Part shown: in pieces, positions 1 to 64,000 of the stretch
How positions within the stretch are numbered: position 1 is the first letter of the stretch
How the letters are laid out: each line of letters begins with the position of its first letter
From: Terriglobus roseus
GTDB taxonomy: Bacteria; Acidobacteriota; Terriglobia; Terriglobales; Acidobacteriaceae
DNA: 64,000 nt
NCBI RefSeq assembly: GCF_900105625.1
Contig: NZ_FNSD01000001.1
Coordinates: 3,906,001-3,970,000, forward strand
Direction: 5' to 3'
Program-made: the position numbers and the translations under genes
The notes under the pieces: generated by a model
Database searches by the model: none
What the model was told of the DNA's origin: nothing
What the model saw: only the letters and a program-made list of their open reading frames with translations

Positions 1-57
1 TGACGACCACTGATTTCTTCGCTGCGGCCCTTCGCCCGTATCAGTTTGCGTCGTCAC
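1..57 (-). CDS. mrdA: probable start of mrdA (penicillin-binding protein 2), cut by window edge
   Basis: The reverse strand is open from a GTG at 57-55 to the window edge (19 codons, beginning VTTQTDTGEG). It lies 77 nt downstream of mreD on the same strand, where mre operons usually continue into mrdA. No convincing Shine-Dalgarno precedes the GTG, and the visible part is a charged N-terminal tail before any membrane segment, so the name rests on gene order alone. Confidence 0.4.
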   Translation of the reverse strand, partial: MTTQTDTGEGPQRRNQWSS

Positions 58-134
58 TTCATCGCGAAGATGTCAGGTTCAAGGGGACCGCTATGAAAAA
101 CAGGCACAGCGATTGCCCAAGACGAGTGCGATCA

Positions 135-656
135 CTACTCGTCCATGCGTGTGCGGTCGAGCAGGAAGAAGATCGGCAGTGCCACTGCTGCGTTGATCGC
201 CGCTCGCAGTAATTCATGGATCCAGCGCAGGGCGTAGGTGCTGTTGCCTAACAGGAATCGCTCGATCACAAAGAACAGTACGGATTGCAGCAGGCAGAAG
301 CCGAAGTTCATCGCTGCTCGGGTGATCACGTTCTCCACATCGATCTTCAGTCCGATGGAGGCAGCAGCGTAGCCGATGATGGCCTTGGCCATGCCATTGA
401 AGCCGATGTACTGGTTGCTGGGCAGGTCCTGCAACAGGCCGATAGCCGTGCCGATCAGCGTACCGGCAATGGGGGAGCGCCAGGAGACAGCGAAGTACAG
501 CACCAGGATCAGCGGCAGGTCCAGTATGCCCAGCGGAGCCCATATATGAGGCAGATAGGCATGCAGGAACAGGGCGCCCAGCGGCACTGCGACAAGGACT
601 GCCGGATGGAAGTGATGTTCTTCCAGCTCCCGCCGGTTCGTGAATCGCCTTGCCAT
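135..656 (-). CDS. mreD: rod shape-determining protein MreD
   Basis: A 173-residue integral membrane protein with five or six hydrophobic segments, the usual size and character of MreD. It would act in the inner membrane as part of the elongasome, linking cytoplasmic MreB to wall synthases. Its ATG (656-654) immediately follows the mreC stop codon (659-657), so the two genes are translationally coupled. MreD sequences diverge strongly; the assignment relies on membrane topology plus position after mreB and mreC. Confidence 0.85.
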   Translation of the reverse strand: MARRFTNRRELEEHHFHPAVLVAVPLGALFLHAYLPHIWAPLGILDLPLILVLYFAVSWRSPIAGTLIGTAIGLLQDLPSNQYIGFNGMAKAIIGYAAASIGLKIDVENVITRAAMNFGFCLLQSVLFFVIERFLLGNSTYALRWIHELLRAAINAAVALPIFFLLDRTRMDE

Positions 657-1787
657 CTACCGGCCCTCCCCGGCCCTGGTCGGGCTTACCGGTGGACCGG
701 ATTCCGTATTTGAGCCACCCGGTTGCAGCGACGTTGCGGAAGGGATTGCGCCCGGCGAGTAGCGATCCGAGTGAAGTGGCGGCGGCGGTTTCGGCAGAGT
801 GGCCGTAGGCGCAGTCTCGCCGGGCTTCAATGGCGCAGTATTCGCCTCCTTGAGGCTCGGAAGGCGGTCGGCAACGACTTCGGCTGCCTTCTTGCCGGCT
901 TCGTCTGCCTCCTCGTCGCCGGACTTATTTCGGGTAAGTTGCTCAGCCACGTCTGTGACGATCAGCACTTCTTCCAGGCGGTCGAGATTTGACGCGGGCT
1001 TGATAGAGATGAGGGCGTAGGGCTGATGCTCCGGGTCTGGCTTGCTGCTGATGACGTTCCCCACGGGAAGGCCGCGGGGAAAGACCAGGTCTCCACCGCT
1101 GGTGATCAGCTGCTCGCCCGGCTTGATCCGGTCATCCGGCATCAGGTTGGTGATGACGAGCGTGCCGCCCGGGCCACCACGCAGGATGCCGCGGGTTCTC
1201 GTCGTGAGCAAGAGGACACCGGCGCCCGAACTTGAATCGTTCAACAGCAGGATCTGGGCCGATTGCGCAAAGACATCGCGCACCTTACCGACGATGCCAT
1301 CCGGCGTGATGACAGCCATGTCCGGGCGAATGCCGTCCGCTGATCCCTTGTCGATGGTGGCGATGCGTGATCCATCTCCGCCGCCTGTGCCGATGATCTG
1401 CGCCGCGATGGTCTTGCCGATGTACTGCTGCTTGAACGCAAGCATGCGTTGCAGCCTCTGACCCTGGCGCGCGTCCTCTGCCAACGAAGCTTCCTGCAGT
1501 CGCAGCTGGTCAATCTGATATTGCAGGTCTTTGTCGTGCTGGCGCACGTGCCGCAGGTCGACATAGTTATGCCACAGACCGCGAATGCCTCCGCCAGAGT
1601 GCTTCAGAATCGATTCCATCGGGGAAACGGTGTACGCTGCCCACGCCCGCGCCAGGCGTACATGATGGCCGTCTTCCCGTGACCCGTACTGTGGCCGCTT
1701 CACCTGCGAGGCCAGACCGATCACCTGCGCCAGAAGCACAGCAAGCAGCACCAGGGCACTCTTGAAGCGGCTGAAGAAGGATTCCAT
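657..1787 (-). CDS. mreC: rod shape-determining protein MreC
   Basis: 376 residues. An N-terminal membrane anchor (about residues 10-27, ALVLLAVLLAQVIGL) is followed by a coiled coil (about 75-115) and the beta-rich periplasmic MreC core, with typical stretches such as IATIDKGSADGI and LLLNDSSSGAGVLL. The last 100 residues are a charged then proline-rich tail (TLPKPPPPLHSD) that is longer than in enterobacterial MreC. MreC is the periplasmic scaffold that joins MreB filaments to penicillin-binding proteins. It sits between mreB (142 nt upstream) and mreD (adjacent). Confidence 0.95.
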   Translation of the reverse strand: MESFFSRFKSALVLLAVLLAQVIGLASQVKRPQYGSREDGHHVRLARAWAAYTVSPMESILKHSGGGIRGLWHNYVDLRHVRQHDKDLQYQIDQLRLQEASLAEDARQGQRLQRMLAFKQQYIGKTIAAQIIGTGGGDGSRIATIDKGSADGIRPDMAVITPDGIVGKVRDVFAQSAQILLLNDSSSGAGVLLLTTRTRGILRGGPGGTLVITNLMPDDRIKPGEQLITSGGDLVFPRGLPVGNVISSKPDPEHQPYALISIKPASNLDRLEEVLIVTDVAEQLTRNKSGDEEADEAGKKAAEVVADRLPSLKEANTAPLKPGETAPTATLPKPPPPLHSDRYSPGAIPSATSLQPGGSNTESGPPVSPTRAGEGR

Positions 1788-1875
1788 CGGCGTCAGGGTT
1801 GCGGTTCGTTTCTGCGATACGGTTTTGGCTTACGTTTCTGTTGGCACTTGCCGGGCGCTCTGCAGGCTGATGCTC

Positions 1876-1905
1876 GGAAGGGCATGGCGGATGCCATGCC
1901 CTTCC
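1876..1905 (-). other. intercistronic hairpin between mreB and mreC
   Basis: A perfect 13-bp inverted repeat, GGAAGGGCATGGC and its complement, around a 4-nt loop lies 25 nt past the mreB stop. There is no U tract on the mreB strand, so it is more likely an mRNA-stabilising or partial-termination element that sets mreB above mreC than a full terminator. Confidence 0.55.
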
Positions 1906-1929
1906 CGATGCGCCGGCAGAGCGGACACC

Positions 1930-2994
1930 TTAGTCGATAGCAATCTTGCGCAGCAGGCCGAAGTCGGCAAGCATACGACCGGTGCCCAGCACCACGGAGG
2001 CAAGCGGATCATCGGCGATGGAAACAGGCAAGCCCGTCTCTTCACGGATACGGCGATCCAGGTTCTTGATGAGCGCGCCGCCGCCTGTCAGGACGATGCC
2101 GCGGTCGCTGATGTCCGCCGAAAGTTCGGGGGGCGTGCGCTCGAGTGCCACGCGAATGGCATTCATGATGGTCGCAATGGATTCGCCAAGCGCCTCGCGG
2201 ATCTCCGAGTCGTCGATGGTGATGGTCTTCGGTACGCCCTCGATCAGATTGCGGCCCTTGATTTCCATGGTCAGCGGCTTGTCCAGCGGGAAGGCCGAGC
2301 CGATCTCCATCTTGATCTGCTCTGCCGTGCGCTCGCCGATGAGAAGGTTGTACTTGCGCTTGAGGAAGTTGGCGACAGCCTCGTCCATCTGGTTGCCGGC
2401 CATGCGCACCGAGCGCGAGTAGACGATACCCGCGAGCGAGATCACCGCGATATCCGTAGTGCCGCCGCCGATGTCGACAACCATGTTGCCGCCGGGTTCG
2501 GTAATGGGCAGACCGGCGCCGATCGCAGCCACCATGGCCTGCTCAACCAGGTACACCTCAGACGCCTTCGCGCGGTAGGCACTGTCTTCCACGGCACGCT
2601 TTTCAACCTGCGTGATCTCAGACGGCACACCGATGATGATGCGCGGGTGCACCAGCATCTTGCGGTTATGCGCCTTCTGGATGAAGTAGTTCAGCATCTT
2701 CTCCGTGTGGCGGAAGTCGGCGATGACGCCGTCCTTCATGGGCCGAATGGCGACGATGTTGCCGGGGGTGCGCCCCACCATCTCCTTCGCTTCCTTGCCC
2801 ACGGCCTCAACCTCGTTCGTGATCTTGTTCACGGCGATGATGGAGGGCTCGTTGACAACGATGCCCTTGCCGCTGGCGTAGACCAGCGTGTTCGCCGTGC
2901 CCAGATCGATCGCGAGATCGTTCGAAAACAGCGAGAAAAGCGACCGCATGGAGCGCGAGCGGGAGGTGCGACCCTGATATCCGTTTTGAGGCAT
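1930..2994 (-). CDS. mreB: rod shape-determining protein MreB
   Basis: Bacterial actin, 354 residues from the chosen start. The phosphate-1 loop (DLGTANTLVYASGKGIV), phosphate-2 loop (VDIGGGTTDIAVISLAG) and adenosine loop (TGGGALIKNLDRRI) are all present. It forms membrane-associated filaments that direct lateral wall synthesis. The frame stays open upstream to a TTG at 3015. I prefer ATG 2994, which has AGCAGG about 13 nt upstream; ATG 2949 has no ribosome-binding site but would give the more usual N-terminus (MRSLFSLFSNDLAIDLG). First gene of the mre operon. Confidence 0.95.
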   Translation of the reverse strand: MPQNGYQGRTSRSRSMRSLFSLFSNDLAIDLGTANTLVYASGKGIVVNEPSIIAVNKITNEVEAVGKEAKEMVGRTPGNIVAIRPMKDGVIADFRHTEKMLNYFIQKAHNRKMLVHPRIIIGVPSEITQVEKRAVEDSAYRAKASEVYLVEQAMVAAIGAGLPITEPGGNMVVDIGGGTTDIAVISLAGIVYSRSVRMAGNQMDEAVANFLKRKYNLLIGERTAEQIKMEIGSAFPLDKPLTMEIKGRNLIEGVPKTITIDDSEIREALGESIATIMNAIRVALERTPPELSADISDRGIVLTGGGALIKNLDRRIREETGLPVSIADDPLASVVLGTGRMLADFGLLRKIAID

Positions 2995-3084
2995 TCTGTG
3001 TGCTGACCTGCTCAATCTTGTATTGGATTGATTGTAATGCTTATACGCTGCGTGTGAGGTGAGCTTGCCAATGCGGCGTTGGTG

Positions 3085-4260
3085 TCATACCGGCAAGGTC
3101 TTCTGGTGCTGCGAGGGGCGCGTGACACGCATGCCAAGAAGCCGCTCAATCTGCTGGCGCATGTGATCTGTGTGGAACTCCGTGAGAGATGCGATCAGCC
3201 ACGCGTAGACAAGCGTCGACAGGAGGACTGCTACGGCGGTGGCCACCGAGCGAGGCGAAGGAACCCATCGTCCATCTCCTACGGTCAGCGATGCCAGCAG
3301 CATAAGCAGGGGCATGTGAACTACGTAGACGGTGAAGGAGAATCGCGAGATGCCTCTCGAGAACTGGCTGAGAGGCGCACGTTCTCTGGCAGTCTGGCGA
3401 TCGGAAAGGAAGACCCAGATGCAGACTGCTGAGATCACGCCAAAGAGGATGTCATTCCAATTGCCGCCCCAGTTCGGCAGCCCATAAACCGTGGTTACAA
3501 GGACGGCTGCAGCGAGCCAGCGCATCCAGGGACGATTGCTGGGCGGAGGGAGTCGATAGAGCAACGCTCCGAGCAGCCAGATGGGTAAGCCGAAGAGGAT
3601 GCCACGACCAACGAAGTAGGCCGTGCCAAGGAAGAGCGTGCCACACAGAAGGCGGACCCATAGCTGCGTGGGCCGGCGCAGCGCAAGCCACCCCATCGGA
3701 AATAGGGCGTAATACCAGAACTCATTAGCAAGGCTCCACAGCGGCGTGTCGCTGCCAAAGGTGGAGACGTGAATCGACTGGAGGAAAAAGAGGTTACCGA
3801 AGAACGTTGGCCAATTCCTCGCCGTGGCGACGTTTCCCATCAGGTGGTTGCCACTTAAACCTGCGTAGAGCAAGGGTGCGCGATGCAGACTCAGGCCCAG
3901 CCCGTCCCATGCTGCACATAGGAGCAGACCCGGGATGAGCACGATCCAAAGGCGAACGATCCGGCGCAGCGCGTAATCCTGCCAGTTCCACGGCCCCTGT
4001 CCCGCGGACCGGAAGATGCTGCCCGCGATGAAATAACCGCTGAGAACAAAGAAGAGCACTACGGAGCGATGTGCGCCGGACGTGAGCAGGTACGGAAGAA
4101 GGAACCCTCGCTTGAGATTCTGAGGTAGATTCCGGTAGTCCACGAAGAACAGGTTCCGCCAATGTGAGCAGACTACGAGCGCAGCTGCCAGTCCACGGAC
4201 GAGGTCAAGCAACACCGAAGCGTTACTGCCGGTGAAACGACCGCGTGCCTGTGTTGACAT
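3085..4260 (-). CDS. acyltransferase 3 family membrane protein (OafA/YrhL-like)
   Basis: 391 residues with about ten hydrophobic segments. The N-terminus carries the family signature (LLDLVRGLAAALVVCSHW) with the Arg and His that the family needs. Such proteins transfer acyl groups to cell-surface sugars at the inner membrane; the substrate cannot be told from sequence. The start at ATG 4260 is supported by a TATGCT box 8 nt upstream and by the absence of a Shine-Dalgarno, which fits a leaderless transcript. The C-terminus is short and basic. It is a single gene, divergent from ald and downstream of nothing obvious. Confidence 0.85.
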   Translation of the reverse strand: MSTQARGRFTGSNASVLLDLVRGLAAALVVCSHWRNLFFVDYRNLPQNLKRGFLLPYLLTSGAHRSVVLFFVLSGYFIAGSIFRSAGQGPWNWQDYALRRIVRLWIVLIPGLLLCAAWDGLGLSLHRAPLLYAGLSGNHLMGNVATARNWPTFFGNLFFLQSIHVSTFGSDTPLWSLANEFWYYALFPMGWLALRRPTQLWVRLLCGTLFLGTAYFVGRGILFGLPIWLLGALLYRLPPPSNRPWMRWLAAAVLVTTVYGLPNWGGNWNDILFGVISAVCIWVFLSDRQTARERAPLSQFSRGISRFSFTVYVVHMPLLMLLASLTVGDGRWVPSPRSVATAVAVLLSTLVYAWLIASLTEFHTDHMRQQIERLLGMRVTRPSQHQKTLPV

Positions 4261-4268
4261 GTTGCACA

Positions 4269-4274
4269 AGCATA
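4269..4274 (-). promoter_or_regulatory. -10-like box of leaderless acyltransferase gene
   Basis: TATGCT on the minus strand, 8 nt before ATG 4260. No Shine-Dalgarno lies between them and no clear -35 box is seen. Confidence 0.4.
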
Positions 4275-4548
4275 ACGCAGGGCTCACGAATGAGCCGGGT
4301 CATGACGGCGGATTGACTTGCCCATAGTAGGCGATACCGGTGCGAGTGGGCACCAGAGATTGTCGTAAGGCTTATGTCACGAAGACAGAAAACGTGCTGT
4401 TCCAGCGGAGAATTGCGCTGCTGCCGCTGGGTTACCGGCCATTCATTTACTTCCAGTTCTAGGCCTGCCATGGCGCGAAGTGCGGCCTCTCATTTCCGCG
4501 ACTGCATCTCACAGTTCTGTACCCTAGAAGGGAACAGGAGTGAGAAGC

Positions 4549-5664
4549 ATGATTGTTGGCGTTCCGAAGGAAGTGAAAGACCACGAGAGCCGTGTAGGCG
4601 TAACCCCGGCCGGCGTGCATGCGCTGGTTGGAGCAGGGCACACCGTGCTCGTGCAGACCGGTGCAGGTGATCTTTCTGCCTTCACCGATGACGAATACCA
4701 GGCCGCGGGGGCCGAGATCGTTGGTGGCGCGTACGACGTGTGGCGGCTGGCCGACATGGTCGTCAAGGTGAAGGAGCCCGTCGAGAAGGAATACCAGTAT
4801 TTCCGGCCGGGTTTGCTGTTGTTCACCTACCTGCACCTGGCACCTCTGCCCGGTTTGACTGAGGCTCTGCTCGAGAAGAAGGTGACCGGTATTGCGTATG
4901 AGACGGTCCGCGACCGCGCAGGATCGCTGCCGCTGCTGACTCCGATGAGCGAAGTTGCGGGACGGTTGAGCGTACAGGTCGGTGCGGAGTATCTCCAGAA
5001 GAAGAATGGAGGCCGTGGCCTGTTGCTGGGCGGCGTTCCGGGCGTCCCGCCGGGCAATGTGGTCATCATCGGCGGCGGTATCGTGGGCATTAATGCGGCC
5101 AAGATGGCGCTGGGACTGGGCGCGAAGGTCACGATCGTGGACCTTAGCCTGAACCGTCTGCGAGACCTTGACGATATTTTCAATGGCCGCGTCTTCACGC
5201 TGGCTTCAAACCCGTACAACATTGCTCGCGCTGCGGCGGAGGCCGATCTGCTGATTGGTGGCGTTCTGATTCCGGGCGCTGCTGCTCCCAAGTTGGTGAC
5301 AGCTGCCATGGTGAGCAAGATGAAGCCGGGCGCGGTCGTGGTCGATGTCGCGATCGATCAGGGTGGCTGCATCGAGACGGCGCGTCCCACCACGCATACC
5401 GACCCGTCCTACGTCGTCGATGGCGTCGTGCACTATTGCGTTACGAACATGCCCGCAGCGGTTCCGAACACGTCTACGCTGGCGCTTACGAATGCGACTT
5501 TTCCTTACGTGATGAAGTTGGCGGAGAGTGGCGCAGACGCGGCGATCAAGGCAGACGAAGGCATTGCCGAGGGTGTGAACACATACAACGGCACGCTGAC
5601 GTATAAGGCAGTCGCAGAGTCGCAGGGCAAGGACTGGCAGCCTGTCGCGGAATTGGTCGCTTAA
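4549..5664 (+). CDS. ald: alanine dehydrogenase
   Basis: 371 residues, the standard length. Interconverts L-alanine and pyruvate with NAD and ammonia. Substrate-side signature [17 protein letters not shown] at the N-terminus, catalytic His in TYLHLAPLP (about residue 95), and a Rossmann motif [20 protein letters not shown] (about 172-191) are visible. ATG 4549 is chosen because GGAACAGGAG ends 8 nt upstream; an in-frame GTG at 4540 overlaps that site. A TACCCT box at 4520-4525 could be the -10. The gene stands alone, followed by a palindromic repeat. Confidence 0.96.
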
Positions 5665-5684
5665 GCCAGAACCTGCAAACGGTG

Positions 5685-5712
5685 ACCCATGTCTCGCGTT
5701 TGAGACATGGGT
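5685..5712. repeat. intergenic palindromic repeat, copy 1
   Basis: A perfect 11-bp stem (ACCCATGTCTC and complement) with a 6-nt loop, preceded by GGTG. It shares its design and most bases with the palindrome at 31523-31548 (consensus GGTGnCCCAyGTCTC then GAGACrTGGG). It lies just after ald and could act as a terminator, though no U run follows. Confidence 0.6.
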
Positions 5713-5796
5713 TCCGGATTTCCTTGCTCCAATGCCGCGTATCGAATGCCCACGTCGTAACGGTGAGGCGTGGAGCACCCGCGCAGATCGCAAGCC

Positions 5797-5802
5797 TATA
5801 AT
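5797..5802 (+). promoter_or_regulatory. consensus -10 box (TATAAT) of the two-component operon
   Basis: A perfect TATAAT 31 nt before the GTG start of the kinase gene. No good -35 is seen 16-18 nt upstream. Confidence 0.45.
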
Positions 5803-5833
5803 CTCGACACGCACGAGAGAGTGAGGGCACACG

Positions 5834-8206
5834 GTGGGAACAACGCGTCAGCGCAAAATCTTGATGATTGTGCTGGGTGTCTTCCTTCTTTTGTTGTTCC
5901 TTGGGCTGGCGGCGCTGAATGCCTTTCGCCTGAACTTTCTTAACCCGAACACACCGCGTGAGATCTTTCTTTTCACGTCCATCTCGTTCCTCGCCTTCCT
6001 GCTGTTCCTTACAACCCTTGTTTTGTTAATGCGGAATGTTCTGCGTTTGTACGCGGACCAGCGCAGCCGCGTGCTTGGGGCACGTTTGCGTACGCGGATG
6101 CTGTGGGGCGCCATCCTGGTGTCGCTTGTGCCGGTAGGCTGCATGTTTGGTTTCAGCTACCTGCTGATGAACCGAGGTGTGGAGCGCTGGTTCGCGCAGC
6201 CCGCCGCACATCTGCGAGAAGAATCCGCGCAGGTTGCACTGGACCTTTCCCGCTACATCGCAGCGAATGCTCGCTCTGAGGCGGAAGAGATCGCAGGCGA
6301 TATTGCTACGAGCGGAGCCGATGCGAACAGTCCGTCCAACATGCAGCGCGCCATGCAGAGCCATGAGGTGACGCTGCTCGGCGGCTTTGCTCAGGTCTAC
6401 AGCGGCAATGTCGTTGTTTCACGCTTCCGGACACCGACTGGCCAAGCTTCTTTGAGCACGTGGCAGGCACAGGATGCGCTTCTGGATGAGGATGCCGGCG
6501 CCTCGCCCACCATCGCGCCTTTTCAGAAGCGATCGGCGGGGCCCTTCGACATCATCGTGTTGGAGGCCATTCAAAGCCACGACGAACCCATCCTGACAGC
6601 GAACGGCGTTGATTACATTCTTGGCTCGGCACACACGGCGTCGGGCTTGCTCGTGGTCGCGGCTGCGCCGTTGCCAGAGGGCATGACTTCTCACATCGGC
6701 GAACTGGATCGTGCGGGCCAGCAGTATTGGACCTTCTTCCGCATGAGGAAGCAGATCCGCGGAACCTACATGGTCCTGCTGCTGATGATCACGAGCCTTG
6801 CGCTCTTCATCATCAGCTGGCTCGCGTTGCATCTCTCGAAACAGGTCACGAAGCCTGTGGAAGCGCTGGCGGACGCCATGAGCGCAATTGCGCAGGGAAA
6901 TTACGATCAACGCGTTGAGGCGTCCGCAACGGAAGAACTCGGCGATCTGGTACAGAGTTTCAACACCATGGCAGAAGATCTGGAGACAAGTCGCCGGCTG
7001 GTGGAGCAGACGACCATCCAGGTGTTTGAGGCCAACGTTGAGCTTGAGTCGCGCCGTCGTGAGCTTGAGACGATGTTGCAGACGATCCCGAATGGCGTCG
7101 TGATGCTGGATGTGGATCGTCGTATCCGCGTGGCGAACCGGGCGTTCAGCGAAATGCTCGATCCGGGTGGTCAGCGCGCCTTTATCGGACTGCTGATTGA
7201 TGAAGTGATTCCGAGCGACGCGATGGAGAGTATCGACCGCCTGCTGCAGCGCAGCCACCGCATGGGGTCCGCATCGGCGGAGACAGAGATGCACGCTCCT
7301 GGCGGCACGCTGAATATTGCCATTACCGCAGCCATTCTTGAAACAAACAACTCGGGCGTGCGTAGTGCTACGGGCTACGTTGTGGTGCTTGAGAACGCGA
7401 CCGAGTTACTGCGCGCGCAGAAACAGTCCGCGTGGAAGGAAGTGGCGCGTCGCGTAGCACACGAGATCAAGAATCCTCTGACGCCGATTGCCCTTTCCGC
7501 CGAGCAGATTCGCCGGCACATTGTCCGGCTCGGCGATCTTCTGCGTGAGCGTGAGATTGAGTCACCTTCGATTGCCACCATCCACCGGTCAAGCGAAGTC
7601 ATCAGTTCGTCGGTAGACAGTATGCGTTCGCTGGTTGATCAGTTCTCGTCGCTGGCAGAATTTCCGAATGCTCGTCCTCGTCCAGCCGACCTCAACACGA
7701 TCGTGGAGAACTCCCTAAGCCTCTTCGCCGGTCGCTTGAACAGGGTGACGGTGGTGCTCTCGCTTGCGGCTGAGTTGCCGCTTGTGATGGCTGATCCTGA
7801 AGCGATCAAGCGTGCGCTCTCCAACCTGATCGATAACGCCGCTGAGGCGATGCAGACCAGTCTCCGCCGGGAGATCCATATCGAGACGCGCCGCAGTGAG
7901 CAGTCTCCCGGCATGCTGGAGCTTGTGATCGCAGATACGGGGCCTGGCGTCACCGACGAGATGCGTGAGCGTTTGTTTCTGCCGTACTTCTCCACCAAGC
8001 AGCGTGGCACGGGGCTGGGCCTCACCATTGCGGCGAAGATCATGGCAGACCACCAGGGGACCATCCGCGCCGAAGGCAATACACCCAATGGAGCGCGGTT
8101 CATCCTTGAACTGCCGGTAGCTTCCGCGTCGGAGAACGGCGAGGATACAGCCGCTGCCGTCGCCGGTGCATCCGAAGCCTCATCTCCCGAGGTGCACACC
8201 GCGTGA
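5834..8206 (+). CDS. NtrY-like sensor histidine kinase
   Basis: 790 residues. Three N-terminal membrane segments (about 9-30, 44-66, 90-112) are followed by a periplasmic sensor region, a fourth segment (about 310-332), a HAMP domain (KQVTKPVEALADAMSAIA), a PAS domain (LQTIPNGVVMLDVDRRIRVA), the HisKA box with His543 (VAHEIKNPLTPIALSAEQI) and the ATPase domain (N box NLIDNAAEAM; G boxes DTGPGV and GTGLGLTIA). This order matches NtrY. GTG start with GAGGG upstream. Its last codon overlaps the start of the regulator gene, so the two are partners. The signal is unknown; in other phyla NtrY responds to nitrogen or redox state. Confidence 0.92.
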   Translation: MGTTRQRKILMIVLGVFLLLLFLGLAALNAFRLNFLNPNTPREIFLFTSISFLAFLLFLTTLVLLMRNVLRLYADQRSRVLGARLRTRMLWGAILVSLVPVGCMFGFSYLLMNRGVERWFAQPAAHLREESAQVALDLSRYIAANARSEAEEIAGDIATSGADANSPSNMQRAMQSHEVTLLGGFAQVYSGNVVVSRFRTPTGQASLSTWQAQDALLDEDAGASPTIAPFQKRSAGPFDIIVLEAIQSHDEPILTANGVDYILGSAHTASGLLVVAAAPLPEGMTSHIGELDRAGQQYWTFFRMRKQIRGTYMVLLLMITSLALFIISWLALHLSKQVTKPVEALADAMSAIAQGNYDQRVEASATEELGDLVQSFNTMAEDLETSRRLVEQTTIQVFEANVELESRRRELETMLQTIPNGVVMLDVDRRIRVANRAFSEMLDPGGQRAFIGLLIDEVIPSDAMESIDRLLQRSHRMGSASAETEMHAPGGTLNIAITAAILETNNSGVRSATGYVVVLENATELLRAQKQSAWKEVARRVAHEIKNPLTPIALSAEQIRRHIVRLGDLLREREIESPSIATIHRSSEVISSSVDSMRSLVDQFSSLAEFPNARPRPADLNTIVENSLSLFAGRLNRVTVVLSLAAELPLVMADPEAIKRALSNLIDNAAEAMQTSLRREIHIETRRSEQSPGMLELVIADTGPGVTDEMRERLFLPYFSTKQRGTGLGLTIAAKIMADHQGTIRAEGNTPNGARFILELPVASASENGEDTAAAVAGASEASSPEVHTA

Positions 8207-9582
8207 CCCACATTCTCGTCGTCGATGATGAAGCCGAGATCCGAGAATCGCTCGAGGGGATCCTGGGCGAGGAGGGCTATGCCACGGCCAGTGCAGGAAC
8301 GGCCACGGAGGCGCTGGAACTGATCCGGGATGCCGAATATGACCTGGTGCTGCTGGACATCTGGCTACCCGATGGCGATGGCCTGGATGTGCTGGCGAAG
8401 ATTCGGGATATGGGCTTGTCGGCGCCACCGGAAGTCGTCATCATTTCCGGCCACGGGACAATCGAGAGCGCGGTGCGCGCAACGAAACTCGGTGCGTACG
8501 ACTTCCTGGAAAAGCCGCTTTCGCTGGATCGCACGCTGCTTGTGCTCAAGAACGCGACGGAAGCCCGGCGGTTGAAGAAGGACAACAGCGAGTTTCAGCA
8601 GCAGTTGGCGCAGAAGGCTTATGTCACAGGCGAGAGTGTTCCGCTGAAGGCGCTTCGGCAGCAGATTCGCCTAATGGCGCCGACGAACGGACGAGTGCTG
8701 ATCTATGGCGAATCCGGCACCGGCAAGGAACGCATTGCCCGCACCATGCATGCGGAGAGTCTGCGCGCGGATCGCGTCTTCATCGAACTGAACTGCGCTG
8801 CTATCCCCGAAGACTTTATCGAAAGTGAACTCTTCGGCTACCGGCATAGCGCCGTCCCTGGCGGCCCACCGGAAAAGCGAGGTACCTTTGAGCGCGCCGA
8901 TGGCGGCACACTCTTTCTGGACGAAGTGGCAGACATGAGCCTGAAGACACAAGCCAAGGTCCTGCGCGCTTTGGACGAGCAGCGCTTCTATCCCGTAGGA
9001 GCCTCGCAGCCCATCGCTGTAGACGTTCGTGTGATCGCGGCAACCAACAAGGATCTGGAAGACGAAATCATCAAGGGCAACTTCCGCGAAGACCTGTTCT
9101 ACCGATTGAACGTCATTCCATTTTTCGTGCCGCCGCTGCGGGATCGAAGTGAGGATATTCCGTTGCTGGTGCAGGAGTTCCTGCAGGAGTTTGGTCGGCA
9201 ATACGGACGTCCCCGTGTTGAGATTTCCACGGATGCGTTAGCCACGCTGAAGCAGTATCACTGGCCTGGTAACGTCCGCGAGTTGCGCAACGTTATTGAG
9301 CGTGTCCTGATCCTGAATCCCAAGGCGCAACGTATCGAGCGCAAGCACCTGCCAGTGTTGGTCTATCGCGAAAGTGCTCGTGACGGCGCAAAGGGAAGTG
9401 TACGCACGGAAGAGTTCGGTACGCTGCTGCAGGCGCGGGAAGCGTATGAGCGCGACTACATCCTGAAAAAACTGGACGAGTGCCACGGCAATGTGAGTCG
9501 CACGGCCGAGGCGCTGGGACTGGAACGCAGCCATCTCTATCGCAAGATGAAGACTCTTGGCGTCACAATGAAGGAAGTCTAG
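8203..9582 (+). CDS. NtrX-like AAA+ response regulator lacking the GAFTGA loop
   Basis: 459 residues. Receiver domain with phospho-acceptor Asp52 (LVLLDIWLPDGDG), AAA+ domain with Walker A GESGTGKE (169-176) and Walker B GGTLFLDE (234-241), and a Fis-type helix-turn-helix near the C-terminus (GNVSRTAEALGLERSHLYRK). The loop that should read GAFTGA and contact sigma-54 reads SAVPGG (216-221). Without it, sigma-54 activation is doubtful and the protein may instead act as an ATP-dependent repressor or a sigma-70 regulator. Its GTG start overlaps the kinase stop by 4 nt; a strong terminator follows. Confidence 0.92.
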   Translation: MTHILVVDDEAEIRESLEGILGEEGYATASAGTATEALELIRDAEYDLVLLDIWLPDGDGLDVLAKIRDMGLSAPPEVVIISGHGTIESAVRATKLGAYDFLEKPLSLDRTLLVLKNATEARRLKKDNSEFQQQLAQKAYVTGESVPLKALRQQIRLMAPTNGRVLIYGESGTGKERIARTMHAESLRADRVFIELNCAAIPEDFIESELFGYRHSAVPGGPPEKRGTFERADGGTLFLDEVADMSLKTQAKVLRALDEQRFYPVGASQPIAVDVRVIAATNKDLEDEIIKGNFREDLFYRLNVIPFFVPPLRDRSEDIPLLVQEFLQEFGRQYGRPRVEISTDALATLKQYHWPGNVRELRNVIERVLILNPKAQRIERKHLPVLVYRESARDGAKGSVRTEEFGTLLQAREAYERDYILKKLDECHGNVSRTAEALGLERSHLYRKMKTLGVTMKEV

Positions 9583-9608
9583 AGGCCTCTCGATGAGAGG
9601 GAGAATCG

Positions 9609-9644
9609 CGAAAGGGCAGGGATCGATTGATCCCTGCCCTTTCG
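9609..9644. terminator. bidirectional terminator between converging genes
   Basis: A perfect 16-bp stem (CGAAAGGGCAGGGATC and complement) with a 4-nt loop. It sits between the regulator gene (plus, ends 9582) and the BamD-like gene (minus, ends 9669), so it can serve both. Confidence 0.8.
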
Positions 9645-9668
9645 TATTCTTACGGGTGACTGCCGGGT

Positions 9669-11522
9669 CTAGAAGGGGTTTACCTTCTTCAGGCCCTTCT
9701 TCTTCTTGTGCGTGCTGCTGGACTCCTCGCCCTTATCAAACTCAGGCTTGACCTTCTTGACCTTGCCGTTCTTGTCGAGCACAGGCTGCGCGCCTTCCGG
9801 TGTCTTTTGTCCTGCGACGTCGTTCACTGCATCAGGCGCTTCCGCTGCCTTCTCGACGGGCGGCAGGTCACCGGTGTTTGCCGGACCCGCAGCCTTCAGG
9901 CCATAGTTCGCAGGAACGCTGCCGGCGGGGGGCGGGGCAGAGGGTGAGCTTGTCGTTGCGCCGGGAGAAAGAATGGTGACGCCAACACCGGTACCACCGC
10001 CGCTGGAGACGGGCGCAACGCCTGTCGGAGTCGCCGTAAAGCTGGATCCAGTGACAGCTGTTGCAGGGGCTGCATCCACTGCGGGAATGTCCTGCAGGTT
10101 CATGGGCGCGCCTGCCGCTGCTGGAGTGTTGCCCGCGGCAGCGTTTGCTTCGGTCGCGTCAGACGTCGTCGCCGCGGTTCCTGCTGCGGGCGTTGCGCCA
10201 GCCTTCGGATCCATTGCAACCTTGAAGGCCTGTTCCGACCGATGGGAGACTTCGGGTGCGAGCGTTGCCTTGGGATCCGCCATGGACGGATCGCCGATGC
10301 GAGCGGACTGCACGGTGTCTGGTCCGCGGAAGAGCAGACCCTTGGCGCGGTTTGCCAGGTTGTAGGTCTGACGGCTGTCTTCCAATGCCTGGCTTGCGGC
10401 CAACTGCTCGGCCGTCGGCTCCGGGATCGGCACGTTCATCGCTTCAAGGCGGTCGCGTGCATCCTCAACGTGTGCAGAGGCGGCGTACTGCGTCACGACG
10501 CGGCTGTAAGCTGCGATGGCCTGGTCGTCATAATTTTTCAAGAGGCGTCCACGTGCATCCTCAGGCAGCTTCAGCGTGCGGATGTAGCGCGACATGGAAG
10601 CGTACGCATCGCCCAGACCAATCAGGGTCTGATCGATGTGGCTGTAGAGCGGGTAGGTATCGACGACTGTCTGATATCGCGCGATGGCAGCGGACCAGTT
10701 CTCATGCGTGCCGTAGAACTCGCCGATGCTTGACTCGCGCTGAGCCATGACTTCCTGCACTTCGCGCAGATGCTGCTTGGCTTCCGGAATCAGGGAAGAG
10801 TCCGGATACTGCGTCAGCATCGTGCGGTACTCTTCCTGCGCGTGCACAGCCTTCGCGTAATCGCGATCGGGACGGTCCATCTGCTTGAAGTAGATGTCGC
10901 CAATGCGCATCTGCGCTTCCGCAGCTTCTGGTGCGTTCGGGAAGAAGATGATGAAGTCGTGGTATTCGGTCTCCGCCTGCGCCAGAGCAGCGGTGCCGCC
11001 CTCACGGTACCAGCTGTCGGCAAAGGCGAGCTTCGCGCGCATCTGATACTCGGAGTCCGGATAGGTCGACAGCAGGGTCTGCAGATCAAGACGCGCGACT
11101 TCGAAGCGACCCTTGTTGATCGCAACCAGCGCCTTGTCATAAAGCTGCTTATCCGGCTGGTTGCTCTTCACGTTGCCCAGGGGATTGATCTTCATCTGGG
11201 CCTTGCGAGCCTTTTCGTTCTTGACCGTGTCCTTGGACTGGACGACCTTCTCATCCTTCTTGTCTTCGGCGGTCTTGCGGGTACGGCCGCGCTTGGGCGC
11301 GGTGTTGCTCATGACCGCGGTCGGCGTCTGGTCACTGCTCGCTGGCGGTGCGGGAGCAGCCTGGTCCGTTGCGGCCGTGGGCGCTGCGTTGGGAGCCTGC
11401 TGAGCGTACACAGCTGCGGTGGCAAAACTGCCAGCCAGCAGAACAACGGCGATGCCGCGGCGCGGAAAGAACGAATGCGCGACAGCCGTCTTGATCGCCT
11501 TCGGGGAGAAGAGTGAAACCAT
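9669..11522 (-). CDS. BamD/YfiO-like TPR outer-membrane assembly protein
   Basis: 617 residues from ATG 11522. A signal-like segment (RRGIAVVLLAGSFATAAVYA, about 22-41) leads into a low-complexity region, then TPR-type helices (roughly 100-390) with BamD-like stretches such as ALVAINKGRFEVARLDLQTL and YPDSEYQMRAKLAFADSWYR. The last 220 residues are Ala/Pro-rich and end in a lysine-rich tail (THKKKKGLKKVNPF). BamD is normally a lipoprotein of the BAM complex; I see no cysteine at the signal cleavage site, so lipid anchoring looks absent. A longer start (11582) is possible. Monocistronic, opposite to the regulator gene. Confidence 0.8.
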   Translation of the reverse strand: MVSLFSPKAIKTAVAHSFFPRRGIAVVLLAGSFATAAVYAQQAPNAAPTAATDQAAPAPPASSDQTPTAVMSNTAPKRGRTRKTAEDKKDEKVVQSKDTVKNEKARKAQMKINPLGNVKSNQPDKQLYDKALVAINKGRFEVARLDLQTLLSTYPDSEYQMRAKLAFADSWYREGGTAALAQAETEYHDFIIFFPNAPEAAEAQMRIGDIYFKQMDRPDRDYAKAVHAQEEYRTMLTQYPDSSLIPEAKQHLREVQEVMAQRESSIGEFYGTHENWSAAIARYQTVVDTYPLYSHIDQTLIGLGDAYASMSRYIRTLKLPEDARGRLLKNYDDQAIAAYSRVVTQYAASAHVEDARDRLEAMNVPIPEPTAEQLAASQALEDSRQTYNLANRAKGLLFRGPDTVQSARIGDPSMADPKATLAPEVSHRSEQAFKVAMDPKAGATPAAGTAATTSDATEANAAAGNTPAAAGAPMNLQDIPAVDAAPATAVTGSSFTATPTGVAPVSSGGGTGVGVTILSPGATTSSPSAPPPAGSVPANYGLKAAGPANTGDLPPVEKAAEAPDAVNDVAGQKTPEGAQPVLDKNGKVKKVKPEFDKGEESSSTHKKKKGLKKVNPF

Positions 11523-11663
11523 GCCTGTAAACCCTCGTACCAGGAGCCGCCGTACGAACAGGCAGGCCACCGGGAAACTCACTTCTTATTCTAAGCTGCA
11601 GGCGGGAACGTGTCCTGAACCGCCCCTTCTTTTTGACGGTGCCTGGAGACGGACGTCTACCGG

Positions 11664-12350
11664 TTATGCCAGGGACCGGGTGGCCGCGTTGGCACGACGC
11701 AGGAACTCCACGGCGTTGCTCTCCGTCTTTGCAGGGTCCCCGGACCCGGCGTAGATCGCCGAACCAGCGACGAGCAGGTCCGCTCCCGCCTTCACCACCT
11801 GCGCCACGGTGTCATTGCTGACCCCGCCGTCAACCTCGATGCGGAAGTTCAAACCCATCTCCTCGCGGAGCGCTGCCAGATGTTCTACCTTGCCGACGCA
11901 GCGTGGGATAAAGCTCTGGCCCCCAAAGCCGGGGTTTACGGTCATGACAAGGACGTGGTGGACCATGGGCAGCACTTCGATGATCGTCTCAACCGGCGTG
12001 GCGGGGTTGATGACCACCGCAGGCTGCATACCATGCTCGCGGATCGACGACAGGGTGCGGTGCAGATGGCGGCAGACTTCCTGGTGGACGATCAGCCAAT
12101 CCGCGCCGGCCTTCGCGAAATCGGCAATATAGCGGTCCGGATCCTCGATCATCAGGTGCACATCCAGCGGCACCCTGGTGCAGCGCCGCACCGCCGCCAC
12201 CACCGGAGGGCCAAAGGTGATGTTGGGCACGAAATGGCCGTCCATGACGTCCACGTGGCAGACGGTGCCACCACCGCGCTCGGCCGTGGCAATCTCATCG
12301 GCAAGGTGCGCGAAGTCGGCGGAAAGAATGGAATATGCGAGATCGATCAC
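11664..12350 (-). CDS. rpe: ribulose-phosphate 3-epimerase
   Basis: 228 residues, normal length. TIM barrel with the metal and substrate motifs SILSADF, CHVDVMDGHFVPNITFGP, MTVNPGFGGQSFI and EVDGGV. Interconverts ribulose 5-phosphate and xylulose 5-phosphate in the pentose phosphate pathway. GTG start at 12350: no Shine-Dalgarno, but TAGACT lies 6 nt upstream, fitting a leaderless mRNA. Divergent from the HAD phosphatase gene. Confidence 0.96.
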   Translation of the reverse strand: MIDLAYSILSADFAHLADEIATAERGGGTVCHVDVMDGHFVPNITFGPPVVAAVRRCTRVPLDVHLMIEDPDRYIADFAKAGADWLIVHQEVCRHLHRTLSSIREHGMQPAVVINPATPVETIIEVLPMVHHVLVMTVNPGFGGQSFIPRCVGKVEHLAALREEMGLNFRIEVDGGVSNDTVAQVVKAGADLLVAGSAIYAGSGDPAKTESNAVEFLRRANAATRSLA

Positions 12351-12356
12351 AGGGGC

Positions 12357-12362
12357 AGTCTA
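12357..12362 (-). promoter_or_regulatory. -10-like box of leaderless rpe
   Basis: TAGACT on the minus strand, 6 nt before GTG 12350, with no ribosome-binding site. Confidence 0.4.
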
Positions 12363-12409
12363 TCAAGTTGCGCCGCGAAGCACAGTACGATAGAGCCAGG
12401 AGAACGACC

Positions 12410-13039
12410 GTGTCCGTTGACTCAAACAGTGAAGCACTCGTGCTGCCCGCGGGCAATTTCCGCGCGTACCTATTCGATCTGGACGGCACCGTAGCCGATA
12501 GTATGCCCGCACACTTTGTCGCATGGAGCGCCACGGTAAAGGCTCACGGCGGCACATTTCCTGAGGATCTGTTCTATTCTCTGGGCGGTGTCCCACCGCT
12601 GCGCGTGGTTGAGCTGCTGAACGAAAAGTTTGGTTACACGATGGACGCAGAGGCAGTGGTTGCGCAGAAAGAAGCGCAGTTTCTGGAAGGCGTCGGCGAC
12701 ATACAGCCCATCGCTTCCGTATTGGCACACATCGTGGCGAAGCACGGAGAGATCCCCCTGGCGATTGTTTCCGGATCGCCCCGCGACAACGTCGAGAAGA
12801 CGCTGGCAGCTCTGGGGCTGACCGATAAGTTCGAGGTCACTGTCTGTGCAGAGGATTACACCAAGGGCAAGCCCAATCCGGAACCCTTCCTCAGGGCAGC
12901 AGAGCTGCTGCGCGTGAAGCCGGAAGACTGCCTCGTCTTCGAGGATGCGGACGCGGGCATACAGGCCGCGAAGGACGCCGGGATGCAGTGGGTACGCGTG
13001 CCGGTTATTCTGCCCGGTACCCTGGGCGCTGCTATCTAA
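12410..13039 (+). CDS. HAD-family phosphatase (beta-phosphoglucomutase/YqaB-like)
   Basis: 209 residues. Motif I FDLDGTVADS with the nucleophile and acid-base Asp pair, motif II VSGSPRDN, motif III Lys in KGKPNPEPF, motif IV FEDADAGIQAA. The helical cap (PAHFVAWSATVKAHGGTFPE onward) is the subclass I type seen in beta-phosphoglucomutases and sugar phosphatases. Substrate unknown. The frame is open upstream across the rpe start, but GTG 12410 has CCAGGAG 8 nt before it. Its end overlaps the convergent UvrC-like gene by 3 nt. Confidence 0.88.
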   Translation: MSVDSNSEALVLPAGNFRAYLFDLDGTVADSMPAHFVAWSATVKAHGGTFPEDLFYSLGGVPPLRVVELLNEKFGYTMDAEAVVAQKEAQFLEGVGDIQPIASVLAHIVAKHGEIPLAIVSGSPRDNVEKTLAALGLTDKFEVTVCAEDYTKGKPNPEPFLRAAELLRVKPEDCLVFEDADAGIQAAKDAGMQWVRVPVILPGTLGAAI

Positions 13040-14349
13040 GCAGGCGGCAACACCGGCGCCGTGGCGCCCGCCGCAATACGCGCGGCCGCACGGACCATGC
13101 GCCGCACCGGCCAGCTGTCGCGTTCCCGAAAGAAGATGGCGCCCGTGCGTTGCTTCTCTGGCCGGTAGTACCAACGCTTCAGCATGGCGAGATGATCTCC
13201 GAGCTCCGTCATGTCCTCGGCTCCACTGCCTTCGTCCAACGCGGCAATGGCGGCCAGCACACGTTCCTCCGCGCTGGCATTGGCGGCTGCAGTCTCGCGT
13301 TTGCTTGCCGCGGATTCCGTCGGGGCAGTTTCAGCAGCGGCTTCGCCCTCCAGCGGTACGGGCGCCAGCATCATGGGCTGTGCGAAGAGCGACGAGCCCA
13401 CCTCCGCCTGCTCCTTCGCCAGCCGCACTCCAAGCAGAGACACACGGTGCGGGCCGCGTATGCAGCCATCTGCAAACTGAAATGCAGCGACGTGTGGCGC
13501 CTCGTCGTCATCGCGGGAAGGGCAGGGCATCAAAAGGACGGCACGCAGATCGCTGAGCGGCTGCACCAGCTCGTCCGCAAGCGCGGCCGCAGACTTCACT
13601 TTCGCGGCGCGGGCGTGCGCCGCCGCGGCCTCTTCAAACATCATGTTGGCCGAAGCTTCGTCTCGCTCTGCCTCAAGCTCGCCGATGCGCGAGGCGCCGT
13701 GTGTCTCCAGAAAGCTGAGCACACGTTGACACTCTGCGCTGTACTCCTCATCGGTCACGCGCTGCTGGCAGGGAGCCATGCACTTATTGATCTCGCCATA
13801 GATGCAGCCGGGATCTTCCGGCGAAGGATGCAGCTCAAGATAGCAGCGGCGAATGAGAAACAGCTCTTCCACGGCCTCGCAATAACGTTCCGCGGCGAAA
13901 CGCGACGCAAAGGGACCGAAGGTGGTGCGTAACGATCGGCGGCGCAGGTGGTTCGTGACGTAGATGCGCGGGAAACGATTCTCCGCAGCGAAGCGCACGG
14001 TGTACGGCGACGACAGACGCATGCGCTTGCGGGCTTCCTCTGCTCCAAAGGCAAAGGCCATCGCGCGATGCAGCAGCAGCAGCGACTCGAAGTCTGATCC
14101 TGCCTCGCGCCACGCAATGCGAGCAATGCGATCGCGCAGGTTCAATCGCTTCGTCTGCCCTTCTGTGGGCTCCAGCAGGCTTTGCAGGCGGCGACGGAGA
14201 TTGGCGGCCCTAAGGAGATGCGGACGATCTGTGTTGGCTTGTCCGAACAGCGCGACGATGCCCGCACTGGCAGGCAATGAACGCAGGGCGTCAGCCGCAT
14301 GTGCAGGATCGAAGACAATCTCGTGCTCGAAGATGGGCGCCATTGCCAC
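13036..14349 (-). CDS. UvrC/Cho-like protein without recognisable nuclease centres
   Basis: 437 residues. The N-terminus aligns with a GIY-YIG domain, but the GIY position reads GIV (30-32) and the YIG position HLL (44-46); only NLRRR (50-54) is kept. Next comes the UvrC middle region (TFGPFASRFAAERYCEAVEE; IYGEINKCMAPCQQ with its cysteines) and a UVR-like segment (ERDEASANMMFEEAAAAHAR). The UvrC RNase H-like nuclease and helix-hairpin-helix are absent; the end is Ala/Glu-rich then basic. A role in UvrB-type protein contact or DNA damage handling is inference. GTG 14349 has TAGAAT 6 nt upstream; ATG 14343 is an alternative. Confidence 0.72.
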   Translation of the reverse strand: MAMAPIFEHEIVFDPAHAADALRSLPASAGIVALFGQANTDRPHLLRAANLRRRLQSLLEPTEGQTKRLNLRDRIARIAWREAGSDFESLLLLHRAMAFAFGAEEARKRMRLSSPYTVRFAAENRFPRIYVTNHLRRRSLRTTFGPFASRFAAERYCEAVEELFLIRRCYLELHPSPEDPGCIYGEINKCMAPCQQRVTDEEYSAECQRVLSFLETHGASRIGELEAERDEASANMMFEEAAAAHARAAKVKSAAALADELVQPLSDLRAVLLMPCPSRDDDEAPHVAAFQFADGCIRGPHRVSLLGVRLAKEQAEVGSSLFAQPMMLAPVPLEGEAAAETAPTESAASKRETAAANASAEERVLAAIAALDEGSGAEDMTELGDHLAMLKRWYYRPEKQRTGAIFFRERDSWPVRRMVRAAARIAAGATAPVLPPA

Positions 14350-14355
14350 AGGCCG

Positions 14356-14361
14356 ATTCTA
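14356..14361 (-). promoter_or_regulatory. -10-like box of leaderless uvrC-like gene
   Basis: TAGAAT on the minus strand, 6 nt before GTG 14349; no ribosome-binding site. Confidence 0.4.
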
Positions 14362-14398
14362 CCGGCGCAGCAGTCTCCAACGGCTGTGGGGAACAAGC

Positions 14399-14404
14399 TA
14401 CAAT
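14399..14404 (+). promoter_or_regulatory. -10-like box upstream of the PQQ-type gene
   Basis: TACAAT, about 85 nt before ATG 14489; no convincing -35. Back-to-back with the uvrC-like promoter. Confidence 0.3.
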
Positions 14405-14488
14405 CCGCGATGGCGATGCCTATCGTGATTCCTCGCGTCGAGTGTCTCGCTAGGACCAGAAGGCAAGCGCCCCCAGGAGTGTTGATCG

Positions 14489-16036
14489 ATGCGTTCATTG
14501 ATTCTTGTTGCTATTGCGGTAGCTGCCATCCCGCAGGTTGCTTCCGCGCAGAGCGTCTCGCCAAATGATTGGCCGAGCTTTAACCGCACGCTCGAAGGCA
14601 CGCGCTACGCGCCGCAGTCACAAATCACTCCGGCAAACGCAGCCAGCCTGAAGGAAGTGTGCCGGTACGATCTGCATCAGACCACGAGCTTCCAGACGGG
14701 ACCCGTAGTGGTTGATGGCGTGATGTACGTCACGACCGGCCACGACACGATTGCACTGGACAGCGACACCTGCGCGCAGAAGTGGCGAACGCATGAAGAC
14801 TATGCGCCTGCTGTTCCGAACGATGTCAACCGTGGCGTCGCTGTCATGGATGGGCGTGTCTTTCGGGGTACGCAGGATGGTCGTGTGCTGGCCTATGACG
14901 CAGCAACGGGAAAACGCCTTTGGGAGGCGACCATCGCTGACAAGGCGAAGAAGGAAAGCATCCCCACGGCCCTGCTTGCTTGGAAGGGCCTGGTATTTGC
15001 AGGAAACGCCGGCACTGAGGCGATCCCGGTCAAGGGACGTATGTACGCTCTGGACGCGGCCACAGGGAGAATTGTGTGGGAGCAGTACCTCGTTCCGCGC
15101 ATGGAGAATGATGCGCTGCGTGGGCCCACTGCGCCTGCGGCGGCGCCAGTCACTGCCAGTGAGGATGAGTCGCTCTTCGGCGGAACCTCGTGGACGGCCT
15201 ACTCGCTGGACACGGCGACGGGAACGCTGTTCGTGCCGGGTGGTGATCCCGCACGCAAGCCGCACGCGGATGGCAGTCCGCAAAGAAGCAACCTCGTCGC
15301 ACTGGATGCGCGCACCGGCGCAGTGCTGAAGGGCTTCCCGCTCGTAGCGCAGGACTTCCATGACTGGGAGGTGTCAGCTGCTGCGGCACTGTACCCGGGC
15401 AGGAGTGATCGCTTGCGGTACGCCGTTGCGACAAAGGATGGACGCTTATACACGGGCGATGCGAAGGATGGATCCAAGCCGTGGGTCGCGCCGGTGACAA
15501 ATGTCGCCAATGCTGGCGCGCCGCTCAAGCAGGAGCCTGTACGTTTCTGCCCTGGGACGCAGGGCGGTAACGAGTGGAATGGTGCGGCCTACTCGCCGAA
15601 GACGGGCATGTTGTACGTGGGCGCGGTTGACTGGTGCACCACATTGACGCGGGTGCCCGGCAAGATCGATCCGAAGATCACGATGGATCCCCCAGAAACA
15701 GCAAAGGGCCGCATCACCGGTGTGAATGCTGAGACCGGCCGCGTGATGTGGGAGAGTCCGGTTGCATCCCCGGTGATCGCGGCCGTGACTCCAACTGCAG
15801 GCGGGGTGGTCTTCGCTGGCGATGTCTCCGGAACGTTCTATGTGCTGGATGCCAGGAGCGGTGCGATCGCCTGGAAGACGCAGACAGGCGCAGCCATGGG
15901 TGGCGGCATCATCAGCTATGCGACGAAGTCCGGTGCCCAGCGAGTGGCAGTCGCGATGGGGATGAAGTCTGTCATTTGGCCGATGGCAAAGGGCGATGCG
16001 CAGATCGTTGTGTACGGTCTGCCTTCGAAGAAGTAG
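14489..16036 (+). CDS. PQQ-dependent dehydrogenase-like beta-propeller protein
   Basis: 515 residues. Signal peptide (MRSLILVAIAVAAIPQVASA), then propeller blades with repeated tryptophan-docking motifs such as YDAATGKRLWEATI, YALDAATGRIVWEQYL and YVLDARSGAIAWKTQTG. The start of the mature part (WPSFNRTLEGTRYAPQSQI) and the end (GGVVFAGDVSGTFYVLD, GGGIISYA) resemble quinoprotein alcohol/sugar dehydrogenases. It should be periplasmic. It is shorter than classical PQQ alcohol dehydrogenases (about 580-700), has no cytochrome domain, and PQQ binding is not proven. ATG has AGGAG upstream. No neighbouring cytochrome or PQQ synthesis genes. Confidence 0.8.
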   Translation: MRSLILVAIAVAAIPQVASAQSVSPNDWPSFNRTLEGTRYAPQSQITPANAASLKEVCRYDLHQTTSFQTGPVVVDGVMYVTTGHDTIALDSDTCAQKWRTHEDYAPAVPNDVNRGVAVMDGRVFRGTQDGRVLAYDAATGKRLWEATIADKAKKESIPTALLAWKGLVFAGNAGTEAIPVKGRMYALDAATGRIVWEQYLVPRMENDALRGPTAPAAAPVTASEDESLFGGTSWTAYSLDTATGTLFVPGGDPARKPHADGSPQRSNLVALDARTGAVLKGFPLVAQDFHDWEVSAAAALYPGRSDRLRYAVATKDGRLYTGDAKDGSKPWVAPVTNVANAGAPLKQEPVRFCPGTQGGNEWNGAAYSPKTGMLYVGAVDWCTTLTRVPGKIDPKITMDPPETAKGRITGVNAETGRVMWESPVASPVIAAVTPTAGGVVFAGDVSGTFYVLDARSGAIAWKTQTGAAMGGGIISYATKSGAQRVAVAMGMKSVIWPMAKGDAQIVVYGLPSKK

Positions 16037-16141
16037 CGCCTGCCTATACGACATCGATTTGAGCTGGAGTCCGCCCTAAATGGGAGGCTAGCGTTTCCGG
16101 AGGGGCATGGCTGCAGCCAATTCCGCCTGCAGCATGCGACC

Positions 16142-16218
16142 GGCTTTAGCTGCTGAGGGAGTTCCTCAAAAGGGCCCACGCCCCAATCTGCTCACGGATC
16201 GAAGACATGGCTAAAGCC
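16142..16218. repeat. intergenic inverted repeat (GGCTTTAGC ... GCTAAAGCC)
   Basis: GGCTTTAGC at 16142-16150 and its exact complement at 16210-16218 flank 59 nt that hold a smaller hairpin (TGAGG-GAGTT-CCTCA, 16155-16169). GGCTGCAGCC palindromic sequence lies just upstream. Lies in the 225-nt gap between two convergent genes and looks like a dispersed acidobacterial repeat, though only one copy is in this window. Confidence 0.45.
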
Positions 16219-16261
16219 AGTTCCACACAAATTAACTTGAGCTGTCTGTGTCGAGAGTCGT

Positions 16262-17653
16262 TCAGGAGCCGGCGATGGTCATGCCATCGATGCGGATGCA
16301 AGGCGAAGCCGCGGAACCCCGGAAGATAAGGTCATTCCCGACGGCGACGATGTTCTTGTACATGTCCTTCAGATTGCCAGCGATGGTGATCTCTTCGACA
16401 GCGCCGGTGAAGACGCCATTCTCGATCCAGATACCGCTGGCGCCTTGAGAGTAATCACCCGTCACCAGGTTGACGCCGCTGCCCAGCACTTCCGTGACAT
16501 AGAGACCGGTCTGCACATCCGCGATAATTTCGCGCGGTGTCTGCGTGCCTGCCTCGAGATAGAAGTTGCCGCTGCCGATGCCGGGTGCGCCAGCCAAGCC
16601 ACGCGATGCGTTCCCCGTGCTCTTCGTTCCGAGCTTGCGCGACGTGTAGGTGTTCGTAACGTACGTTTGCAGGATGCCTTTGTCGACGATCACCTTGCGC
16701 CGCATGGGCAGGCCATCGCCATCGTAGGGCAGGGTGCCGAAGCCGCCGAGCCAGTCCTCGAGCATCATGGTGCCGTCGTCGACTACGGTGACCAGCGGGC
16801 TCGCAACCTGCTCGCCCAGCATCCCTTCGAACATCGACGCCTTGCGATAGATCGCGTCACCATTCACCGCGTCGAAGATGTCGCCGATGATGCCGCGTGC
16901 AATCTCGCGCGAGAAGACCATCGATGCTCCACGCTGCGTCGGCACACGACGTGCTCCCAGTCTGCGCAGCGCGCGTTTCGCTGCTTCTGCACCGACCGCT
17001 TCGGGTGATTCCAGTCTGCGCAGGGTACGCGCACCGCTGCCCCAGCCATCGCGCTGCATGCCGCTGGCGTCCTGCGCAATAGGCGTAGTGCCGATGCCGC
17101 AATAGCTCTTGCGATACTCGCCGGCAAATCCTCGCGAGTTTGCCATCGCCTTGTGCGAAGTCGATGCGCTGAAGGTGCCGCCATCGCTGTTTTGAATGCG
17201 TACATCTGTCGCCATCGCCGCGGCTTCCGTCGCACGAGCCATTGCGATACGCTCTTCCGCCGGCAGCTGATAGACATCGTCGAAGTAGATGCCGAGATGA
17301 TCGCTATTGCGAACAGTTGAGTACTCGGTCGCATCCGGCAGGCCTGCGAATGGATCCTCTTCAGTGATCTTCGACAACTCCACCGCGCCGCGGACGAGTT
17401 GCTTCAGCGAATCCTCGCTAAGATCGTTTGTCGAAGTGCTGGCAGTGCGCAGCCCGTTGAAGACGCGCAGGCCGATCGCACGTGAGGTCGACTCGGTGAG
17501 CGTTTCCACCTGGCCCAGGCGCACCTTGGTGTAGAACTCGTCGCCTTCGAAGACGACTGCTTCAGCATCGGTCGCACCCGCGCTCAAGGCGCGGTCGACC
17601 AGTTCTGTGGCGAGTGTCTTCAGGTCTGTTGCGGGTGTGGCTGCCGTGCGCAT
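16262..17653 (-). CDS. pmbA: TldE/PmbA-family metalloprotease subunit
   Basis: 463 residues. Matches the TldD/PmbA superfamily (VRLGQVETLTESTSRAIGLRVF near the N-terminus; STGNASRGLAGAPGIGSGNFYLEAG and NLVTGDYSQGASGIWIENG near the C-terminus). It lacks the HExxxH zinc motif, as TldE subunits do, and should pair with the TldD encoded 337 nt upstream to form the heteromeric protease that degrades unfolded peptides and matures peptide antibiotics. ATG 17653 has AGAGG 6 nt upstream; an open extension to 17749 overlaps the preceding gene and is rejected. Confidence 0.92.
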   Translation of the reverse strand: MRTAATPATDLKTLATELVDRALSAGATDAEAVVFEGDEFYTKVRLGQVETLTESTSRAIGLRVFNGLRTASTSTNDLSEDSLKQLVRGAVELSKITEEDPFAGLPDATEYSTVRNSDHLGIYFDDVYQLPAEERIAMARATEAAAMATDVRIQNSDGGTFSASTSHKAMANSRGFAGEYRKSYCGIGTTPIAQDASGMQRDGWGSGARTLRRLESPEAVGAEAAKRALRRLGARRVPTQRGASMVFSREIARGIIGDIFDAVNGDAIYRKASMFEGMLGEQVASPLVTVVDDGTMMLEDWLGGFGTLPYDGDGLPMRRKVIVDKGILQTYVTNTYTSRKLGTKSTGNASRGLAGAPGIGSGNFYLEAGTQTPREIIADVQTGLYVTEVLGSGVNLVTGDYSQGASGIWIENGVFTGAVEEITIAGNLKDMYKNIVAVGNDLIFRGSAASPCIRIDGMTIAGS

Positions 17654-17660
17654 GATGCCT

Positions 17661-17987
17661 CTATCGCACCGGTGTTCCAGAGAAGCGCATTTCGCGTCCA
17701 TCCGTGGCTGCCTGGAAGTGCATGGTGCCGGGGCAGTACTCTGCGTCATGCTTCGAGGCGTGCTCCACGTAGGCGCCAGGGCCGCCGGCGATGCGCTGTT
17801 TGTGCATCTTCAGGCTACCGTGGCAATCCTTGCAGCGGAACTCGGTATCGCCGTCGACGAGAGCCTCGGCGACATTCTTGACCTTCCAGAAGGGCTCATA
17901 GCCGCCACGCGCTGAGACACGACGCCGTTTTACTTCACATTCAAAAATCTTTTCGCCCGGTGCCTTCGCTGCCTTTACTGTTGCCAT
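17661..17987 (-). CDS. small putative zinc-binding protein between tldD and pmbA
   Basis: 108 residues, not a family I can name. It has a likely zinc site: CKDCHG (52-57), then His at about 62, 76 and 80 and CPGTMH (85-90). The pattern CxxC-H...H...C resembles treble-clef fingers. The N-terminus is basic. It is sandwiched in the tld operon: 2 nt after tldD and 7 nt before pmbA, so it is co-transcribed. A role as partner or substrate of the TldD/E protease is inference from position only. Confidence 0.75.
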   Translation of the reverse strand: MATVKAAKAPGEKIFECEVKRRRVSARGGYEPFWKVKNVAEALVDGDTEFRCKDCHGSLKMHKQRIAGGPGAYVEHASKHDAEYCPGTMHFQAATDGREMRFSGTPVR

Positions 17988-17989
17988 GG

Positions 17990-19456
17990 TTATCGCCCCG
18001 TTCCGCCAACCGTCATCTTGTCGAGTTTTACCGTCGGCATGCCGACTCCCACCGGTACTCCCTGTCCGCGTTTGCCGCAGGTGCCGATGCCTTCATCGAG
18101 CGAAAGATCATGCCCGACCATGCTGACGTACTGCAATGCTTCCGGTCCGTTGCCGATCAACATGGCGCCTTTTACCGGCGCCGTAATCTTGCCGTCTTCT
18201 ATAAGGTATGCTTCGCTGGCCGCAAAGACGAATTTTCCATTCGTAATGTCTACTGAGCCGCCGCTGAAATTGACGGCGTACACGCCCTTCTTGACGCTGC
18301 GAAGTATGTCCTGGGGCTCATCCTCACCCGCGAGCATGTAGGTGTTGGTCATGCGCGGCATCGGTACGCTGGCGTAACTTTCGCGGCGACCGCTGCCTGT
18401 TCGTGACAGTCCCATCAGCTTTGCGGAGAGCTTATCGCTCATGTATTGCCGCAGGATGCCCTTCTCGATCAGCACATTGTTCTGCGTCGGCGTGCCTTCG
18501 TCATCCACATTCAGGCTGCCGCGGCGGTTGGCGATGGTGCCGTTGTCTACGACCGTTACCTTATCGGTCGCAACGCGCTGGCCCATCAGGCCCGCAAAGG
18601 CTGACTGCTTCTTCCGATTGAAGTCGGCCTCCAGGCCGTGACCTACGGCCTCATGAATCAGGACGCCCGGCCAGCCGGGACCCAGAACGACTTCCGTCTC
18701 GCCCGCGGGCGCTTCGATCGCGTTCAGCTGGAGAATGGCCTGGCGAGCAGCCTCTGCAGCGAAGTGTTCCGGCGAGTGATGCGCCGCATAGTAGTCCAGC
18801 GTTACGCGTCCGCCACCACCGCCGGATCCGCGCGCGGTCGCACCCTTGCCTCCGTCGGCAGTGGCATCCTTAGCGATCACGGAGACGCTGAAGCGGCTGA
18901 GCGGCTGCGTGTCGGCAGCCCATGTTCCGTCGCTGGCAGCGATGAAGATGCGCCGCAATTCATCATTGAAACCCGCTCGCACCTGCGTGATGCGTGGGTC
19001 ATACGCGCGTGCAGCCTTGTCCGCGCGCTGCACCAGAGCAAGCTTCGCGGTGATCTCCGCATCCAGTCCGACGACGGGATAGAGGTTGTGCACTTCCGTC
19101 TCGACGAAGCCCTGCACGCGTGTTGTCGCGGGGCCGCTGGCGATCAGTGCCGCGGTCTTTGCTGCGTGGATCAGGCGATCTTCTTCAAGAGAATCGGTGT
19201 AGCTATAGCCGGTCCGTTCGCCGATCAGCACACGCACGCCACAACCGGTGCTATGGCCCTGACTCGCAGATTTAACGATGCCCTCGTCGATGCCGATAGA
19301 GCTTGAAGTCACCGATTCGAAATACAACTCGGCGAAATCCCCGCCCTCGCTGAGCGCCGCAGCCAAGCAGCGCTCGACCAGGGGGGCGTCGACGGCGAAC
19401 CGGTCGCGAAAGAAACTTTGAGATGTGGGGGCTGCCAGGGTGGCCGGACGACTCAT
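17990..19456 (-). CDS. tldD: TldD metalloprotease subunit
   Basis: 488 residues, normal length. Carries the catalytic zinc motif HExxxH (H268-E269...H273, in VLIHEAVGHGLEADFNRKK), plus family blocks SASQGHSTGCGVRVLIGERT and VTVVDNGTIANRRGSLNVDDE. Forms the active subunit of the cytoplasmic TldD/E peptidase. ATG 19456 follows GAGGAG, with TAGAAT (19471-19466) 9 nt upstream of the start. First gene of a three-gene operon. Confidence 0.96.
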   Translation of the reverse strand: MSRPATLAAPTSQSFFRDRFAVDAPLVERCLAAALSEGGDFAELYFESVTSSSIGIDEGIVKSASQGHSTGCGVRVLIGERTGYSYTDSLEEDRLIHAAKTAALIASGPATTRVQGFVETEVHNLYPVVGLDAEITAKLALVQRADKAARAYDPRITQVRAGFNDELRRIFIAASDGTWAADTQPLSRFSVSVIAKDATADGGKGATARGSGGGGGRVTLDYYAAHHSPEHFAAEAARQAILQLNAIEAPAGETEVVLGPGWPGVLIHEAVGHGLEADFNRKKQSAFAGLMGQRVATDKVTVVDNGTIANRRGSLNVDDEGTPTQNNVLIEKGILRQYMSDKLSAKLMGLSRTGSGRRESYASVPMPRMTNTYMLAGEDEPQDILRSVKKGVYAVNFSGGSVDITNGKFVFAASEAYLIEDGKITAPVKGAMLIGNGPEALQYVSMVGHDLSLDEGIGTCGKRGQGVPVGVGMPTVKLDKMTVGGTGR

Positions 19457-19510
19457 GTACTCCTCATTCTACCGCTCGTCTTTTTCGGCCGTTTTTTCGG
19501 AGTGCTGTGC

Positions 19511-19516
19511 TAGGTT
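19511..19516 (+). promoter_or_regulatory. -10-like box of leaderless dinB-like gene
   Basis: TAGGTT 7 nt before ATG 19524. GGGGAG overlaps the gap, so a short-leader mRNA is also possible. Confidence 0.35.
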
Positions 19517-19523
19517 GGGGAGC

Positions 19524-20078
19524 ATGAGAACAGCCCGCCCGCCGGTCGCTGCACCGGCCGACCTGCGCTATCCCATTGGCCCATTCAAGCGGCCCGAAGA
19601 GATCAGCGCTGCTGCCTTATCTGATGCGCTGCTAACGCTGGGCGAACTGCCTCAAAGCCTTCTCACCGCGGTGCACGGGCTTCGAGCCGAGCAACTGGAC
19701 ACACCTTATCGTGAGGGCGGGTGGACGGTGCGGCAGTTGGTACACCATATCGCGGACTCGCACATGAACTGTTATGTGCGCATCAAACTCGCTCTGACCG
19801 AAGCTTCGCCGACGATCAAGCCCTACGACGAGGCAGAGTGGGCCATGCTTCACGATGGGTACGATGCGCCGATTGAGTGGTCTCTGGACTTGCTGGAAGC
19901 GCTGCATGCGCGCCTGCTGATGCTGCTGCGTTCGCTATCGGCCAAGCAGTGGCAGCGAACCTATGTGCATCCTGAGAACGGCGCCTTGTCGCTGGAAACG
20001 GTCGCACTTCTCTACGCGTGGCATAGCAGGCACCATGTGGCACACATTACGACGCTCCGATCCGCGAAGGGCTGGTAA
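19524..20078 (+). CDS. DinB/YfiT-like metal-dependent hydrolase or thiol transferase
   Basis: 184 residues. Four-helix DinB-like fold with the YfiT/BstA pattern of histidines: LVHHIADSHMNCYVRIKLAL and LLYAWHSRHHVAHITTL, which would bind a metal. Starts with the conserved DLRYPIGPF block of the YfiT family. Members act as thiol-S-transferases or hydrolases in the cytoplasm; the thiol here is unknown. The stop (TAA) overlaps the ATG of the next gene (TAATG), so the two are translationally coupled. A longer frame to 19425 overlaps tldD and is unlikely. Confidence 0.88.
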   Translation: MRTARPPVAAPADLRYPIGPFKRPEEISAAALSDALLTLGELPQSLLTAVHGLRAEQLDTPYREGGWTVRQLVHHIADSHMNCYVRIKLALTEASPTIKPYDEAEWAMLHDGYDAPIEWSLDLLEALHARLLMLLRSLSAKQWQRTYVHPENGALSLETVALLYAWHSRHHVAHITTLRSAKGW

Positions 20079-21688
20079 TGCCGGCGCACTCGGCCGGGGT
20101 TTCAGAGCAGACCCCAGCCGAGGTTGCGCATGCCCTGGAAGAATTCCTCGCAGACCATAGCAGGGCAGTTTTGCTTGACGATGGCCGCGTGCTGTTCGAC
20201 ATGCGTGAGTCGCGGTACAGCATCTCGCAGGAGCATGGCCGTTGCACGCTGCACCTGTGGAGTGAAGACCGCAATATGGTGCGACGTGTCAGCGGCTTCT
20301 CCACGCGCAAAGACACGCTGAAGCTGCAGACGCTCCGCTTCGGTCAGAGCAAACCACAGATATTGGAACTGGTGGCGCAGCCCGACCGTCGCACACCCAC
20401 TGCGCGAGATACTACACGCCGTCGCTACGCTGCCACGCTGGAGCGGGTGCTGCTGCGTTCCTACCCCGACTGGAAGGCTGACGACTTTCGCATCGCGATG
20501 GACCTCGAGCAATCCTTTGGGCCTGCGTATGCGCGTGGCGTGCTGCAGCAAGGGCAGAAGGCCTGGGCTGTCGTCGGCGTCAACGCAGAAGAGTCGCAAG
20601 CAACGATTGATGGTGTGCTGACGGTCGGCCTGCTCTGGCTGGGTCTCTGCCGAGAGCAGGCGGACGGCAGACGTCTCTTGAGCGGGTTGCGCATCGTTGT
20701 ACCGAGAGGAACGGCTTCGACAACACTGGCAAGGATGGCGTGGTTACGAGAGGATGCGGCGCGGTGGGAGTTATTCGAACTCGACCAGCGGACAGAAGAG
20801 TTAATGGAGCGCGACGCCGCAGACACCGGCAACCTGATCACGAGGCTGCTTCATGCACCCAACACCGCGGCCGCAACAGAGCGGTTCTCCGTGCCGCTGC
20901 TACAGGCAATGGCCATGGTCCCGATCGCGGACCAAACTCGCGTTGAGCAGCGGTTGCGTTCGTCCACTGAGCTTGCACTGCTCTTGCACGGCCTCGAGTT
21001 TGCGCGGATCCGGCAGAGAGTCTCGGCGAATTCCTTCGCGCAGACTTCGGAGATCAGCTTCGGTGCCGGCGTTCAGGAAAGTCCACTGGATCCAGGCAGT
21101 GAGCCGATGATCCGTGAGTTCGTGGAGCGCTTGTTTGCTCGCCGCAGAAAGGGCGGATCACAGAAAGACCCACTCTACCGCATGCAGCCGGAGGCGTGGC
21201 TTGAATCGGAACTGCGCGCCAACATTGGCCCGCTGACCGATGGTCAGGAAAGTCTTGCGCGCTTCAACACTGACTACGTCTACGCACAGGTGCCCGCGTT
21301 CCAGGCCAGTGACCGCGGCATGCTCGATCTGCTGACCGTCAGTCATGACGGTCGCCTTGCAGTGCTGGAACTGAAAGCGCACGAGGACATGCACTTTGCA
21401 CTGCAGGGGCTGGATTATTGGCTGCGCGTGCGATGGCACCACACGCAGACCATTGATGCCTCAACCGGCATCGGCACCTTTCAGAGGCACGGATACTTCC
21501 CCGGTCTTCGTCTCAGCGAAGATCCACCCCGGCTCTTTTTAGTCGCGCCATCGCTGCGCATCCATCCCGCGACGGAGACAGTCCTGCGCTATCTGAAGCC
21601 GCAGGTGGAATGGACCTTGCTCGGGCTGAATGAGAAGTGGCGCGATGGTGTGAAGGTGATTACGCGGAAGCGGTCGCCGGGCCACTGA
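20078..21688 (+). CDS. uncharacterised protein with C-terminal PD-(D/E)XK nuclease-like domain
   Basis: 536 residues, not a named family to me. The first 300 residues are soluble with no motif I know. The C-terminal 170 residues fit a PD-(D/E)XK fold: Glu in the helix WLESELRANIGPL, Asp417 in GMLDLLTV, Glu431-Leu-Lys433 in RLAVLELKA, and Gln443-x3-Tyr447 in LQGLDYW. The D-x13-ExK plus Q-x3-Y pattern is the one seen in NucS, Cas4 and RecB-type nucleases. This suggests a DNA-processing enzyme, by motif only. Coupled to the DinB-like gene by a 1-nt overlap. Confidence 0.75.
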   Translation: MPAHSAGVSEQTPAEVAHALEEFLADHSRAVLLDDGRVLFDMRESRYSISQEHGRCTLHLWSEDRNMVRRVSGFSTRKDTLKLQTLRFGQSKPQILELVAQPDRRTPTARDTTRRRYAATLERVLLRSYPDWKADDFRIAMDLEQSFGPAYARGVLQQGQKAWAVVGVNAEESQATIDGVLTVGLLWLGLCREQADGRRLLSGLRIVVPRGTASTTLARMAWLREDAARWELFELDQRTEELMERDAADTGNLITRLLHAPNTAAATERFSVPLLQAMAMVPIADQTRVEQRLRSSTELALLLHGLEFARIRQRVSANSFAQTSEISFGAGVQESPLDPGSEPMIREFVERLFARRRKGGSQKDPLYRMQPEAWLESELRANIGPLTDGQESLARFNTDYVYAQVPAFQASDRGMLDLLTVSHDGRLAVLELKAHEDMHFALQGLDYWLRVRWHHTQTIDASTGIGTFQRHGYFPGLRLSEDPPRLFLVAPSLRIHPATETVLRYLKPQVEWTLLGLNEKWRDGVKVITRKRSPGH

Positions 21689-21722
21689 CTCCGCTCAGGA
21701 TTGCAGGCTTTGGTGGTGAGAG

Positions 21723-22766
21723 TCAGCGGCTGCTAACGCTGCGCCACAGGTCGATCTCCGGAGTATCGACGGCGTACTTGTCAATCTCCGTAAGCTCGTC
21801 CTTCGAGAACGCAAGGTTTTTCAGCGCGTCCAGAGAGTCGTCGAGTTGCTGGACGTTGCGTGCGCCAATGAGTGCGGTAGTCACACGCTCATCACGCAGC
21901 GCCCATGCAATCGCCATCTGCGCAAGGGATTGGCCGCGCTGCTTTGCGATCTCGTTGAGTGCGCGGACGTTGGCGAGATTCTTCTCGCTCAGCAGCTTTT
22001 CACTGAAGCTTCCATCGCCGCTGTTCACTCGGGTTTTGTCTGCGCCCGGGTTCAGATACTTGTCGGTCAAAAGGCCCTGCGCCAGCGGCGAGAACGCGAT
22101 GCAGCCCACACCCAGGTCGCTCAACGTGTCGAGGAGGCCCTGCTCAATGAATCGATTCAACATCGAGTACGAGGGTTGATGAATCAAGAGTTTTACGCCT
22201 TCTGCCGCAAGCAGGTCGCTCATGATCCGCGTGCGATCCGGCGAGTAGGACGAGATGCCGATGTACAGCGCCTTACCCTGACGTACGATCTGCGCCAGCG
22301 CACTCGCGGTCTCTTCCATCGGCGTCTCGAAGTCCGGGCGGTGCGTGTAGAAGATGTCGACGTATTCGAGGCCCATCCGCTTCAGAGACTGGTCGAGAGA
22401 TGACACCAAGTACTTCTTCGACGCGCCAATGCCGTATGGTCCCGGCCACATGTCCCAGCCGGCTTTGCTGCTGATGATCAACTCATCACGATGCGCTGCG
22501 AAGTCGGTACGCAGTACCTTGCCGAAGTTCTCCTCAGCCGAGCCGTAGGGCGGCCCGTAGTTATTCGCCAGATCGAAGTGCGTCACGCCACGATCGAATG
22601 CGCGTCGAAGTGTTGCGCGGCTTGTCTCGAATACATCGGCGCCACCGAAGTTCTGCCACAGGCCAAGGGAGATGAGCGGCAGTTGGATGCCGCTCTTACC
22701 GCAACGGCGAAACTGCGCGGCTTTGTAGCGTTCCGGATCGGCTGCGTAGATTTCGGGAAAGGCCAT
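21723..22766 (-). CDS. aldo/keto reductase (YghZ/Kv-beta-like)
   Basis: 347 residues. TIM-barrel reductase with catalytic Tyr in LANNYGPPYGSAEENFG, Lys in LIISSKAG, His in FYTHRPDFETPMEE, and the NADPH-binding C-terminal block VTTALIGARNVQQLDDS. Closest by eye to YghZ (methylglyoxal/L-glyceraldehyde 3-phosphate reductase). ATG 22766 has GGAG 10 nt upstream; the open extension to 22859 runs through the promoter and is rejected. Its promoter carries an inverted repeat (22843-22861), so it may be controlled by a dimeric regulator. Confidence 0.92.
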   Translation of the reverse strand: MAFPEIYAADPERYKAAQFRRCGKSGIQLPLISLGLWQNFGGADVFETSRATLRRAFDRGVTHFDLANNYGPPYGSAEENFGKVLRTDFAAHRDELIISSKAGWDMWPGPYGIGASKKYLVSSLDQSLKRMGLEYVDIFYTHRPDFETPMEETASALAQIVRQGKALYIGISSYSPDRTRIMSDLLAAEGVKLLIHQPSYSMLNRFIEQGLLDTLSDLGVGCIAFSPLAQGLLTDKYLNPGADKTRVNSGDGSFSEKLLSEKNLANVRALNEIAKQRGQSLAQMAIAWALRDERVTTALIGARNVQQLDDSLDALKNLAFSKDELTEIDKYAVDTPEIDLWRSVSSR

Positions 22767-22831
22767 GGTGTTTGACTCCGGAAGCTTGAATCGTCCGCGA
22801 CGCTTCGATCGCGCGAAGTGCGAACCAAGGA

Positions 22832-22837
22832 AGTATA
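22832..22837 (-). promoter_or_regulatory. -10-like box of the aldo/keto reductase gene
   Basis: TATACT on the minus strand, 65 nt before ATG 22766. The -35 region falls within the inverted repeat at 22843-22861. Confidence 0.4.
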
Positions 22838-22842
22838 GCGAG

Positions 22843-22861
22843 ACGTGCATGCGATGCACGT
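22843..22861. promoter_or_regulatory. operator-like inverted repeat
   Basis: ACGTGCAT-GCG-ATGCACGT: a perfect 8-bp inverted repeat spaced by 3 nt, covering the space where the -35 of the TATACT promoter should be. This is a usual place for a repressor site. No regulator gene is adjacent. Confidence 0.4.
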
Positions 22862-23089
22862 GACAGACATGCCGAGAGAGTAGAAAATCACGCGAACGTG
22901 TGTTCTATTTGCGCGGCGATCTTTTGGCTTCAGCTTGAACAAACTGCGCAGCACCCAGGCAATCAAGGGACACAGCTGGAGATATAAAGAGAATTGTAGA
23001 GAGAAGGGAGGGTTCGAGTTTCTCCGCGGTGCCCATCCTGCGACGGACTCTGAGTTTCCCGACGGCGGGTCGCCCGAGTCGCCGCTTGA

Positions 23090-24397
23090 CTAGCTGTCCT
23101 GGTAATCCGCGAAGGCGGCTGGCTGCAGATCACTCGTGCTGATGATGCGCTGAGCTGGGTCGGTGTTGAAGAAGCGGTCGACGGCATCCATCACCTGCTC
23201 ACCCTGCTTGCTTTCGAAGATGCTGCGGCGCAACGTTGCTCCGCCGGGGACGCCGTGGGTGAACCAGCTGGCGAACTGCTTCATCTTGCCGATCACATCG
23301 CGGCGTGCGGACTCGCGGTCGCGCTTCTTGTTACGGAGTTTGTTGTACTCGGACAGATCGTACGGCGAGAGTGCTTCGAGATCTTCGATGTGCGGCAGGT
23401 CGCCGATCTCCGGATGCTCCTGCTCCATCTCTGCGAAGAGCATGGTGAAGTAGGTGCGGATCATGCGGTAACGATCCTGCTCAGTGGCGATGTCATAGGT
23501 GCCTGCACCCGTTGCGGCCTTACTGGCGGTGTACTGCGCGATCTGGCGGAAGATCCACGGATTTGCAGGCGCGGCGCGTCCGATCATGACGGCGTCGCAG
23601 CCGGTCAGTTCGATCATGTTGGCGGCATCTTCGGGCGTGCGGACGTCGCCGTTGCCGATGACGGGAATCTTCACGGCATCCTTGACGGCAGCGATGAACT
23701 CCCAGCGTGCGTTGCCGGTGTAGCCCTGCTCGCGGGTGCGGGCGTGGAGTGCGACGGCGTTCAGGCCACAGTCCTCGGCCATCTTCGCCAGCGGCACGCA
23801 GACGAGAGACTTCTCGTTCCAGCCCAGGCGAAACTTCACGGTGAAGGGAATCGTGACGGCAGCGCGAACGGCTTCAAAGATCGTCTGGATGTGCGGCAGA
23901 TCGCGCAGCAGTCCGCTGCCACCGTTGCAGGCTACGACGCGCTTCGCAGGACAGCCGAGGTTCAGATCGACGATGTCGAAGCCTGCGTCCTGGCAGATGC
24001 GTGCGCTGTCGGCGAGCGTCTCCGGGTTCGATCCGAAGATCTGCGCGGAGATCGGGTGTTCGTCGTCGTAGTAGGTCAGGTAGCGCTTGCGCTTGACCTC
24101 GCGCATGCGGGAGAGGCCGTCGGCGGAGGTGAACTCCGTCATGATGAGGCCGCAGCCCGACTGCTGATTGGTGGCCGCCTGGTCGACGTTATCGCTGGTG
24201 CTGTTGCTGGAGAAGAGGGAAGCATTCTTGATGAAGCGGCGGAAGACGGTGTCCGTTACGCCGGCCATGGGCGCAAGAACGGTCGCCGGCGCGATGCGCA
24301 CGTTGCCGATCGTGAATTCGGCAGGCACAGCGGACGACGTGGCAACGGGAACGTTGTTAGCGATCGCGGTCGGAATGTACACCCACTCTTTCTTCAT
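23090..24397 (-). CDS. dusB: tRNA-dihydrouridine synthase (DusB-like)
   Basis: 435 residues, longer than the usual 320-350. FMN-binding barrel start (APATVLAPMAGVTDTVFRRF), catalytic Cys in DLNLGCPAKRV, RNA/substrate block ALHARTREQGYTGNARW and phosphate-binding VIGNGDVRTPEDA / AVMIGRAAPANPW. Reduces uridine to dihydrouridine in tRNA. A Ser/Asn-rich insertion (SLFSSNSTSDNVDQAA) sits after the first strand, and there is a 25-residue N-terminal extension and a longer tail. ATG at 24397 follows a weak TTAGAGAAAC. Downstream of rpmE across a terminator. Confidence 0.93.
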   Translation of the reverse strand: MKKEWVYIPTAIANNVPVATSSAVPAEFTIGNVRIAPATVLAPMAGVTDTVFRRFIKNASLFSSNSTSDNVDQAATNQQSGCGLIMTEFTSADGLSRMREVKRKRYLTYYDDEHPISAQIFGSNPETLADSARICQDAGFDIVDLNLGCPAKRVVACNGGSGLLRDLPHIQTIFEAVRAAVTIPFTVKFRLGWNEKSLVCVPLAKMAEDCGLNAVALHARTREQGYTGNARWEFIAAVKDAVKIPVIGNGDVRTPEDAANMIELTGCDAVMIGRAAPANPWIFRQIAQYTASKAATGAGTYDIATEQDRYRMIRTYFTMLFAEMEQEHPEIGDLPHIEDLEALSPYDLSEYNKLRNKKRDRESARRDVIGKMKQFASWFTHGVPGGATLRRSIFESKQGEQVMDAVDRFFNTDPAQRIISTSDLQPAAFADYQDS

Positions 24398-24422
24398 CTT
24401 GTTTCTCTAACCCTGACACAAG

Positions 24423-24449
24423 AAGAGCCCCCGGATCCCGGAGGCTCTT
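24423..24449 (-). terminator. terminator after rpmE
   Basis: AAGAGCCCCCGG and CCGGAGGCTCTT form a 12-bp stem with one mismatch and a 3-nt loop, 23 nt past the rpmE stop. On the minus strand it is followed by CTTGTGT, a poor U tract. Confidence 0.55.
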
Positions 24450-24471
24450 TCCTGTTAAAGCGTTGTTGCGG

Positions 24472-24702
24472 TTACTTGGCTGCGGCGACGGACGAATCGC
24501 TCTTGGCGAACTTGCGCTTGAAGCGCTCGATACGGCCGGCGGTGTCCATAACCTTGCTCTTACCCGTGAAGAAGGGGTGGCAGGCGCTGCAGATTTCCAG
24601 CAGGATGTCGCCCTTGTGCGTGGAGCGGGTCTCAAAAGTCGTACCGCAGGCGCACTTGACGTTGGTTGCGACGTAGTTCGGGTGAATTCCTTGCTTCGGC
24701 AT
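24472..24702 (-). CDS. rpmE: 50S ribosomal protein L31, zinc type
   Basis: 76 residues. Starts [10 protein letters not shown] and holds the four zinc cysteines (CACG and [11 protein letters not shown]), so it is the Zn-containing form rather than the zinc-starvation paralogue. Structural protein of the large ribosomal subunit. Leader of about 145 nt from the likely promoter (24853-24881); long L31 leaders are used for autogenous control in some bacteria, not shown here. Confidence 0.97.
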
Positions 24703-24852
24703 TGGATCTCGATTCTTTGGGAGGTTGGGCTTCCTTGCAGAAGTCCGCGCATCTGGCTCACGGTTCGCTTGCAGCGGTCAGACTCACGCCACATCGATGT
24801 TCCCGTCGCTTTGCCCTGGCGGCTTGCTTTCCAGCAATCCGGCGCATTTCCT

Positions 24853-24881
24853 ATTCTATCCCGGTCCGCCACCGTCCGCAA
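24853..24881 (-). promoter_or_regulatory. candidate rpmE promoter
   Basis: On the minus strand TTGCGG (24881-24876), a 17-nt spacer and TAGAAT (24858-24853). Confidence 0.4.
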
Positions 24882-25003
24882 TGGGAGCCGCCGGCGCGCT
24901 CTAAATCTGGGTCGCAGGCATCACGGACTCCACTTCGGCTATCTCAAGCTTTCAAGTTTGGATCGCCAAGGCCGGCGGCTGTGCAACGCCGGTGCGCGTG
25001 GCC

Positions 25004-25009
25004 TACAAT
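25004..25009 (+). promoter_or_regulatory. -10-like box of the secreted-protein gene
   Basis: TACAAT 25 nt before ATG 25035; GTGCAA 17 nt upstream is a poor -35. Confidence 0.4.
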
Positions 25010-25034
25010 TCCGATCCGAAGAGAGGTTCGCACC

Positions 25035-25604
25035 ATGATGAAGCAAGCAGGACGCGTTCTCGTTGCATTTAGCGCACTCAGTGTTGCGGTACTGGCTGGG
25101 GCGCAGACTACCCCCTCCGGCCAGGCGACGCCTCCGGGAACCCAGAACCACACCGGTGGCACCCAGCCCTGTGCCACGGATCCGACCGGCAATCCCGTCT
25201 CGCAGGCGCAGGTGGACGCCAACTGCGCTGTCGCCGGTCCCGGATTCGTTGTTCCTTCCACCAATACTCCGCTGGGCGATAAAGCTGAGCACCATGTGAC
25301 AGCGATCGTCCGCGTCGATTCCGTTGTGGCCAAACCCGCGACCGTTCCGTTTCCCATGGATTTCAGCACCATCGGCAACGTGACCATGGTGAAGGCAAGA
25401 TTGCCGCGTGTGCAGGCCTGCTTCACTGCAGGTCAGATCTGGAGCAACCGCTCCGGTGCGGCTACTTCGACGACCTGCCTTGACCACAAAGGGGAAGTGA
25501 TTGCTTACCAGGAGTGCAAGGCAAAGGTGGGAGACGCACAGCCGGTGTGCACCACTACAACGCCGCAGCAGAGTGACGCTGCGGTAGTGGCGGCAAAGCA
25601 GTAA
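25035..25604 (+). CDS. secreted protein of unknown function
   Basis: 189 residues, no family recognised. Signal peptide (MMKQAGRVLVAFSALSVAVLAGAQ), then a Thr/Pro/Gly/Gln-rich stretch and a compact part with four or more cysteines (CATDPTGNP, DANCAVAGPG, VQACFTAGQ, TTCLDHKGE, YQECKAKVG, QPVCTTTT) that could form disulfides in the periplasm. ATG 25035 has GAGAGG 8 nt upstream. The last 19 nt of the gene, including the stop codon, are repeated immediately downstream. Confidence 0.7.
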   Translation: MMKQAGRVLVAFSALSVAVLAGAQTTPSGQATPPGTQNHTGGTQPCATDPTGNPVSQAQVDANCAVAGPGFVVPSTNTPLGDKAEHHVTAIVRVDSVVAKPATVPFPMDFSTIGNVTMVKARLPRVQACFTAGQIWSNRSGAATSTTCLDHKGEVIAYQECKAKVGDAQPVCTTTTPQQSDAAVVAAKQ

Positions 25605-25623
25605 AGTGGAGGCAAAGCAGTAA
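25586..25623. repeat. 19-bp tandem duplication covering the gene's stop codon
   Basis: AGTGGCGGCAAAGCAGTAA (25586-25604) is followed directly by AGTGGAGGCAAAGCAGTAA (25605-25623); one mismatch. The second copy lies outside the gene. Confidence 0.85.
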
Positions 25624-25719
25624 CGCAAAACGTACCGGGATGGCTCGAAGGTGAGCGTATCGACCCGATTTCCTCTGCCTCCTCCTCCGCCACACGGCGG
25701 GTGAGGAGGCAGATCGCGT

Positions 25720-25725
25720 TAGCAT
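25720..25725 (+). promoter_or_regulatory. -10-like box of leaderless dnaC-like gene
   Basis: TAGCAT 6 nt before GTG 25732; no ribosome-binding site in the gap. Confidence 0.4.
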
Positions 25726-25731
25726 CACAAT

Positions 25732-26544
25732 GTGAGTACAGCGGATCAACTCGGCCTTGCAGCAGAGCTCGAAGACCAGTGCAAGTTCTGTGAAGGGCAG
25801 GGCATGCGCATAGTCGAGGATTCTGCGGGGCGTCGAACAGCAGTTCCGTGCGTCTGCCGGGCTCAGCGACGCACGCGACGGGTGCTTAATCTTGCTCGCA
25901 TTCCGCGACGGTATGAACACTGCACGCTCGACTCCTTTGAACCGAATTTCGGCGAAGGGTCGCACCGTTCGCTTAGTACAGCTCTGAAGAACGCCCGCAA
26001 GTTTGTTGATGGCTATCCGCTGATGAACGACGGCAGCGGCCTGCTGCTGACCGGAGCGATCGGGGTCGGCAAGACGCACCTTGCTGTCGGCATCCTGCAG
26101 GCCTTAGTCGATGAGCGTGGTGCGACGGGGTTGTTCTACGACTATCGGGAGCTCCTGAAGCAGGTGCAGAACAGCTATAACCCGCGTGTTGCCGCGACAG
26201 AACTGGAAGTGCTGGCGCCGGTGTTCGACGCGGAGGTTCTCGTGCTGGATGAGATTGGTGCCTCCAAACCCACGGACTGGGTTTGGGATACGGTCGCGCA
26301 CATCTTAAACACGCGCTATAACGACAAGCGGACCACTATCATCACCACGAACTACGCCAATCTGCCGCCTCTGGGGATGGCAGTCGGTGATGAGAATCAA
26401 CGACCAGCCCGCGCCCTCCGTGAGGAAACCCTGGGCGACCGGATCGGCGAACGCATGCGCTCCCGGTTGCAGGAGATGTGCATTGTGGTCGAGATGCAAG
26501 GGGAAGACTTCCGCCAGAAGGTCAAGAAGGCTTCCTTCTCGTAG
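25732..26544 (+). CDS. DnaC/DnaI-like helicase loader ATPase with N-terminal zinc cysteines
   Basis: 270 residues. N-terminal CKFCEGQG ... VPCVCR is a CxxC/CxC zinc-type motif as in DnaI-like loaders. AAA+ core: Walker [16 protein letters not shown], Walker [10 protein letters not shown], sensor [12 protein letters not shown], and an arginine-rich end ([17 protein letters not shown]) typical of DnaC. Should load the replicative helicase onto DNA; an IstB-like transposase helper is less likely because no transposase is near. The GTG start has TAGCAT 6 nt upstream and no Shine-Dalgarno. Confidence 0.85.
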
Positions 26545-26561
26545 CAGCCTATCTGCGAGCG

Positions 26562-26654
26562 TCAGAAAGTAAGTATGCCCAGCAAAAACAGGATGCCGAA
26601 GCCAAAGGCGGAGGCACGATAGGTCCATTCACGGGATCGGGGTGTCGCTTCCAT
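26562..26654 (-). CDS. candidate 30-residue single-span membrane peptide
   Basis: Reading from ATG 26654: a short charged start ([12 protein letters not shown]) then a hydrophobic span ([14 protein letters not shown]) to the C-terminus. AGGAAGG lies upstream of the ATG, and CAGACA-17 nt-TATAAA (26714-26686) is a fair promoter. It converges on the dnaC-like gene, with 17 nt between stop codons. Function unknown; similar size and make-up to small regulatory membrane peptides. Confidence 0.45.
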
Positions 26655-26685
26655 GGCCTGCTTCCTTCCTGGAGTTGGGTGCCTG

Positions 26686-26714
26686 TTTATACCTACGTGC
26701 GTAGGTCCTGTCTG
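26686..26714 (-). promoter_or_regulatory. candidate promoter of the small membrane peptide
   Basis: CAGACA (26714-26709), 17-nt spacer, TATAAA (26691-26686) on the minus strand, about 30 nt before ATG 26654. Confidence 0.4.
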
Positions 26715-26785
26715 GATGGGTATGCGAAGAATGTCCCACATTTCGACTGTCCGAAGCATGAAAGTTCGGTAAGGAATCAGCGTAG

Positions 26786-26791
26786 TAGACT
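26786..26791 (+). promoter_or_regulatory. -10-like box of a leaderless gene
   Basis: TAGACT 8 nt before ATG 26800; no ribosome-binding site. Confidence 0.4.
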
Positions 26792-26799
26792 CCAAAGCG

Positions 26800-27324
26800 A
26801 TGACAGCCGACGGCAACCAGACCCCCTTTCTTACCCCGGAACCGGAGCGAACTGTCTCCACGCAGACGTGGATCATTGCGGCCGTCGCGGTGTTGCTGAT
26901 CGTTGCAGTGGCCATCGTGGCAACGCTACGCCGGACGCCCGTGAACTCTGGCGCTCCGCTGCAACCGGACGTGTACGCAGCCAGCCTGCCGATCACGGGA
27001 ATCACCATGTCCGAAGCCACGAACGGCGCTGGCGGCAAGGCGACGTATGTCGACGGTACGGTCACGAATACGGGCACCAAAACCCTGACGGACGCGCAGG
27101 TGCAGGTCACGTTTGCGACCTCCGACGGAAGCGCGCCACATCTTGAGACAGTCCCGGTGGCGCTGGTTCGAACCCGCATTCCGTACGTTGATCTACAGTC
27201 GATCTCAGTTGACCCCATCAAGCCGGGCGACCATCGCGACTTCCGGTTGATCTTTGAATCGGTGCCAGCGAACTGGAACGTTCAGCCGCCTTCGATCCTG
27301 ATAGTTCATACCGAGCTGCAGTAG
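26800..27324 (+). CDS. membrane-anchored protein with a DUF2393/FxLYD-like domain
   Basis: 174 residues. One membrane span (WIIAAVAVLLIVAVAIVATL, about 25-44) with a short cytoplasmic start, then a periplasmic immunoglobulin-like beta domain containing VDGTVTNTGTKTLTDAQVQV and a proline/Asp-rich PIKPGDHRDFRLIFE strand, as in DUF2393 or FxLYD proteins. Function unknown. TAGACT sits 8 nt before the ATG and no Shine-Dalgarno is present. Separate unit from the OmpA-like gene 224 nt downstream. Confidence 0.7.
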   Translation: MTADGNQTPFLTPEPERTVSTQTWIIAAVAVLLIVAVAIVATLRRTPVNSGAPLQPDVYAASLPITGITMSEATNGAGGKATYVDGTVTNTGTKTLTDAQVQVTFATSDGSAPHLETVPVALVRTRIPYVDLQSISVDPIKPGDHRDFRLIFESVPANWNVQPPSILIVHTELQ

Positions 27325-27548
27325 TCGCACTCGTGCCGGTCCAAAAATGCCGCATCGTCCGGAAGAATCTTCCTGTCTAAGTGGCAGCCGACTCTAGTTT
27401 CACTGATTCGGGTCAGTCTAAGTTGTTCATTTTAATGGGATAGTGCTTCGAATCCACTTTGGCGCGCCGGTTGCTCTTGGTATCTGCGTACAAGCTTGGC
27501 CCGCTCCGCTGCGAGCGACCAGGCAGACCCGGAAGGAGCAACACCGTT

Positions 27549-28463
27549 ATGAATAAGCAGAATATCTTTACCAAGACCGCAACCTACGGAGTTTCGGCCC
27601 TGCTGTTGACTGGTGCCCTGGCCATCCCTGCGCATGCGCAAGCCGCTGCCGATCAGACTCAGACCACCACGGCCCCCGCTGCAAAGCAGGACGCGACCGA
27701 CAATGGTTCTTACGCAACTGGCACCCCGCTCCAGATGCAGTCGAAGGAAGGATTCTGGGGTCACATGAACCCCTTGGCGCGCAAGAAGTGGGTAAAGCGC
27801 CAGATGGATCCCGTGAAGGATCGCGTCAACGAGCTGGATCAGCTACAGGCGAAGAATGCTAATGATATTCGCGACGTCGATTCGCGCGCTACCGCCGGTA
27901 TCAAGAAGGCGAACGATGCTGCGCTGATGGCTGACGCACACGCAACGGAAGCCGGAAATCGTGCCGATGCCGCGAACAGCACCGCGACCGCCGCAAGCAC
28001 GCGGACGGACGCTTTGCACGGAACCGTGACCAACCTGGATCAGTACTCCGCAGTGACCAGCACACCGGTTGCGTTCCCCAAAGGCCGCACCACTCTGGGC
28101 ACCAAGGCGAAGGCTGATTTGGATGACGTAGCGACGAAGTTGAGCAGCGAAAAGGGCTACATCATCGAAGTCCAGGGCTACAGCCGTGCTGGTGTAGGAA
28201 CATCGACCGCGATGGCCGACTCTGTAGTTCGCTACCTTGTGACCGAGCACCAGGTGCCGATCTACAAGATCTATCGTTCTGGCATGGGTAAGGCGAGCGC
28301 CAAGTCCACACCGGAAGGCGAGAAGACTCTTGCAAACGGCGTCCGCGTGACACTGCTCCACAACAGCCTCGCAACCATGGACGGCGGCTCCACCGTGTCG
28401 AGCACCACACCGTCGAGCCACAACGTTGCAGTAAGCTCCACCACCGGTGGATCGCTGCAGTAA
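27549..28463 (+). CDS. OmpA-like protein with an Ala-rich coiled coil
   Basis: 304 residues. Signal peptide (NIFTKTATYGVSALLLTGAL, ending AHA-Q), then a conserved WGHMNPLARKKWVKRQ linker, a coiled coil of Ala/Asp heptads (about 90-165; KANDAALMADAHATEAGN) like murein-lipoprotein helices, and a C-terminal OmpA-like domain (VAFPKGRTTLGTKAKADLDD to NGVRVTLL). The peptidoglycan-binding residues are weak: GYTD is GYSR. Probably periplasmic or outer-membrane, stabilising the envelope. Strong Shine-Dalgarno GGAAGGAG before ATG 27549, suggesting high expression; 5' leader and 3' region are both structured. Confidence 0.75.
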   Translation: MNKQNIFTKTATYGVSALLLTGALAIPAHAQAAADQTQTTTAPAAKQDATDNGSYATGTPLQMQSKEGFWGHMNPLARKKWVKRQMDPVKDRVNELDQLQAKNANDIRDVDSRATAGIKKANDAALMADAHATEAGNRADAANSTATAASTRTDALHGTVTNLDQYSAVTSTPVAFPKGRTTLGTKAKADLDDVATKLSSEKGYIIEVQGYSRAGVGTSTAMADSVVRYLVTEHQVPIYKIYRSGMGKASAKSTPEGEKTLANGVRVTLLHNSLATMDGGSTVSSTTPSSHNVAVSSTTGGSLQ

Positions 28464-28577
28464 GGTTCCCTCCTCCGGGGAAAACCGGTGCCGCACCAGC
28501 TGGCTGAGTTGGTGCGGCGCCTACCGACCGGAGAACAAAGTTTGTGGCGAAAGAGTGTTATTCGCCGATAAGTTACG

Positions 28578-28610
28578 CAACCGGAAATCGCACGAGCTTC
28601 CGGTTGTTTT
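28578..28610 (+). terminator. terminator-like hairpin
   Basis: CAACCGGAA / TTCCGGTTG, 9-bp stem with an 11-nt loop, followed by TTTT. It is 115 nt past the OmpA-like stop. Confidence 0.55.
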
Positions 28611-28674
28611 AAAGATTGACCGTCGTAGCGATGGTCAAAACAACTCTCCTAAGCAGAGAGAACCAAGGCAGATT

Positions 28675-28702
28675 GGCCCTCCTCCCGGAGGGCCGTTTTT
28701 TT
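28675..28702 (+). terminator. strong intrinsic terminator
   Basis: GGCCCTCC-TCCC-GGAGGGCC followed by G and seven T. It ends the transcript that starts at the OmpA-like gene or a separate small RNA. Confidence 0.88.
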
Positions 28703-28864
28703 GCTTGGAATGCAGCCGGGGACGGCTGCGTTGCCCTGTCACCAACAGCCATCTGATTACGCAGCGCGGCGAGTAGCTGCTTCAGCGCTCACGCAAATGT
28801 CAGGGCTCACGGAGGCATGTCCGCTGAGAGGTCCACTCACTCTCAAGACATTGTCGCGGACGCG

Positions 28865-29578
28865 CTACCGAACCGTCACCGTCTCAAACCCAAGACCACG
28901 CAGCAGGCTTTCCATGCTGCCGCGAGCATTGCTTCGAGCAGTGTCGAGGATGCCGTCTGCTGTGGCGGCCTGCAGAATCTGTGTTTCAGCGGTGGAGCGC
29001 GTGTCGGATTCGAGGTTCGGATCAGCCTGCACGAGCAGCCCTGTCGTTCGCGCGAAAACCTTTGTCTTTGTGCTGTCGATCTTCGTGGTGAAGATCTGCG
29101 AGGCAGGCAATTCAATCGTGACGGAGCGACCGCTCACCTGAACCGATTCGGGCTTCAGCTTGGAGAGATCGACACCGGCGACGACCTGGCCATGAACCAC
29201 CAGCAGCAGGCGGTCGCCGAAGAGCAGATCTGGCAGCACAGCATTCGTACGCTTGCCCTCAACGACGGTGTCTACGGAGTAGCTGACCGTCTCGAGCCGG
29301 TTCAGGCGCTGGATCTGGTTCACCACATCGGGTGCGCTGGTGTTAAAACTTTCGCGGCCACTCATGAGGAAGCCGGCGATCCTGCCGGCTGCGCCGTCCG
29401 TTCCAGCTTGGCGAAGAAGCCACACCGCGCCGGCGGTACCGAGTGCGAAGAAAAGGAGCAGTCCAATGAGTATGGCGCCCGCACGGCTACGCGGTTTTTC
29501 TTTGTAGGTCATGCGCTGCTGACGCGCGACCTCATACTGGCGTGCGCGTTCTTCGTCGGGAGTCTGATTAATGGCCAT
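28865..29578 (-). CDS. DUF4230 family membrane-anchored protein
   Basis: 237 residues. One membrane span near the N-terminus (AGAILIGLLLFFALGTAGAVWLL, about 34-56), then the DUF4230 domain with its usual VVHGQVVAGVDLSKLKPE core and TIELPASQIF strand, and a C-terminal helix (TARSNARGSMESLLRGLGFE). The soluble part should be on the outer side of the inner membrane. Function unknown. ATG 29578 chosen as it gives a plausible short cytoplasmic start; 29623 is the longer option. It follows pyrG across a strong terminator, so it is separately transcribed. Confidence 0.75.
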   Translation of the reverse strand: MAINQTPDEERARQYEVARQQRMTYKEKPRSRAGAILIGLLLFFALGTAGAVWLLRQAGTDGAAGRIAGFLMSGRESFNTSAPDVVNQIQRLNRLETVSYSVDTVVEGKRTNAVLPDLLFGDRLLLVVHGQVVAGVDLSKLKPESVQVSGRSVTIELPASQIFTTKIDSTKTKVFARTTGLLVQADPNLESDTRSTAETQILQAATADGILDTARSNARGSMESLLRGLGFETVTVR

Positions 29579-29678
29579 GTCGGCTAGGATGCACCGCGCG
29601 GATTGGCGCTGCTTCCGCCGCAAGAACTTTACCCGGGCGGGACCGATTCAAGACTGGGCGAAGTCGTAGGAGGACACG

Positions 29679-29711
29679 AAAAAGGCAGGCTCGAGGTGAG
29701 CCTGCCTTTTT
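29679..29711 (-). terminator. terminator after pyrG
   Basis: A perfect 14-bp stem (AAAAAGGCAGGCTC and complement) with a 5-nt loop gives a U5 tract in either direction, 22 nt past the pyrG stop. Confidence 0.85.
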
Positions 29712-29732
29712 GCTCGTCTTATTCGTCGCTTC

Positions 29733-31490
<1,758 letters not shown>

Positions 31491-31522
31491 TCAGGAGCAA
31501 TGATGCCACCATCGCCGGGTGC

Positions 31523-31548
31523 CCCACGTCTCGGATCCGAGACGTGGG
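31523..31548. repeat. intergenic palindromic repeat, copy 2
   Basis: A perfect 26-bp palindrome (left half CCCACGTCTCGGA) preceded by GGTGC, clearly related to the one at 5685-5712. It sits between the end of the AI-2E-family gene and the start of pyrG (same strand). Confidence 0.65.
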
Positions 31549-31557
31549 ATTACCCCG

Positions 31558-32631
31558 CTAATCGAGTACGGACAGCCGTTCCGGATCCTCGTGCTGGACT
31601 AGGTACTCATCGGCGAAGACAACGATGACAGCTGCGGTGGGTACTGCCACCAGTGCGCCCGGTATACCGCTGATCGCAGTACCGCAGAGCAACGCGATCA
31701 ACACGGTGACACCCATCAAGTCCACACTTGACTTCATGATGCGAGGCGTCAGGAAGGCGTTCTCAAACTGCACGTAGATGCCGTAGGCAGCGAAGACCAG
31801 ACCGCACTTCGCCCAGCTGTCCGCTGCCGCGATCAGCGCTACCAGCAGAATCGTTACCAGGTTTCCGGCGACGGGGATGATGTTGGTCAGGCCCATCATC
31901 AGACCAAGCAGAATGTAGTAACGCACGTTGATGATGCGGAAGGCGATGATGCTGTACACCGCGACGCAGGCCATCAGCGCCAACTGGCCTAACAGCCAGC
32001 GCGAGACACGTTCCTCGGCGAGCAGCAGCGTATTCGCGAGGCGTACCCGCGAACGAGGAACCACCAGCGACGTGAAGAACTGATAGACCTCTTCGCCTTC
32101 CAGGATGAAGTAAACGGTGAGGATCACAGCTGTCAGGACATCGAGCAGGTGTTCCGCCCAAACGGGCAGGGAGCTGACGACATACGATGCGAAGTGACCC
32201 AGCGTTCCGGTGATCTGGTTGTTCAGATCGTCCATGCCGATCTTGTCGGCCATGGGGACCTTATGCAGCTTGCCGACCAGTGCAGGGATACGACCCGGCA
32301 GATCGGTCAGGAAGTTGCGGAAGTCGCGCACCACGGGGGGCAGGCCGATCCAGAAGAAGAGCGTCAGGCCGGTCAGCAGCACGACCATCAGGACAGCAAC
32401 AGCGGCGGCCTTTGGCAGGTGCTTTTCGCGGATGCGAATCTTGCCGATCTGAGCAACGATCGGATTCAGAACGACCGCGAAGAGACCGGAGAGGTAGACG
32501 ATTCCAAGCACGTGCCGGATCGTCCAGAAGACGCCTAGCAGAACCAGCAGAGCAATCGTAAAGACGATGTGCTTGCGTGTCTCGCGGAATTGGCGCGAGG
32601 GAAATGCTGCGGGTTCGTTATCGGCTTCCAG
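31558..32631 (-). CDS. AI-2E family transporter (PerM-like), probably CTG start
   Basis: 357 residues. Seven or eight membrane spans with family blocks such as LSGLFAVVLNPIVAQIGKI, AVILTVYFILEGEEVYQFF, YYILLGLMMGLTNIIPVAGN and GALVAVPTAAVIVVFADEYL. Members export small molecules or ions; substrate unknown. No ATG, GTG or TTG is well placed: the best ribosome site, GGAGG (32642-32638), is 6 nt before a CTG at 32631, giving the start EADNEPAAFPSRQF. A TTG at about 32658 is the alternative. The frame is open far upstream but that part is low-complexity and antisense to nothing conserved. Confidence 0.85.
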   Translation of the reverse strand: MEADNEPAAFPSRQFRETRKHIVFTIALLVLLGVFWTIRHVLGIVYLSGLFAVVLNPIVAQIGKIRIREKHLPKAAAVAVLMVVLLTGLTLFFWIGLPPVVRDFRNFLTDLPGRIPALVGKLHKVPMADKIGMDDLNNQITGTLGHFASYVVSSLPVWAEHLLDVLTAVILTVYFILEGEEVYQFFTSLVVPRSRVRLANTLLLAEERVSRWLLGQLALMACVAVYSIIAFRIINVRYYILLGLMMGLTNIIPVAGNLVTILLVALIAAADSWAKCGLVFAAYGIYVQFENAFLTPRIMKSSVDLMGVTVLIALLCGTAISGIPGALVAVPTAAVIVVFADEYLVQHEDPERLSVLD

Positions 32632-32861
32632 GTGTGACCTCCAGTGATACGCGTCCAAGAAAAGTGCGCTCTGGCGTGTGATGCACGACGGGAGGATGCC
32701 GTTGATTGACGTCACAGGATTTTGGCGAACGGACGTTTCAGGCTTCCCGTGTCGCCCGCTTCGTGCGAAAAGGAAACAGTACCGGCGCTCGCCGACAGGC
32801 GAAAGCCTGCTCAGAGTCGGCTGCACACAAGCGACACCGCAGGCAGGTGTTTCGATATGTC

Positions 32862-33434
32862 TTAGGCGCGGAGCAGCTTCAGCACGGCAGCCACAGTCTG
32901 CTGCGGCTGCTGGTCGGCTGTGTCGACCAGGTGCTTGGCGCAGCGGCGGTAGACGGGCGCCCGCAGGCGAAAGCGCTCTGCAGCTAACTGGGCGTCCAGC
33001 AGGAGGGGACGAACGGCGGCGCCTTCTTGGAGGACGCATCGATCGAAGAGCACCTCGAAGGGTGCATCCAGAAGAACCACGGCGGTGCGCGAGGTCTGCT
33101 CCAGCAGAAGGCGGTTCGTCAGTGTCTCCGGGGCGCCGCCGCCGAGCGCAATGACAATGTTGCGACGGCCAAGGACGCGTGCGATGGCGGCAGACTCGCG
33201 CTTGCGAAACTCTGCCTCACCGACCTCAAGGAAGATCTGGGAGATGCTCGAACCGTAACGTTGCTCGACCTCGGCATCCACGTCGGCGAACTGCCAGCCG
33301 AGTTCTGCTGCCAACAGGCGGCCAACGGTGCTTTTACCTGCGCCCATAAAGCCGGTCAGCACGATGCGATCGGCGGAAAGGGGCGCGGCGGGGATGGGGC
33401 TTTCGGTGGTGGGGTCGGCAAGCATGCTCGTCAT
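32862..33434 (-). CDS. aroK: shikimate kinase
   Basis: 190 residues. P-loop GFMGAGKSTVGRLLA, shikimate-binding Asp in FADVDAEVEQR, Arg in EAEFRKRESAAI, and GGGAPETL. Phosphorylates shikimate in aromatic amino acid synthesis. N-terminal 20 residues are an extension. ATG 33434 has GAGA upstream; ATG 33425 is possible. The 42 nt before the start are preceded by an intrinsic terminator and a frame rich in aromatic codons, so expression is probably set by attenuation. The gene ends 230 nt before the AI-2E-family gene. Confidence 0.94.
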   Translation of the reverse strand: MTSMLADPTTESPIPAAPLSADRIVLTGFMGAGKSTVGRLLAAELGWQFADVDAEVEQRYGSSISQIFLEVGEAEFRKRESAAIARVLGRRNIVIALGGGAPETLTNRLLLEQTSRTAVVLLDAPFEVLFDRCVLQEGAAVRPLLLDAQLAAERFRLRAPVYRRCAKHLVDTADQQPQQTVAAVLKLLRA

Positions 33435-33474
33435 GATGGTCTCAGGTAATGCGGTGTCGTGGTGCGTTTAGAAA

Positions 33475-33506
33475 GAGAAAAGCCGCGCCCTTTGGGGGAC
33501 GCGGCT
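33475..33506 (-). terminator. candidate attenuator terminator before aroK
   Basis: On the minus strand AGCCGCG-T-CCC, loop CCAAA, GGG-CGCGGCT, then TTTCTCTTTC. It lies between the short aromatic frame (stop 33536) and aroK (start 33434), not after a full-length gene, so it would cut off aroK transcription. GAGCCGC in its first arm can instead pair with GCGGTTC inside the short frame (33565-33559), a possible antiterminator. Confidence 0.65.
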
Positions 33507-33535
33507 CAGGAGGATCGAGCGTCTCTTTGCGCTTA

Positions 33536-33628
33536 CTACTGGTGCGTAAAGGTCGCAGGAACCGCCGTCGCCGCCACTGGATACCAGTAGCGGTAGGTAA
33601 AGCAAACGGTCTGGAAGGTCTGCGACAT
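33536..33628 (-). CDS. candidate aromatic leader peptide of aroK
   Basis: 30 codons from ATG 33628. It begins MSQTFQTVCFTYRYWYP: within the first 16 residues there are two Phe, three Tyr and one Trp (F5, F10, Y12, Y14, W15, Y16). It is followed by an intrinsic terminator and then aroK, a gene of aromatic amino acid synthesis. This is the layout of a classical leader-peptide attenuator: ribosome stalling at the aromatic codons when charged tRNA is scarce would favour the antiterminator. TAATCT lies 11 nt before the ATG. Confidence 0.5.
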   Translation of the reverse strand: MSQTFQTVCFTYRYWYPVAATAVPATFTHQ

Positions 33629-33639
33629 CTCTGACGGGC

Positions 33640-33669
33640 AGATTACACCCGTCCTTGAGCGCAAGGCAA
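33640..33669 (-). promoter_or_regulatory. candidate promoter of the aroK leader
   Basis: TTGCCT (33669-33664), 18-nt spacer and TAATCT (33645-33640) on the minus strand, just past the terminator of the upstream operon. Confidence 0.4.
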
Positions 33670-33680
33670 GCGATCGCATT

Positions 33681-33707
33681 AAAAAAAGGCGGACCCGAAG
33701 GCCCGCC
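33681..33707 (-). terminator. terminator after the sigma-factor operon
   Basis: On the minus strand GGCGGGCC-TTCG-GGTCCGCC followed by TTTTTTT: an 8-bp stem (one G-U), UUCG loop and a U7 tract, 21 nt past the stop. Confidence 0.88.
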
Positions 33708-33727
33708 CTTTCTATAGGTCTGAGGCT

Positions 33728-34009
33728 TTACTGAATGGTGTCGTCCTTGGGTGTGATCTCGATCTCTCGTTCGATCTTTGCCCAGAGGTCATGACTCGGC
33801 ACTTCGCCTTCCGGCTCCATCAGCATGCGCGCGGTTTCCGCGATGTACTCCAGATCGCGCACCAGTTCCGCTGCCTGCGGGCAGTCGCGAAGGATTTCGG
33901 CGAAGCGCGGATCTGCGCTCAGCTTTCCGCCATCGGCGCGTTCGAACAACTCTGGTAGTTCCTTTTCGAACTCCGCGCAAGTCCAGCGCTTTTCTTCATA
34001 GTCCGGCAT
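33728..34009 (-). CDS. small acidic protein, possible anti-sigma partner
   Basis: 93 residues, acidic, no membrane span. It begins MPDYEEKRWTCAEFEKELPE and continues with CPQAAELVRDLEYIAETARM, which recalls the start of cytoplasmic ZAS-type anti-sigma factors, but the second zinc-ligand pair is missing. Its ATG overlaps the sigma-factor stop by 1 nt (TAATG), so they are made together. An anti-sigma role is inference from position and shape. Confidence 0.6.
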   Translation of the reverse strand: MPDYEEKRWTCAEFEKELPELFERADGGKLSADPRFAEILRDCPQAAELVRDLEYIAETARMLMEPEGEVPSHDLWAKIEREIEITPKDDTIQ

Positions 34010-34662
34010 TATTTCGACTCCACCAAGGCGGCTTGTTCGTTCTGCCGCAAAATCTCTCGCAGCTTTAGTCGCGCCTTATGCAACTGCGATTTGCTGTTGC
34101 CGGTCGAGCACTCAAGCATGCCGGCGATTTCGTTGTGCTCGTAACCTTCGACGTCATGCAGCACGAAGACAAGGCGATAGCCCGGGGGCAGCGTTGCAAC
34201 AGCACGTTCCAGGGCGACACGGTCTACGGAGCCGGAGAGGCGCGGATCGCGCGACCCGAAGTCCCGCTTTGGTGCGTCCTCTTCCGAAGGATTAATCGTC
34301 TCTTCGAGTGAAACCAGTTGCAGGCCCTTCTTGCGGAGGTGCATCAGCACGAGGTTGACCGTGAGGCGGTGCAGCCAGGTGGAGAAGGCGCTCTCGCCTC
34401 GGAAGGATCCAAGCTTGCGGTAGAGGTGCAGGAAAGCTTCCTGCGTCATGTCCTCTGCCTCAGAGACGTTGCCGAGCATGCGCAGACACAGCGTGTACAC
34501 GCGGCGCTTATGCAATGCATAGAGCTTCGAAAATGCGTCTGGATCGCCATTTTTGGCGCGCTCCAGTGCGTCCGCCTCACCTGCAATCGGAGGATTCCGT
34601 TTGAAGTGACCTGCGGGCGGCGTCGAGTTGTTTTGTGTCATTCCGTAGCCCTGAAGTTCCAT
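34009..34662 (-). CDS. ECF-type RNA polymerase sigma factor
   Basis: 217 residues. Sigma region 2 (AFSKLYALHKRRVYTLCLRM; EAEDMTQEAFLHLYRKL; STWLHRLTVNLVL) and region 4 (LERAVATLPPGYRLVFVLHD; HNEIAGMLECSTGNSKSQLH). No region 1 or 3, so group 4. ATG 34662 has GGAG 6 nt upstream; the open frame beyond it to 34866 is not sigma-like. Followed by a probable anti-sigma gene and a strong terminator. Target genes unknown. Confidence 0.93.
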   Translation of the reverse strand: MELQGYGMTQNNSTPPAGHFKRNPPIAGEADALERAKNGDPDAFSKLYALHKRRVYTLCLRMLGNVSEAEDMTQEAFLHLYRKLGSFRGESAFSTWLHRLTVNLVLMHLRKKGLQLVSLEETINPSEEDAPKRDFGSRDPRLSGSVDRVALERAVATLPPGYRLVFVLHDVEGYEHNEIAGMLECSTGNSKSQLHKARLKLREILRQNEQAALVESK

Positions 34663-34896
34663 AGCACTCCGGTCTGACGCGCCGGTATGGCGCGTCGTCT
34701 GTCCAATGAAAGACCGCAGGCTGTACCCAAGAATACAGGACCGCGGCGTCGTAACGTCGAGACGTAGTAGATGCGTAGCTGATGTGAAGAAATTGAGGAG
34801 CCTTAGGTTGTCTCTCAGACATAACTTTTGTCGCGCAGACAGGCGTTTCTTTCCCACTACGGGCAAGGAGTTCCCGACTTACAGAGAACGAAAGCT

Positions 34897-35973
34897 TTAA
34901 CTGCCGATGAAACGTGCATACAGGGCGCGCGCTCGCGGGACCTCAGAGGTACCCTGAACGACGGTTCGTCCGTCCGCGAAGACAGAGAGCGTGTACACGC
35001 CATAAAGGAAGCGCAGCATCAGGCTGTTCCAGCGCACCTCCCCCAGCGGCCGCAAGCGGTCCGCGAGCGTGGCAAAATCCACCGGGCGATTGTGTTCGTG
35101 GATCTGTACTGAGTTGCGCCCGCACATGGTGATGTGGGGGCGGCCCTCGCCGGCAAGGTGAGGAAATTCCCGCAGCCCACAGACGGTGCATGCTGGTCTC
35201 GGCCTGGCCGCGGAGACCTCGGAATGCTCGCCCGTCCACAGGTCCATGGAAAGCAGAGTCCGTCGCATGGCTGCAGGTTGGCCCGTCAAGAGCTTGATCG
35301 CTTCTGTCGACTGCAGCGATGCGGCGACATTCACCGCAGTGTTCAGAATTCCGGCGGTATCGCAGGTCTCCACGGTGCCTGCCGGAGGCTCTGGAAAGAT
35401 GCATGCCAGGCACGCCGTGCGGTGCTCGCCTACTGGCAGAATGTTCATGGTGGCTGCATAGGACCCGATGGCTGCCGCATAGATCCAGGGAGTGCCCGTT
35501 TTCACGGCGTAGTCATTGAGCAGGTAGCGGGTTTCGAAGTTGTCTGTAGCATCCAGGATCACGCCCGCACCACCCAGCAAGGTGAGCGCGTTCGCAGGCG
35601 TCAGGTCAGCTATATGTGCCGTAACGGTGACTTCGCTGTTGATGGTCAGCAGGCGGCGACGTGCCGCCTCGGCCTTTGGCAGAGCCTCGCGCGCGTCGTC
35701 TTCCGTGAAGAGCATCTGCCGCTGCAGGTTCGAAGGCTCAACGAAATCGCGGTCAATGATTGTGAGATGGCCAACGCCCGCGCGGGCCAACAGGCCAGCG
35801 GAGGCAGCACCGGTGGCGCCGCATCCAACCAGGGCGACATGCGAGTTCGCGAGCCTGCGCTGGCCTTCCTCGCCAATGAAAGGAAAGAGCCGCTGCCGGG
35901 AGTAGCGGTCATCGCCGGAGCCGATCTTCGGGGCGTCAGCACGATCTGCAAGTTCGATGACATCAACGCTCAC
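34897..35973 (-). CDS. moeB: MoeB/ThiF/HesA-family adenylyltransferase with a C-terminal extension
   Basis: 358 residues. E1-like fold: DDRYSRQRLFPFIGEEGQRR, nucleotide loop VGCGATGAASAGLLARAGVG, IDRDFVEPSNLQRQ, and zinc cysteines CLAC and CTVC. It should adenylate the C-terminal glycine of MoaD or ThiS. After the second CxxC comes an 80-residue domain (MCGRNSVQIHEHNRPVDFAT onward) absent from E. coli MoeB. GTG 35973 is chosen because AAGGAG ends 6 nt upstream; ATG 35979 and ATG 35994 are in frame. The partner moaD is 16 kb away. Confidence 0.88.
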   Translation of the reverse strand: MSVDVIELADRADAPKIGSGDDRYSRQRLFPFIGEEGQRRLANSHVALVGCGATGAASAGLLARAGVGHLTIIDRDFVEPSNLQRQMLFTEDDAREALPKAEAARRRLLTINSEVTVTAHIADLTPANALTLLGGAGVILDATDNFETRYLLNDYAVKTGTPWIYAAAIGSYAATMNILPVGEHRTACLACIFPEPPAGTVETCDTAGILNTAVNVAASLQSTEAIKLLTGQPAAMRRTLLSMDLWTGEHSEVSAARPRPACTVCGLREFPHLAGEGRPHITMCGRNSVQIHEHNRPVDFATLADRLRPLGEVRWNSLMLRFLYGVYTLSVFADGRTVVQGTSEVPRARALYARFIGS

Positions 35974-36170
35974 GCGCATCTCCTTGATCAGCATTAGTGT
36001 ACGAGGGCAAGACTTACACTGGGCGAGCAACCTGAGCGAACCCATCCCGTGGTTCGCGCATCCAACCGCTTCATACCAAGGTGCCCTGGGGCCACAAGTG
36101 GATGTGTCCACACCCCGCACAAATATCCGCTGGCGATCCGTCGGCACATAACAGGCAGGGGCATACGACG

Positions 36171-39100
36171 TTGGCGGCAGGGAAGCACAGGGCGAAGGCG
36201 CAGATCGGTCGGGAACAGTTTGTTCGAGTGGGTGGGAGCGTTCTGCTCGCTGCCACACTTGCGTGTGCCACTGCGATGACTCATGCGCAGGAGCCCAATG
36301 GCCAACCGTCCAGTGGTGCGAACACCCCCGCGTCTGCCACACCCACACAACCGGGCGTCACACCCCAGGCACCCGCGACAGGCACATCGAACGGATCATT
36401 GACGGGTGCGGCCGGCGCCATCGGCGTAGGGGCCAGCACTGCAGGGTCCACCGCAGGTGCCGCAGCACAGACGGACGCTGAGCAGCAGGCAGTCAAGGCA
36501 GGCCAGGTGGCAGACAGTGCCACGTCAGGCCTCTTCGGTCTCCGAGGGAAGAAGCTGACCGCGATCAACTTCGAGGGTGTGGTCTACGCCGAAGGCGACC
36601 CGCTGCCGGAGGAACTTGGCATCAAGCCCGGCGATACGATCGATCCCGCAAAGATTCGCGCGGCCACACGCAGGCTCTTCCTGACGGGGCTCTATCGCGA
36701 CATCCAGGTGCGCAGCACGGCGGGGGGCGACGGCGGCGTTACGCTGACCTTTGAAGGCACATCACGCTTTTTTATCGGTCGCGTGCGGATTCAGGGCGTG
36801 AAGGCGGAACGCCTGATGTCGCTGGTTGAAGCCTCAACAGAATTACAGCCGGGTCTGCCTTTTACGAACGCGCAGGTGAAAACAGGTGAGGACGGCATCC
36901 GTCAGACGCTGGCGCGCAATGGCTACTATCAGCCGCTAATTCATTCCTCTACGGAGCACCTGCCGGACGGAAAGCAGGTCGACGTGATCTATTCGATCAA
37001 CATCGGTCCGAATGCCACTGTGGGCAAAGTGAATCTGACTGGCGATCCGGGCATTGCGGTCGACGAGTTCCGTAAGCGCGGCAAGTTGAAAGAGGTCAAC
37101 AAGACTCTGTTCGTCTTCAAGTCAAAGAACAAGGTCACGAACAACACGACCGGCAACGCGCTTGCGAATATGCGCACGTTTTACCAGAAGAAAGAGCGGT
37201 TAGAAGCCGCTGTCGCTCTTGAGAAGAGCGAGTATGCGCCTGATCGCAAACAGCTCGACTACACGTTTCGTGCGAACCAGGGACCGATCGTAAAAGTTGC
37301 CATCGAGGGCACGAAGGTTTCCAATGCGCGGCGCAAGAAGTTGTTGCCCATCTATGAAGAGGGTGCGGTTGACAACGATCTTCTGAACGAGGGTGCGCAT
37401 AACATTCGCGAATTTCTGCAGCGGCAAGGCTACTTCGACGCGGACGTGACGCCGCAGGTGCAGGGTGTGCCGGACACACCGACCTATGCAGCAGACGGCA
37501 CACCGTTACCGCCATCCAGCACTCTGACTGAGACCGTTACATTCCACGCCAACCAGGGGAAGAAGTACAGGGTTGTTGCGGTCAACATCACTGGCAACAA
37601 GTATTTTGAAACCGACAACATCAAGGAACGCATGCAGGTGGTTAAAGCGGATGCCTATGTTCGCAATGGCCGCTTCTCGCCCGTCTTGCTGTCGAACGAC
37701 GTCGACTCTATCACGTCGCTGTATCGCGCCAACGGTTTCAATAAGGTCAAGATCACCAGCAAGGAAGTCAAAGGCGCTACGGACAAGAAGATCGCCACCA
37801 TCACGGTGAATATCACCATTGAAGAGGGTGTGCAGCAGAAGTTTGGCGAAGTCACCCTGACCGGCGAAAAGCCGGAACGTGCCGACGCGATGAAGGCGTT
37901 GATCACCGCTGAGAAGGCTCAGCCCTTCGCGTTGGCCAATGTATCCAATGATCGCGACAACATTCTGCAGGCCTATCTCTCGAAGGGTTTTGATCAGGCC
38001 AAGGTCGAGGTCAAGCAGACGCCCCACAAAGACGATCCGACGATCACCGACATCACGTACCTGGTCACGGAAGGCGAACAGGTTGCTGTGGATCGCGTCC
38101 TGATCTCTGGAAGACATCATGTTCGGGAAAAGCTGGTGAACGACCAGTTGCTGCTGAAGGCGGGGGATCCGCTTGACGAGTCAGCCCTGGTGGAGATGCA
38201 GCGACGTTACTACGACCTTGCGCTTTTCAATGAGGCCAACGTAGCAGTACAGAATCCCGAGGGGCTCGCCGATCGCAAGAATGTCCTGGTGCAGCTGACC
38301 GAGGCGAAGCGTTGGGATGTGACCTATGGCGCGGGCTTTGAGTCGCAGCTTTCAACACCCCAGACCAACTGCCGCGCGCAGCAGTCGCTGGGCGGTACCG
38401 GGTCAAGCTGCACACCTGAGGGAAAAGCCGGTGCCTCGTTCCGCGTATCGGCGGATGCTACGCGCATCAATTTGTTTGGTACCGACCAGTCCATCACCTT
38501 TCACACGACGTATGGCCTGTTGGAGCGGGTCGCTACGGCTACTTACAATGTGCCGAAGTTCCTCTCGAATAAGAACCTTTCGCTGCAGTTCAGCGGCGGT
38601 TACTCCAACGTGCAGAACATCTCGACTTTCAAGGCGAGCACGTTGCAAGGACTTTTCCGTCTGACGCAGAAGGTGCCGAAGACAGACACCTTCATCTATG
38701 ACTTCACGTATCGCCGGGTGTCGGTCGATCAGAACAGTTTGCAGGTCACGGCCAACCTGATTCCGCTACTCTCACAGCCTGTTCGTGTGGGTGGGCCCGG
38801 TTTCACATGGTTCCATGACACACGCAGTCCATCGCCGCTGGATGCAACGAAGGGCATGTATCTTTCGTTGACTGACTTCCTGGCGAACAGTGTGTTCGGT
38901 TCACAGACGAACTTCAACAAGATCGACGCAACCTACTCCACGTACTACTCGTGGGGTAAGAAGCGGAAGTACACCTTCGCGCGCAACACGCGCATCGGCG
39001 TTGAGACACAGTCCGGGACGAATCCGAATGCAGGCATCTTCGGCTGCGAGGGAGTTCTGCTGACCACTAACGCATCGTGCAATGCCATCCCGCTGCCGGA

Positions 39101-39602
39101 GCGGCTCTATGCCGGCGGCGCCACATCGCACCGCGGCTTCGGCATCAACCAGGCGGGCCCACGCGATCTTACAACTGGCTTCCCGGTGGGTGGATCGGCG
39201 GCGCTGATTAACACCTTTGAATTGCGCATGCCTCCACCGACGCTGCCCATCGTCGGTGACAGCGTCTCGTTCGTGGTCTTCCATGACATGGGTAATGTCT
39301 TCCTGCATCCCGGCGACATGTTCAAATCCATCGCGCGCTTCAATCAGCCTAATAAGCAGAGCTGCAGGCAGGTGACTGGCTTCACGACCGTCGGGACTTG
39401 CGACTTTGCGTATTTCTCACACGCCGTGGGATTGGGAGCGCGATACAACACTCCGGTAGGTCCCATTCGCGTGGATGCAGCCTACAACCTGAATCCGCCC
39501 ATCTATCCGGTCATCGACGATTACACGCAGTCCACTCCAAACCACCACGTCGGGCAGGGTGGCCGCTTCCAGTTCTTCTTCTCCATCGGACAGAGCTTCT
39601 AA
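36171..39602 (+). CDS. tamA: TamA/BamA-family outer-membrane assembly protein
   Basis: 1143 residues from TTG 36171. Signal peptide (QFVRVGGSVLLAATLACATA), Thr/Ala/Gly-rich linker, several POTRA repeats (about 110-710; e.g. LTGLYRDIQVRS, YRVVAVNITGNKYFETDN, VAVDRVLISGRHHVREKL), then a C-terminal beta-barrel (about 730-1143) with the family motif LYAGGATSHRGFG and final aromatic residue (FFFSIGQSF). Inserts or assembles outer-membrane proteins. A GTG at 36081 opens the frame earlier, but TTG 36171 has AGGGG 9 nt upstream and a proper signal. Next to surA-like and tamB genes, which favours TamA over BamA. Confidence 0.85.
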   Translation: MAAGKHRAKAQIGREQFVRVGGSVLLAATLACATAMTHAQEPNGQPSSGANTPASATPTQPGVTPQAPATGTSNGSLTGAAGAIGVGASTAGSTAGAAAQTDAEQQAVKAGQVADSATSGLFGLRGKKLTAINFEGVVYAEGDPLPEELGIKPGDTIDPAKIRAATRRLFLTGLYRDIQVRSTAGGDGGVTLTFEGTSRFFIGRVRIQGVKAERLMSLVEASTELQPGLPFTNAQVKTGEDGIRQTLARNGYYQPLIHSSTEHLPDGKQVDVIYSINIGPNATVGKVNLTGDPGIAVDEFRKRGKLKEVNKTLFVFKSKNKVTNNTTGNALANMRTFYQKKERLEAAVALEKSEYAPDRKQLDYTFRANQGPIVKVAIEGTKVSNARRKKLLPIYEEGAVDNDLLNEGAHNIREFLQRQGYFDADVTPQVQGVPDTPTYAADGTPLPPSSTLTETVTFHANQGKKYRVVAVNITGNKYFETDNIKERMQVVKADAYVRNGRFSPVLLSNDVDSITSLYRANGFNKVKITSKEVKGATDKKIATITVNITIEEGVQQKFGEVTLTGEKPERADAMKALITAEKAQPFALANVSNDRDNILQAYLSKGFDQAKVEVKQTPHKDDPTITDITYLVTEGEQVAVDRVLISGRHHVREKLVNDQLLLKAGDPLDESALVEMQRRYYDLALFNEANVAVQNPEGLADRKNVLVQLTEAKRWDVTYGAGFESQLSTPQTNCRAQQSLGGTGSSCTPEGKAGASFRVSADATRINLFGTDQSITFHTTYGLLERVATATYNVPKFLSNKNLSLQFSGGYSNVQNISTFKASTLQGLFRLTQKVPKTDTFIYDFTYRRVSVDQNSLQVTANLIPLLSQPVRVGGPGFTWFHDTRSPSPLDATKGMYLSLTDFLANSVFGSQTNFNKIDATYSTYYSWGKKRKYTFARNTRIGVETQSGTNPNAGIFGCEGVLLTTNASCNAIPLPERLYAGGATSHRGFGINQAGPRDLTTGFPVGGSAALINTFELRMPPPTLPIVGDSVSFVVFHDMGNVFLHPGDMFKSIARFNQPNKQSCRQVTGFTTVGTCDFAYFSHAVGLGARYNTPVGPIRVDAAYNLNPPIYPVIDDYTQSTPNHHVGQGGRFQFFFSIGQSF

Positions 39603-39604
39603 CC

Positions 39605-40399
39605 ATGCGCAGACCACTGCTAATCACCGGCGCCGCACGCACTGCCACCACCCTGGCGGCGTTGAGCCTCTGCGTCCTTTCACTTCAAGCGCAGAAAGTC
39701 GCTCCAAAGTCCGCGGAACAGGGCAAGCCCGCAACCAAGGAGCAGGCAACAGCGGACGCGCACAAGCTACCTGTGGAGCGGGGGGACGTGGTCGATCGCA
39801 TCGTCGCCATCGTCAATGGAGATCTGGTCCTTGAGAGCGATGTGGAGGAGGAAGAGCGTTTCACGAAGCTCTATCCCTATGCTTCGGACAGCACGAAGCC
39901 CCTTCGTGAGCAGGCGATCACACGGCTGATCGACCGAACACTCATCGAGCAACAGCAGGCCGGCTATCCTGCTACGCCGGTGACCGACGAGCAGATCAGC
40001 AAGGACGAGAGCGATCTTCGCAAGGATCTACCAGCCTGCTCGCATGCCGACTGCGCCAGCGATGCTGGCTGGAAAGACTTCCTTACGAAGGCAGGATTCA
40101 CCGAGGAAGAACTTCGTGATCGCCTGCGCCAACGCGAGAGCGTGCTGCACTTCATCGAGCAGCGGTTCCGTAACGGTGTCCGTATCAACGACAAGCAGAT
40201 TGAAGACTTTTACAACACCACCATGCTGCCGGAGTATGCGAAGCAAAAGGCGACTGCGCCTCCGCTGGATTCCGTCCGGGATCGCATTGAAGAGGTGCTG
40301 TTGCAGCAAGAGGTCAGCGCCCTGTTGGATCAGTGGCTCAAGACCCTGCGTGACAGCGGGCATGTACGCATGATGCAGAAAGGTGTCGAGGCGCCCTGA
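39605..40399 (+). CDS. SurA-like periplasmic chaperone lacking the parvulin domain
   Basis: 264 residues. Signal peptide (about 1-30, ending LQA-Q), then the SurA N-terminal chaperone fold (DRIVAIVNGDLVLESDVEEE; AITRLIDRTLIEQQQAGYP) and C-terminal helix (VRDRIEEVLLQQEVSALLDQ). The peptidyl-prolyl isomerase domain of SurA is missing. It would hold unfolded outer-membrane proteins in the periplasm. Starts 2 nt after tamA and its TGA overlaps the tamB ATG (TGATG). Confidence 0.82.
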   Translation: MRRPLLITGAARTATTLAALSLCVLSLQAQKVAPKSAEQGKPATKEQATADAHKLPVERGDVVDRIVAIVNGDLVLESDVEEEERFTKLYPYASDSTKPLREQAITRLIDRTLIEQQQAGYPATPVTDEQISKDESDLRKDLPACSHADCASDAGWKDFLTKAGFTEEELRDRLRQRESVLHFIEQRFRNGVRINDKQIEDFYNTTMLPEYAKQKATAPPLDSVRDRIEEVLLQQEVSALLDQWLKTLRDSGHVRMMQKGVEAP

Positions 40400-43300
40400 T
40401 GGCTTTGCTGGACGCAAATACGCCGCCGAATGACGAGCGGAAAGACACCACACCAACGGCGGCCAAGAGGCGCAGCGCCCTGCGTATCGTCGCGTGGGTC
40501 GTTGGATCTCTTGCGCTGCTGCTGGTCTTGCTGGTCGTAGGTCTTGGCTTCTACTCCACGACGCAGGATTTTCAAAATCGCGTTCGCACGACGCTTATTT
40601 CAACGCTCGAAGACGCGACCGGCGGCAAGGTTGATCTGACAAAGGTGCAGTTCAACCTGATGCACCTTGCCGTTGAGGCAGATGGTCTCGTGATTCATGG
40701 TCTCGAAGGGCCGGACCAAGCGCCTTATCTGTCGGCGGATCGTATTCTTGTGCGCGTAACGCTGAAGAGCCTGTTCTCGCATGCGACAGATTCCAAGGGC
40801 GCGATGAAGTACATCACGCTGTCGCTGTTGCATGTGGATAAGCCGCAGATCCATCTCATCATCAACAAGGACGGCTCGACCAATCAGCCGGTCCCAAAGA
40901 CGAAGAGTACAAGCAACGAACCGGTTCTTGATACGCTGCTGGACCTGCAGGCATCGAAAGTTGAACTGGCGAATGGCGTCGTTCTGATGAATGACAAGGC
41001 GATCCCGTTTGATCTCGCTGCGCGTGACCTCGGCGTGAACGTGCGTTACATCACCAAGCTCGATCATTACGGCATCGACATTGGCATCAGCGATCTGCGC
41101 ACAAAGATGCAGCAGATGCCCGAAGCTCAGTCGCGCCTGCAGATCAAGGCGGAAGTAGGCCGCAAGCTCATCAGCTTGCAAAACTTCTCCTTCGATACCG
41201 GCAAGACGTCGCACCTGGACGGCAATGCTCACATTGAAAACTTCGATAACCCGGTCTGGAACGTCTCGCTGAAGGGCAATGTCGAGGTGCCGCAGATCTC
41301 TGTCCTGAGTGGCTTCCCGGGCTTGACATCCGGCACGGTTGACCTCGATATCTCGGGGCACTCCTGCGCAGTGGCTCCGCAAGTCGCGCAGAAGCAGCCG
41401 CGGTTCTGGCAGCGTCGCCATCCTGATAAGAATCCCGGCAGCACGAAGACTCTTCCTCCCAGTCCTGAGTGCGAAAAGGGCTATCTGCTTGCCGGCAATG
41501 CCAAGCTGCACCAGGTTGGATATCGCGATCAGTACGTGAATATCCGCGACGTCAACGGCGGCGCCTCGCTGCGTGTGTCGCCAACAGAGCTGCTTTTCAA
41601 CGCCATCGCGCTGAACCTTCCCGCAGGCGGGACCATCGCGGGTGACATGCGCATCCACAACTGGCTTGGCGAAGTGCCGACCGATTCTGCGCAAACATCC
41701 GCTACGATCGTGGCGGGCCAGAAGACCGTAAATGCAACTGCCCAGATCGCCAATGCGAAGGCGCCTGCTACGGGTAGTCTTGCGATCGACACCGTTGGTC
41801 GAGCCCACGCCTACGTCGACGTGCGTCTGGGGAATATTTCGTTGCGAACCATCAACGAGATTACCGAGCCGGCCCACTACACCGACCTTGGTATCGATAC
41901 AGCCGTGAACGGCCCCGTGCATGTCGAGTGGGGTGGCACGGCGAGCGATATTGCCAGCTCAGTCGTGGTGAATGCCGACCTGAAGTTGGCACCACAAAAC
42001 CTACACCGTCGTGGTGCTGCACAGAACATTCCAGTCAACGGAACGGTAAAGGCGACGTATCACGGCTCAAATGAGACGGTCGACATCGAGAAGGTGGAAG
42101 CGCACACGCCAGCCAGTAACGTGCAAGCCACCGGCACGCTTGGTGTCAGCACCGGCGATCCGTTGACCAAGCTGAACCTGATCGCTGACTTCCGCGATCT
42201 CAGCGAATTTGATTCGGTCCTGAACGCTGTTGGTTATGAGAGCAACGGCAAGAAGGGCAGTGCCGCTCTGCCTGTTGTGCTGCATGGTGACGCACACTTC
42301 CAGGGGACGGCCTCCGGACCGATTAAGAATCTCGATGTCAAGGGGCATTTGCAGGCGAACCAACTGCAGGCTCATCTCGGCAGCGCCGGCGATATCGCAA
42401 TCGACTCCGTCGTTGCCGATGCCGAATACTCCGCGTCCGGTGTGACCGTTGCGAGTTCCACGATCCATCGCGGCACTGCTGTATTGAACGTCTCCGGCGC
42501 GGTCAAGCCTCATCGCATCGTGAAGCGTGGCGTCGTGTCCTATGAGTTCGACGATGCAGCACAGGTCAATATGAAGGTCGGCCTGGCTGAGGCGCAGATC
42601 CACGATGTACTTGAGATCGCCGGACAGGGCACTTTGCCCGTCACCGGCATCATCAACGTCAATGCGAATGTTATTGGAACCTTCGGCAATCTAACGGGCG
42701 ACGGTACGGTGTCGCTGCGCAACGGTGTGGCGTATGACCAGCCGTACGACGCGGTAAACGCGACCGTTTCCGTGCGTGGGCAAGAGATCACCGCCAGTTC
42801 GCTGGATGTGAAGGGACAGGGCGTTGAGGTCAGCGGAAACGGCGGCTATAACCTAACGTCGAAACACCTGCATGCGCATCTGCAAGGAAATGATGTTCGA
42901 CTGTCGAACCTGCTGGCAGTGAAAAAGTCCGGGACGCCCGTCGATGGCGTGCTTACCTTTACGGCGGACGCAAATGGCACGGTGGAGCAGCCGGGACTTA
43001 CGGCTCATCTTGCCCTTGCGGGCGCGACCTATAACAAGCAAGCTATTGGCCAGTTGACGGCAGACGTTCACAGCGAACGCGATAACGTCTTCCTGACTGC
43101 GCACAGCGATCTGCTGTCGACAAAGCTTGACGTCAACGGACAGGTGCAGCTCGCGGGCGACTACCCGATGACGGCGCACGCGACATTCAGCAATCTTGAC
43201 GTCGCTCCCGTGCTGAAGCTTACCGGCTCAAACTTCGACGCCAGCTCGGTGATCGCGGGAGAGCTCAACGTCACAGGACCGGCAAAGCAGCCTGCGAAGC

Positions 43301-44781
43301 TGAATGGTTCGCTGGTCGTGAACCCCCTGCAGATCAAGACGCAGGGACTGCAGTTTGCTTCGGTCGAGCCCGTCCGGGCAACACTCAGCAACGGTATGGC
43401 GCGCCTTGAGAACTTCCACATCACGGGCCCCGAGACGGACCTGAAGGCATCAGGCTCCGTCCAGGTGTTCTCGGCCGACGGTAAGCCGCTGCCACAGGGC
43501 GGCACGATTAATGCCCAGGCAAGCGGCGCGCTGGATGTCGCGATCGCGCACCGCCTGAATCCGCAGATCGTGGCCTCTGGAAAAATCGACCTGAATGTGA
43601 CGGCAACCGGTACGACAGCGAAGCCGAATCTAGGCGGAAAGGTCGTCTTCAGCAACACGAACCTGGCCTATGACCAGGTACCAAACGGGCTTTCGAACAT
43701 TACGGGAACAGCGAGCTTCACAGATGACCGCCTGGTGATGGATAACATCACCGCGACGTCAGGTGGCGGCCGTATCAAGGTTGGCGGATTCGTCCAGTTC
43801 CGCAATGGCCTTTTCGCCGATCTGACTGCGACTGCGACGGCTGTGCGTGTGCGTTACTACGGCGTCTCTGCCACCATGAATGCAACCGTACGTCTGCAGG
43901 GTTCCGGTGACGGCGCTACGCTCGGCGGCAACGTACTGATTACGCGCTTCGGCCTGGCGGAGACTTTCGACTTTGCCTCGGTCGCAGGTAGCGCCGGTGA
44001 CGTGTCGCCGCCGCCCGATCCCGACTCGCTGCTGAACAAGATCGGTCTCAACATTCGGGTGCAATCGTCGCCTGCGCTTGACTTCCAGAACAGCTACGCG
44101 CATATCGCGGGCACAGTTGATCTGTCGGTCCGGGGAACATTGGCTACGCCCACGATTCTGGGCAAGGTCACCATCAACGATGGTTCGGCTACCTTCGCAA
44201 GCACGCAATACCAGTTGCAACGTGGCCAGATCTACTTCAATAACCCGATCCGAATCGATCCCGTGATCGACCTGGACGCTACGGCACGCGTGGAGAACTA
44301 TGACGTCACCATCGGTGTGCATGGGACGTCGAAGAACTTCAAGCTGACGTACCGGTCGGAACCGCCGTTGTCGCAAGCCGACATCTTTAACCTGCTGGCC
44401 CTGGGCCGCACCCAGGAAGAGGCTGCATTGAACACGCAGCAGCTACAGCAGCAGGGGCAGGATCCGACTACGAACGCGCTGCTTGGCGGTGCCCTGAACG
44501 CTACAGTGTCAAACCGCGTAAACAAGCTGTTTGGCGGTGCAGGGAAGGTCAAGATCGACCCTGCCTACGTCGGAACGCTGGGTACATCGTCGGCGCGCAT
44601 CACGGTGGAGCAGCAATTGACGCGTCAGGTGACAGTCACCTTCGCGACCAATGTGAACTCGTCGGCTCAGCAATTGATCCAGCTGCAGTACCAATTGAGC
44701 GACAACAAATCGATTGTTGCGACTCGTGATGAAAATGGTGTCTTCTCGATGGTCTACAAAATACGTAAACGCTATAAGTAA
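40399..44781 (+). CDS. tamB: TamB-like translocation and assembly module
   Basis: 1460 residues. N-terminal inner-membrane anchor (LRIVAWVVGSLALLLVLLVV, about 30-49), AsmA-like start (TTLISTLEDATGGKVDLTKV), a long beta-helical body, and the C-terminal TamB/DUF490 domain ending FNLLALGRTQEEAALNTQQL ... LTRQVTVTFATNVNSSAQQL. Spans the periplasm between the membranes, partnering TamA, and belongs to a family that also moves phospholipids. Translationally coupled to the surA-like gene. Confidence 0.92.
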   Translation: MALLDANTPPNDERKDTTPTAAKRRSALRIVAWVVGSLALLLVLLVVGLGFYSTTQDFQNRVRTTLISTLEDATGGKVDLTKVQFNLMHLAVEADGLVIHGLEGPDQAPYLSADRILVRVTLKSLFSHATDSKGAMKYITLSLLHVDKPQIHLIINKDGSTNQPVPKTKSTSNEPVLDTLLDLQASKVELANGVVLMNDKAIPFDLAARDLGVNVRYITKLDHYGIDIGISDLRTKMQQMPEAQSRLQIKAEVGRKLISLQNFSFDTGKTSHLDGNAHIENFDNPVWNVSLKGNVEVPQISVLSGFPGLTSGTVDLDISGHSCAVAPQVAQKQPRFWQRRHPDKNPGSTKTLPPSPECEKGYLLAGNAKLHQVGYRDQYVNIRDVNGGASLRVSPTELLFNAIALNLPAGGTIAGDMRIHNWLGEVPTDSAQTSATIVAGQKTVNATAQIANAKAPATGSLAIDTVGRAHAYVDVRLGNISLRTINEITEPAHYTDLGIDTAVNGPVHVEWGGTASDIASSVVVNADLKLAPQNLHRRGAAQNIPVNGTVKATYHGSNETVDIEKVEAHTPASNVQATGTLGVSTGDPLTKLNLIADFRDLSEFDSVLNAVGYESNGKKGSAALPVVLHGDAHFQGTASGPIKNLDVKGHLQANQLQAHLGSAGDIAIDSVVADAEYSASGVTVASSTIHRGTAVLNVSGAVKPHRIVKRGVVSYEFDDAAQVNMKVGLAEAQIHDVLEIAGQGTLPVTGIINVNANVIGTFGNLTGDGTVSLRNGVAYDQPYDAVNATVSVRGQEITASSLDVKGQGVEVSGNGGYNLTSKHLHAHLQGNDVRLSNLLAVKKSGTPVDGVLTFTADANGTVEQPGLTAHLALAGATYNKQAIGQLTADVHSERDNVFLTAHSDLLSTKLDVNGQVQLAGDYPMTAHATFSNLDVAPVLKLTGSNFDASSVIAGELNVTGPAKQPAKLNGSLVVNPLQIKTQGLQFASVEPVRATLSNGMARLENFHITGPETDLKASGSVQVFSADGKPLPQGGTINAQASGALDVAIAHRLNPQIVASGKIDLNVTATGTTAKPNLGGKVVFSNTNLAYDQVPNGLSNITGTASFTDDRLVMDNITATSGGGRIKVGGFVQFRNGLFADLTATATAVRVRYYGVSATMNATVRLQGSGDGATLGGNVLITRFGLAETFDFASVAGSAGDVSPPPDPDSLLNKIGLNIRVQSSPALDFQNSYAHIAGTVDLSVRGTLATPTILGKVTINDGSATFASTQYQLQRGQIYFNNPIRIDPVIDLDATARVENYDVTIGVHGTSKNFKLTYRSEPPLSQADIFNLLALGRTQEEAALNTQQLQQQGQDPTTNALLGGALNATVSNRVNKLFGGAGKVKIDPAYVGTLGTSSARITVEQQLTRQVTVTFATNVNSSAQQLIQLQYQLSDNKSIVATRDENGVFSMVYKIRKRYK

Positions 44782-44945
44782 GTGCGACTCGGTATTTTCG
44801 TGAGCAAATGACTTCACGGCGCCGCCTCGAAGGACTTGGAGACGCCTGTCGTCGAAGGGTCTTGGCGGGCCGGAGAATCCAGCTTCTGCTATCGTTCTCT
44901 CGTCGGCTCCATCTAACATCTACAGGGAAGTTGGAGCGGAGTGCG

Positions 44946-45746
44946 ATGACCGACGGCCCGGTACGGAGAAGACCATTGAGCACAAAATTCGTAGGTAGGT
45001 GCGTGCTTGCAGCGCTTGCGGTATCGACTGTAATTCCCGTGCTGCCGCTGCGCGCTCAGGACAAGGTGCCTGACGCACAGATCCAGGCTGAAGTGCAGAA
45101 GTCGCTGGACAACAAGCGCTTCACGGCCGTTCACGCTGTGGTCAAGAACGGCATTGTGACCCTCACTGGCAATGTCGATGTCTATGCGACCAAGGAAGAC
45201 GCTGAGCATAAGATCCACCACAAAAAAGGCGTGCTTGCGGTTCGCAATATGATCACCGTTCCGGCGGGTGAGTTGCCGGATACGGATCTGCGCGACAAGT
45301 TGGCGGAGAAACTGGCCTACGACCGCGTGGGCTACGGCACCACCGCATTCAATAGCTTCACCATTGGTGTACAGAACGGCGTGGTCACGCTGGGCGGCGT
45401 GGCCTATGGCCCCTATGACAAGGATTCCGCGATCTCGCTGGTTGAACACTATCCCGGCGTGCGGGATGTCATCGACAATATTGAGGTCGCGCCTCTGTCT
45501 CCGAACGACGATCGCATTCGCCTGGAAGCAGCACGAGCCATCTACGGCTTCCCGTCGCTGCAGCGCTATGCGATTGACCCGGCGAAGCCCATCCGGATCA
45601 CGGTTGTCAACGGCAACATCACGCTGACCGGAGTGGTGGATACCGAAGCTGACAAGGACGTTGCCAACATTCGCGCCCGCGGCGTGAGCGGCGCTTTCAG
45701 CGTCACAAACAATCTCCAGGTCGCGAAGCCGAGCGAAGACAAATAG
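44946..45746 (+). CDS. periplasmic protein with three BON domains
   Basis: 266 residues. Signal peptide (about 18-40: CVLAALAVSTVIPVLPLRAQ), then three BON repeats, each with the hVxxGhVTLxG core: VVKNGIVTLTGNVD, GVQNGVVTLGGVAY and TVVNGNITLTGVVD. BON domains bind phospholipid or envelope surfaces (OsmY type) and are linked to envelope stress. ATG 44946 has GGAG 8-9 nt upstream. Followed by a strong terminator that overlaps the start of ubiA. Confidence 0.85.
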   Translation: MTDGPVRRRPLSTKFVGRCVLAALAVSTVIPVLPLRAQDKVPDAQIQAEVQKSLDNKRFTAVHAVVKNGIVTLTGNVDVYATKEDAEHKIHHKKGVLAVRNMITVPAGELPDTDLRDKLAEKLAYDRVGYGTTAFNSFTIGVQNGVVTLGGVAYGPYDKDSAISLVEHYPGVRDVIDNIEVAPLSPNDDRIRLEAARAIYGFPSLQRYAIDPAKPIRITVVNGNITLTGVVDTEADKDVANIRARGVSGAFSVTNNLQVAKPSEDK

Positions 45747-45769
45747 CTTCTAGCGACAGGGACGCATGA

Positions 45770-45805
45770 CGGCCATACACTTGAAAGTGTATGGCCGCTT
45801 TTCTT
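45770..45805 (+). terminator. terminator whose 3' arm holds the ubiA start codon
   Basis: CGGCCATACACT-TGAA-AGTGTATGGCCG, a perfect 12-bp stem, then C-TTTT-C-TTT. It ends the BON-gene transcript, 23 nt past the stop. The ATG of ubiA (45791-45793) lies in the second arm. Confidence 0.8.
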
Positions 45806-46696
45806 TCCAACACGCTTCGCAACACGCGCATCACGCTTGAGATGATCAAGTGGGAGCACTCCGTCTTTGCGCTGCCCTTCGCTCTCACTGGTGTCGTGCT
45901 CGCTGCGGGCGGGTGGCCTCGATGGCAGACACTGTCGCTGGTCGTAGTTTGCATGGTCTCGCTGCGAACGGCGGCGATGGCCTTTAATCGGCTGGTGGAT
46001 GCGGAGATCGACAGTATCAACCCGCGTACGGCGACCCGCGCCATTCCTGCGGGCCTGCTGACCAAGAGCTTTGTTGCTGCGTTTACGTTGATCTCCATCG
46101 GCATCTTTGTGGTGGCCGCTGCAGACTTAAATCACCTGACGCTGTTACTGAGCCCCATCGCCATCGCCGTTGTTCTGTCCTATAGCTACATGAAACGCAT
46201 CACGCGCTGGTCGCACCTGGTGCTTGGGCTGGCGCTTGGCATTGCACCTTCGGCCGCCTGGATCGCCGTGCGCGGTAGCCTGGATCCTCGCATCATCGTA
46301 CTCACCGGTGCCGTGCTGCTGTGGGTGGCGGGCTTCGATGTCCTCTATGCGTGCCAGGACTTCGACCACGATCGCGCGAATGGACTCAATTCCGTCCCGC
46401 AGGCCTTCGGTCTCCAGGGAGCATTTCTCCTGGCGCGAACGATGCATGTGGTGATGCTTTGCCTGCTGGTGTGGCTGGTCGCGCTCTTTCATCTCGGACC
46501 GATCGCCTTCGCCGGTGCTGCGATCGTTGCCATGCTGCTGCTGTATGAGCATAGCTTGATCTCACCCACAGATCTGCGGCGCATGAACGCTGCGTTCTTC
46601 ACGCTCAATGGTGTGATTTCCGTGGTCTTTTTCTGTGCCGTCGCGGCGGCAGTAATGCTCCATGCGCGCGACTTGTCCGTTGTACCTGTGCGATAA
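45791..46696 (+). CDS. ubiA: UbiA-family prenyltransferase
   Basis: 301 residues, about eight to nine membrane spans. Both Asp-rich motifs are present: NRLVDAEIDSINPRT and DVLYACQDFDHDRANGLNS. Transfers a polyprenyl chain to an aromatic acid in quinone synthesis; since Acidobacteriota use menaquinone, a futalosine-pathway MqnP-like role is as likely as UbiA. No Shine-Dalgarno precedes ATG 45791, which is inside a hairpin. ATG 45842 (MIKWEHSVFALP) is a shorter alternative but also lacks a ribosome site. Confidence 0.9.
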   Translation: MAAFLSNTLRNTRITLEMIKWEHSVFALPFALTGVVLAAGGWPRWQTLSLVVVCMVSLRTAAMAFNRLVDAEIDSINPRTATRAIPAGLLTKSFVAAFTLISIGIFVVAAADLNHLTLLLSPIAIAVVLSYSYMKRITRWSHLVLGLALGIAPSAAWIAVRGSLDPRIIVLTGAVLLWVAGFDVLYACQDFDHDRANGLNSVPQAFGLQGAFLLARTMHVVMLCLLVWLVALFHLGPIAFAGAAIVAMLLLYEHSLISPTDLRRMNAAFFTLNGVISVVFFCAVAAAVMLHARDLSVVPVR

Positions 46697-46713
46697 GAAG
46701 GCACGCACGCACA

Positions 46714-46746
46714 AGAAGGCCCGCACCACTGCGGGCCTTCTTTTTC
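46714..46746. terminator. bidirectional terminator
   Basis: AAGAAGGCCCGCA-CCAC-TGCGGGCCTTCTT, a perfect 13-bp stem, then TTT. Shared by ubiA (plus) and the CsbD-like gene (minus). Confidence 0.85.
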
Positions 46747-46763
46747 CAATGGACTGCTAAGAG

Positions 46764-47114
46764 CTATGCAGTGCGTCGAATCTCTTCGCGTTTGTACTCT
46801 TCGTTGGTCTTTGCGTTGTCCAGCTTTGCATTGATCGAGTCTTTGAGATTCTCCGCACCATTTACGATGCGGCTCCGCAGAGACTCACCTTCAGCGGTGG
46901 CGTGATCGGCATGCACCGCGGCGTCAGTCTTTGCGGTATCGCGCACTTCACGAGCCGTATCCTTCGCATTGCCCCACGTTTCTTTTGCGCCGCCCTTCAG
47001 CCGGTCCTCAGCGCCAGCATTCTGCAGATCATTGCTGCCCACTGCCTTGCCCACGGTCTCTTCTACTTTGCCGAATGCATTCTGAAGTTTGCCTTTGATC
47101 TGATCGCTATCCAT
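46764..47114 (-). CDS. CsbD-like stress protein
   Basis: 116 residues, hydrophilic and charged. Begins with the CsbD pattern (DQIKGKLQNAFGKVEETVGK; AEDRLKGGAKETWGNAKDTA) and adds an amphipathic helical tail ending in EEYKREEIRRTA. CsbD proteins are abundant under general stress; the molecular role is unknown. ATG 47114 has GGAGG 8 nt upstream. Next to another small stress-type gene on the same strand. Confidence 0.85.
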   Translation of the reverse strand: MDSDQIKGKLQNAFGKVEETVGKAVGSNDLQNAGAEDRLKGGAKETWGNAKDTAREVRDTAKTDAAVHADHATAEGESLRSRIVNGAENLKDSINAKLDNAKTNEEYKREEIRRTA

Positions 47115-47208
47115 AGTGTTCCTCCCGGCAGCGTCCTGTTTCACGCTGCTTCACTCACACTTACTTTGATGCCGTGTCACGAGGCAATGGTCACTCGCTC
47201 GAATGACA

Positions 47209-47234
47209 AAGGCCACTCTCGAGTGAGTGGCCTT
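47209..47234 (-). terminator. terminator after the small membrane protein gene
   Basis: AAGGCCACT / AGTGGCCTT, a 9-bp stem with an 8-nt loop; on the minus strand TTTGTC follows. It lies 29 nt past the stop at 47263. Confidence 0.55.
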
Positions 47235-47262
47235 GTCGTAACCGGATCAATTTGACTTGCGC

Positions 47263-47412
47263 TCAAAGTGCGCGGCGGCCGCTGATCAGGTTAAAGATCA
47301 GCGAGATGATGGCAAGCACGATCAGGATGTGAATCCAACCACCCAGGGTGGTTCCACTTACGAGACCAACAAGCCACAACACCAGCAGGATGACGGTAAT
47401 AGTCCAAAGCAT
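47263..47412 (-). CDS. 49-residue two-span membrane protein (lmo0937/DUF5670-like)
   Basis: Two hydrophobic helices (LWTITVILLVLWLVGLV and GGWIHILIVLAIISLIFNLI) joined by SGTTLGG, ending SGRRAL. This matches the small lmo0937 family. ATG 47412 has GGAGAG upstream; the longer open frame to 47577 is not conserved-looking. Function unknown; often found beside CsbD-type stress genes, as here. Confidence 0.8.
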   Translation of the reverse strand: MLWTITVILLVLWLVGLVSGTTLGGWIHILIVLAIISLIFNLISGRRAL

Positions 47413-47603
47413 CGTTTCTCTCCAGATGCCCTGGCCTCCGGCCGGGGCGTTCAAATGTGTGACGTTTACAGTCACACCAACATAGTTGCCGCGTAAACTT
47501 ACTAGGTTGTACTTTTTTCCAAAAACATTCGAAGTCTGCTGAGCCCCCGGAGACCGTGGGCAAAGTGTGTCGTGCAAGCAACGTCAGGAGATAAACCACC
47601 GTC

Positions 47604-48455
47604 GTGAAAATTGCTATTCAGGGTGAGCCCGGATCGAACAGTCACATGGCAACGGAACAAATGTTGGGCAAGGTTTCTCTGGTGCCCTGTGCGTTATCCG
47701 TGGAGGTGTTTGAAAAGCTCGCACGCACCCACGAGGCGGATGCTGCAGTTTTACCGATTGAGAACAGCCTGCACGGTGCCGTGGCAGACCACTCGGATCT
47801 CGTACTCCAGCATGGTGTGGTGATCGTCGCAGAGCTGTCGCTCCGTATTCGCCATGCGCTCATGACAGTGCCTGGAATTGTCTTGTCGGATGTCCGCCGG
47901 GTGCTGTCTCACCCCGTAGCGCTCTCCCAGTGCCGTCGTTTCTTCGCGCGGCATCCCGGGGTGCAGGCCGTTCCGTTCTACGACACGGCCGGTGCCGTAA
48001 AGCACTTAATGGCAACACGGCAAAAGGACGCGGCAGCTATCGCCGCGCCGCACGCCGCTCATGTCTACGGCGCGGATATCCTGGCGCGCGACCTGGAAGA
48101 CGATCCGCTAAACTTCACCCGCTTCTTTCTGCTGGCCAGGCCTGAAGACGCCGAGCGCCTACGTCCCGTGGGAGCTGCGATCGACAAGCTGAGCCTTGCC
48201 TTCGACCTGCGCCACCGACCGGGGTCACTGGTGGAAGCGCTGCGCCGTCTCGCCGCCGAGGGAGCCGACCTCACCCGGATCGAATCGCGGCCTGTTCCCG
48301 GCAAACCGTGGGAATACATCTTCTTCGTGGACCTGCGCCTGCCGGAACCGGCTGCAGCTGACCGCATCCTGGAAACGCTTCGCCCGGTTTGTGCTCATGT
48401 GACTGAACTTGGGCGCTACGCCGCGCATTCGCTCTCCTATCCTCAGAGTTCCTAA
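47604..48455 (+). CDS. pheA: prephenate dehydratase
   Basis: 283 residues. Catalytic domain from IAIQGEPGSNSHMA through AVLPIENSLHGAV and the Thr-containing motif DPLNFTRFFLLAR; C-terminal ACT regulatory domain (LSLAFDLRHRPGSLVEALRR; ESRPVPGKPWEYIFFVDL) with the GALV/ESRP phenylalanine-binding pattern. Converts prephenate to phenylpyruvate and should be inhibited by phenylalanine. No chorismate mutase domain. GTG 47604 with AGGAG 14 nt upstream. No aromatic leader peptide was found upstream, unlike aroK. Confidence 0.95.
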   Translation: MKIAIQGEPGSNSHMATEQMLGKVSLVPCALSVEVFEKLARTHEADAAVLPIENSLHGAVADHSDLVLQHGVVIVAELSLRIRHALMTVPGIVLSDVRRVLSHPVALSQCRRFFARHPGVQAVPFYDTAGAVKHLMATRQKDAAAIAAPHAAHVYGADILARDLEDDPLNFTRFFLLARPEDAERLRPVGAAIDKLSLAFDLRHRPGSLVEALRRLAAEGADLTRIESRPVPGKPWEYIFFVDLRLPEPAAADRILETLRPVCAHVTELGRYAAHSLSYPQSS

Positions 48456-48491
48456 GCTACACATTTCCTTACATCTTGGAACCTGCGTGGG

Positions 48492-48519
48492 CGGCGGATG
48501 GGAGCAATCCCGTCCGCCG
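48492..48519 (+). other. hairpin in the lon leader
   Basis: CGGCGGATGGGA-GCAA-TCCCGTCCGCCG: a 12-bp stem with one G-U and a GNRA loop, 37 nt after pheA. No U tract follows, so it is a leader structure rather than a terminator. Confidence 0.4.
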
Positions 48520-48657
48520 ACGTGCGTCGAGTGGAAATGGTCTCTCGGGCGAGCGGCGCGGGAATCGTCGTGGGCATCCATCGTTACAGGTCGGCTGCAT
48601 GACGATCAGCGTGCGCCGGGGCGCATAAGTTTGCTTGAATCCGGTCGTGACTTGATG

Positions 48658-48681
48658 CATCAGATGTGTGAATATCTGATG
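48658..48681 (+). promoter_or_regulatory. hairpin abutting the lon ribosome-binding site
   Basis: CATCAGAT-(8 nt)-ATCTGATG; its last base is the first G of GGAAGGA (48681-48687), the lon Shine-Dalgarno. An AT-rich stem here could open with heat. Confidence 0.35.
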
Positions 48682-48696
48682 GAAGGACACTCACAA

Positions 48697-51213
<2,517 letters not shown>

Positions 51214-51236
51214 AGAAGCAGGAAGACAGCACACAG

Positions 51237-51274
51237 CGAGCGCCGATCGGACATCGGCGCTCGTTATGCTTTTT
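51237..51274 (+). terminator. terminator after lon
   Basis: CGAGCGCCGAT-CGGAC-ATCGGCGCTCG, a perfect 11-bp stem, then TTATGC-TTTTT; 24 nt past the stop. Confidence 0.7.
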
Positions 51275-51390
51275 GTTGCTATGCAGCGAGCCTTGCGCAG
51301 TTGTGGACTCCGCGCAAAGAGCTCGCTTTCTCCCGAAACACACACAAACGTTTTTTCACGAATGTCACTCCCATGTGCAGGAGGCAACGA

Positions 51391-51828
51391 ATGGCCGTCA
51401 AGAAAGCTGCGAGTAAGTCCATGCCAAAGTCAGGCCGCAATCCGAAGGGTGGCCTCACGGCTGGGGGTCGTGCGTACTATGCGAAGACTGAGGGATCACA
51501 TCTGAAGGCAGGTGTGACCGGCGCCGCCGACACACCGGAGAAGATGCACCGCAAGGGGTCGTTTCTGACGCGGATGTTCACCAATCCTCGCGGACCGATG
51601 TTGAATGCCAAGGGCGAACCGACACGTCTTGCGCTCAGCGCCCACGCATGGGGTGAGCCGGTGCCGAAGACCATGAGTGCCGCGCACAAGCTCGCGGCAA
51701 AAGGCCATACTCTGCTCTCGAAATACCATGCTGCTCAAGAGAAGGCCGCGAAGAAGTCGCCGGGCAAGCAGAGCGCGAAGAAAGCTGCAAAGAAGGTAGC
51801 TGCGAATCGGCCGCCAACCAATCGGTGA
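51391..51828 (+). CDS. small basic conserved protein (DUF6321-like)
   Basis: 145 residues, very basic. Core GGLTAGGRAYYAKTEGSHLK ... RKGSFLTRMFTNPRGPM ... LALSAHAWGEPVPKT resembles a conserved domain I recall as DUF6321; the C-terminus is a Lys/Ala-rich histone-like tail (AAKKSPGKQSAKKAAKK). It may bind nucleic acid; this is inference from composition. ATG 51391 has a strong GCAGGAGG upstream. The stop (51826-51828) lies just before the moaD promoter region. Confidence 0.7.
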   Translation: MAVKKAASKSMPKSGRNPKGGLTAGGRAYYAKTEGSHLKAGVTGAADTPEKMHRKGSFLTRMFTNPRGPMLNAKGEPTRLALSAHAWGEPVPKTMSAAHKLAAKGHTLLSKYHAAQEKAAKKSPGKQSAKKAAKKVAANRPPTNR

Positions 51829-51844
51829 GTGCTTTCGGCCTCGA

Positions 51845-51856
51845 CTCAGCGGTTAT
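51845..51856 (+). repeat. direct repeat copy 1 (moaD leader)
   Basis: CTCAGCGGTTAT followed by GCTGGAA; identical 12 bases recur at 52111-52122 in front of moaE. Confidence 0.6.
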
Positions 51857-51859
51857 GCT
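51854..51859 (+). promoter_or_regulatory. -10-like box of leaderless moaD
   Basis: TATGCT 7 nt before ATG 51867; no ribosome-binding site. Confidence 0.4.
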
Positions 51860-51866
51860 GGAACTT

Positions 51867-52127
51867 ATGCGGGTGAACGTGCTTTGTTTCGGGGTCTTGC
51901 GTGAGGCCATCGGCGTTTCAGAGATCGTCGAAGTTCCTGACTTGACGACTGTCGCAGATCTGCTGGTGTACTTCCAGGAACGCTCGCGGGAGGATCTTCA
52001 GGCGATTTGGTCGCGCATCGCGGTTGCCGTCAACCGGGAGTACGTTCCGCGTGAGCATGTTCTGCTGGACGACGACGAAGTGGCGCTGCTACCACCTGTG
52101 AGTGGTGGATCTCAGCGGTTATCCTGA
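51867..52127 (+). CDS. moaD: molybdopterin synthase small subunit with residues after the Gly-Gly
   Basis: 86 residues, beta-grasp fold (MRVNVLCFGVLREAIGVSEI; DDDEVALLPPVSGG). MoaD carries sulfur as a thiocarboxylate on its terminal glycine. Here Gly-Gly (codons 52104-52109) is not terminal: Ser-Gln-Arg-Leu-Ser follows before TGA. Those five codons are encoded by the repeated leader element of moaE. Either the tail is removed after translation or this MoaD is inactive. ATG 51867 chosen with TATGCT 7 nt upstream; ATG 51855 is in frame. Confidence 0.85.
   Translation: MRVNVLCFGVLREAIGVSEIVEVPDLTTVADLLVYFQERSREDLQAIWSRIAVAVNREYVPREHVLLDDDEVALLPPVSGGSQRLS
52111..52122 (+). repeat. direct repeat copy 2 (moaE leader)
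   Basis: CTCAGCGGTTAT followed by CCTGAAG. It encodes the five extra residues of MoaD and contains the moaE -10-like box. Confidence 0.6.
52120..52125 (+). promoter_or_regulatory. -10-like box of leaderless moaE
   Basis: TATCCT 9 nt before ATG 52135, overlapping the end of moaD. Confidence 0.4.
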
Positions 52128-52134
52128 AGCAGCG

Positions 52135-52587
52135 ATGCAGATTGAACTTACACACGACATCATCGACACCAAGGCAATCACAGACACTCTGAAAGCCGGC
52201 GAAGACGGCGCAGTGACAGTCTTCGACGGCATCGTGCGTAATAATACGCGCGGGCGGCAGACTCTGTATCTCGATTACTCGGCCTACGACACCATGGCGC
52301 TCGAGCAGATGCAGGATCTCGCAGCAGAAGCGGTCGAAAAGTTCGGTGTGCGTGATGTTGCGATTGTGCATCGGCTGGGTAAGCTTGAGGTAGGTGAGAC
52401 GAGCATCCTGATTGCGGTAGCGTCTGCTCACCGGGGCGTCACGTTCGAAGCCTGCCGATGGCTCATCGACACTTTGAAGAAGCAGGTGCCGATCTGGAAG
52501 AAAGAGGTCTTTGTTGACGGTGCGGTGTGGCCGGATGGCGAGCCATTTCCACCGGAGATTGTTGCGCCCGCAACCGGCGAGTTGTAG
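52135..52587 (+). CDS. moaE: molybdopterin synthase large subunit
   Basis: 150 residues, normal length. Substrate and MoaD-contact motifs FDGIVRNNTRGR, LDYSAYDTMALEQM, VHRLGKLEVGETSI and VPIWKKEVF with the active-site lysines. Uses MoaD thiocarboxylate to convert cyclic pyranopterin monophosphate to molybdopterin. ATG 52135 lies 7 nt after the moaD stop. An in-frame GTG at 52102 within moaD is less likely. Confidence 0.95.
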   Translation: MQIELTHDIIDTKAITDTLKAGEDGAVTVFDGIVRNNTRGRQTLYLDYSAYDTMALEQMQDLAAEAVEKFGVRDVAIVHRLGKLEVGETSILIAVASAHRGVTFEACRWLIDTLKKQVPIWKKEVFVDGAVWPDGEPFPPEIVAPATGEL

Positions 52588-52662
52588 CCGCTTACGTCTG
52601 CTATCCCGTCATAGTCCAAGAGAATGAAGACGTTATATCGTCCTTCTTGGAGCGGATCACCT

Positions 52663-53604
52663 TTGAACAGGTTTGCCATCACAGCTGCTGCGGTGCTCGC
52701 GGTGTTTATTGCCCTGCCGGGTCAGCCGCATGCGCAGCAGGACTCTGCTCCCATTTTGAGGGTTGATACGCGGCTGGTGAACGTGCCGGTCAATGTTGCG
52801 GATGAGCACGGCGTCGCTGTCAGCGGCCTCACGCAGGATGATTTCATCGTGAAGGAAGATGGTCGTTCCCAGAAGATCGCGATTTTTGAACGCGAGGCGA
52901 GCACGCCCCTCTCGATCGTGATGGCAGTCGACACCTCTGGCTCTGTCTACACGCAGTTCAAGACGGAACGCGATGCGGCGAAACGCTTTGCCGAGCAGAT
53001 ACTGCGTCCAGAAGATGAGATGGATCTGATTGGCTTCTCCTACGATTCGCAGGAACTGGTGTCGTTCACCAGTGATCCGCGGCGCATCGACGAGGGCATC
53101 AGGCATCTGACAAAGGGCGATGATACCGCGCTCTATGACGCGGTGTATGTTGCGAGTGAGCGATTGACGGAGTCACGGGCTGATGCCACGCGGCGTCGTG
53201 TGCTGGTGCTGGTCACGGACGGCGGCGATAACACCAGCAAGAAAGAGATTGGTTACTCCAAAGCTATCGCCGAAGCTCAGCGCGCTGGCGCGGCCATCTA
53301 CCCCATCATCATTGTGCCGATCATGGCGGACGCAGGCCGCAATGTTGGCGGCGAACATGCGCTGATCCAGATGGCCGAGGATACCGGTGGCAAGTACTTC
53401 TACGTGACTGAGAAGGACGATCTGAAGACGGCGTTCGCGCACCTGTCGGATGATCTGCGAACGCAGTATCTGCTGGGCTACTACGCGCCCCGCCGCGGTC
53501 TGGATGCAAGCTTCCGCAAGATCAGCGTCTCCTTGAAGGATCCAGCCAAGTCAGCGTCGCTTGCACTGCGTAGCCGTACCGGCTACTACGCCGATGCACG
53601 CTGA
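52663..53604 (+). CDS. secreted VWFA-domain protein, acidobacterial type
   Basis: 313 residues from TTG 52663. Signal peptide (NRFAITAAAVLAVFIALPG, ending HA-Q), then the conserved LRVDTRLVNVPVNVADEHGV start of VWFA-related acidobacterial proteins and a VWA domain with a MIDAS site (AVDTSGSVYT; Thr in the GDDTALYDAV loop; VLVTDGGDNTS). Ends QYLLGYYAPRRGLDASFRKI ... LRSRTGYYA. Probably a secreted metal-dependent adhesion or scaffold protein. GGAGCGG lies 7 nt before the TTG; ATG 52624 is in frame but gives a poor signal peptide. Confidence 0.85.
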   Translation: MNRFAITAAAVLAVFIALPGQPHAQQDSAPILRVDTRLVNVPVNVADEHGVAVSGLTQDDFIVKEDGRSQKIAIFEREASTPLSIVMAVDTSGSVYTQFKTERDAAKRFAEQILRPEDEMDLIGFSYDSQELVSFTSDPRRIDEGIRHLTKGDDTALYDAVYVASERLTESRADATRRRVLVLVTDGGDNTSKKEIGYSKAIAEAQRAGAAIYPIIIVPIMADAGRNVGGEHALIQMAEDTGGKYFYVTEKDDLKTAFAHLSDDLRTQYLLGYYAPRRGLDASFRKISVSLKDPAKSASLALRSRTGYYADAR

Positions 53605-53632
53605 CGGCGAGCCAATCGTGTGGCGGGCAGCG

Positions 53633-53638
53633 TATCCT
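53633..53638 (+). promoter_or_regulatory. -10-like box of leaderless suhB
   Basis: TATCCT 8 nt before ATG 53647; no ribosome-binding site. Confidence 0.4.
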
Positions 53639-53646
53639 GTGCCTGC

Positions 53647-54543
53647 ATGAGCCTCTTCGATCCAAGCCAGTTTTCCTTCGCCACTCCCGCCGCTGAAGTT
53701 GCGCGCGAGGCCGGTGCGCTATTGCGTCACTTCTATGAGAAAGGCGTCACAGCCGAGTTCAAGGGCGATGTCGACATCGTCACGGAAGCCGACCGGGCCA
53801 GCGAGAAATTGATCGGCGAGCGGTTCCGCACGCTCTTCCCGAAGCACGGCATCTTCGGCGAAGAGGGCACGCGGCAGAATCTGGAAGCGGAGTATCGCTG
53901 GTACGTGGATCCGTTGGATGGCACGACCAACTTTGCGCATGGTTTTCCGTATTTCTGCGTTTCGCTCGGGCTGGAACATCGGCCGCCGGGCACGGCGGAG
54001 GACGCGGACGGCATCATTGTGGCGGGCGTCATCTATGAACCCCTTCGTGATGAGCTGTTTCTCACGGAGCGCGGCAAGGGCGCGTACCTGAACGGGCGCC
54101 GCATTCACACATCGAAGACGGCTCTGCTGCAGGAGTCGCTGCTGGCGACAGGCTTTCCGTCGCACAAGCGGCACGAGAATCCGAACGCGCATTTTTATCA
54201 TGAATTGACGTTGCGATCGCACGGTCTGCGACGCGCTGGTGCGGCGGCAATCGACCTGGCTTACACGGCTGCGGGGCGCGTTGACGGCTACTGGGAGTTC
54301 AATCTGAATCCCTGGGACACGGCTGCAGGATCGCTCCTGGTAGAAGAGGCTGGCGGAGAGATTACACGCTTCGACGGTTCACCTTTCCGGCTGGATTCGC
54401 GGGAGATTCTGGCGAACAACGGATTGATCGGCGGAGAGATGCGCGATATTTTTGCAGACATGTTCGCGGGAAGGAACCTGTCGCCGATCCCGACAGCAGA
54501 AGAGTTCCGTCGGCGCCGCGAGGCAGCGGTGGCGGGCTCTTGA
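53647..54543 (+). CDS. suhB: inositol monophosphatase family protein
   Basis: 298 residues. Metal-binding motifs GEEGTR, DPLDGTTNFAHGFPYFCVSL and WEFNLNPWDTAAGSLLVEEA, plus VTEADRASE near the start. Hydrolyses inositol 1-phosphate or a similar phosphomonoester in the cytoplasm; SuhB in some bacteria also binds RNA polymerase. The C-terminal 25 residues (FRRRREAAVAGS end) are an extension. No Shine-Dalgarno; TATCCT is 8 nt upstream. Confidence 0.92.
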   Translation: MSLFDPSQFSFATPAAEVAREAGALLRHFYEKGVTAEFKGDVDIVTEADRASEKLIGERFRTLFPKHGIFGEEGTRQNLEAEYRWYVDPLDGTTNFAHGFPYFCVSLGLEHRPPGTAEDADGIIVAGVIYEPLRDELFLTERGKGAYLNGRRIHTSKTALLQESLLATGFPSHKRHENPNAHFYHELTLRSHGLRRAGAAAIDLAYTAAGRVDGYWEFNLNPWDTAAGSLLVEEAGGEITRFDGSPFRLDSREILANNGLIGGEMRDIFADMFAGRNLSPIPTAEEFRRRREAAVAGS

Positions 54544-54641
54544 AAATCGCACAACTAAGGCCGGATGGGTCCGAGTTTGATAACTGTTATGATCGACTCG
54601 CAGCCACACAATAAGCTCAGCTCGAAAGGATTTACAGCACC

Positions 54642-54902
54642 ATGGCATACGTCATCGCAGAACCCTGCATCGGCACAAAGGACACGGCCTGCGCCGATGC
54701 CTGCCCAGTAGATTGCATCCACCCCAAGAAGGGTGAGGATGGGAACGACACCGCCGATCAGCTCTTCATCGATCCGGTCGAGTGCATCGATTGCGGAGCC
54801 TGCGTTCCGGTCTGCCCCGTGAGCGCCATCTATGCAGCGGACGATCTGCCGGACAAGTGGGTTGACTTCGCGACGAAGAACGCCGAGCACTTCGGGCGGT
54901 AA
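54642..54902 (+). CDS. fdxA: 7Fe-type ferredoxin (3Fe-4S/4Fe-4S)
   Basis: 86 residues. First cysteine set CIGTKDTACADACPVDC has the spacing of a seven-iron ferredoxin (extra residues before the second Cys); second set CIDCGACVPVCPVS binds a 4Fe-4S cluster. Carries electrons in the cytoplasm. GAAAGGA precedes the ATG and TATGAT at 54588-54593 may be its -10. Ends before a UUCG-loop terminator, so it is a single-gene unit. Confidence 0.95.
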   Translation: MAYVIAEPCIGTKDTACADACPVDCIHPKKGEDGNDTADQLFIDPVECIDCGACVPVCPVSAIYAADDLPDKWVDFATKNAEHFGR

Positions 54903-54922
54903 CACGCTGAAAAGCTTCAACG

Positions 54923-54949
54923 GACGCGCAGCTTCGGCTGCGCGTCTTT
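54923..54949 (+). terminator. terminator after the ferredoxin gene
   Basis: GACGCGCAGC-TTCG-GCTGCGCGTC, a perfect 10-bp stem with UUCG loop, then TTT. Confidence 0.75.
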
Positions 54950-54952
54950 GCG

Positions 54953-55714
54953 TTGGCAGGAGACTGTAACATCGCCACCATTCAACAATCCGAAGGTATC
55001 GTCCTACGCACTTGGCCGTTTGGCGAGGCGGATCTGATGGTCGCTGTCTTCACGCGAGAGCAGGGAGTCGTGCGCGGCGTGGCACGGCATGCAATGCGCT
55101 CTTTACGGCGTTTCGGCGGCGCACTTGAACCTATGACGTACGTGCGCGCTGAGTGGGCCGAGCGGCCGAAGCAGGACGTTGTACGACTGGACCGATTCGA
55201 AATCCTTTGGTCCCCCTTGCGGGATTCGGTGGACTATCCGCGTGCTACCGCGCTCGCCTTTATGGCGGAGGTCCTGGAGGGGGCGCTGCCCGACCACGCT
55301 GTGGAGGACGATGTTTTTCGCCTGACGCTAGCTGCTGCGACACACCTGAAGGGGACCAACCTTGGGCTGCCAGTGACTTACTTTGCCCTTTGGATTACGC
55401 GGCTGCTGGGCTGGATGCCGGACCTGAACCGGTGCGCGATCAGTGGGGAAACGCTGCGGGCTCAAGCCGTCTATTACTCGCCCATGCGCGATGGTGTGTT
55501 CACTGCGAAGTTTCGGCCCAGCGGCTCGGTTTTGCTGCCCACCGAGGCCATTGCCACAGCCTCCCGCATCTTTCGAAAGCCACTGCCCGATCTGCTTGCG
55601 GAAGAACCGCCGGCGCGTGGTGCTGTCCAGCAACTACGGCGGTTCGCCATCACGATTCTTGAGCGGCACCTGGAAGACCGTCTGCGCAGCGCGCGTGCCC
55701 TGACCTTGCTCTAG
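54953..55714 (+). CDS. recO: DNA repair protein RecO
   Basis: 253 residues from TTG 54953. OB-fold start (QQSEGIVLRTWPFGEADLMV; FTREQGVVRGVARHAMRSL), then the helical part (LPVTYFALWITRLLGWMPDL). Loads RecA with RecR in recombinational repair. Only one Cys remains (RCAISGETL) where many RecO have a four-Cys zinc site. The start is unclear: the TTG has no ribosome site, whereas AGGAG (54958-54962) is 8 nt before an in-frame ATC at 54971. It begins 3 nt after the ferredoxin terminator. Confidence 0.9.
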   Translation: MAGDCNIATIQQSEGIVLRTWPFGEADLMVAVFTREQGVVRGVARHAMRSLRRFGGALEPMTYVRAEWAERPKQDVVRLDRFEILWSPLRDSVDYPRATALAFMAEVLEGALPDHAVEDDVFRLTLAAATHLKGTNLGLPVTYFALWITRLLGWMPDLNRCAISGETLRAQAVYYSPMRDGVFTAKFRPSGSVLLPTEAIATASRIFRKPLPDLLAEEPPARGAVQQLRRFAITILERHLEDRLRSARALTLL

Positions 55715-55735
55715 CGTCAGGGCAGCGCGAGTTGT

Positions 55736-57541
55736 CTATTGCCCGCCTGCCGCAATCCACGCATCCACCCGGCGTTCCAGTACATCGAGGGGAAGTGCGC
55801 CGGAGTCCAATACCTCGTCGTGGAAGGTCTTCAGGTTGAACTTCGGTCCCAGCTTCGCCTTTGCCCGGTCCCGTAGTTCGAGGATCTTCAGTTGGCCCAT
55901 CTTGTAGCCCAGTGCCTGTCCAGGCCATGCAATGTAGCGATCCGTCTCAGCCTGGATATTGGTCTCGTCGACGGAGGAGTGTTCGTGGAAGAAGTCGACC
56001 ATCTGTTGCCGCGTCCAGCCCTTGGAGTGCACGCCTGTGTCCACCACCAGCCGAATAGCCCGCCAGATATCAGCCTCGAGTCGGCCGTAGTCGTTGTAGG
56101 GATCCTGGAAGAAGCCCACATCCTTGCCAAGGTGCTCGGCGTAAAGGCCCCAGCCCTCCACGAAAGCCGTATATCCGCCGTTCTTGCGGAACTCAGGAAA
56201 TCCCTGCAACTCTTGACCGATTGCGATCTGCAGGTGATGTCCCGGAATACCCTCGTGGTACGCGATGTCCTCGGCGCCTTCCAGTCCGCGGTCCGCGAAG
56301 TTGTAGGTATTGACGAAGACCCTGCCGGGGCGCGAGCCGTCCGCGGTGCCTGGCTCGTAGTAGGCCTGTGACTGCTCCTTCTCCATGTATGCGGGTACCG
56401 TCGCAACCTCGAGCTTGGCCTTTGGCAGTCGGCCGAAGAGGTCCGGCAGCTTGGCCTGCATCTGCGCGATGGGAGCCTTATAGGCGTCGACCATCTGCTG
56501 TGCGGAGGTCGCGTGCAGCTTCGGGTTTGCCTTGATGGAGGCGTTAAAGGTCTTCAGATCGTTGAAGCCCATCTTCTTTGCGATGACCAGCATCTCTGCC
56601 TCATCGCGCTTCACCTCGGCGAGGCCAATCTGGTGGATCTCATCCGCTGTCTTATTGGTTGTGGTACTGCGGCGGATCAGGAAAGCGTAGTACGCCGCGC
56701 CATCCGGCATGGTGGACACACCGGGTGTCGAACGGGCCTTCGGGATGTACTGCGCCTTCAGGAAGCGGCCGAAGCGGTCGTAACTGGGCATGACCTTATC
56801 CGTGATGGCGGCCAGCGCTTCGGTGCGGATACGCTTCTGTTCCGCCACCGAGATGCTTGCCGGAAATTTGGTCAGCGGTAATGCAAAGGGGCTTGTCTCG
56901 GGCTTCGCGGTGGCCAGCGTGGTCACCTGCTTCAATACCTGCTGCATGATGAAGGCGGGCTGCGTGCGCCCGTCATCGATGCCGCTGCTCATCGACTCCT
57001 GAACCTGCGCGAAGACTGCTGGAACGGCATTCAGACGGGCGATGTAATTGTCGTAATCCTTTACGGTCCCGAAGGGCATCTGCGCGATAGTCTGCGGGAT
57101 GCCTGTGTGTGGGCCGTTGAACTGGCTGACGGGATTCTCCCATTCCTTGAATCGCACTGCTTCCTGATCGTCGATCAGCGAGCGCAGCAGTAGTTCTGCG
57201 GAGACGCGTTGTTGCTCGGGCAGGCCCGTCGTGTCGATGACGCCCAGGCGCGTGATGAAGTCTGCTTCTCGCGCCATCGCCGCATGGAAGGCGTTTGCGC
57301 TATAGTCCGTCCACAACGCGTTATAGCGCGGATCGCCCACGGATGTGGCGGTCTCCGGTGAAACCTTCAACTGGTACTGCCAATACTCATCGAACAGCTT
57401 GTCCAGTGCACGGGCTCGGGTCGCTGCATCTTGCGGGGCGGCGGCTGCGGCGGGCGAAGCGGCGATCTGCGCCGCGAGCGGAAAATTGTTGAAAGCGGGA
57501 AGCGCCAGGGCAGCGCAAAGAACAGGGGTGAGAAGACGCAT
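55736..57541 (-). CDS. DUF885 family secreted metallopeptidase-like protein
   Basis: 601 residues. Signal peptide (MRLLTPVLCAALALPAF onward), then the DUF885 domain with the zinc-type motif HExxPGHH at H429 (YHEGIPGHHLQIAIG) and the conserved EGWGLYAEHLG and DTGVHSKGWTRQQMVDF blocks. Probably a periplasmic peptidase; some members hydrolyse dipeptides. ATG 57541 preferred; 57598 is open but weak. It converges on recO with 21 nt between them. Confidence 0.9.
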   Translation of the reverse strand: MRLLTPVLCAALALPAFNNFPLAAQIAASPAAAAAPQDAATRARALDKLFDEYWQYQLKVSPETATSVGDPRYNALWTDYSANAFHAAMAREADFITRLGVIDTTGLPEQQRVSAELLLRSLIDDQEAVRFKEWENPVSQFNGPHTGIPQTIAQMPFGTVKDYDNYIARLNAVPAVFAQVQESMSSGIDDGRTQPAFIMQQVLKQVTTLATAKPETSPFALPLTKFPASISVAEQKRIRTEALAAITDKVMPSYDRFGRFLKAQYIPKARSTPGVSTMPDGAAYYAFLIRRSTTTNKTADEIHQIGLAEVKRDEAEMLVIAKKMGFNDLKTFNASIKANPKLHATSAQQMVDAYKAPIAQMQAKLPDLFGRLPKAKLEVATVPAYMEKEQSQAYYEPGTADGSRPGRVFVNTYNFADRGLEGAEDIAYHEGIPGHHLQIAIGQELQGFPEFRKNGGYTAFVEGWGLYAEHLGKDVGFFQDPYNDYGRLEADIWRAIRLVVDTGVHSKGWTRQQMVDFFHEHSSVDETNIQAETDRYIAWPGQALGYKMGQLKILELRDRAKAKLGPKFNLKTFHDEVLDSGALPLDVLERRVDAWIAAGGQ

Positions 57542-57594
57542 GGATGAAAGCACTCCGAGCCGCAGTGTATCGCCTCCTGCGGCAATGGTGCGCG

Positions 57595-57807
57595 TCACCC
57601 GGACGTCATGACGGAGAAGGCGTCCAGCATGCGATAGAGCGTTGAGCGGCTGATGCCAAGCAACTCGGCCGCGCGAAGCTTGTTGCCGTCACAACGGTGC
57701 AATGTCAAAAGCACGTGGCCGCGAACGACATGATCGAGCCGCCATGCGCGGAGGTCGTTGCCTTCGACTGCGTTTCTATGCGGAAGGAGGTGTGATTGCG
57801 TTCTCAC
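57595..57807 (-). CDS. orphan Fis-type helix-turn-helix protein
   Basis: 70 residues from GTG 57807. The C-terminal half is a Fis/NtrC-type DNA-binding domain ([35 protein letters not shown]). No receiver or AAA+ domain precedes it and no stop-interrupted remnant of them is seen upstream, so it is either a small stand-alone regulator or the last piece of a decayed NtrC-family gene. AGGG lies 5 nt before the GTG. It ends 53 nt before the DUF885 gene on the same strand. Confidence 0.6.
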
Positions 57808-57870
57808 AGATGCCCTATCGGCACCGCAGTTGCATGGTTGAGCGGAGAAGCGAACCGCGTACAAAGATGA

Positions 57871-57894
57871 ATGGGAAGGCCGAAGCCTTCCCAT
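57871..57894 (-). terminator. terminator after the bacilliredoxin gene
   Basis: ATGGGAAGGC and GCCTTCCCAT form a perfect 10-bp stem; on the minus strand the loop is TTCG. No long U tract. 24 nt past the stop at 57919. Confidence 0.6.
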
Positions 57895-57918
57895 TGCCGT
57901 AGACCGTTACCAGATCGC

Positions 57919-58344
57919 TTACGCGTTGGCCTTGGCGCAGTAAGCATCGAACGCCCGCGCGAGTTCCGTGGCGATCGCGGGCGCATTCGCGCCTTCAATT
58001 GCGGAGCGCTGCATCAGATATACTAGCTGGCCGTCGCGCAGGATGGCGATGGCGGGCGAGGTCGGCGGGTGTCCACCGAAGTAGCCACGAGCCTTCTCGG
58101 TGGCTTCGCGATCCTGGCCTGCGAAGACGGTGATGGCGTAATCGGGCTTCTGCGTGTGCTGCATCGCCATGCGAACACCCGGCCGCATCTTGCCGGCTGC
58201 GCAACCGCAGATGGAGTTGACGACAACCAGCGTCGTTCCGGACTGCGCCAATGCCTGGTCGACTTCGGCTGCGGTGCGTGCTTCGCTGATGCCTGCGCGC
58301 GTAAGCTCTTCGCGCATCGGGATCACCATAATCTCTGGATACAT
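57919..58344 (-). CDS. BrxA/BrxB family bacilliredoxin
   Basis: 141 residues, normal length. Thioredoxin-like fold with the CGC active site (VVNSICGCAAGKMRPG) and the family start MYPEIMVIPMREELTRAG. In Bacillus these enzymes remove bacillithiol from proteins, and YfiT/BstA-like proteins (one at 19524) are thiol transferases; whether this organism makes bacillithiol is not shown here. ATG 58344 has a strong GGAGGAAG just upstream. The longer frame to 58902 is antisense to murB. Confidence 0.93.
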   Translation of the reverse strand: MYPEIMVIPMREELTRAGISEARTAAEVDQALAQSGTTLVVVNSICGCAAGKMRPGVRMAMQHTQKPDYAITVFAGQDREATEKARGYFGGHPPTSPAIAILRDGQLVYLMQRSAIEGANAPAIATELARAFDAYCAKANA

Positions 58345-58460
58345 GCTTCCTCCATGCCAATCGGGGTGAAAGCCCGCGGCAGTTCGTTGGATTGATTCTA
58401 TCTGGATGCGCGAGCATCCGCTTCGGTTCCACCAGCGCTGCTGGCCCGGCCGGACGCTGG

Positions 58461-58466
58461 TAGGCT
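58461..58466 (+). promoter_or_regulatory. -10-like box of leaderless murB
   Basis: TAGGCT 7 nt before GTG 58474; no ribosome-binding site. Confidence 0.4.
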
Positions 58467-58473
58467 CAAATCC

Positions 58474-59553
58474 GTGCAGATTGAGGAACATGTACAGCTC
58501 GCTCCTTTCACCACACTTGGCATCGGCGGCCCGGCTCGCTGGCTCCTGACCGCGACGACGCAAGCCGATGTTGTGGCGGCAGTAGACTTCGCCCGCGAGC
58601 GGACGCTGCCGGTCTTCGTCCTGGGCGGTGGCAGCAATCTGCTGATCGCAGACGACGGCTTCGCCGGCGTCGTGCTGCGGATGGCTATACCGGGCATTTC
58701 GAAGGAGATAGCCACGGATGGCCGAACACTCGTTCGCGCGGGAGCGGGTGAGCCGTGGGACGGATTCGTGCAGTTTGCCGTGGCCGCTGACCTTGCTGGC
58801 GTGGAGTGCCTGGCAGGCATTCCTGGCACCGTTGGCGGAACGCCCGTGCAGAATGTGGGCGCCTACGGTCAGGAGGTCGCTGAGACGATTGCGGTCGTCC
58901 ACGCTTTCGACACGCAGACCGGCGGGTTCGTCGAGCTATCAAACGAGGACTGCGGCTTTTCCTATCGCACGAGTGTCCTGAACACCAGCGAACGTGGGCG
59001 CTACATCGTCGTCCGCGTGGACTTCCGGCTGCAGCCCGGCGGCGCTCCGAAGCTGGCCTACGCGGATCTTCGCAAGCACTTCGGATTCACCGTCAATGGT
59101 GTGCCGGGCGACGTCACATCTGCGGCTTCGCCTACCCTCTCAGAAGTCGCGGATGCCGTGCGAGACATTCGTAAAAGTAAAGGCATGGTCTTCGATGCGG
59201 CCGATCCCAATTCACATTCGGCGGGCTCGTTCTTCCGCAATCCCATCGTGCCGCAGGAGGCGCTCCTCCGCGTCTCGGAGGCCTCCGGTCTGGCTGTGGA
59301 TGCTGTGCCGCATTGGCCTGCGGGGGACGGGCTGGTGAAGCTGCCTGCAGCGTGGCTGTTGGAGCGCGCGGGCTTCGAACGTGGTTATGCGCTCGGGAAC
59401 GCCGGCATCTCGACGCGGCATACGCTCGCGCTGGTGAATCGCGGCAGCGCTACGGCGGCGGACATGATCGCACTACGGGAACGCATCATCGCGGACGTTG
59501 CATCAAAATTCGGCATCACGCTGGAGCAGGAACCGGTCAGCATCGGAAGCTAG
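58474..59553 (+). CDS. murB: UDP-N-acetylenolpyruvoylglucosamine reductase
   Basis: 359 residues, type I. FAD-binding region (FVLGGGSNLLIADDGFAGVV; GIPGTVGGTPVQNVGAYGQE), catalytic Ser in HSAGSFFRNPIV and the C-terminal Glu region (RERIIADVASKFGITLEQEP). Reduces enolpyruvyl-UDP-GlcNAc to UDP-MurNAc in the first committed part of peptidoglycan synthesis. GTG start with TAGGCT 7 nt upstream. Stands alone, divergent from the bacilliredoxin gene. Confidence 0.96.
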   Translation: MQIEEHVQLAPFTTLGIGGPARWLLTATTQADVVAAVDFARERTLPVFVLGGGSNLLIADDGFAGVVLRMAIPGISKEIATDGRTLVRAGAGEPWDGFVQFAVAADLAGVECLAGIPGTVGGTPVQNVGAYGQEVAETIAVVHAFDTQTGGFVELSNEDCGFSYRTSVLNTSERGRYIVVRVDFRLQPGGAPKLAYADLRKHFGFTVNGVPGDVTSAASPTLSEVADAVRDIRKSKGMVFDAADPNSHSAGSFFRNPIVPQEALLRVSEASGLAVDAVPHWPAGDGLVKLPAAWLLERAGFERGYALGNAGISTRHTLALVNRGSATAADMIALRERIIADVASKFGITLEQEPVSIGS

Positions 59554-59630
59554 TTTGCCTGGCCTATCGAGTGTGAATCCCTACGCTTCTCTCCGGCATG
59601 ACACCTGTCCTGAAACGAAATGATGAGGGA

Positions 59631-60293
59631 CTAGATCGGCAGCAGATCGTCAGAAAGCACGTTGCGTGTCGGGCCCTGTGCGGTGATCTTTCCGTCGTCG
59701 ATGGTAAGCGTCTCGGTGTTCAGCAGTACGGCCTCCGCTGGATCGTGTGTGACGGAGAGGATGCCGATCCCACGCTGACCGCAATGTTCGCGGACGCGGA
59801 GGATCAGTTCGTTACGCTGTGCGCGATGCATGCCCGTAAAAACTTCGTCCAGTAGCAGCAAGAGAGGTTCGCCAGCAAGTGCGCGCGCGATGGCCACACG
59901 TTTGCGCTCTCCGCCAGAGAGTGTGGGGATGCGAGCCTGCTGCAGGGAACGGAGTTCAAACAGGCGGAGCAGCGTTTCAAATTTGCTCTCGCTGTCTTTC
60001 GGCGAGATGCCGAAGCGGATGTTCTCTTCCGCGGTCAGGTGCGGAAAGAGTGCGGGATCCGTGGCAACGAGGCCGATGCGACGTCTGTGCGCGGGAATGT
60101 GACTGAGATCTTGACCGTCGAGCCAAACTTCGCTGCCGATAGGCGTCCAGAGTCCTGCAATCAAGCGCAGCAGGGAAGATTTTCCCGATCCCGAGGGGCC
60201 GAAGAGCGAGGTCGAAGTATCCCTCATCGTCGTGTCCACGCGGAGGCGGATGCCACCGATCGGGGCGTCGCACTTCACTCTAAGTTCGGTCAC
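59631..60293 (-). CDS. modC: molybdate ABC transporter ATPase, short form
   Basis: 220 residues. Walker A FGPSGSGKSSLLRLI, signature LSGGERKRVAIARAL, Walker B LLLLLDEVF and the switch His in SVTHDPAEA. It lacks the C-terminal MOP/TOBE molybdate-binding domain of E. coli ModC (352 residues), so oxyanion feedback through ModC is not expected. GTG start overlaps the modB stop by 4 nt. Third gene of modABC; energises uptake at the inner membrane. Confidence 0.93.
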   Translation of the reverse strand: MTELRVKCDAPIGGIRLRVDTTMRDTSTSLFGPSGSGKSSLLRLIAGLWTPIGSEVWLDGQDLSHIPAHRRRIGLVATDPALFPHLTAEENIRFGISPKDSESKFETLLRLFELRSLQQARIPTLSGGERKRVAIARALAGEPLLLLLDEVFTGMHRAQRNELILRVREHCGQRGIGILSVTHDPAEAVLLNTETLTIDDGKITAQGPTRNVLSDDLLPI

Positions 60294-60961
60294 GCGGCTA
60301 CTCGCGATCTTCGCTGAAACGGCTTCATGTAGAGCAGAATCAGCGCAATGGTGGAGAAGCCAAGCAGCAGCAGCGCAAGACGCGATGCCGCGTTAAAGTC
60401 GCCGTTTTCGACGAGATCATACAGCGCGATGGATAGCGTTTTTGTCCGGCCGGGGATGCTTCCTCCCAGCATGAGTACGACGCCGAATTCGCCCACGGTG
60501 TGGGTGAAGGCCAGGACCGCTGCGGTCACAATGGATCCTTTCGCCAGCGGCATCGCGATGCGCATGAAGCGTCGACTCGGAGAGGCACCGAGCGTCGCTG
60601 CTGCGTCCAGATAGGCAGGATCGACCGCGCGCAGGCCCGCGATAATCGGCTGCACAGCAAATGGGAGGCTGTAGAGGACCGAACCCAAGACCAGTCCCTG
60701 AAAGGAGAAGGCGAGCGTATGTCCCAGCATCGCGATTACCGCTCGCCCAATTGCTGTTGTTGGCCCGAGGCCGACGAGAAGGTAGAAGCCGAGAACCGTC
60801 GGTGGCAGCACAAGCGGGAGGGCGATGATCGCCTCTGCAAGGAAGCGAGCGCGAGTCGTAGCGAATGCAATCCACCCCGCGAGCGGGAGTGCAATGGCGA
60901 TCAGCAGCACGGTGGTGAGCGCGGCGAGGCGCAGTGTCAGCCAGAGAGCCTCGGTGTCCAT
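60290..60961 (-). CDS. modB: molybdate ABC transporter permease
   Basis: 223 residues, five or six spans, with the EAA loop (LDAATLGASPSRRFMRIAMP) that contacts ModC. Typical ModB stretches: IALPLVLPPTVLGFYLLVGL and FTHTVGEFGVVLMLGGSIPG. ATG 60961 has GGAGG 8 nt upstream. Overlaps modC by 4 nt and follows modA by 48 nt. Confidence 0.96.
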   Translation of the reverse strand: MDTEALWLTLRLAALTTVLLIAIALPLAGWIAFATTRARFLAEAIIALPLVLPPTVLGFYLLVGLGPTTAIGRAVIAMLGHTLAFSFQGLVLGSVLYSLPFAVQPIIAGLRAVDPAYLDAAATLGASPSRRFMRIAMPLAKGSIVTAAVLAFTHTVGEFGVVLMLGGSIPGRTKTLSIALYDLVENGDFNAASRLALLLLGFSTIALILLYMKPFQRRSRVAA

Positions 60962-61009
60962 TGATCGCCCTCCGCTTGAGAACGATTTTATGCGATTCGG
61001 AGCGAATGC

Positions 61010-61765
61010 CTACTTGACCGCCTGCAATCCAAGCTTGCTCAGGTTTTGCTGCACCTGGTCGCTGAGAACGAAGTTCAGCAACTTGTGTGCGCCTTCCACA
61101 TTCGCGCCCTTCTTCAGAATGACGGCGCTTTGGATGATCTCCGGATACTGGCTGAAGGGAAAGAGCACGAAGGTTCCTTTGTCGCGATAGGCGGGGGACA
61201 TGGCGATGGTCTGCGACATCATGGCCAGCTCTGCGTTACCACTGAGGGCAAACTGTCCTGCTTGGGCCACACTCTCTGCCTGCACGATGTGCGGCGCGAC
61301 GTTGTCCCACAGCTTCATGCGCTTGAGCACAATCACAGCGGATCGGCCGTAGGGCGCGCGATCCGGATTAGCGACGGCAACGGGCCCGAGGTCCTTGCGT
61401 GACAGGGCATCGATGGAGAGCGGACTGAAGCGCGATCCCTTACGCGTCCAGAGAACGAGAAGGCCCTTGGCGTATGGGATGGGTGACTTGGTTTCGGTCA
61501 AGCCATCGGCGACGACCTGCTCTGCGAAGTAAAAGTCGGCAGAGAAGAAGATATCGGCGGGGGCACCGTTCTGAATCTGCTGCGCAAGCGTCGCCGAAGA
61601 GGCGAAGGAGACCTTGAGTTTGAGACCCGTTTTCTGCTCGAAGATCGGACCGACCACCTGCAGGACCGGCTCCATATCCGCTGCTGCGGAGACGGTAACG
61701 ACCTTGTTGTCCTGTGCATGGATTGCCAACGGAGCAGCTGCCGTGAGGAGGAAGGCTGCAAGCAT
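61010..61765 (-). CDS. modA: molybdate-binding periplasmic protein
   Basis: 251 residues from ATG 61765, the usual ModA length. Signal peptide (MLAAFLLTAAAPLAIHAQ), then ligand-binding blocks VSAAADMEPVLQVVGPIFEQ, SFASSATLAQQIQNGAPADI and PVAVANPDRAPYGRSAVIVL. Binds molybdate or tungstate for ModBC. The signal lacks basic residues; the frame is open to 61966 and would add them (GARSRRSFTA), but that part overlaps the thrC start. TAGTTT 7 nt before ATG 61765 gives weak support for the short form. Confidence 0.9.
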   Translation of the reverse strand: MLAAFLLTAAAPLAIHAQDNKVVTVSAAADMEPVLQVVGPIFEQKTGLKLKVSFASSATLAQQIQNGAPADIFFSADFYFAEQVVADGLTETKSPIPYAKGLLVLWTRKGSRFSPLSIDALSRKDLGPVAVANPDRAPYGRSAVIVLKRMKLWDNVAPHIVQAESVAQAGQFALSGNAELAMMSQTIAMSPAYRDKGTFVLFPFSQYPEIIQSAVILKKGANVEGAHKLLNFVLSDQVQQNLSKLGLQAVK

Positions 61766-61934
61766 CGCGGTGAAACTACGGCGAGAGCGGGCGCCGGCGG
61801 GCGCTATTTTGTGACCTGCATCCCGTGCTGGATTGGAGGTTTGTGTGATCCATGTCTCAACCGCCAGACGTGTGACACCCGGCCACGTGGCCAGCTGCTG
61901 GCCGGCGCGAGCCGCCGTGTTCTTTACAGTGCGG

Positions 61935-61940
61935 TACCCT
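61935..61940 (+). promoter_or_regulatory. -10-like box of leaderless thrC
   Basis: TACCCT 10 nt before ATG 61951; no ribosome-binding site. Confidence 0.4.
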
Positions 61941-61950
61941 AGAGTCATCC

Positions 61951-63303
61951 ATGTCATTGCGTTCACATCAGCTTCGATGCATCGGAAGTGGCGAGCGGAT
62001 CGCTCCCGATGAAGTTAGTAGCGACTTCCGCGACCCCGTCTCCGGCGAACTGTACGAGGTCGAGTACCCGTGGAGCGAGTCGCGTGGCGATTCCGCGGCC
62101 ACCAACAAGCCGAATGCCAGTGCGTTGCGGCATCTTTGGGCCGAGCGTCGCGATTCTACGTTGCCCATCGATCAGAGTGGTGTGTGGCGCTATCGCGACC
62201 TGCTGCCCATTCTGAACGACGATGCGAACGCGATCACGCTACGCGAGGGCAATACGCCCCTTTACGACCTGCCGCGGAATGCGAAGGCCTTGGGGCTGGA
62301 TTTCCTGCTGGCCAAGCATCAGGGTATGAACCCGACGGGTTCTTTCAAGGACACCGGCATGACGTCCGCGCTGTCGGTCGCCGCAGAGCGTGGCTACAAG
62401 TGGGTCGCGTGTGCGTCCACGGGGAATACGTCAGCCGCCATGGCTGCGTATGCTGCCCGCGCCGGTCTGCGGGCAATCGTGTTTATTCCCGAAGGCAAGA
62501 TCGCGTGGGGCAAGCTGTCGCAGTCGATGGACTATGGCGCCGTCACCGTGCAGCTGAAGACAGACTTCGACGGCTGCGTGAAGATGCTAACCGACATGGT
62601 CAAAAAGAACCCGATCTACCTGCTGAACAGCGTGAATCCGTATCGACTGGAAGGTCAGAAGACGCCCGCGATCGAGATTTGCGAGCAGCTTGACTGGCAG
62701 GTGCCGGATCACGTGATCGTTCCGGGCGGTAACCTGGCCAACGGTTCGGCATTGGGTAAGGGCTTTGGCGAGTTGAAGCACCTTGGCTTCATCGACCGCA
62801 TTCCGAAGATTTCGGTGATCCAGGCGGAGGGAGCGAATCCGCTCTTCCAATGGTTCACGAACGCCGAGAAGATGCTGCATCCCGTCACTGCGCACACGCG
62901 CGCAACGGCGATTCGCATTGGTAATCCGGCAAGCTGGCGCAAGGCTGCCCGTATTATTGAGGCCACTGGCGGATGGTGCGAGCAGGCGAACGAGAGCGAG
63001 ATTGCTCTCGCAAAGGCGCAGATCGGCGCCGAAGGCATCGGCTGCGAGCCGGCCTCAGCCGTAACGTTAGCGGGCCTGAAAAAGCTGCTGAAGTCGGGAC
63101 ACGTACAGACGGGCGAACGCGTCGTCCTGCTGCTGACCGGACACACGCTGAAGGATCCGGAGTACACGATCGACTTTCACAAGGATCTGCTTGCGACGGA
63201 TCTTCCGGAGGCTGCGCCGTTCCGCAAGCCCCCCATTGTGCTGGAGCCGAACGAGTCTGCCGTGATGCGTGCCCTGGAAGCCGAGATGGCGGCGACGGTC
63301 TAG
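61951..63303 (+). CDS. thrC: threonine synthase
   Basis: 450 residues. PLP lysine in PTGSFKDTGMTSALSVA, phosphate loop CASTGNTSAAMAAYA, and the glycine loop PGGNLANGSALGKGFG. The N-terminal domain (LRCIGSGERIAPDEVSSDFR) looks like the degenerate zinc-ribbon start of this subfamily. Converts O-phosphohomoserine to threonine. No Shine-Dalgarno before ATG 61951; TACCCT 10 nt upstream. Followed 2 nt later by thrB. Confidence 0.96.
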   Translation: MSLRSHQLRCIGSGERIAPDEVSSDFRDPVSGELYEVEYPWSESRGDSAATNKPNASALRHLWAERRDSTLPIDQSGVWRYRDLLPILNDDANAITLREGNTPLYDLPRNAKALGLDFLLAKHQGMNPTGSFKDTGMTSALSVAAERGYKWVACASTGNTSAAMAAYAARAGLRAIVFIPEGKIAWGKLSQSMDYGAVTVQLKTDFDGCVKMLTDMVKKNPIYLLNSVNPYRLEGQKTPAIEICEQLDWQVPDHVIVPGGNLANGSALGKGFGELKHLGFIDRIPKISVIQAEGANPLFQWFTNAEKMLHPVTAHTRATAIRIGNPASWRKAARIIEATGGWCEQANESEIALAKAQIGAEGIGCEPASAVTLAGLKKLLKSGHVQTGERVVLLLTGHTLKDPEYTIDFHKDLLATDLPEAAPFRKPPIVLEPNESAVMRALEAEMAATV

Positions 63304-63305
63304 CG

Positions 63306-64000
63306 ATGGCGGCGCCGATCAAGCTGAAGTTGCCGGCGACGTCGGCGAACCTGGGACCTGGATTCGATGCGCTTGGACTGGCGATGGACTTTGCGCTGCA
63401 TATCGATGCGCATGAGTCCGAGACTTTTTCAATCAAAGCCACTGGTCGCAACGCCGCGCAATGCGGGGATGTTGCGGACTCACTCGTGCTGGAAACCTAC
63501 CAGAGCGTTCTGACCGGACAGGGGATCGACCCGACACCGATCCACCTCGATCTTCACAACGAGATTCCGCTGGGCATGGGCTGTGGCTCTTCGGCTGCTG
63601 CGCTGGTGGCCGGGGTCTCGCTGGCGTCCCATTTCGGTGGGCTGCACTGGACCAGGGAGCAGATACTGACCGAGGCTTCGCTGCGTGAGGGACATCCCGA
63701 TAACGTTGCAGCCTGCGTGCTGGGCGGCCTTACAGTTTCGAGCATGCTCATGCCCGAAGAGGGGCCAGCGATCATCGATGCGCTCAGCATCGCGGCGCCT
63801 GTCAGCTGGCCTCTGCTCGTCGTGATGCCGGATGCGTCACTGTCTACGAAGAAAGCACGTGCACTGCTACCGGAGACCTACTCGAAGGCCGATGCGATCG
63901 CGAACGTCCAGCGCGTCGCGATGCTGACGGCAGCATTTGCGCAGGGTCGTGGCGATCTGCTGGTACGTGCCATGGACGATCGCATGCATCAGCCCTATCG
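63306..64000 (+). CDS. thrB: homoserine kinase, cut by window end
   Basis: 231 codons visible to the window edge. GHMP kinase: N-terminal IKLKLPATSANLGPGFDALG and ATP loop EIPLGMGCGSSAAALVAGVS, then GHPDNVAACVLGGLTVS. Phosphorylates homoserine, feeding thrC. ATG 63306 is 2 nt after the thrC stop, so the two form an operon. The C-terminal third (about 80 residues) is outside the window. Confidence 0.95.
   Translation, partial: MAAPIKLKLPATSANLGPGFDALGLAMDFALHIDAHESETFSIKATGRNAAQCGDVADSLVLETYQSVLTGQGIDPTPIHLDLHNEIPLGMGCGSSAAALVAGVSLASHFGGLHWTREQILTEASLREGHPDNVAACVLGGLTVSSMLMPEEGPAIIDALSIAAPVSWPLLVVMPDASLSTKKARALLPETYSKADAIANVQRVAMLTAAFAQGRGDLLVRAMDDRMHQPY

Follow-up and report, generated by a model that had tools for sequence, protein, structure and literature searches.

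The window is a 64,000-nucleotide stretch of the Terriglobus roseus genome. On its minus strand, after a gene for a sigma-70-like factor and then a small gene without a Pfam match, lie a short leader frame and aroK, the shikimate kinase gene. The parts of the locus are listed below in the order of transcription.

33640..33669, minus strand: predicted promoter, TTGCCT (33669-33664), an 18-nt spacer ending in TG, and TAATCT (33645-33640)
33536..33628, minus strand: leader peptide frame of 30 codons and a stop, MSQTFQTVCFTYRYWYPVAATAVPATFTHQ
33584..33593, minus strand: strand 1, CCGCUACUGG, overlapping the Arg-Tyr-Trp codons
33571..33580, minus strand: strand 2, CCAGUGGCGG, which pairs with strand 1 and whose end is part of the switch sequence
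33570..33574, minus strand: switch sequence GCGGC, complementary to GCCGC of the terminator 5' arm, beginning 12 nt after the first base of the Trp codon
33471..33507, minus strand: intrinsic terminator, with a stem at 33507-33480 and a U-rich tail; its 5' arm is strand 3, GAGCCGCGUCC, and its 3' arm strand 4, GGGCGCGGCUU
32862..33434, minus strand: aroK, shikimate kinase (PF01202, E 2.7e-41), the presumed regulated gene

A sequence-only reading of this DNA had described a 30-codon frame carrying F5, F10, Y12, Y14, W15 and Y16, and all six residues are in place at 33536-33628; the terminator which it set between frame and aroK is likewise there, as the stem followed by a T-rich tail. Only 36 bases (33470-33435) separate that tail from aroK. 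The leader stop codon lies 101 nt from the aroK start, and reinitiation was set aside because of this distance. A cluster of at least five F, Y or W in seven residues occurs in one of the 405 ATG frames of 15-60 amino acids in the window, namely the frame that holds the leader (taken by the script from an upstream ATG at 33679). The leader RNA folds with a z-score of -3.56, and none of 200 shuffles folded as well. A terminator scan of 32700-34500 returned a count of 3 against 1.9 (sd 1.5) in shuffles, which is not above expectation, so the terminator rests on conservation. The same leader is found in Terriglobus roseus DSM 18391, where 305 of 365 aligned bases are identical across the region.

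A search with the single peptide gave matches in 22 of 200 genomes and missed many relatives. A peptide profile built from 23 leaders (E up to 0.1, scoring limited to 20 candidates per genome) matched at least 116 of 398 Acidobacteriaceae genomes and picked up leaders whose cores resemble RYW. At 127 of the 130 profile loci examined, the leader is followed on its own strand by trpB (67), aroK (55) or a DAHP synthase gene (5); one of the remaining three is cut by a contig end (L096) and two (L213, L214) look like chance. All 128 relatives have an in-frame ATG 12-17 codons before the Trp position, and all 128 have a terminator-like stem 3' of the leader, one of these being a wrong stem picked by the script, which was omitted from the folding counts (n = 127). 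Of 57 stretches that matched an exact pattern in named genomes, 31 belong to records which their titles place in Acidobacteriota and 26 to other records. An aromatic gene follows within 900 nt in 23 of the 31, while three are cut by the locus end and five look like chance; among the 26, one (L059) has an aromatic gene downstream. This last stretch stands on a contig titled Verrucomicrobia, where a leader match 79% identical to the query precedes trpB, with chorismate mutase and DAHP synthase genes further on; it could be read either as a mislabelled bin or as a transfer.

Relatives support the view that the element is an attenuator of aroK, as the sequence-only reading had it, and they widen the picture, since leaders of this kind also precede genes for trpB, DAHP synthase and chorismate mutase. 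The alignment of relatives that had been named as the check on that view shows frame and stems recurring 5' of aroK, with compensatory double changes at 2 of 10 pairs in the 1:2 hairpin, which lies over the Tyr-Trp codons, and at 6 of 11 pairs in the terminator. Standard pairs fill 89.9% of the cells of the 1:2 and 3:4 stems in a 125-row alignment, and doubly changed cells number 98 against 28.0 after shuffling (0 of 500 shuffles as high); these counts are favoured by the fact that the structure and the covariance model were derived from the same sequences, which are related and therefore non-independent. Sliding the pairing partner lowers pairing to 33-56%, partly by construction. Covariation in the 1:2 hairpin rests mainly on one pair (27 sequences), formed by the third base of the Tyr codon and the base at Trp+9, which reads C-G in 69, U-A in 27, C-A in 1, U-G in 0 and other non-pairs in 31 of 128 leaders. 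In the 32 leaders where this pair is missing, the 1:2 hairpin is weak (median -5.9 vs -15.5 kcal/mol), partly owing to a one-codon shift.

In 119 of 128 relatives the switch sequence GCGGC starts at Trp+12, counted from the first base of the codon, a position which we take to be about where the mRNA exits a ribosome that holds the Trp codon in its A site. An antiterminator had been proposed earlier between GAGCCGC and GCGGTTC; these can pair (33565-33559, one G-U), but it is the GCGGC upstream, at 33574-33570, that relatives keep instead. After RYWxPV, 125 of 125 leaders use GCG for the first Ala, a codon that accounts for 2077 of 4937 Ala codons in the downstream genes. At 58 sites found with the covariance model, GCGG falls in frames 0, 1 and 2 in 26, 27 and 5 cases (leader starts chosen by the script), a property on which the model does not select, and its presence in all three reading frames marks the switch sequence as an RNA motif. 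Two trpB leaders of the same genus that the profile had missed (L267, L274) have lost PVAA and retain, by eye, a 1:2-like stem of other sequence together with GCGGC. Since PVAA is lost at places where the RNA persists, a motif at the peptide level was rejected.

The -35/-10 pair of the sequence-only reading is visible by eye as TTGCCT-N18-TAATCT, but a consensus scan listed no promoter in 32700-34500, and TAATCT matches TATAAT in only three of six positions. A TANNNT with its end 8-13 nt ahead of the leader ATG is present in 110 of 127 relatives, compared with 10.4 in mononucleotide shuffles; in 107 of 127 it is accompanied by TTGN starting 45-34 nt before the ATG, compared with 2.0. The corresponding figures for the stretches found with the covariance model (n = 59) are 31 vs 5.9 and, with TTGN, 26 vs 1.1. 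Transcription is predicted from the promoter-like sequence to start about 0-6 nt before the leader AUG. According to PMC3160421, TA-like signals about 10 bp before a start codon most probably mark leaderless genes, and about 13% of genes in three Acidobacteria genomes are classed as leaderless. Given the position of the TA-like signal before the ATG, the leader transcript is probably leaderless or nearly so.

Covariance-model matches with E up to 0.01 occur in 141 of 250 Acidobacteriaceae genomes and 51 of 79 genera, chance matches included; four of four weak family matches inspected (E 1.9e-5 to 0.0012) look like chance, and at least 32 genera have a match at 1e-7 or better among the matches listed. 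From the listed matches 60 new sites were chosen, with a model that contains both hairpins. The gene that follows is aroF (DAHP synthase) at 29, aroQ (chorismate mutase) at 17, trpB at 8 and aroK at 3, or 57 of 60, the chorismate mutase assignment being backed by PF01817 on one of the 17. The other three comprise a site cut by a contig end (L395), one before a protein that by eye resembles chorismate mutase (L407) and a false match (L425). Counts over 58 sites omit this false match and one masked site. GCGGC is present in 56 of them, and GCCGC or ACCGC in the terminator arm of all 58, partly by selection; their 1:2 hairpins, which took no part in model building but are also scored by the model, fold better than shuffles with a mean z of -2.52, and below -1 in 46 of 58. 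Within genomes of other genera of the family that lacked a profile match, no frame 5' of trpB (12 genomes) or aroK (13 genomes) was aromatic-rich at the chosen threshold. The apparent absence did not hold in six of these genomes (G004, G006, G015, G050, G055, G075), where the RNA model gave aroF or aroQ leaders.

Aromatic residues are concentrated at offsets -5, -3, -1 and 0 from the Trp position (125, 97, 127 and 125 of 128); they occupy +1 in 51 and each of +2 to +8 in at most 5. The identity of these codons follows the branch of the pathway. A Trp codon is found within the first 20 residues of 69/69 distinct trpB leaders, 53/53 aroK leaders, 27/34 aroF leaders and 0/16 aroQ leaders, most of the aroK and trpB leaders having been found with a profile that contains Trp. 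Sites found only with the covariance model give 7/7 for trpB, 3/3 for aroK, 22/29 for DAHP synthase and 0/16 for chorismate mutase, the enzyme of the branch to Phe and Tyr. The contrast between trpB and aroQ in this subset has a Fisher p of 4e-6, which overstates independence because the leaders are related. As the covariance model also favours Trp, the zero among chorismate mutase leaders runs against its bias. Three trpB leaders (L370, L417, L418) have lost Trp at offset 0 and carry it upstream instead. The window genome has a second copy of the leader, before trpB, which is diverged (MTRAVNFWRFTTRYGATSAAPKEHAL), has a poor U tract and scores E 8.4e-7 with the model. There (L338, L280; C1 near 1870800-1877600), trpB, trpA and genes for DAHP synthase, dienelactone hydrolase and prephenate dehydrogenase stand in a row. 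In many of the 25 genomes inspected, trpB and a DAHP synthase gene are a few kb apart on one contig.

Median energies are -14.1 kcal/mol for 1:2, -20.2 for 3:4 and -29.2 for the segment that runs from Trp+11 through strand 3, in which GCGGC has at least three expected pairs with strand 3 in 127 of 127 leaders. When the full leader is folded at equilibrium from the point beyond a ribosome at Trp, a median of 10.6 pairs form in 3:4 and 0.26 in 2:3. Folding thus favours 2:3 only before strand 4 is made; afterwards the terminator wins even in the stalled case, and antitermination would have to be kinetic, with 2:3 folding first. Recoding the first Ala codon in silico lowers the predicted 2:3 pairs from 5.1 to 4.1, with at least three still formed in 118 of 124. 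Strands 2 and 3 are complementary in 86.6% of cells and hardly vary, with three of seven core pairs never varying; the near-invariance of the GCGGC:GCCGC core leaves little covariation, and the putative 2:3 antiterminator is proposed from complementarity and not from covariation.

An inner stem, perhaps part of the antiterminator, has modest support in the linker that joins the leader stop codon to the terminator (122 linkers, mean z -0.98). Across L085-L212 it seems to be formed repeatedly by unlike sequences, CTCTGA with TCAGAG for example. Within the same set, the Phe codon five before Trp is TTT in 123 of 125, and the Phe two codons later is TTC in 45 of 47, its C pairing in strand 1.

Frame, codons, stems, terminator, promoter position and gene context are all conserved. 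Very probably, the element works by ribosome-mediated (leader-peptide) transcription attenuation, sensing aromatic aminoacyl-tRNAs on near-leaderless transcripts, and its copies form a regulon in Acidobacteriaceae; we infer that the frame is translated, that the ribosome stalls, that 2:3 pairs in the cell, and in which direction the response runs. RNA polymerase would start at the leader AUG or a few bases before it, and translation would be nearly leaderless. With Phe-, Tyr- and Trp-tRNAs charged, the ribosome would pass, 1:2 would pair and the terminator 3:4 would form before aroK. Should one aromatic tRNA run short, the ribosome would wait on F, Y or W codons and cover strand 1, leaving GCGGC of strand 2 free to pair with GCCGC of the terminator 5' arm, and polymerase would read into aroK. 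Related leaders stand before trpB operons and the DAHP synthase and chorismate mutase genes, and those on a branch that does not end in Trp lack Trp codons. We lean slightly towards the broader proposal that a single RNA module, made of a near-leaderless frame, a control-codon hairpin ending in GCGGC and a terminator beginning with GCCGC, was placed before at least four kinds of aromatic gene in Acidobacteriaceae and re-tuned by its codons, so that the copies at aroK and the trpB operon would read every aromatic tRNA and the copy at chorismate mutase only those for Phe and Tyr. Purely as speculation, the leader RNAs of one cell, having their switch sequences in common, might influence one another in trans once released.

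Conserved hairpins and a conserved terminator, with a switch sequence kept in any frame, would also suit an RNA that senses an aromatic amino acid or a tRNA directly, as a riboswitch or T-box does, the open frame being incidental. We regard such direct sensing as very improbable, because codon content tracks the pathway branch, the in-frame ATG stands before Trp in every relative, and the Tyr-Trp codons are kept even where the hairpin is shifted or weak. Rfam points the same way: the window stretch has five matches below the gathering score (E 0.19-3.7), none a T-box or riboswitch, eight loci have no match at the gathering score, and the T-box model has none on 33300-33800 (E up to 5) nor, at the gathering score, in the eight loci. 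An arrest element of the kind represented by TnaC, where a specific nascent peptide and a free amino acid stall the ribosome, gains some appeal from F..(Y/F)RYW.PVAA, which looks peptide-conserved in the first set of leaders. It is nonetheless hard to credit when PVAA gives way to SSG, GSG, FKSG and others while the RNA is kept, and when 28 of 128 leaders have Cys, Ser, Gly or Ala in place of the Arg at -2; the aromatic codons are what stays.

It might finally be supposed that the leader is a small protein gene or a small RNA with a terminator of its own, and that aroK is transcribed separately. The leader does have its own promoter-like sequence and terminator, and in S. meliloti a trans action is described for the trpL leader RNA after its release (PMC7298713). 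Against this, the element accompanies four kinds of aromatic gene; the gap before aroK is very short, and the scan lists no promoter within it, though it missed the leader promoter too. We consider separate transcription highly unlikely, though the leader RNA may have a trans role in addition to attenuation, and retain the ribosome-mediated attenuator as the most likely explanation of the locus.

Amino-acid leader families of Rfam, such as Trp_leader and Phe_leader, give no match in the window stretch or the eight loci, and no leader peptide family was matched in NCBIfam (window leader, E up to 0.001) or Pfam (three leaders, E up to 10). In the trpL and pheL attenuators of Proteobacteria, a short leader frame with control codons, alternative pairings and a terminator precede the biosynthetic gene. 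The present element resembles them in its leader frame with codons for the product, in its predicted alternative pairings and in its terminator before a biosynthetic gene. It differs in its mixed Phe, Tyr and Trp codons, in its lack of an Rfam, Pfam or NCBIfam match, in its targets (aroK, aroF, aroQ and the trpB operon) and in the presence of related leaders at two or more loci per genome. To our knowledge, aroK has not been known as a target of attenuation. The S. meliloti trpL leader RNA begins with the AUG of trpL (PMC7298713), and the leader described here is likewise predicted to start at or near its AUG. PMC4833913 names trp attenuators in Actinobacteria (Corynebacterium, Streptomyces), which share tryptophan-dependent attenuation outside Proteobacteria with the attenuator proposed here; phylum and targets differ. 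Korolev et al. 2016 (PMC4833913) report a peak of leader genes near structural genes in several groups including Acidobacteria, but those leaders concern reinitiation at about 10-13 bp, well short of the spacing to aroK; the word 'aromatic' is absent from the text of the article. A literature search found no earlier description of an aromatic attenuator in Acidobacteria, a point on which the comparative attenuation survey of Lopatovskaya et al. 2010 may bear. Attenuation appears here as a family-wide regulon in Acidobacteriota which reaches aroK and seems to work on near-leaderless messages. Its leaders form a natural series where the codons changed along with the branch that is regulated, and with such a series the evolution of sensor specificity can be put to the test.

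Beyond the family, a larger peptide profile matched 81 of 298 genomes in the order, every one of them from Acidobacteriaceae, to which an unstated share of the 298 belongs, and 19 of 297 genomes of the phylum, 16 in Acidobacteriaceae and three, weakly, outside. The RNA model matched 47 of 237 genomes of the phylum, 22 within the family and 25 outside. Inspection of 20 weaker matches from this search gave five aromatic-rich leaders, a near copy truncated at a contig end (L437) and 14 chance-like cases, four of them in the family; the 16 genomes sampled outside the family account for the five leaders (e.g. MFVDDRSRFYFYFYFPPSRGRGSMRAD, MNTGRQYFYFYYFYLK), the near copy and ten chance-like cases. 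Prephenate dehydratase follows the leader at L436, L438 and L439 (PF00800) and at L435 (88.6% identity to L438), and DAHP synthase at L443. These leaders may be either homologous to those of Acidobacteriaceae or convergent with them. Other families of the phylum, namely f18 (L435, L437, L438), f22 (L436, L439) and f15 (L443), show Phe/Tyr-rich leaders and terminators, with peptides such as FYFYFYF, and L443 seems to carry two terminators in a row.
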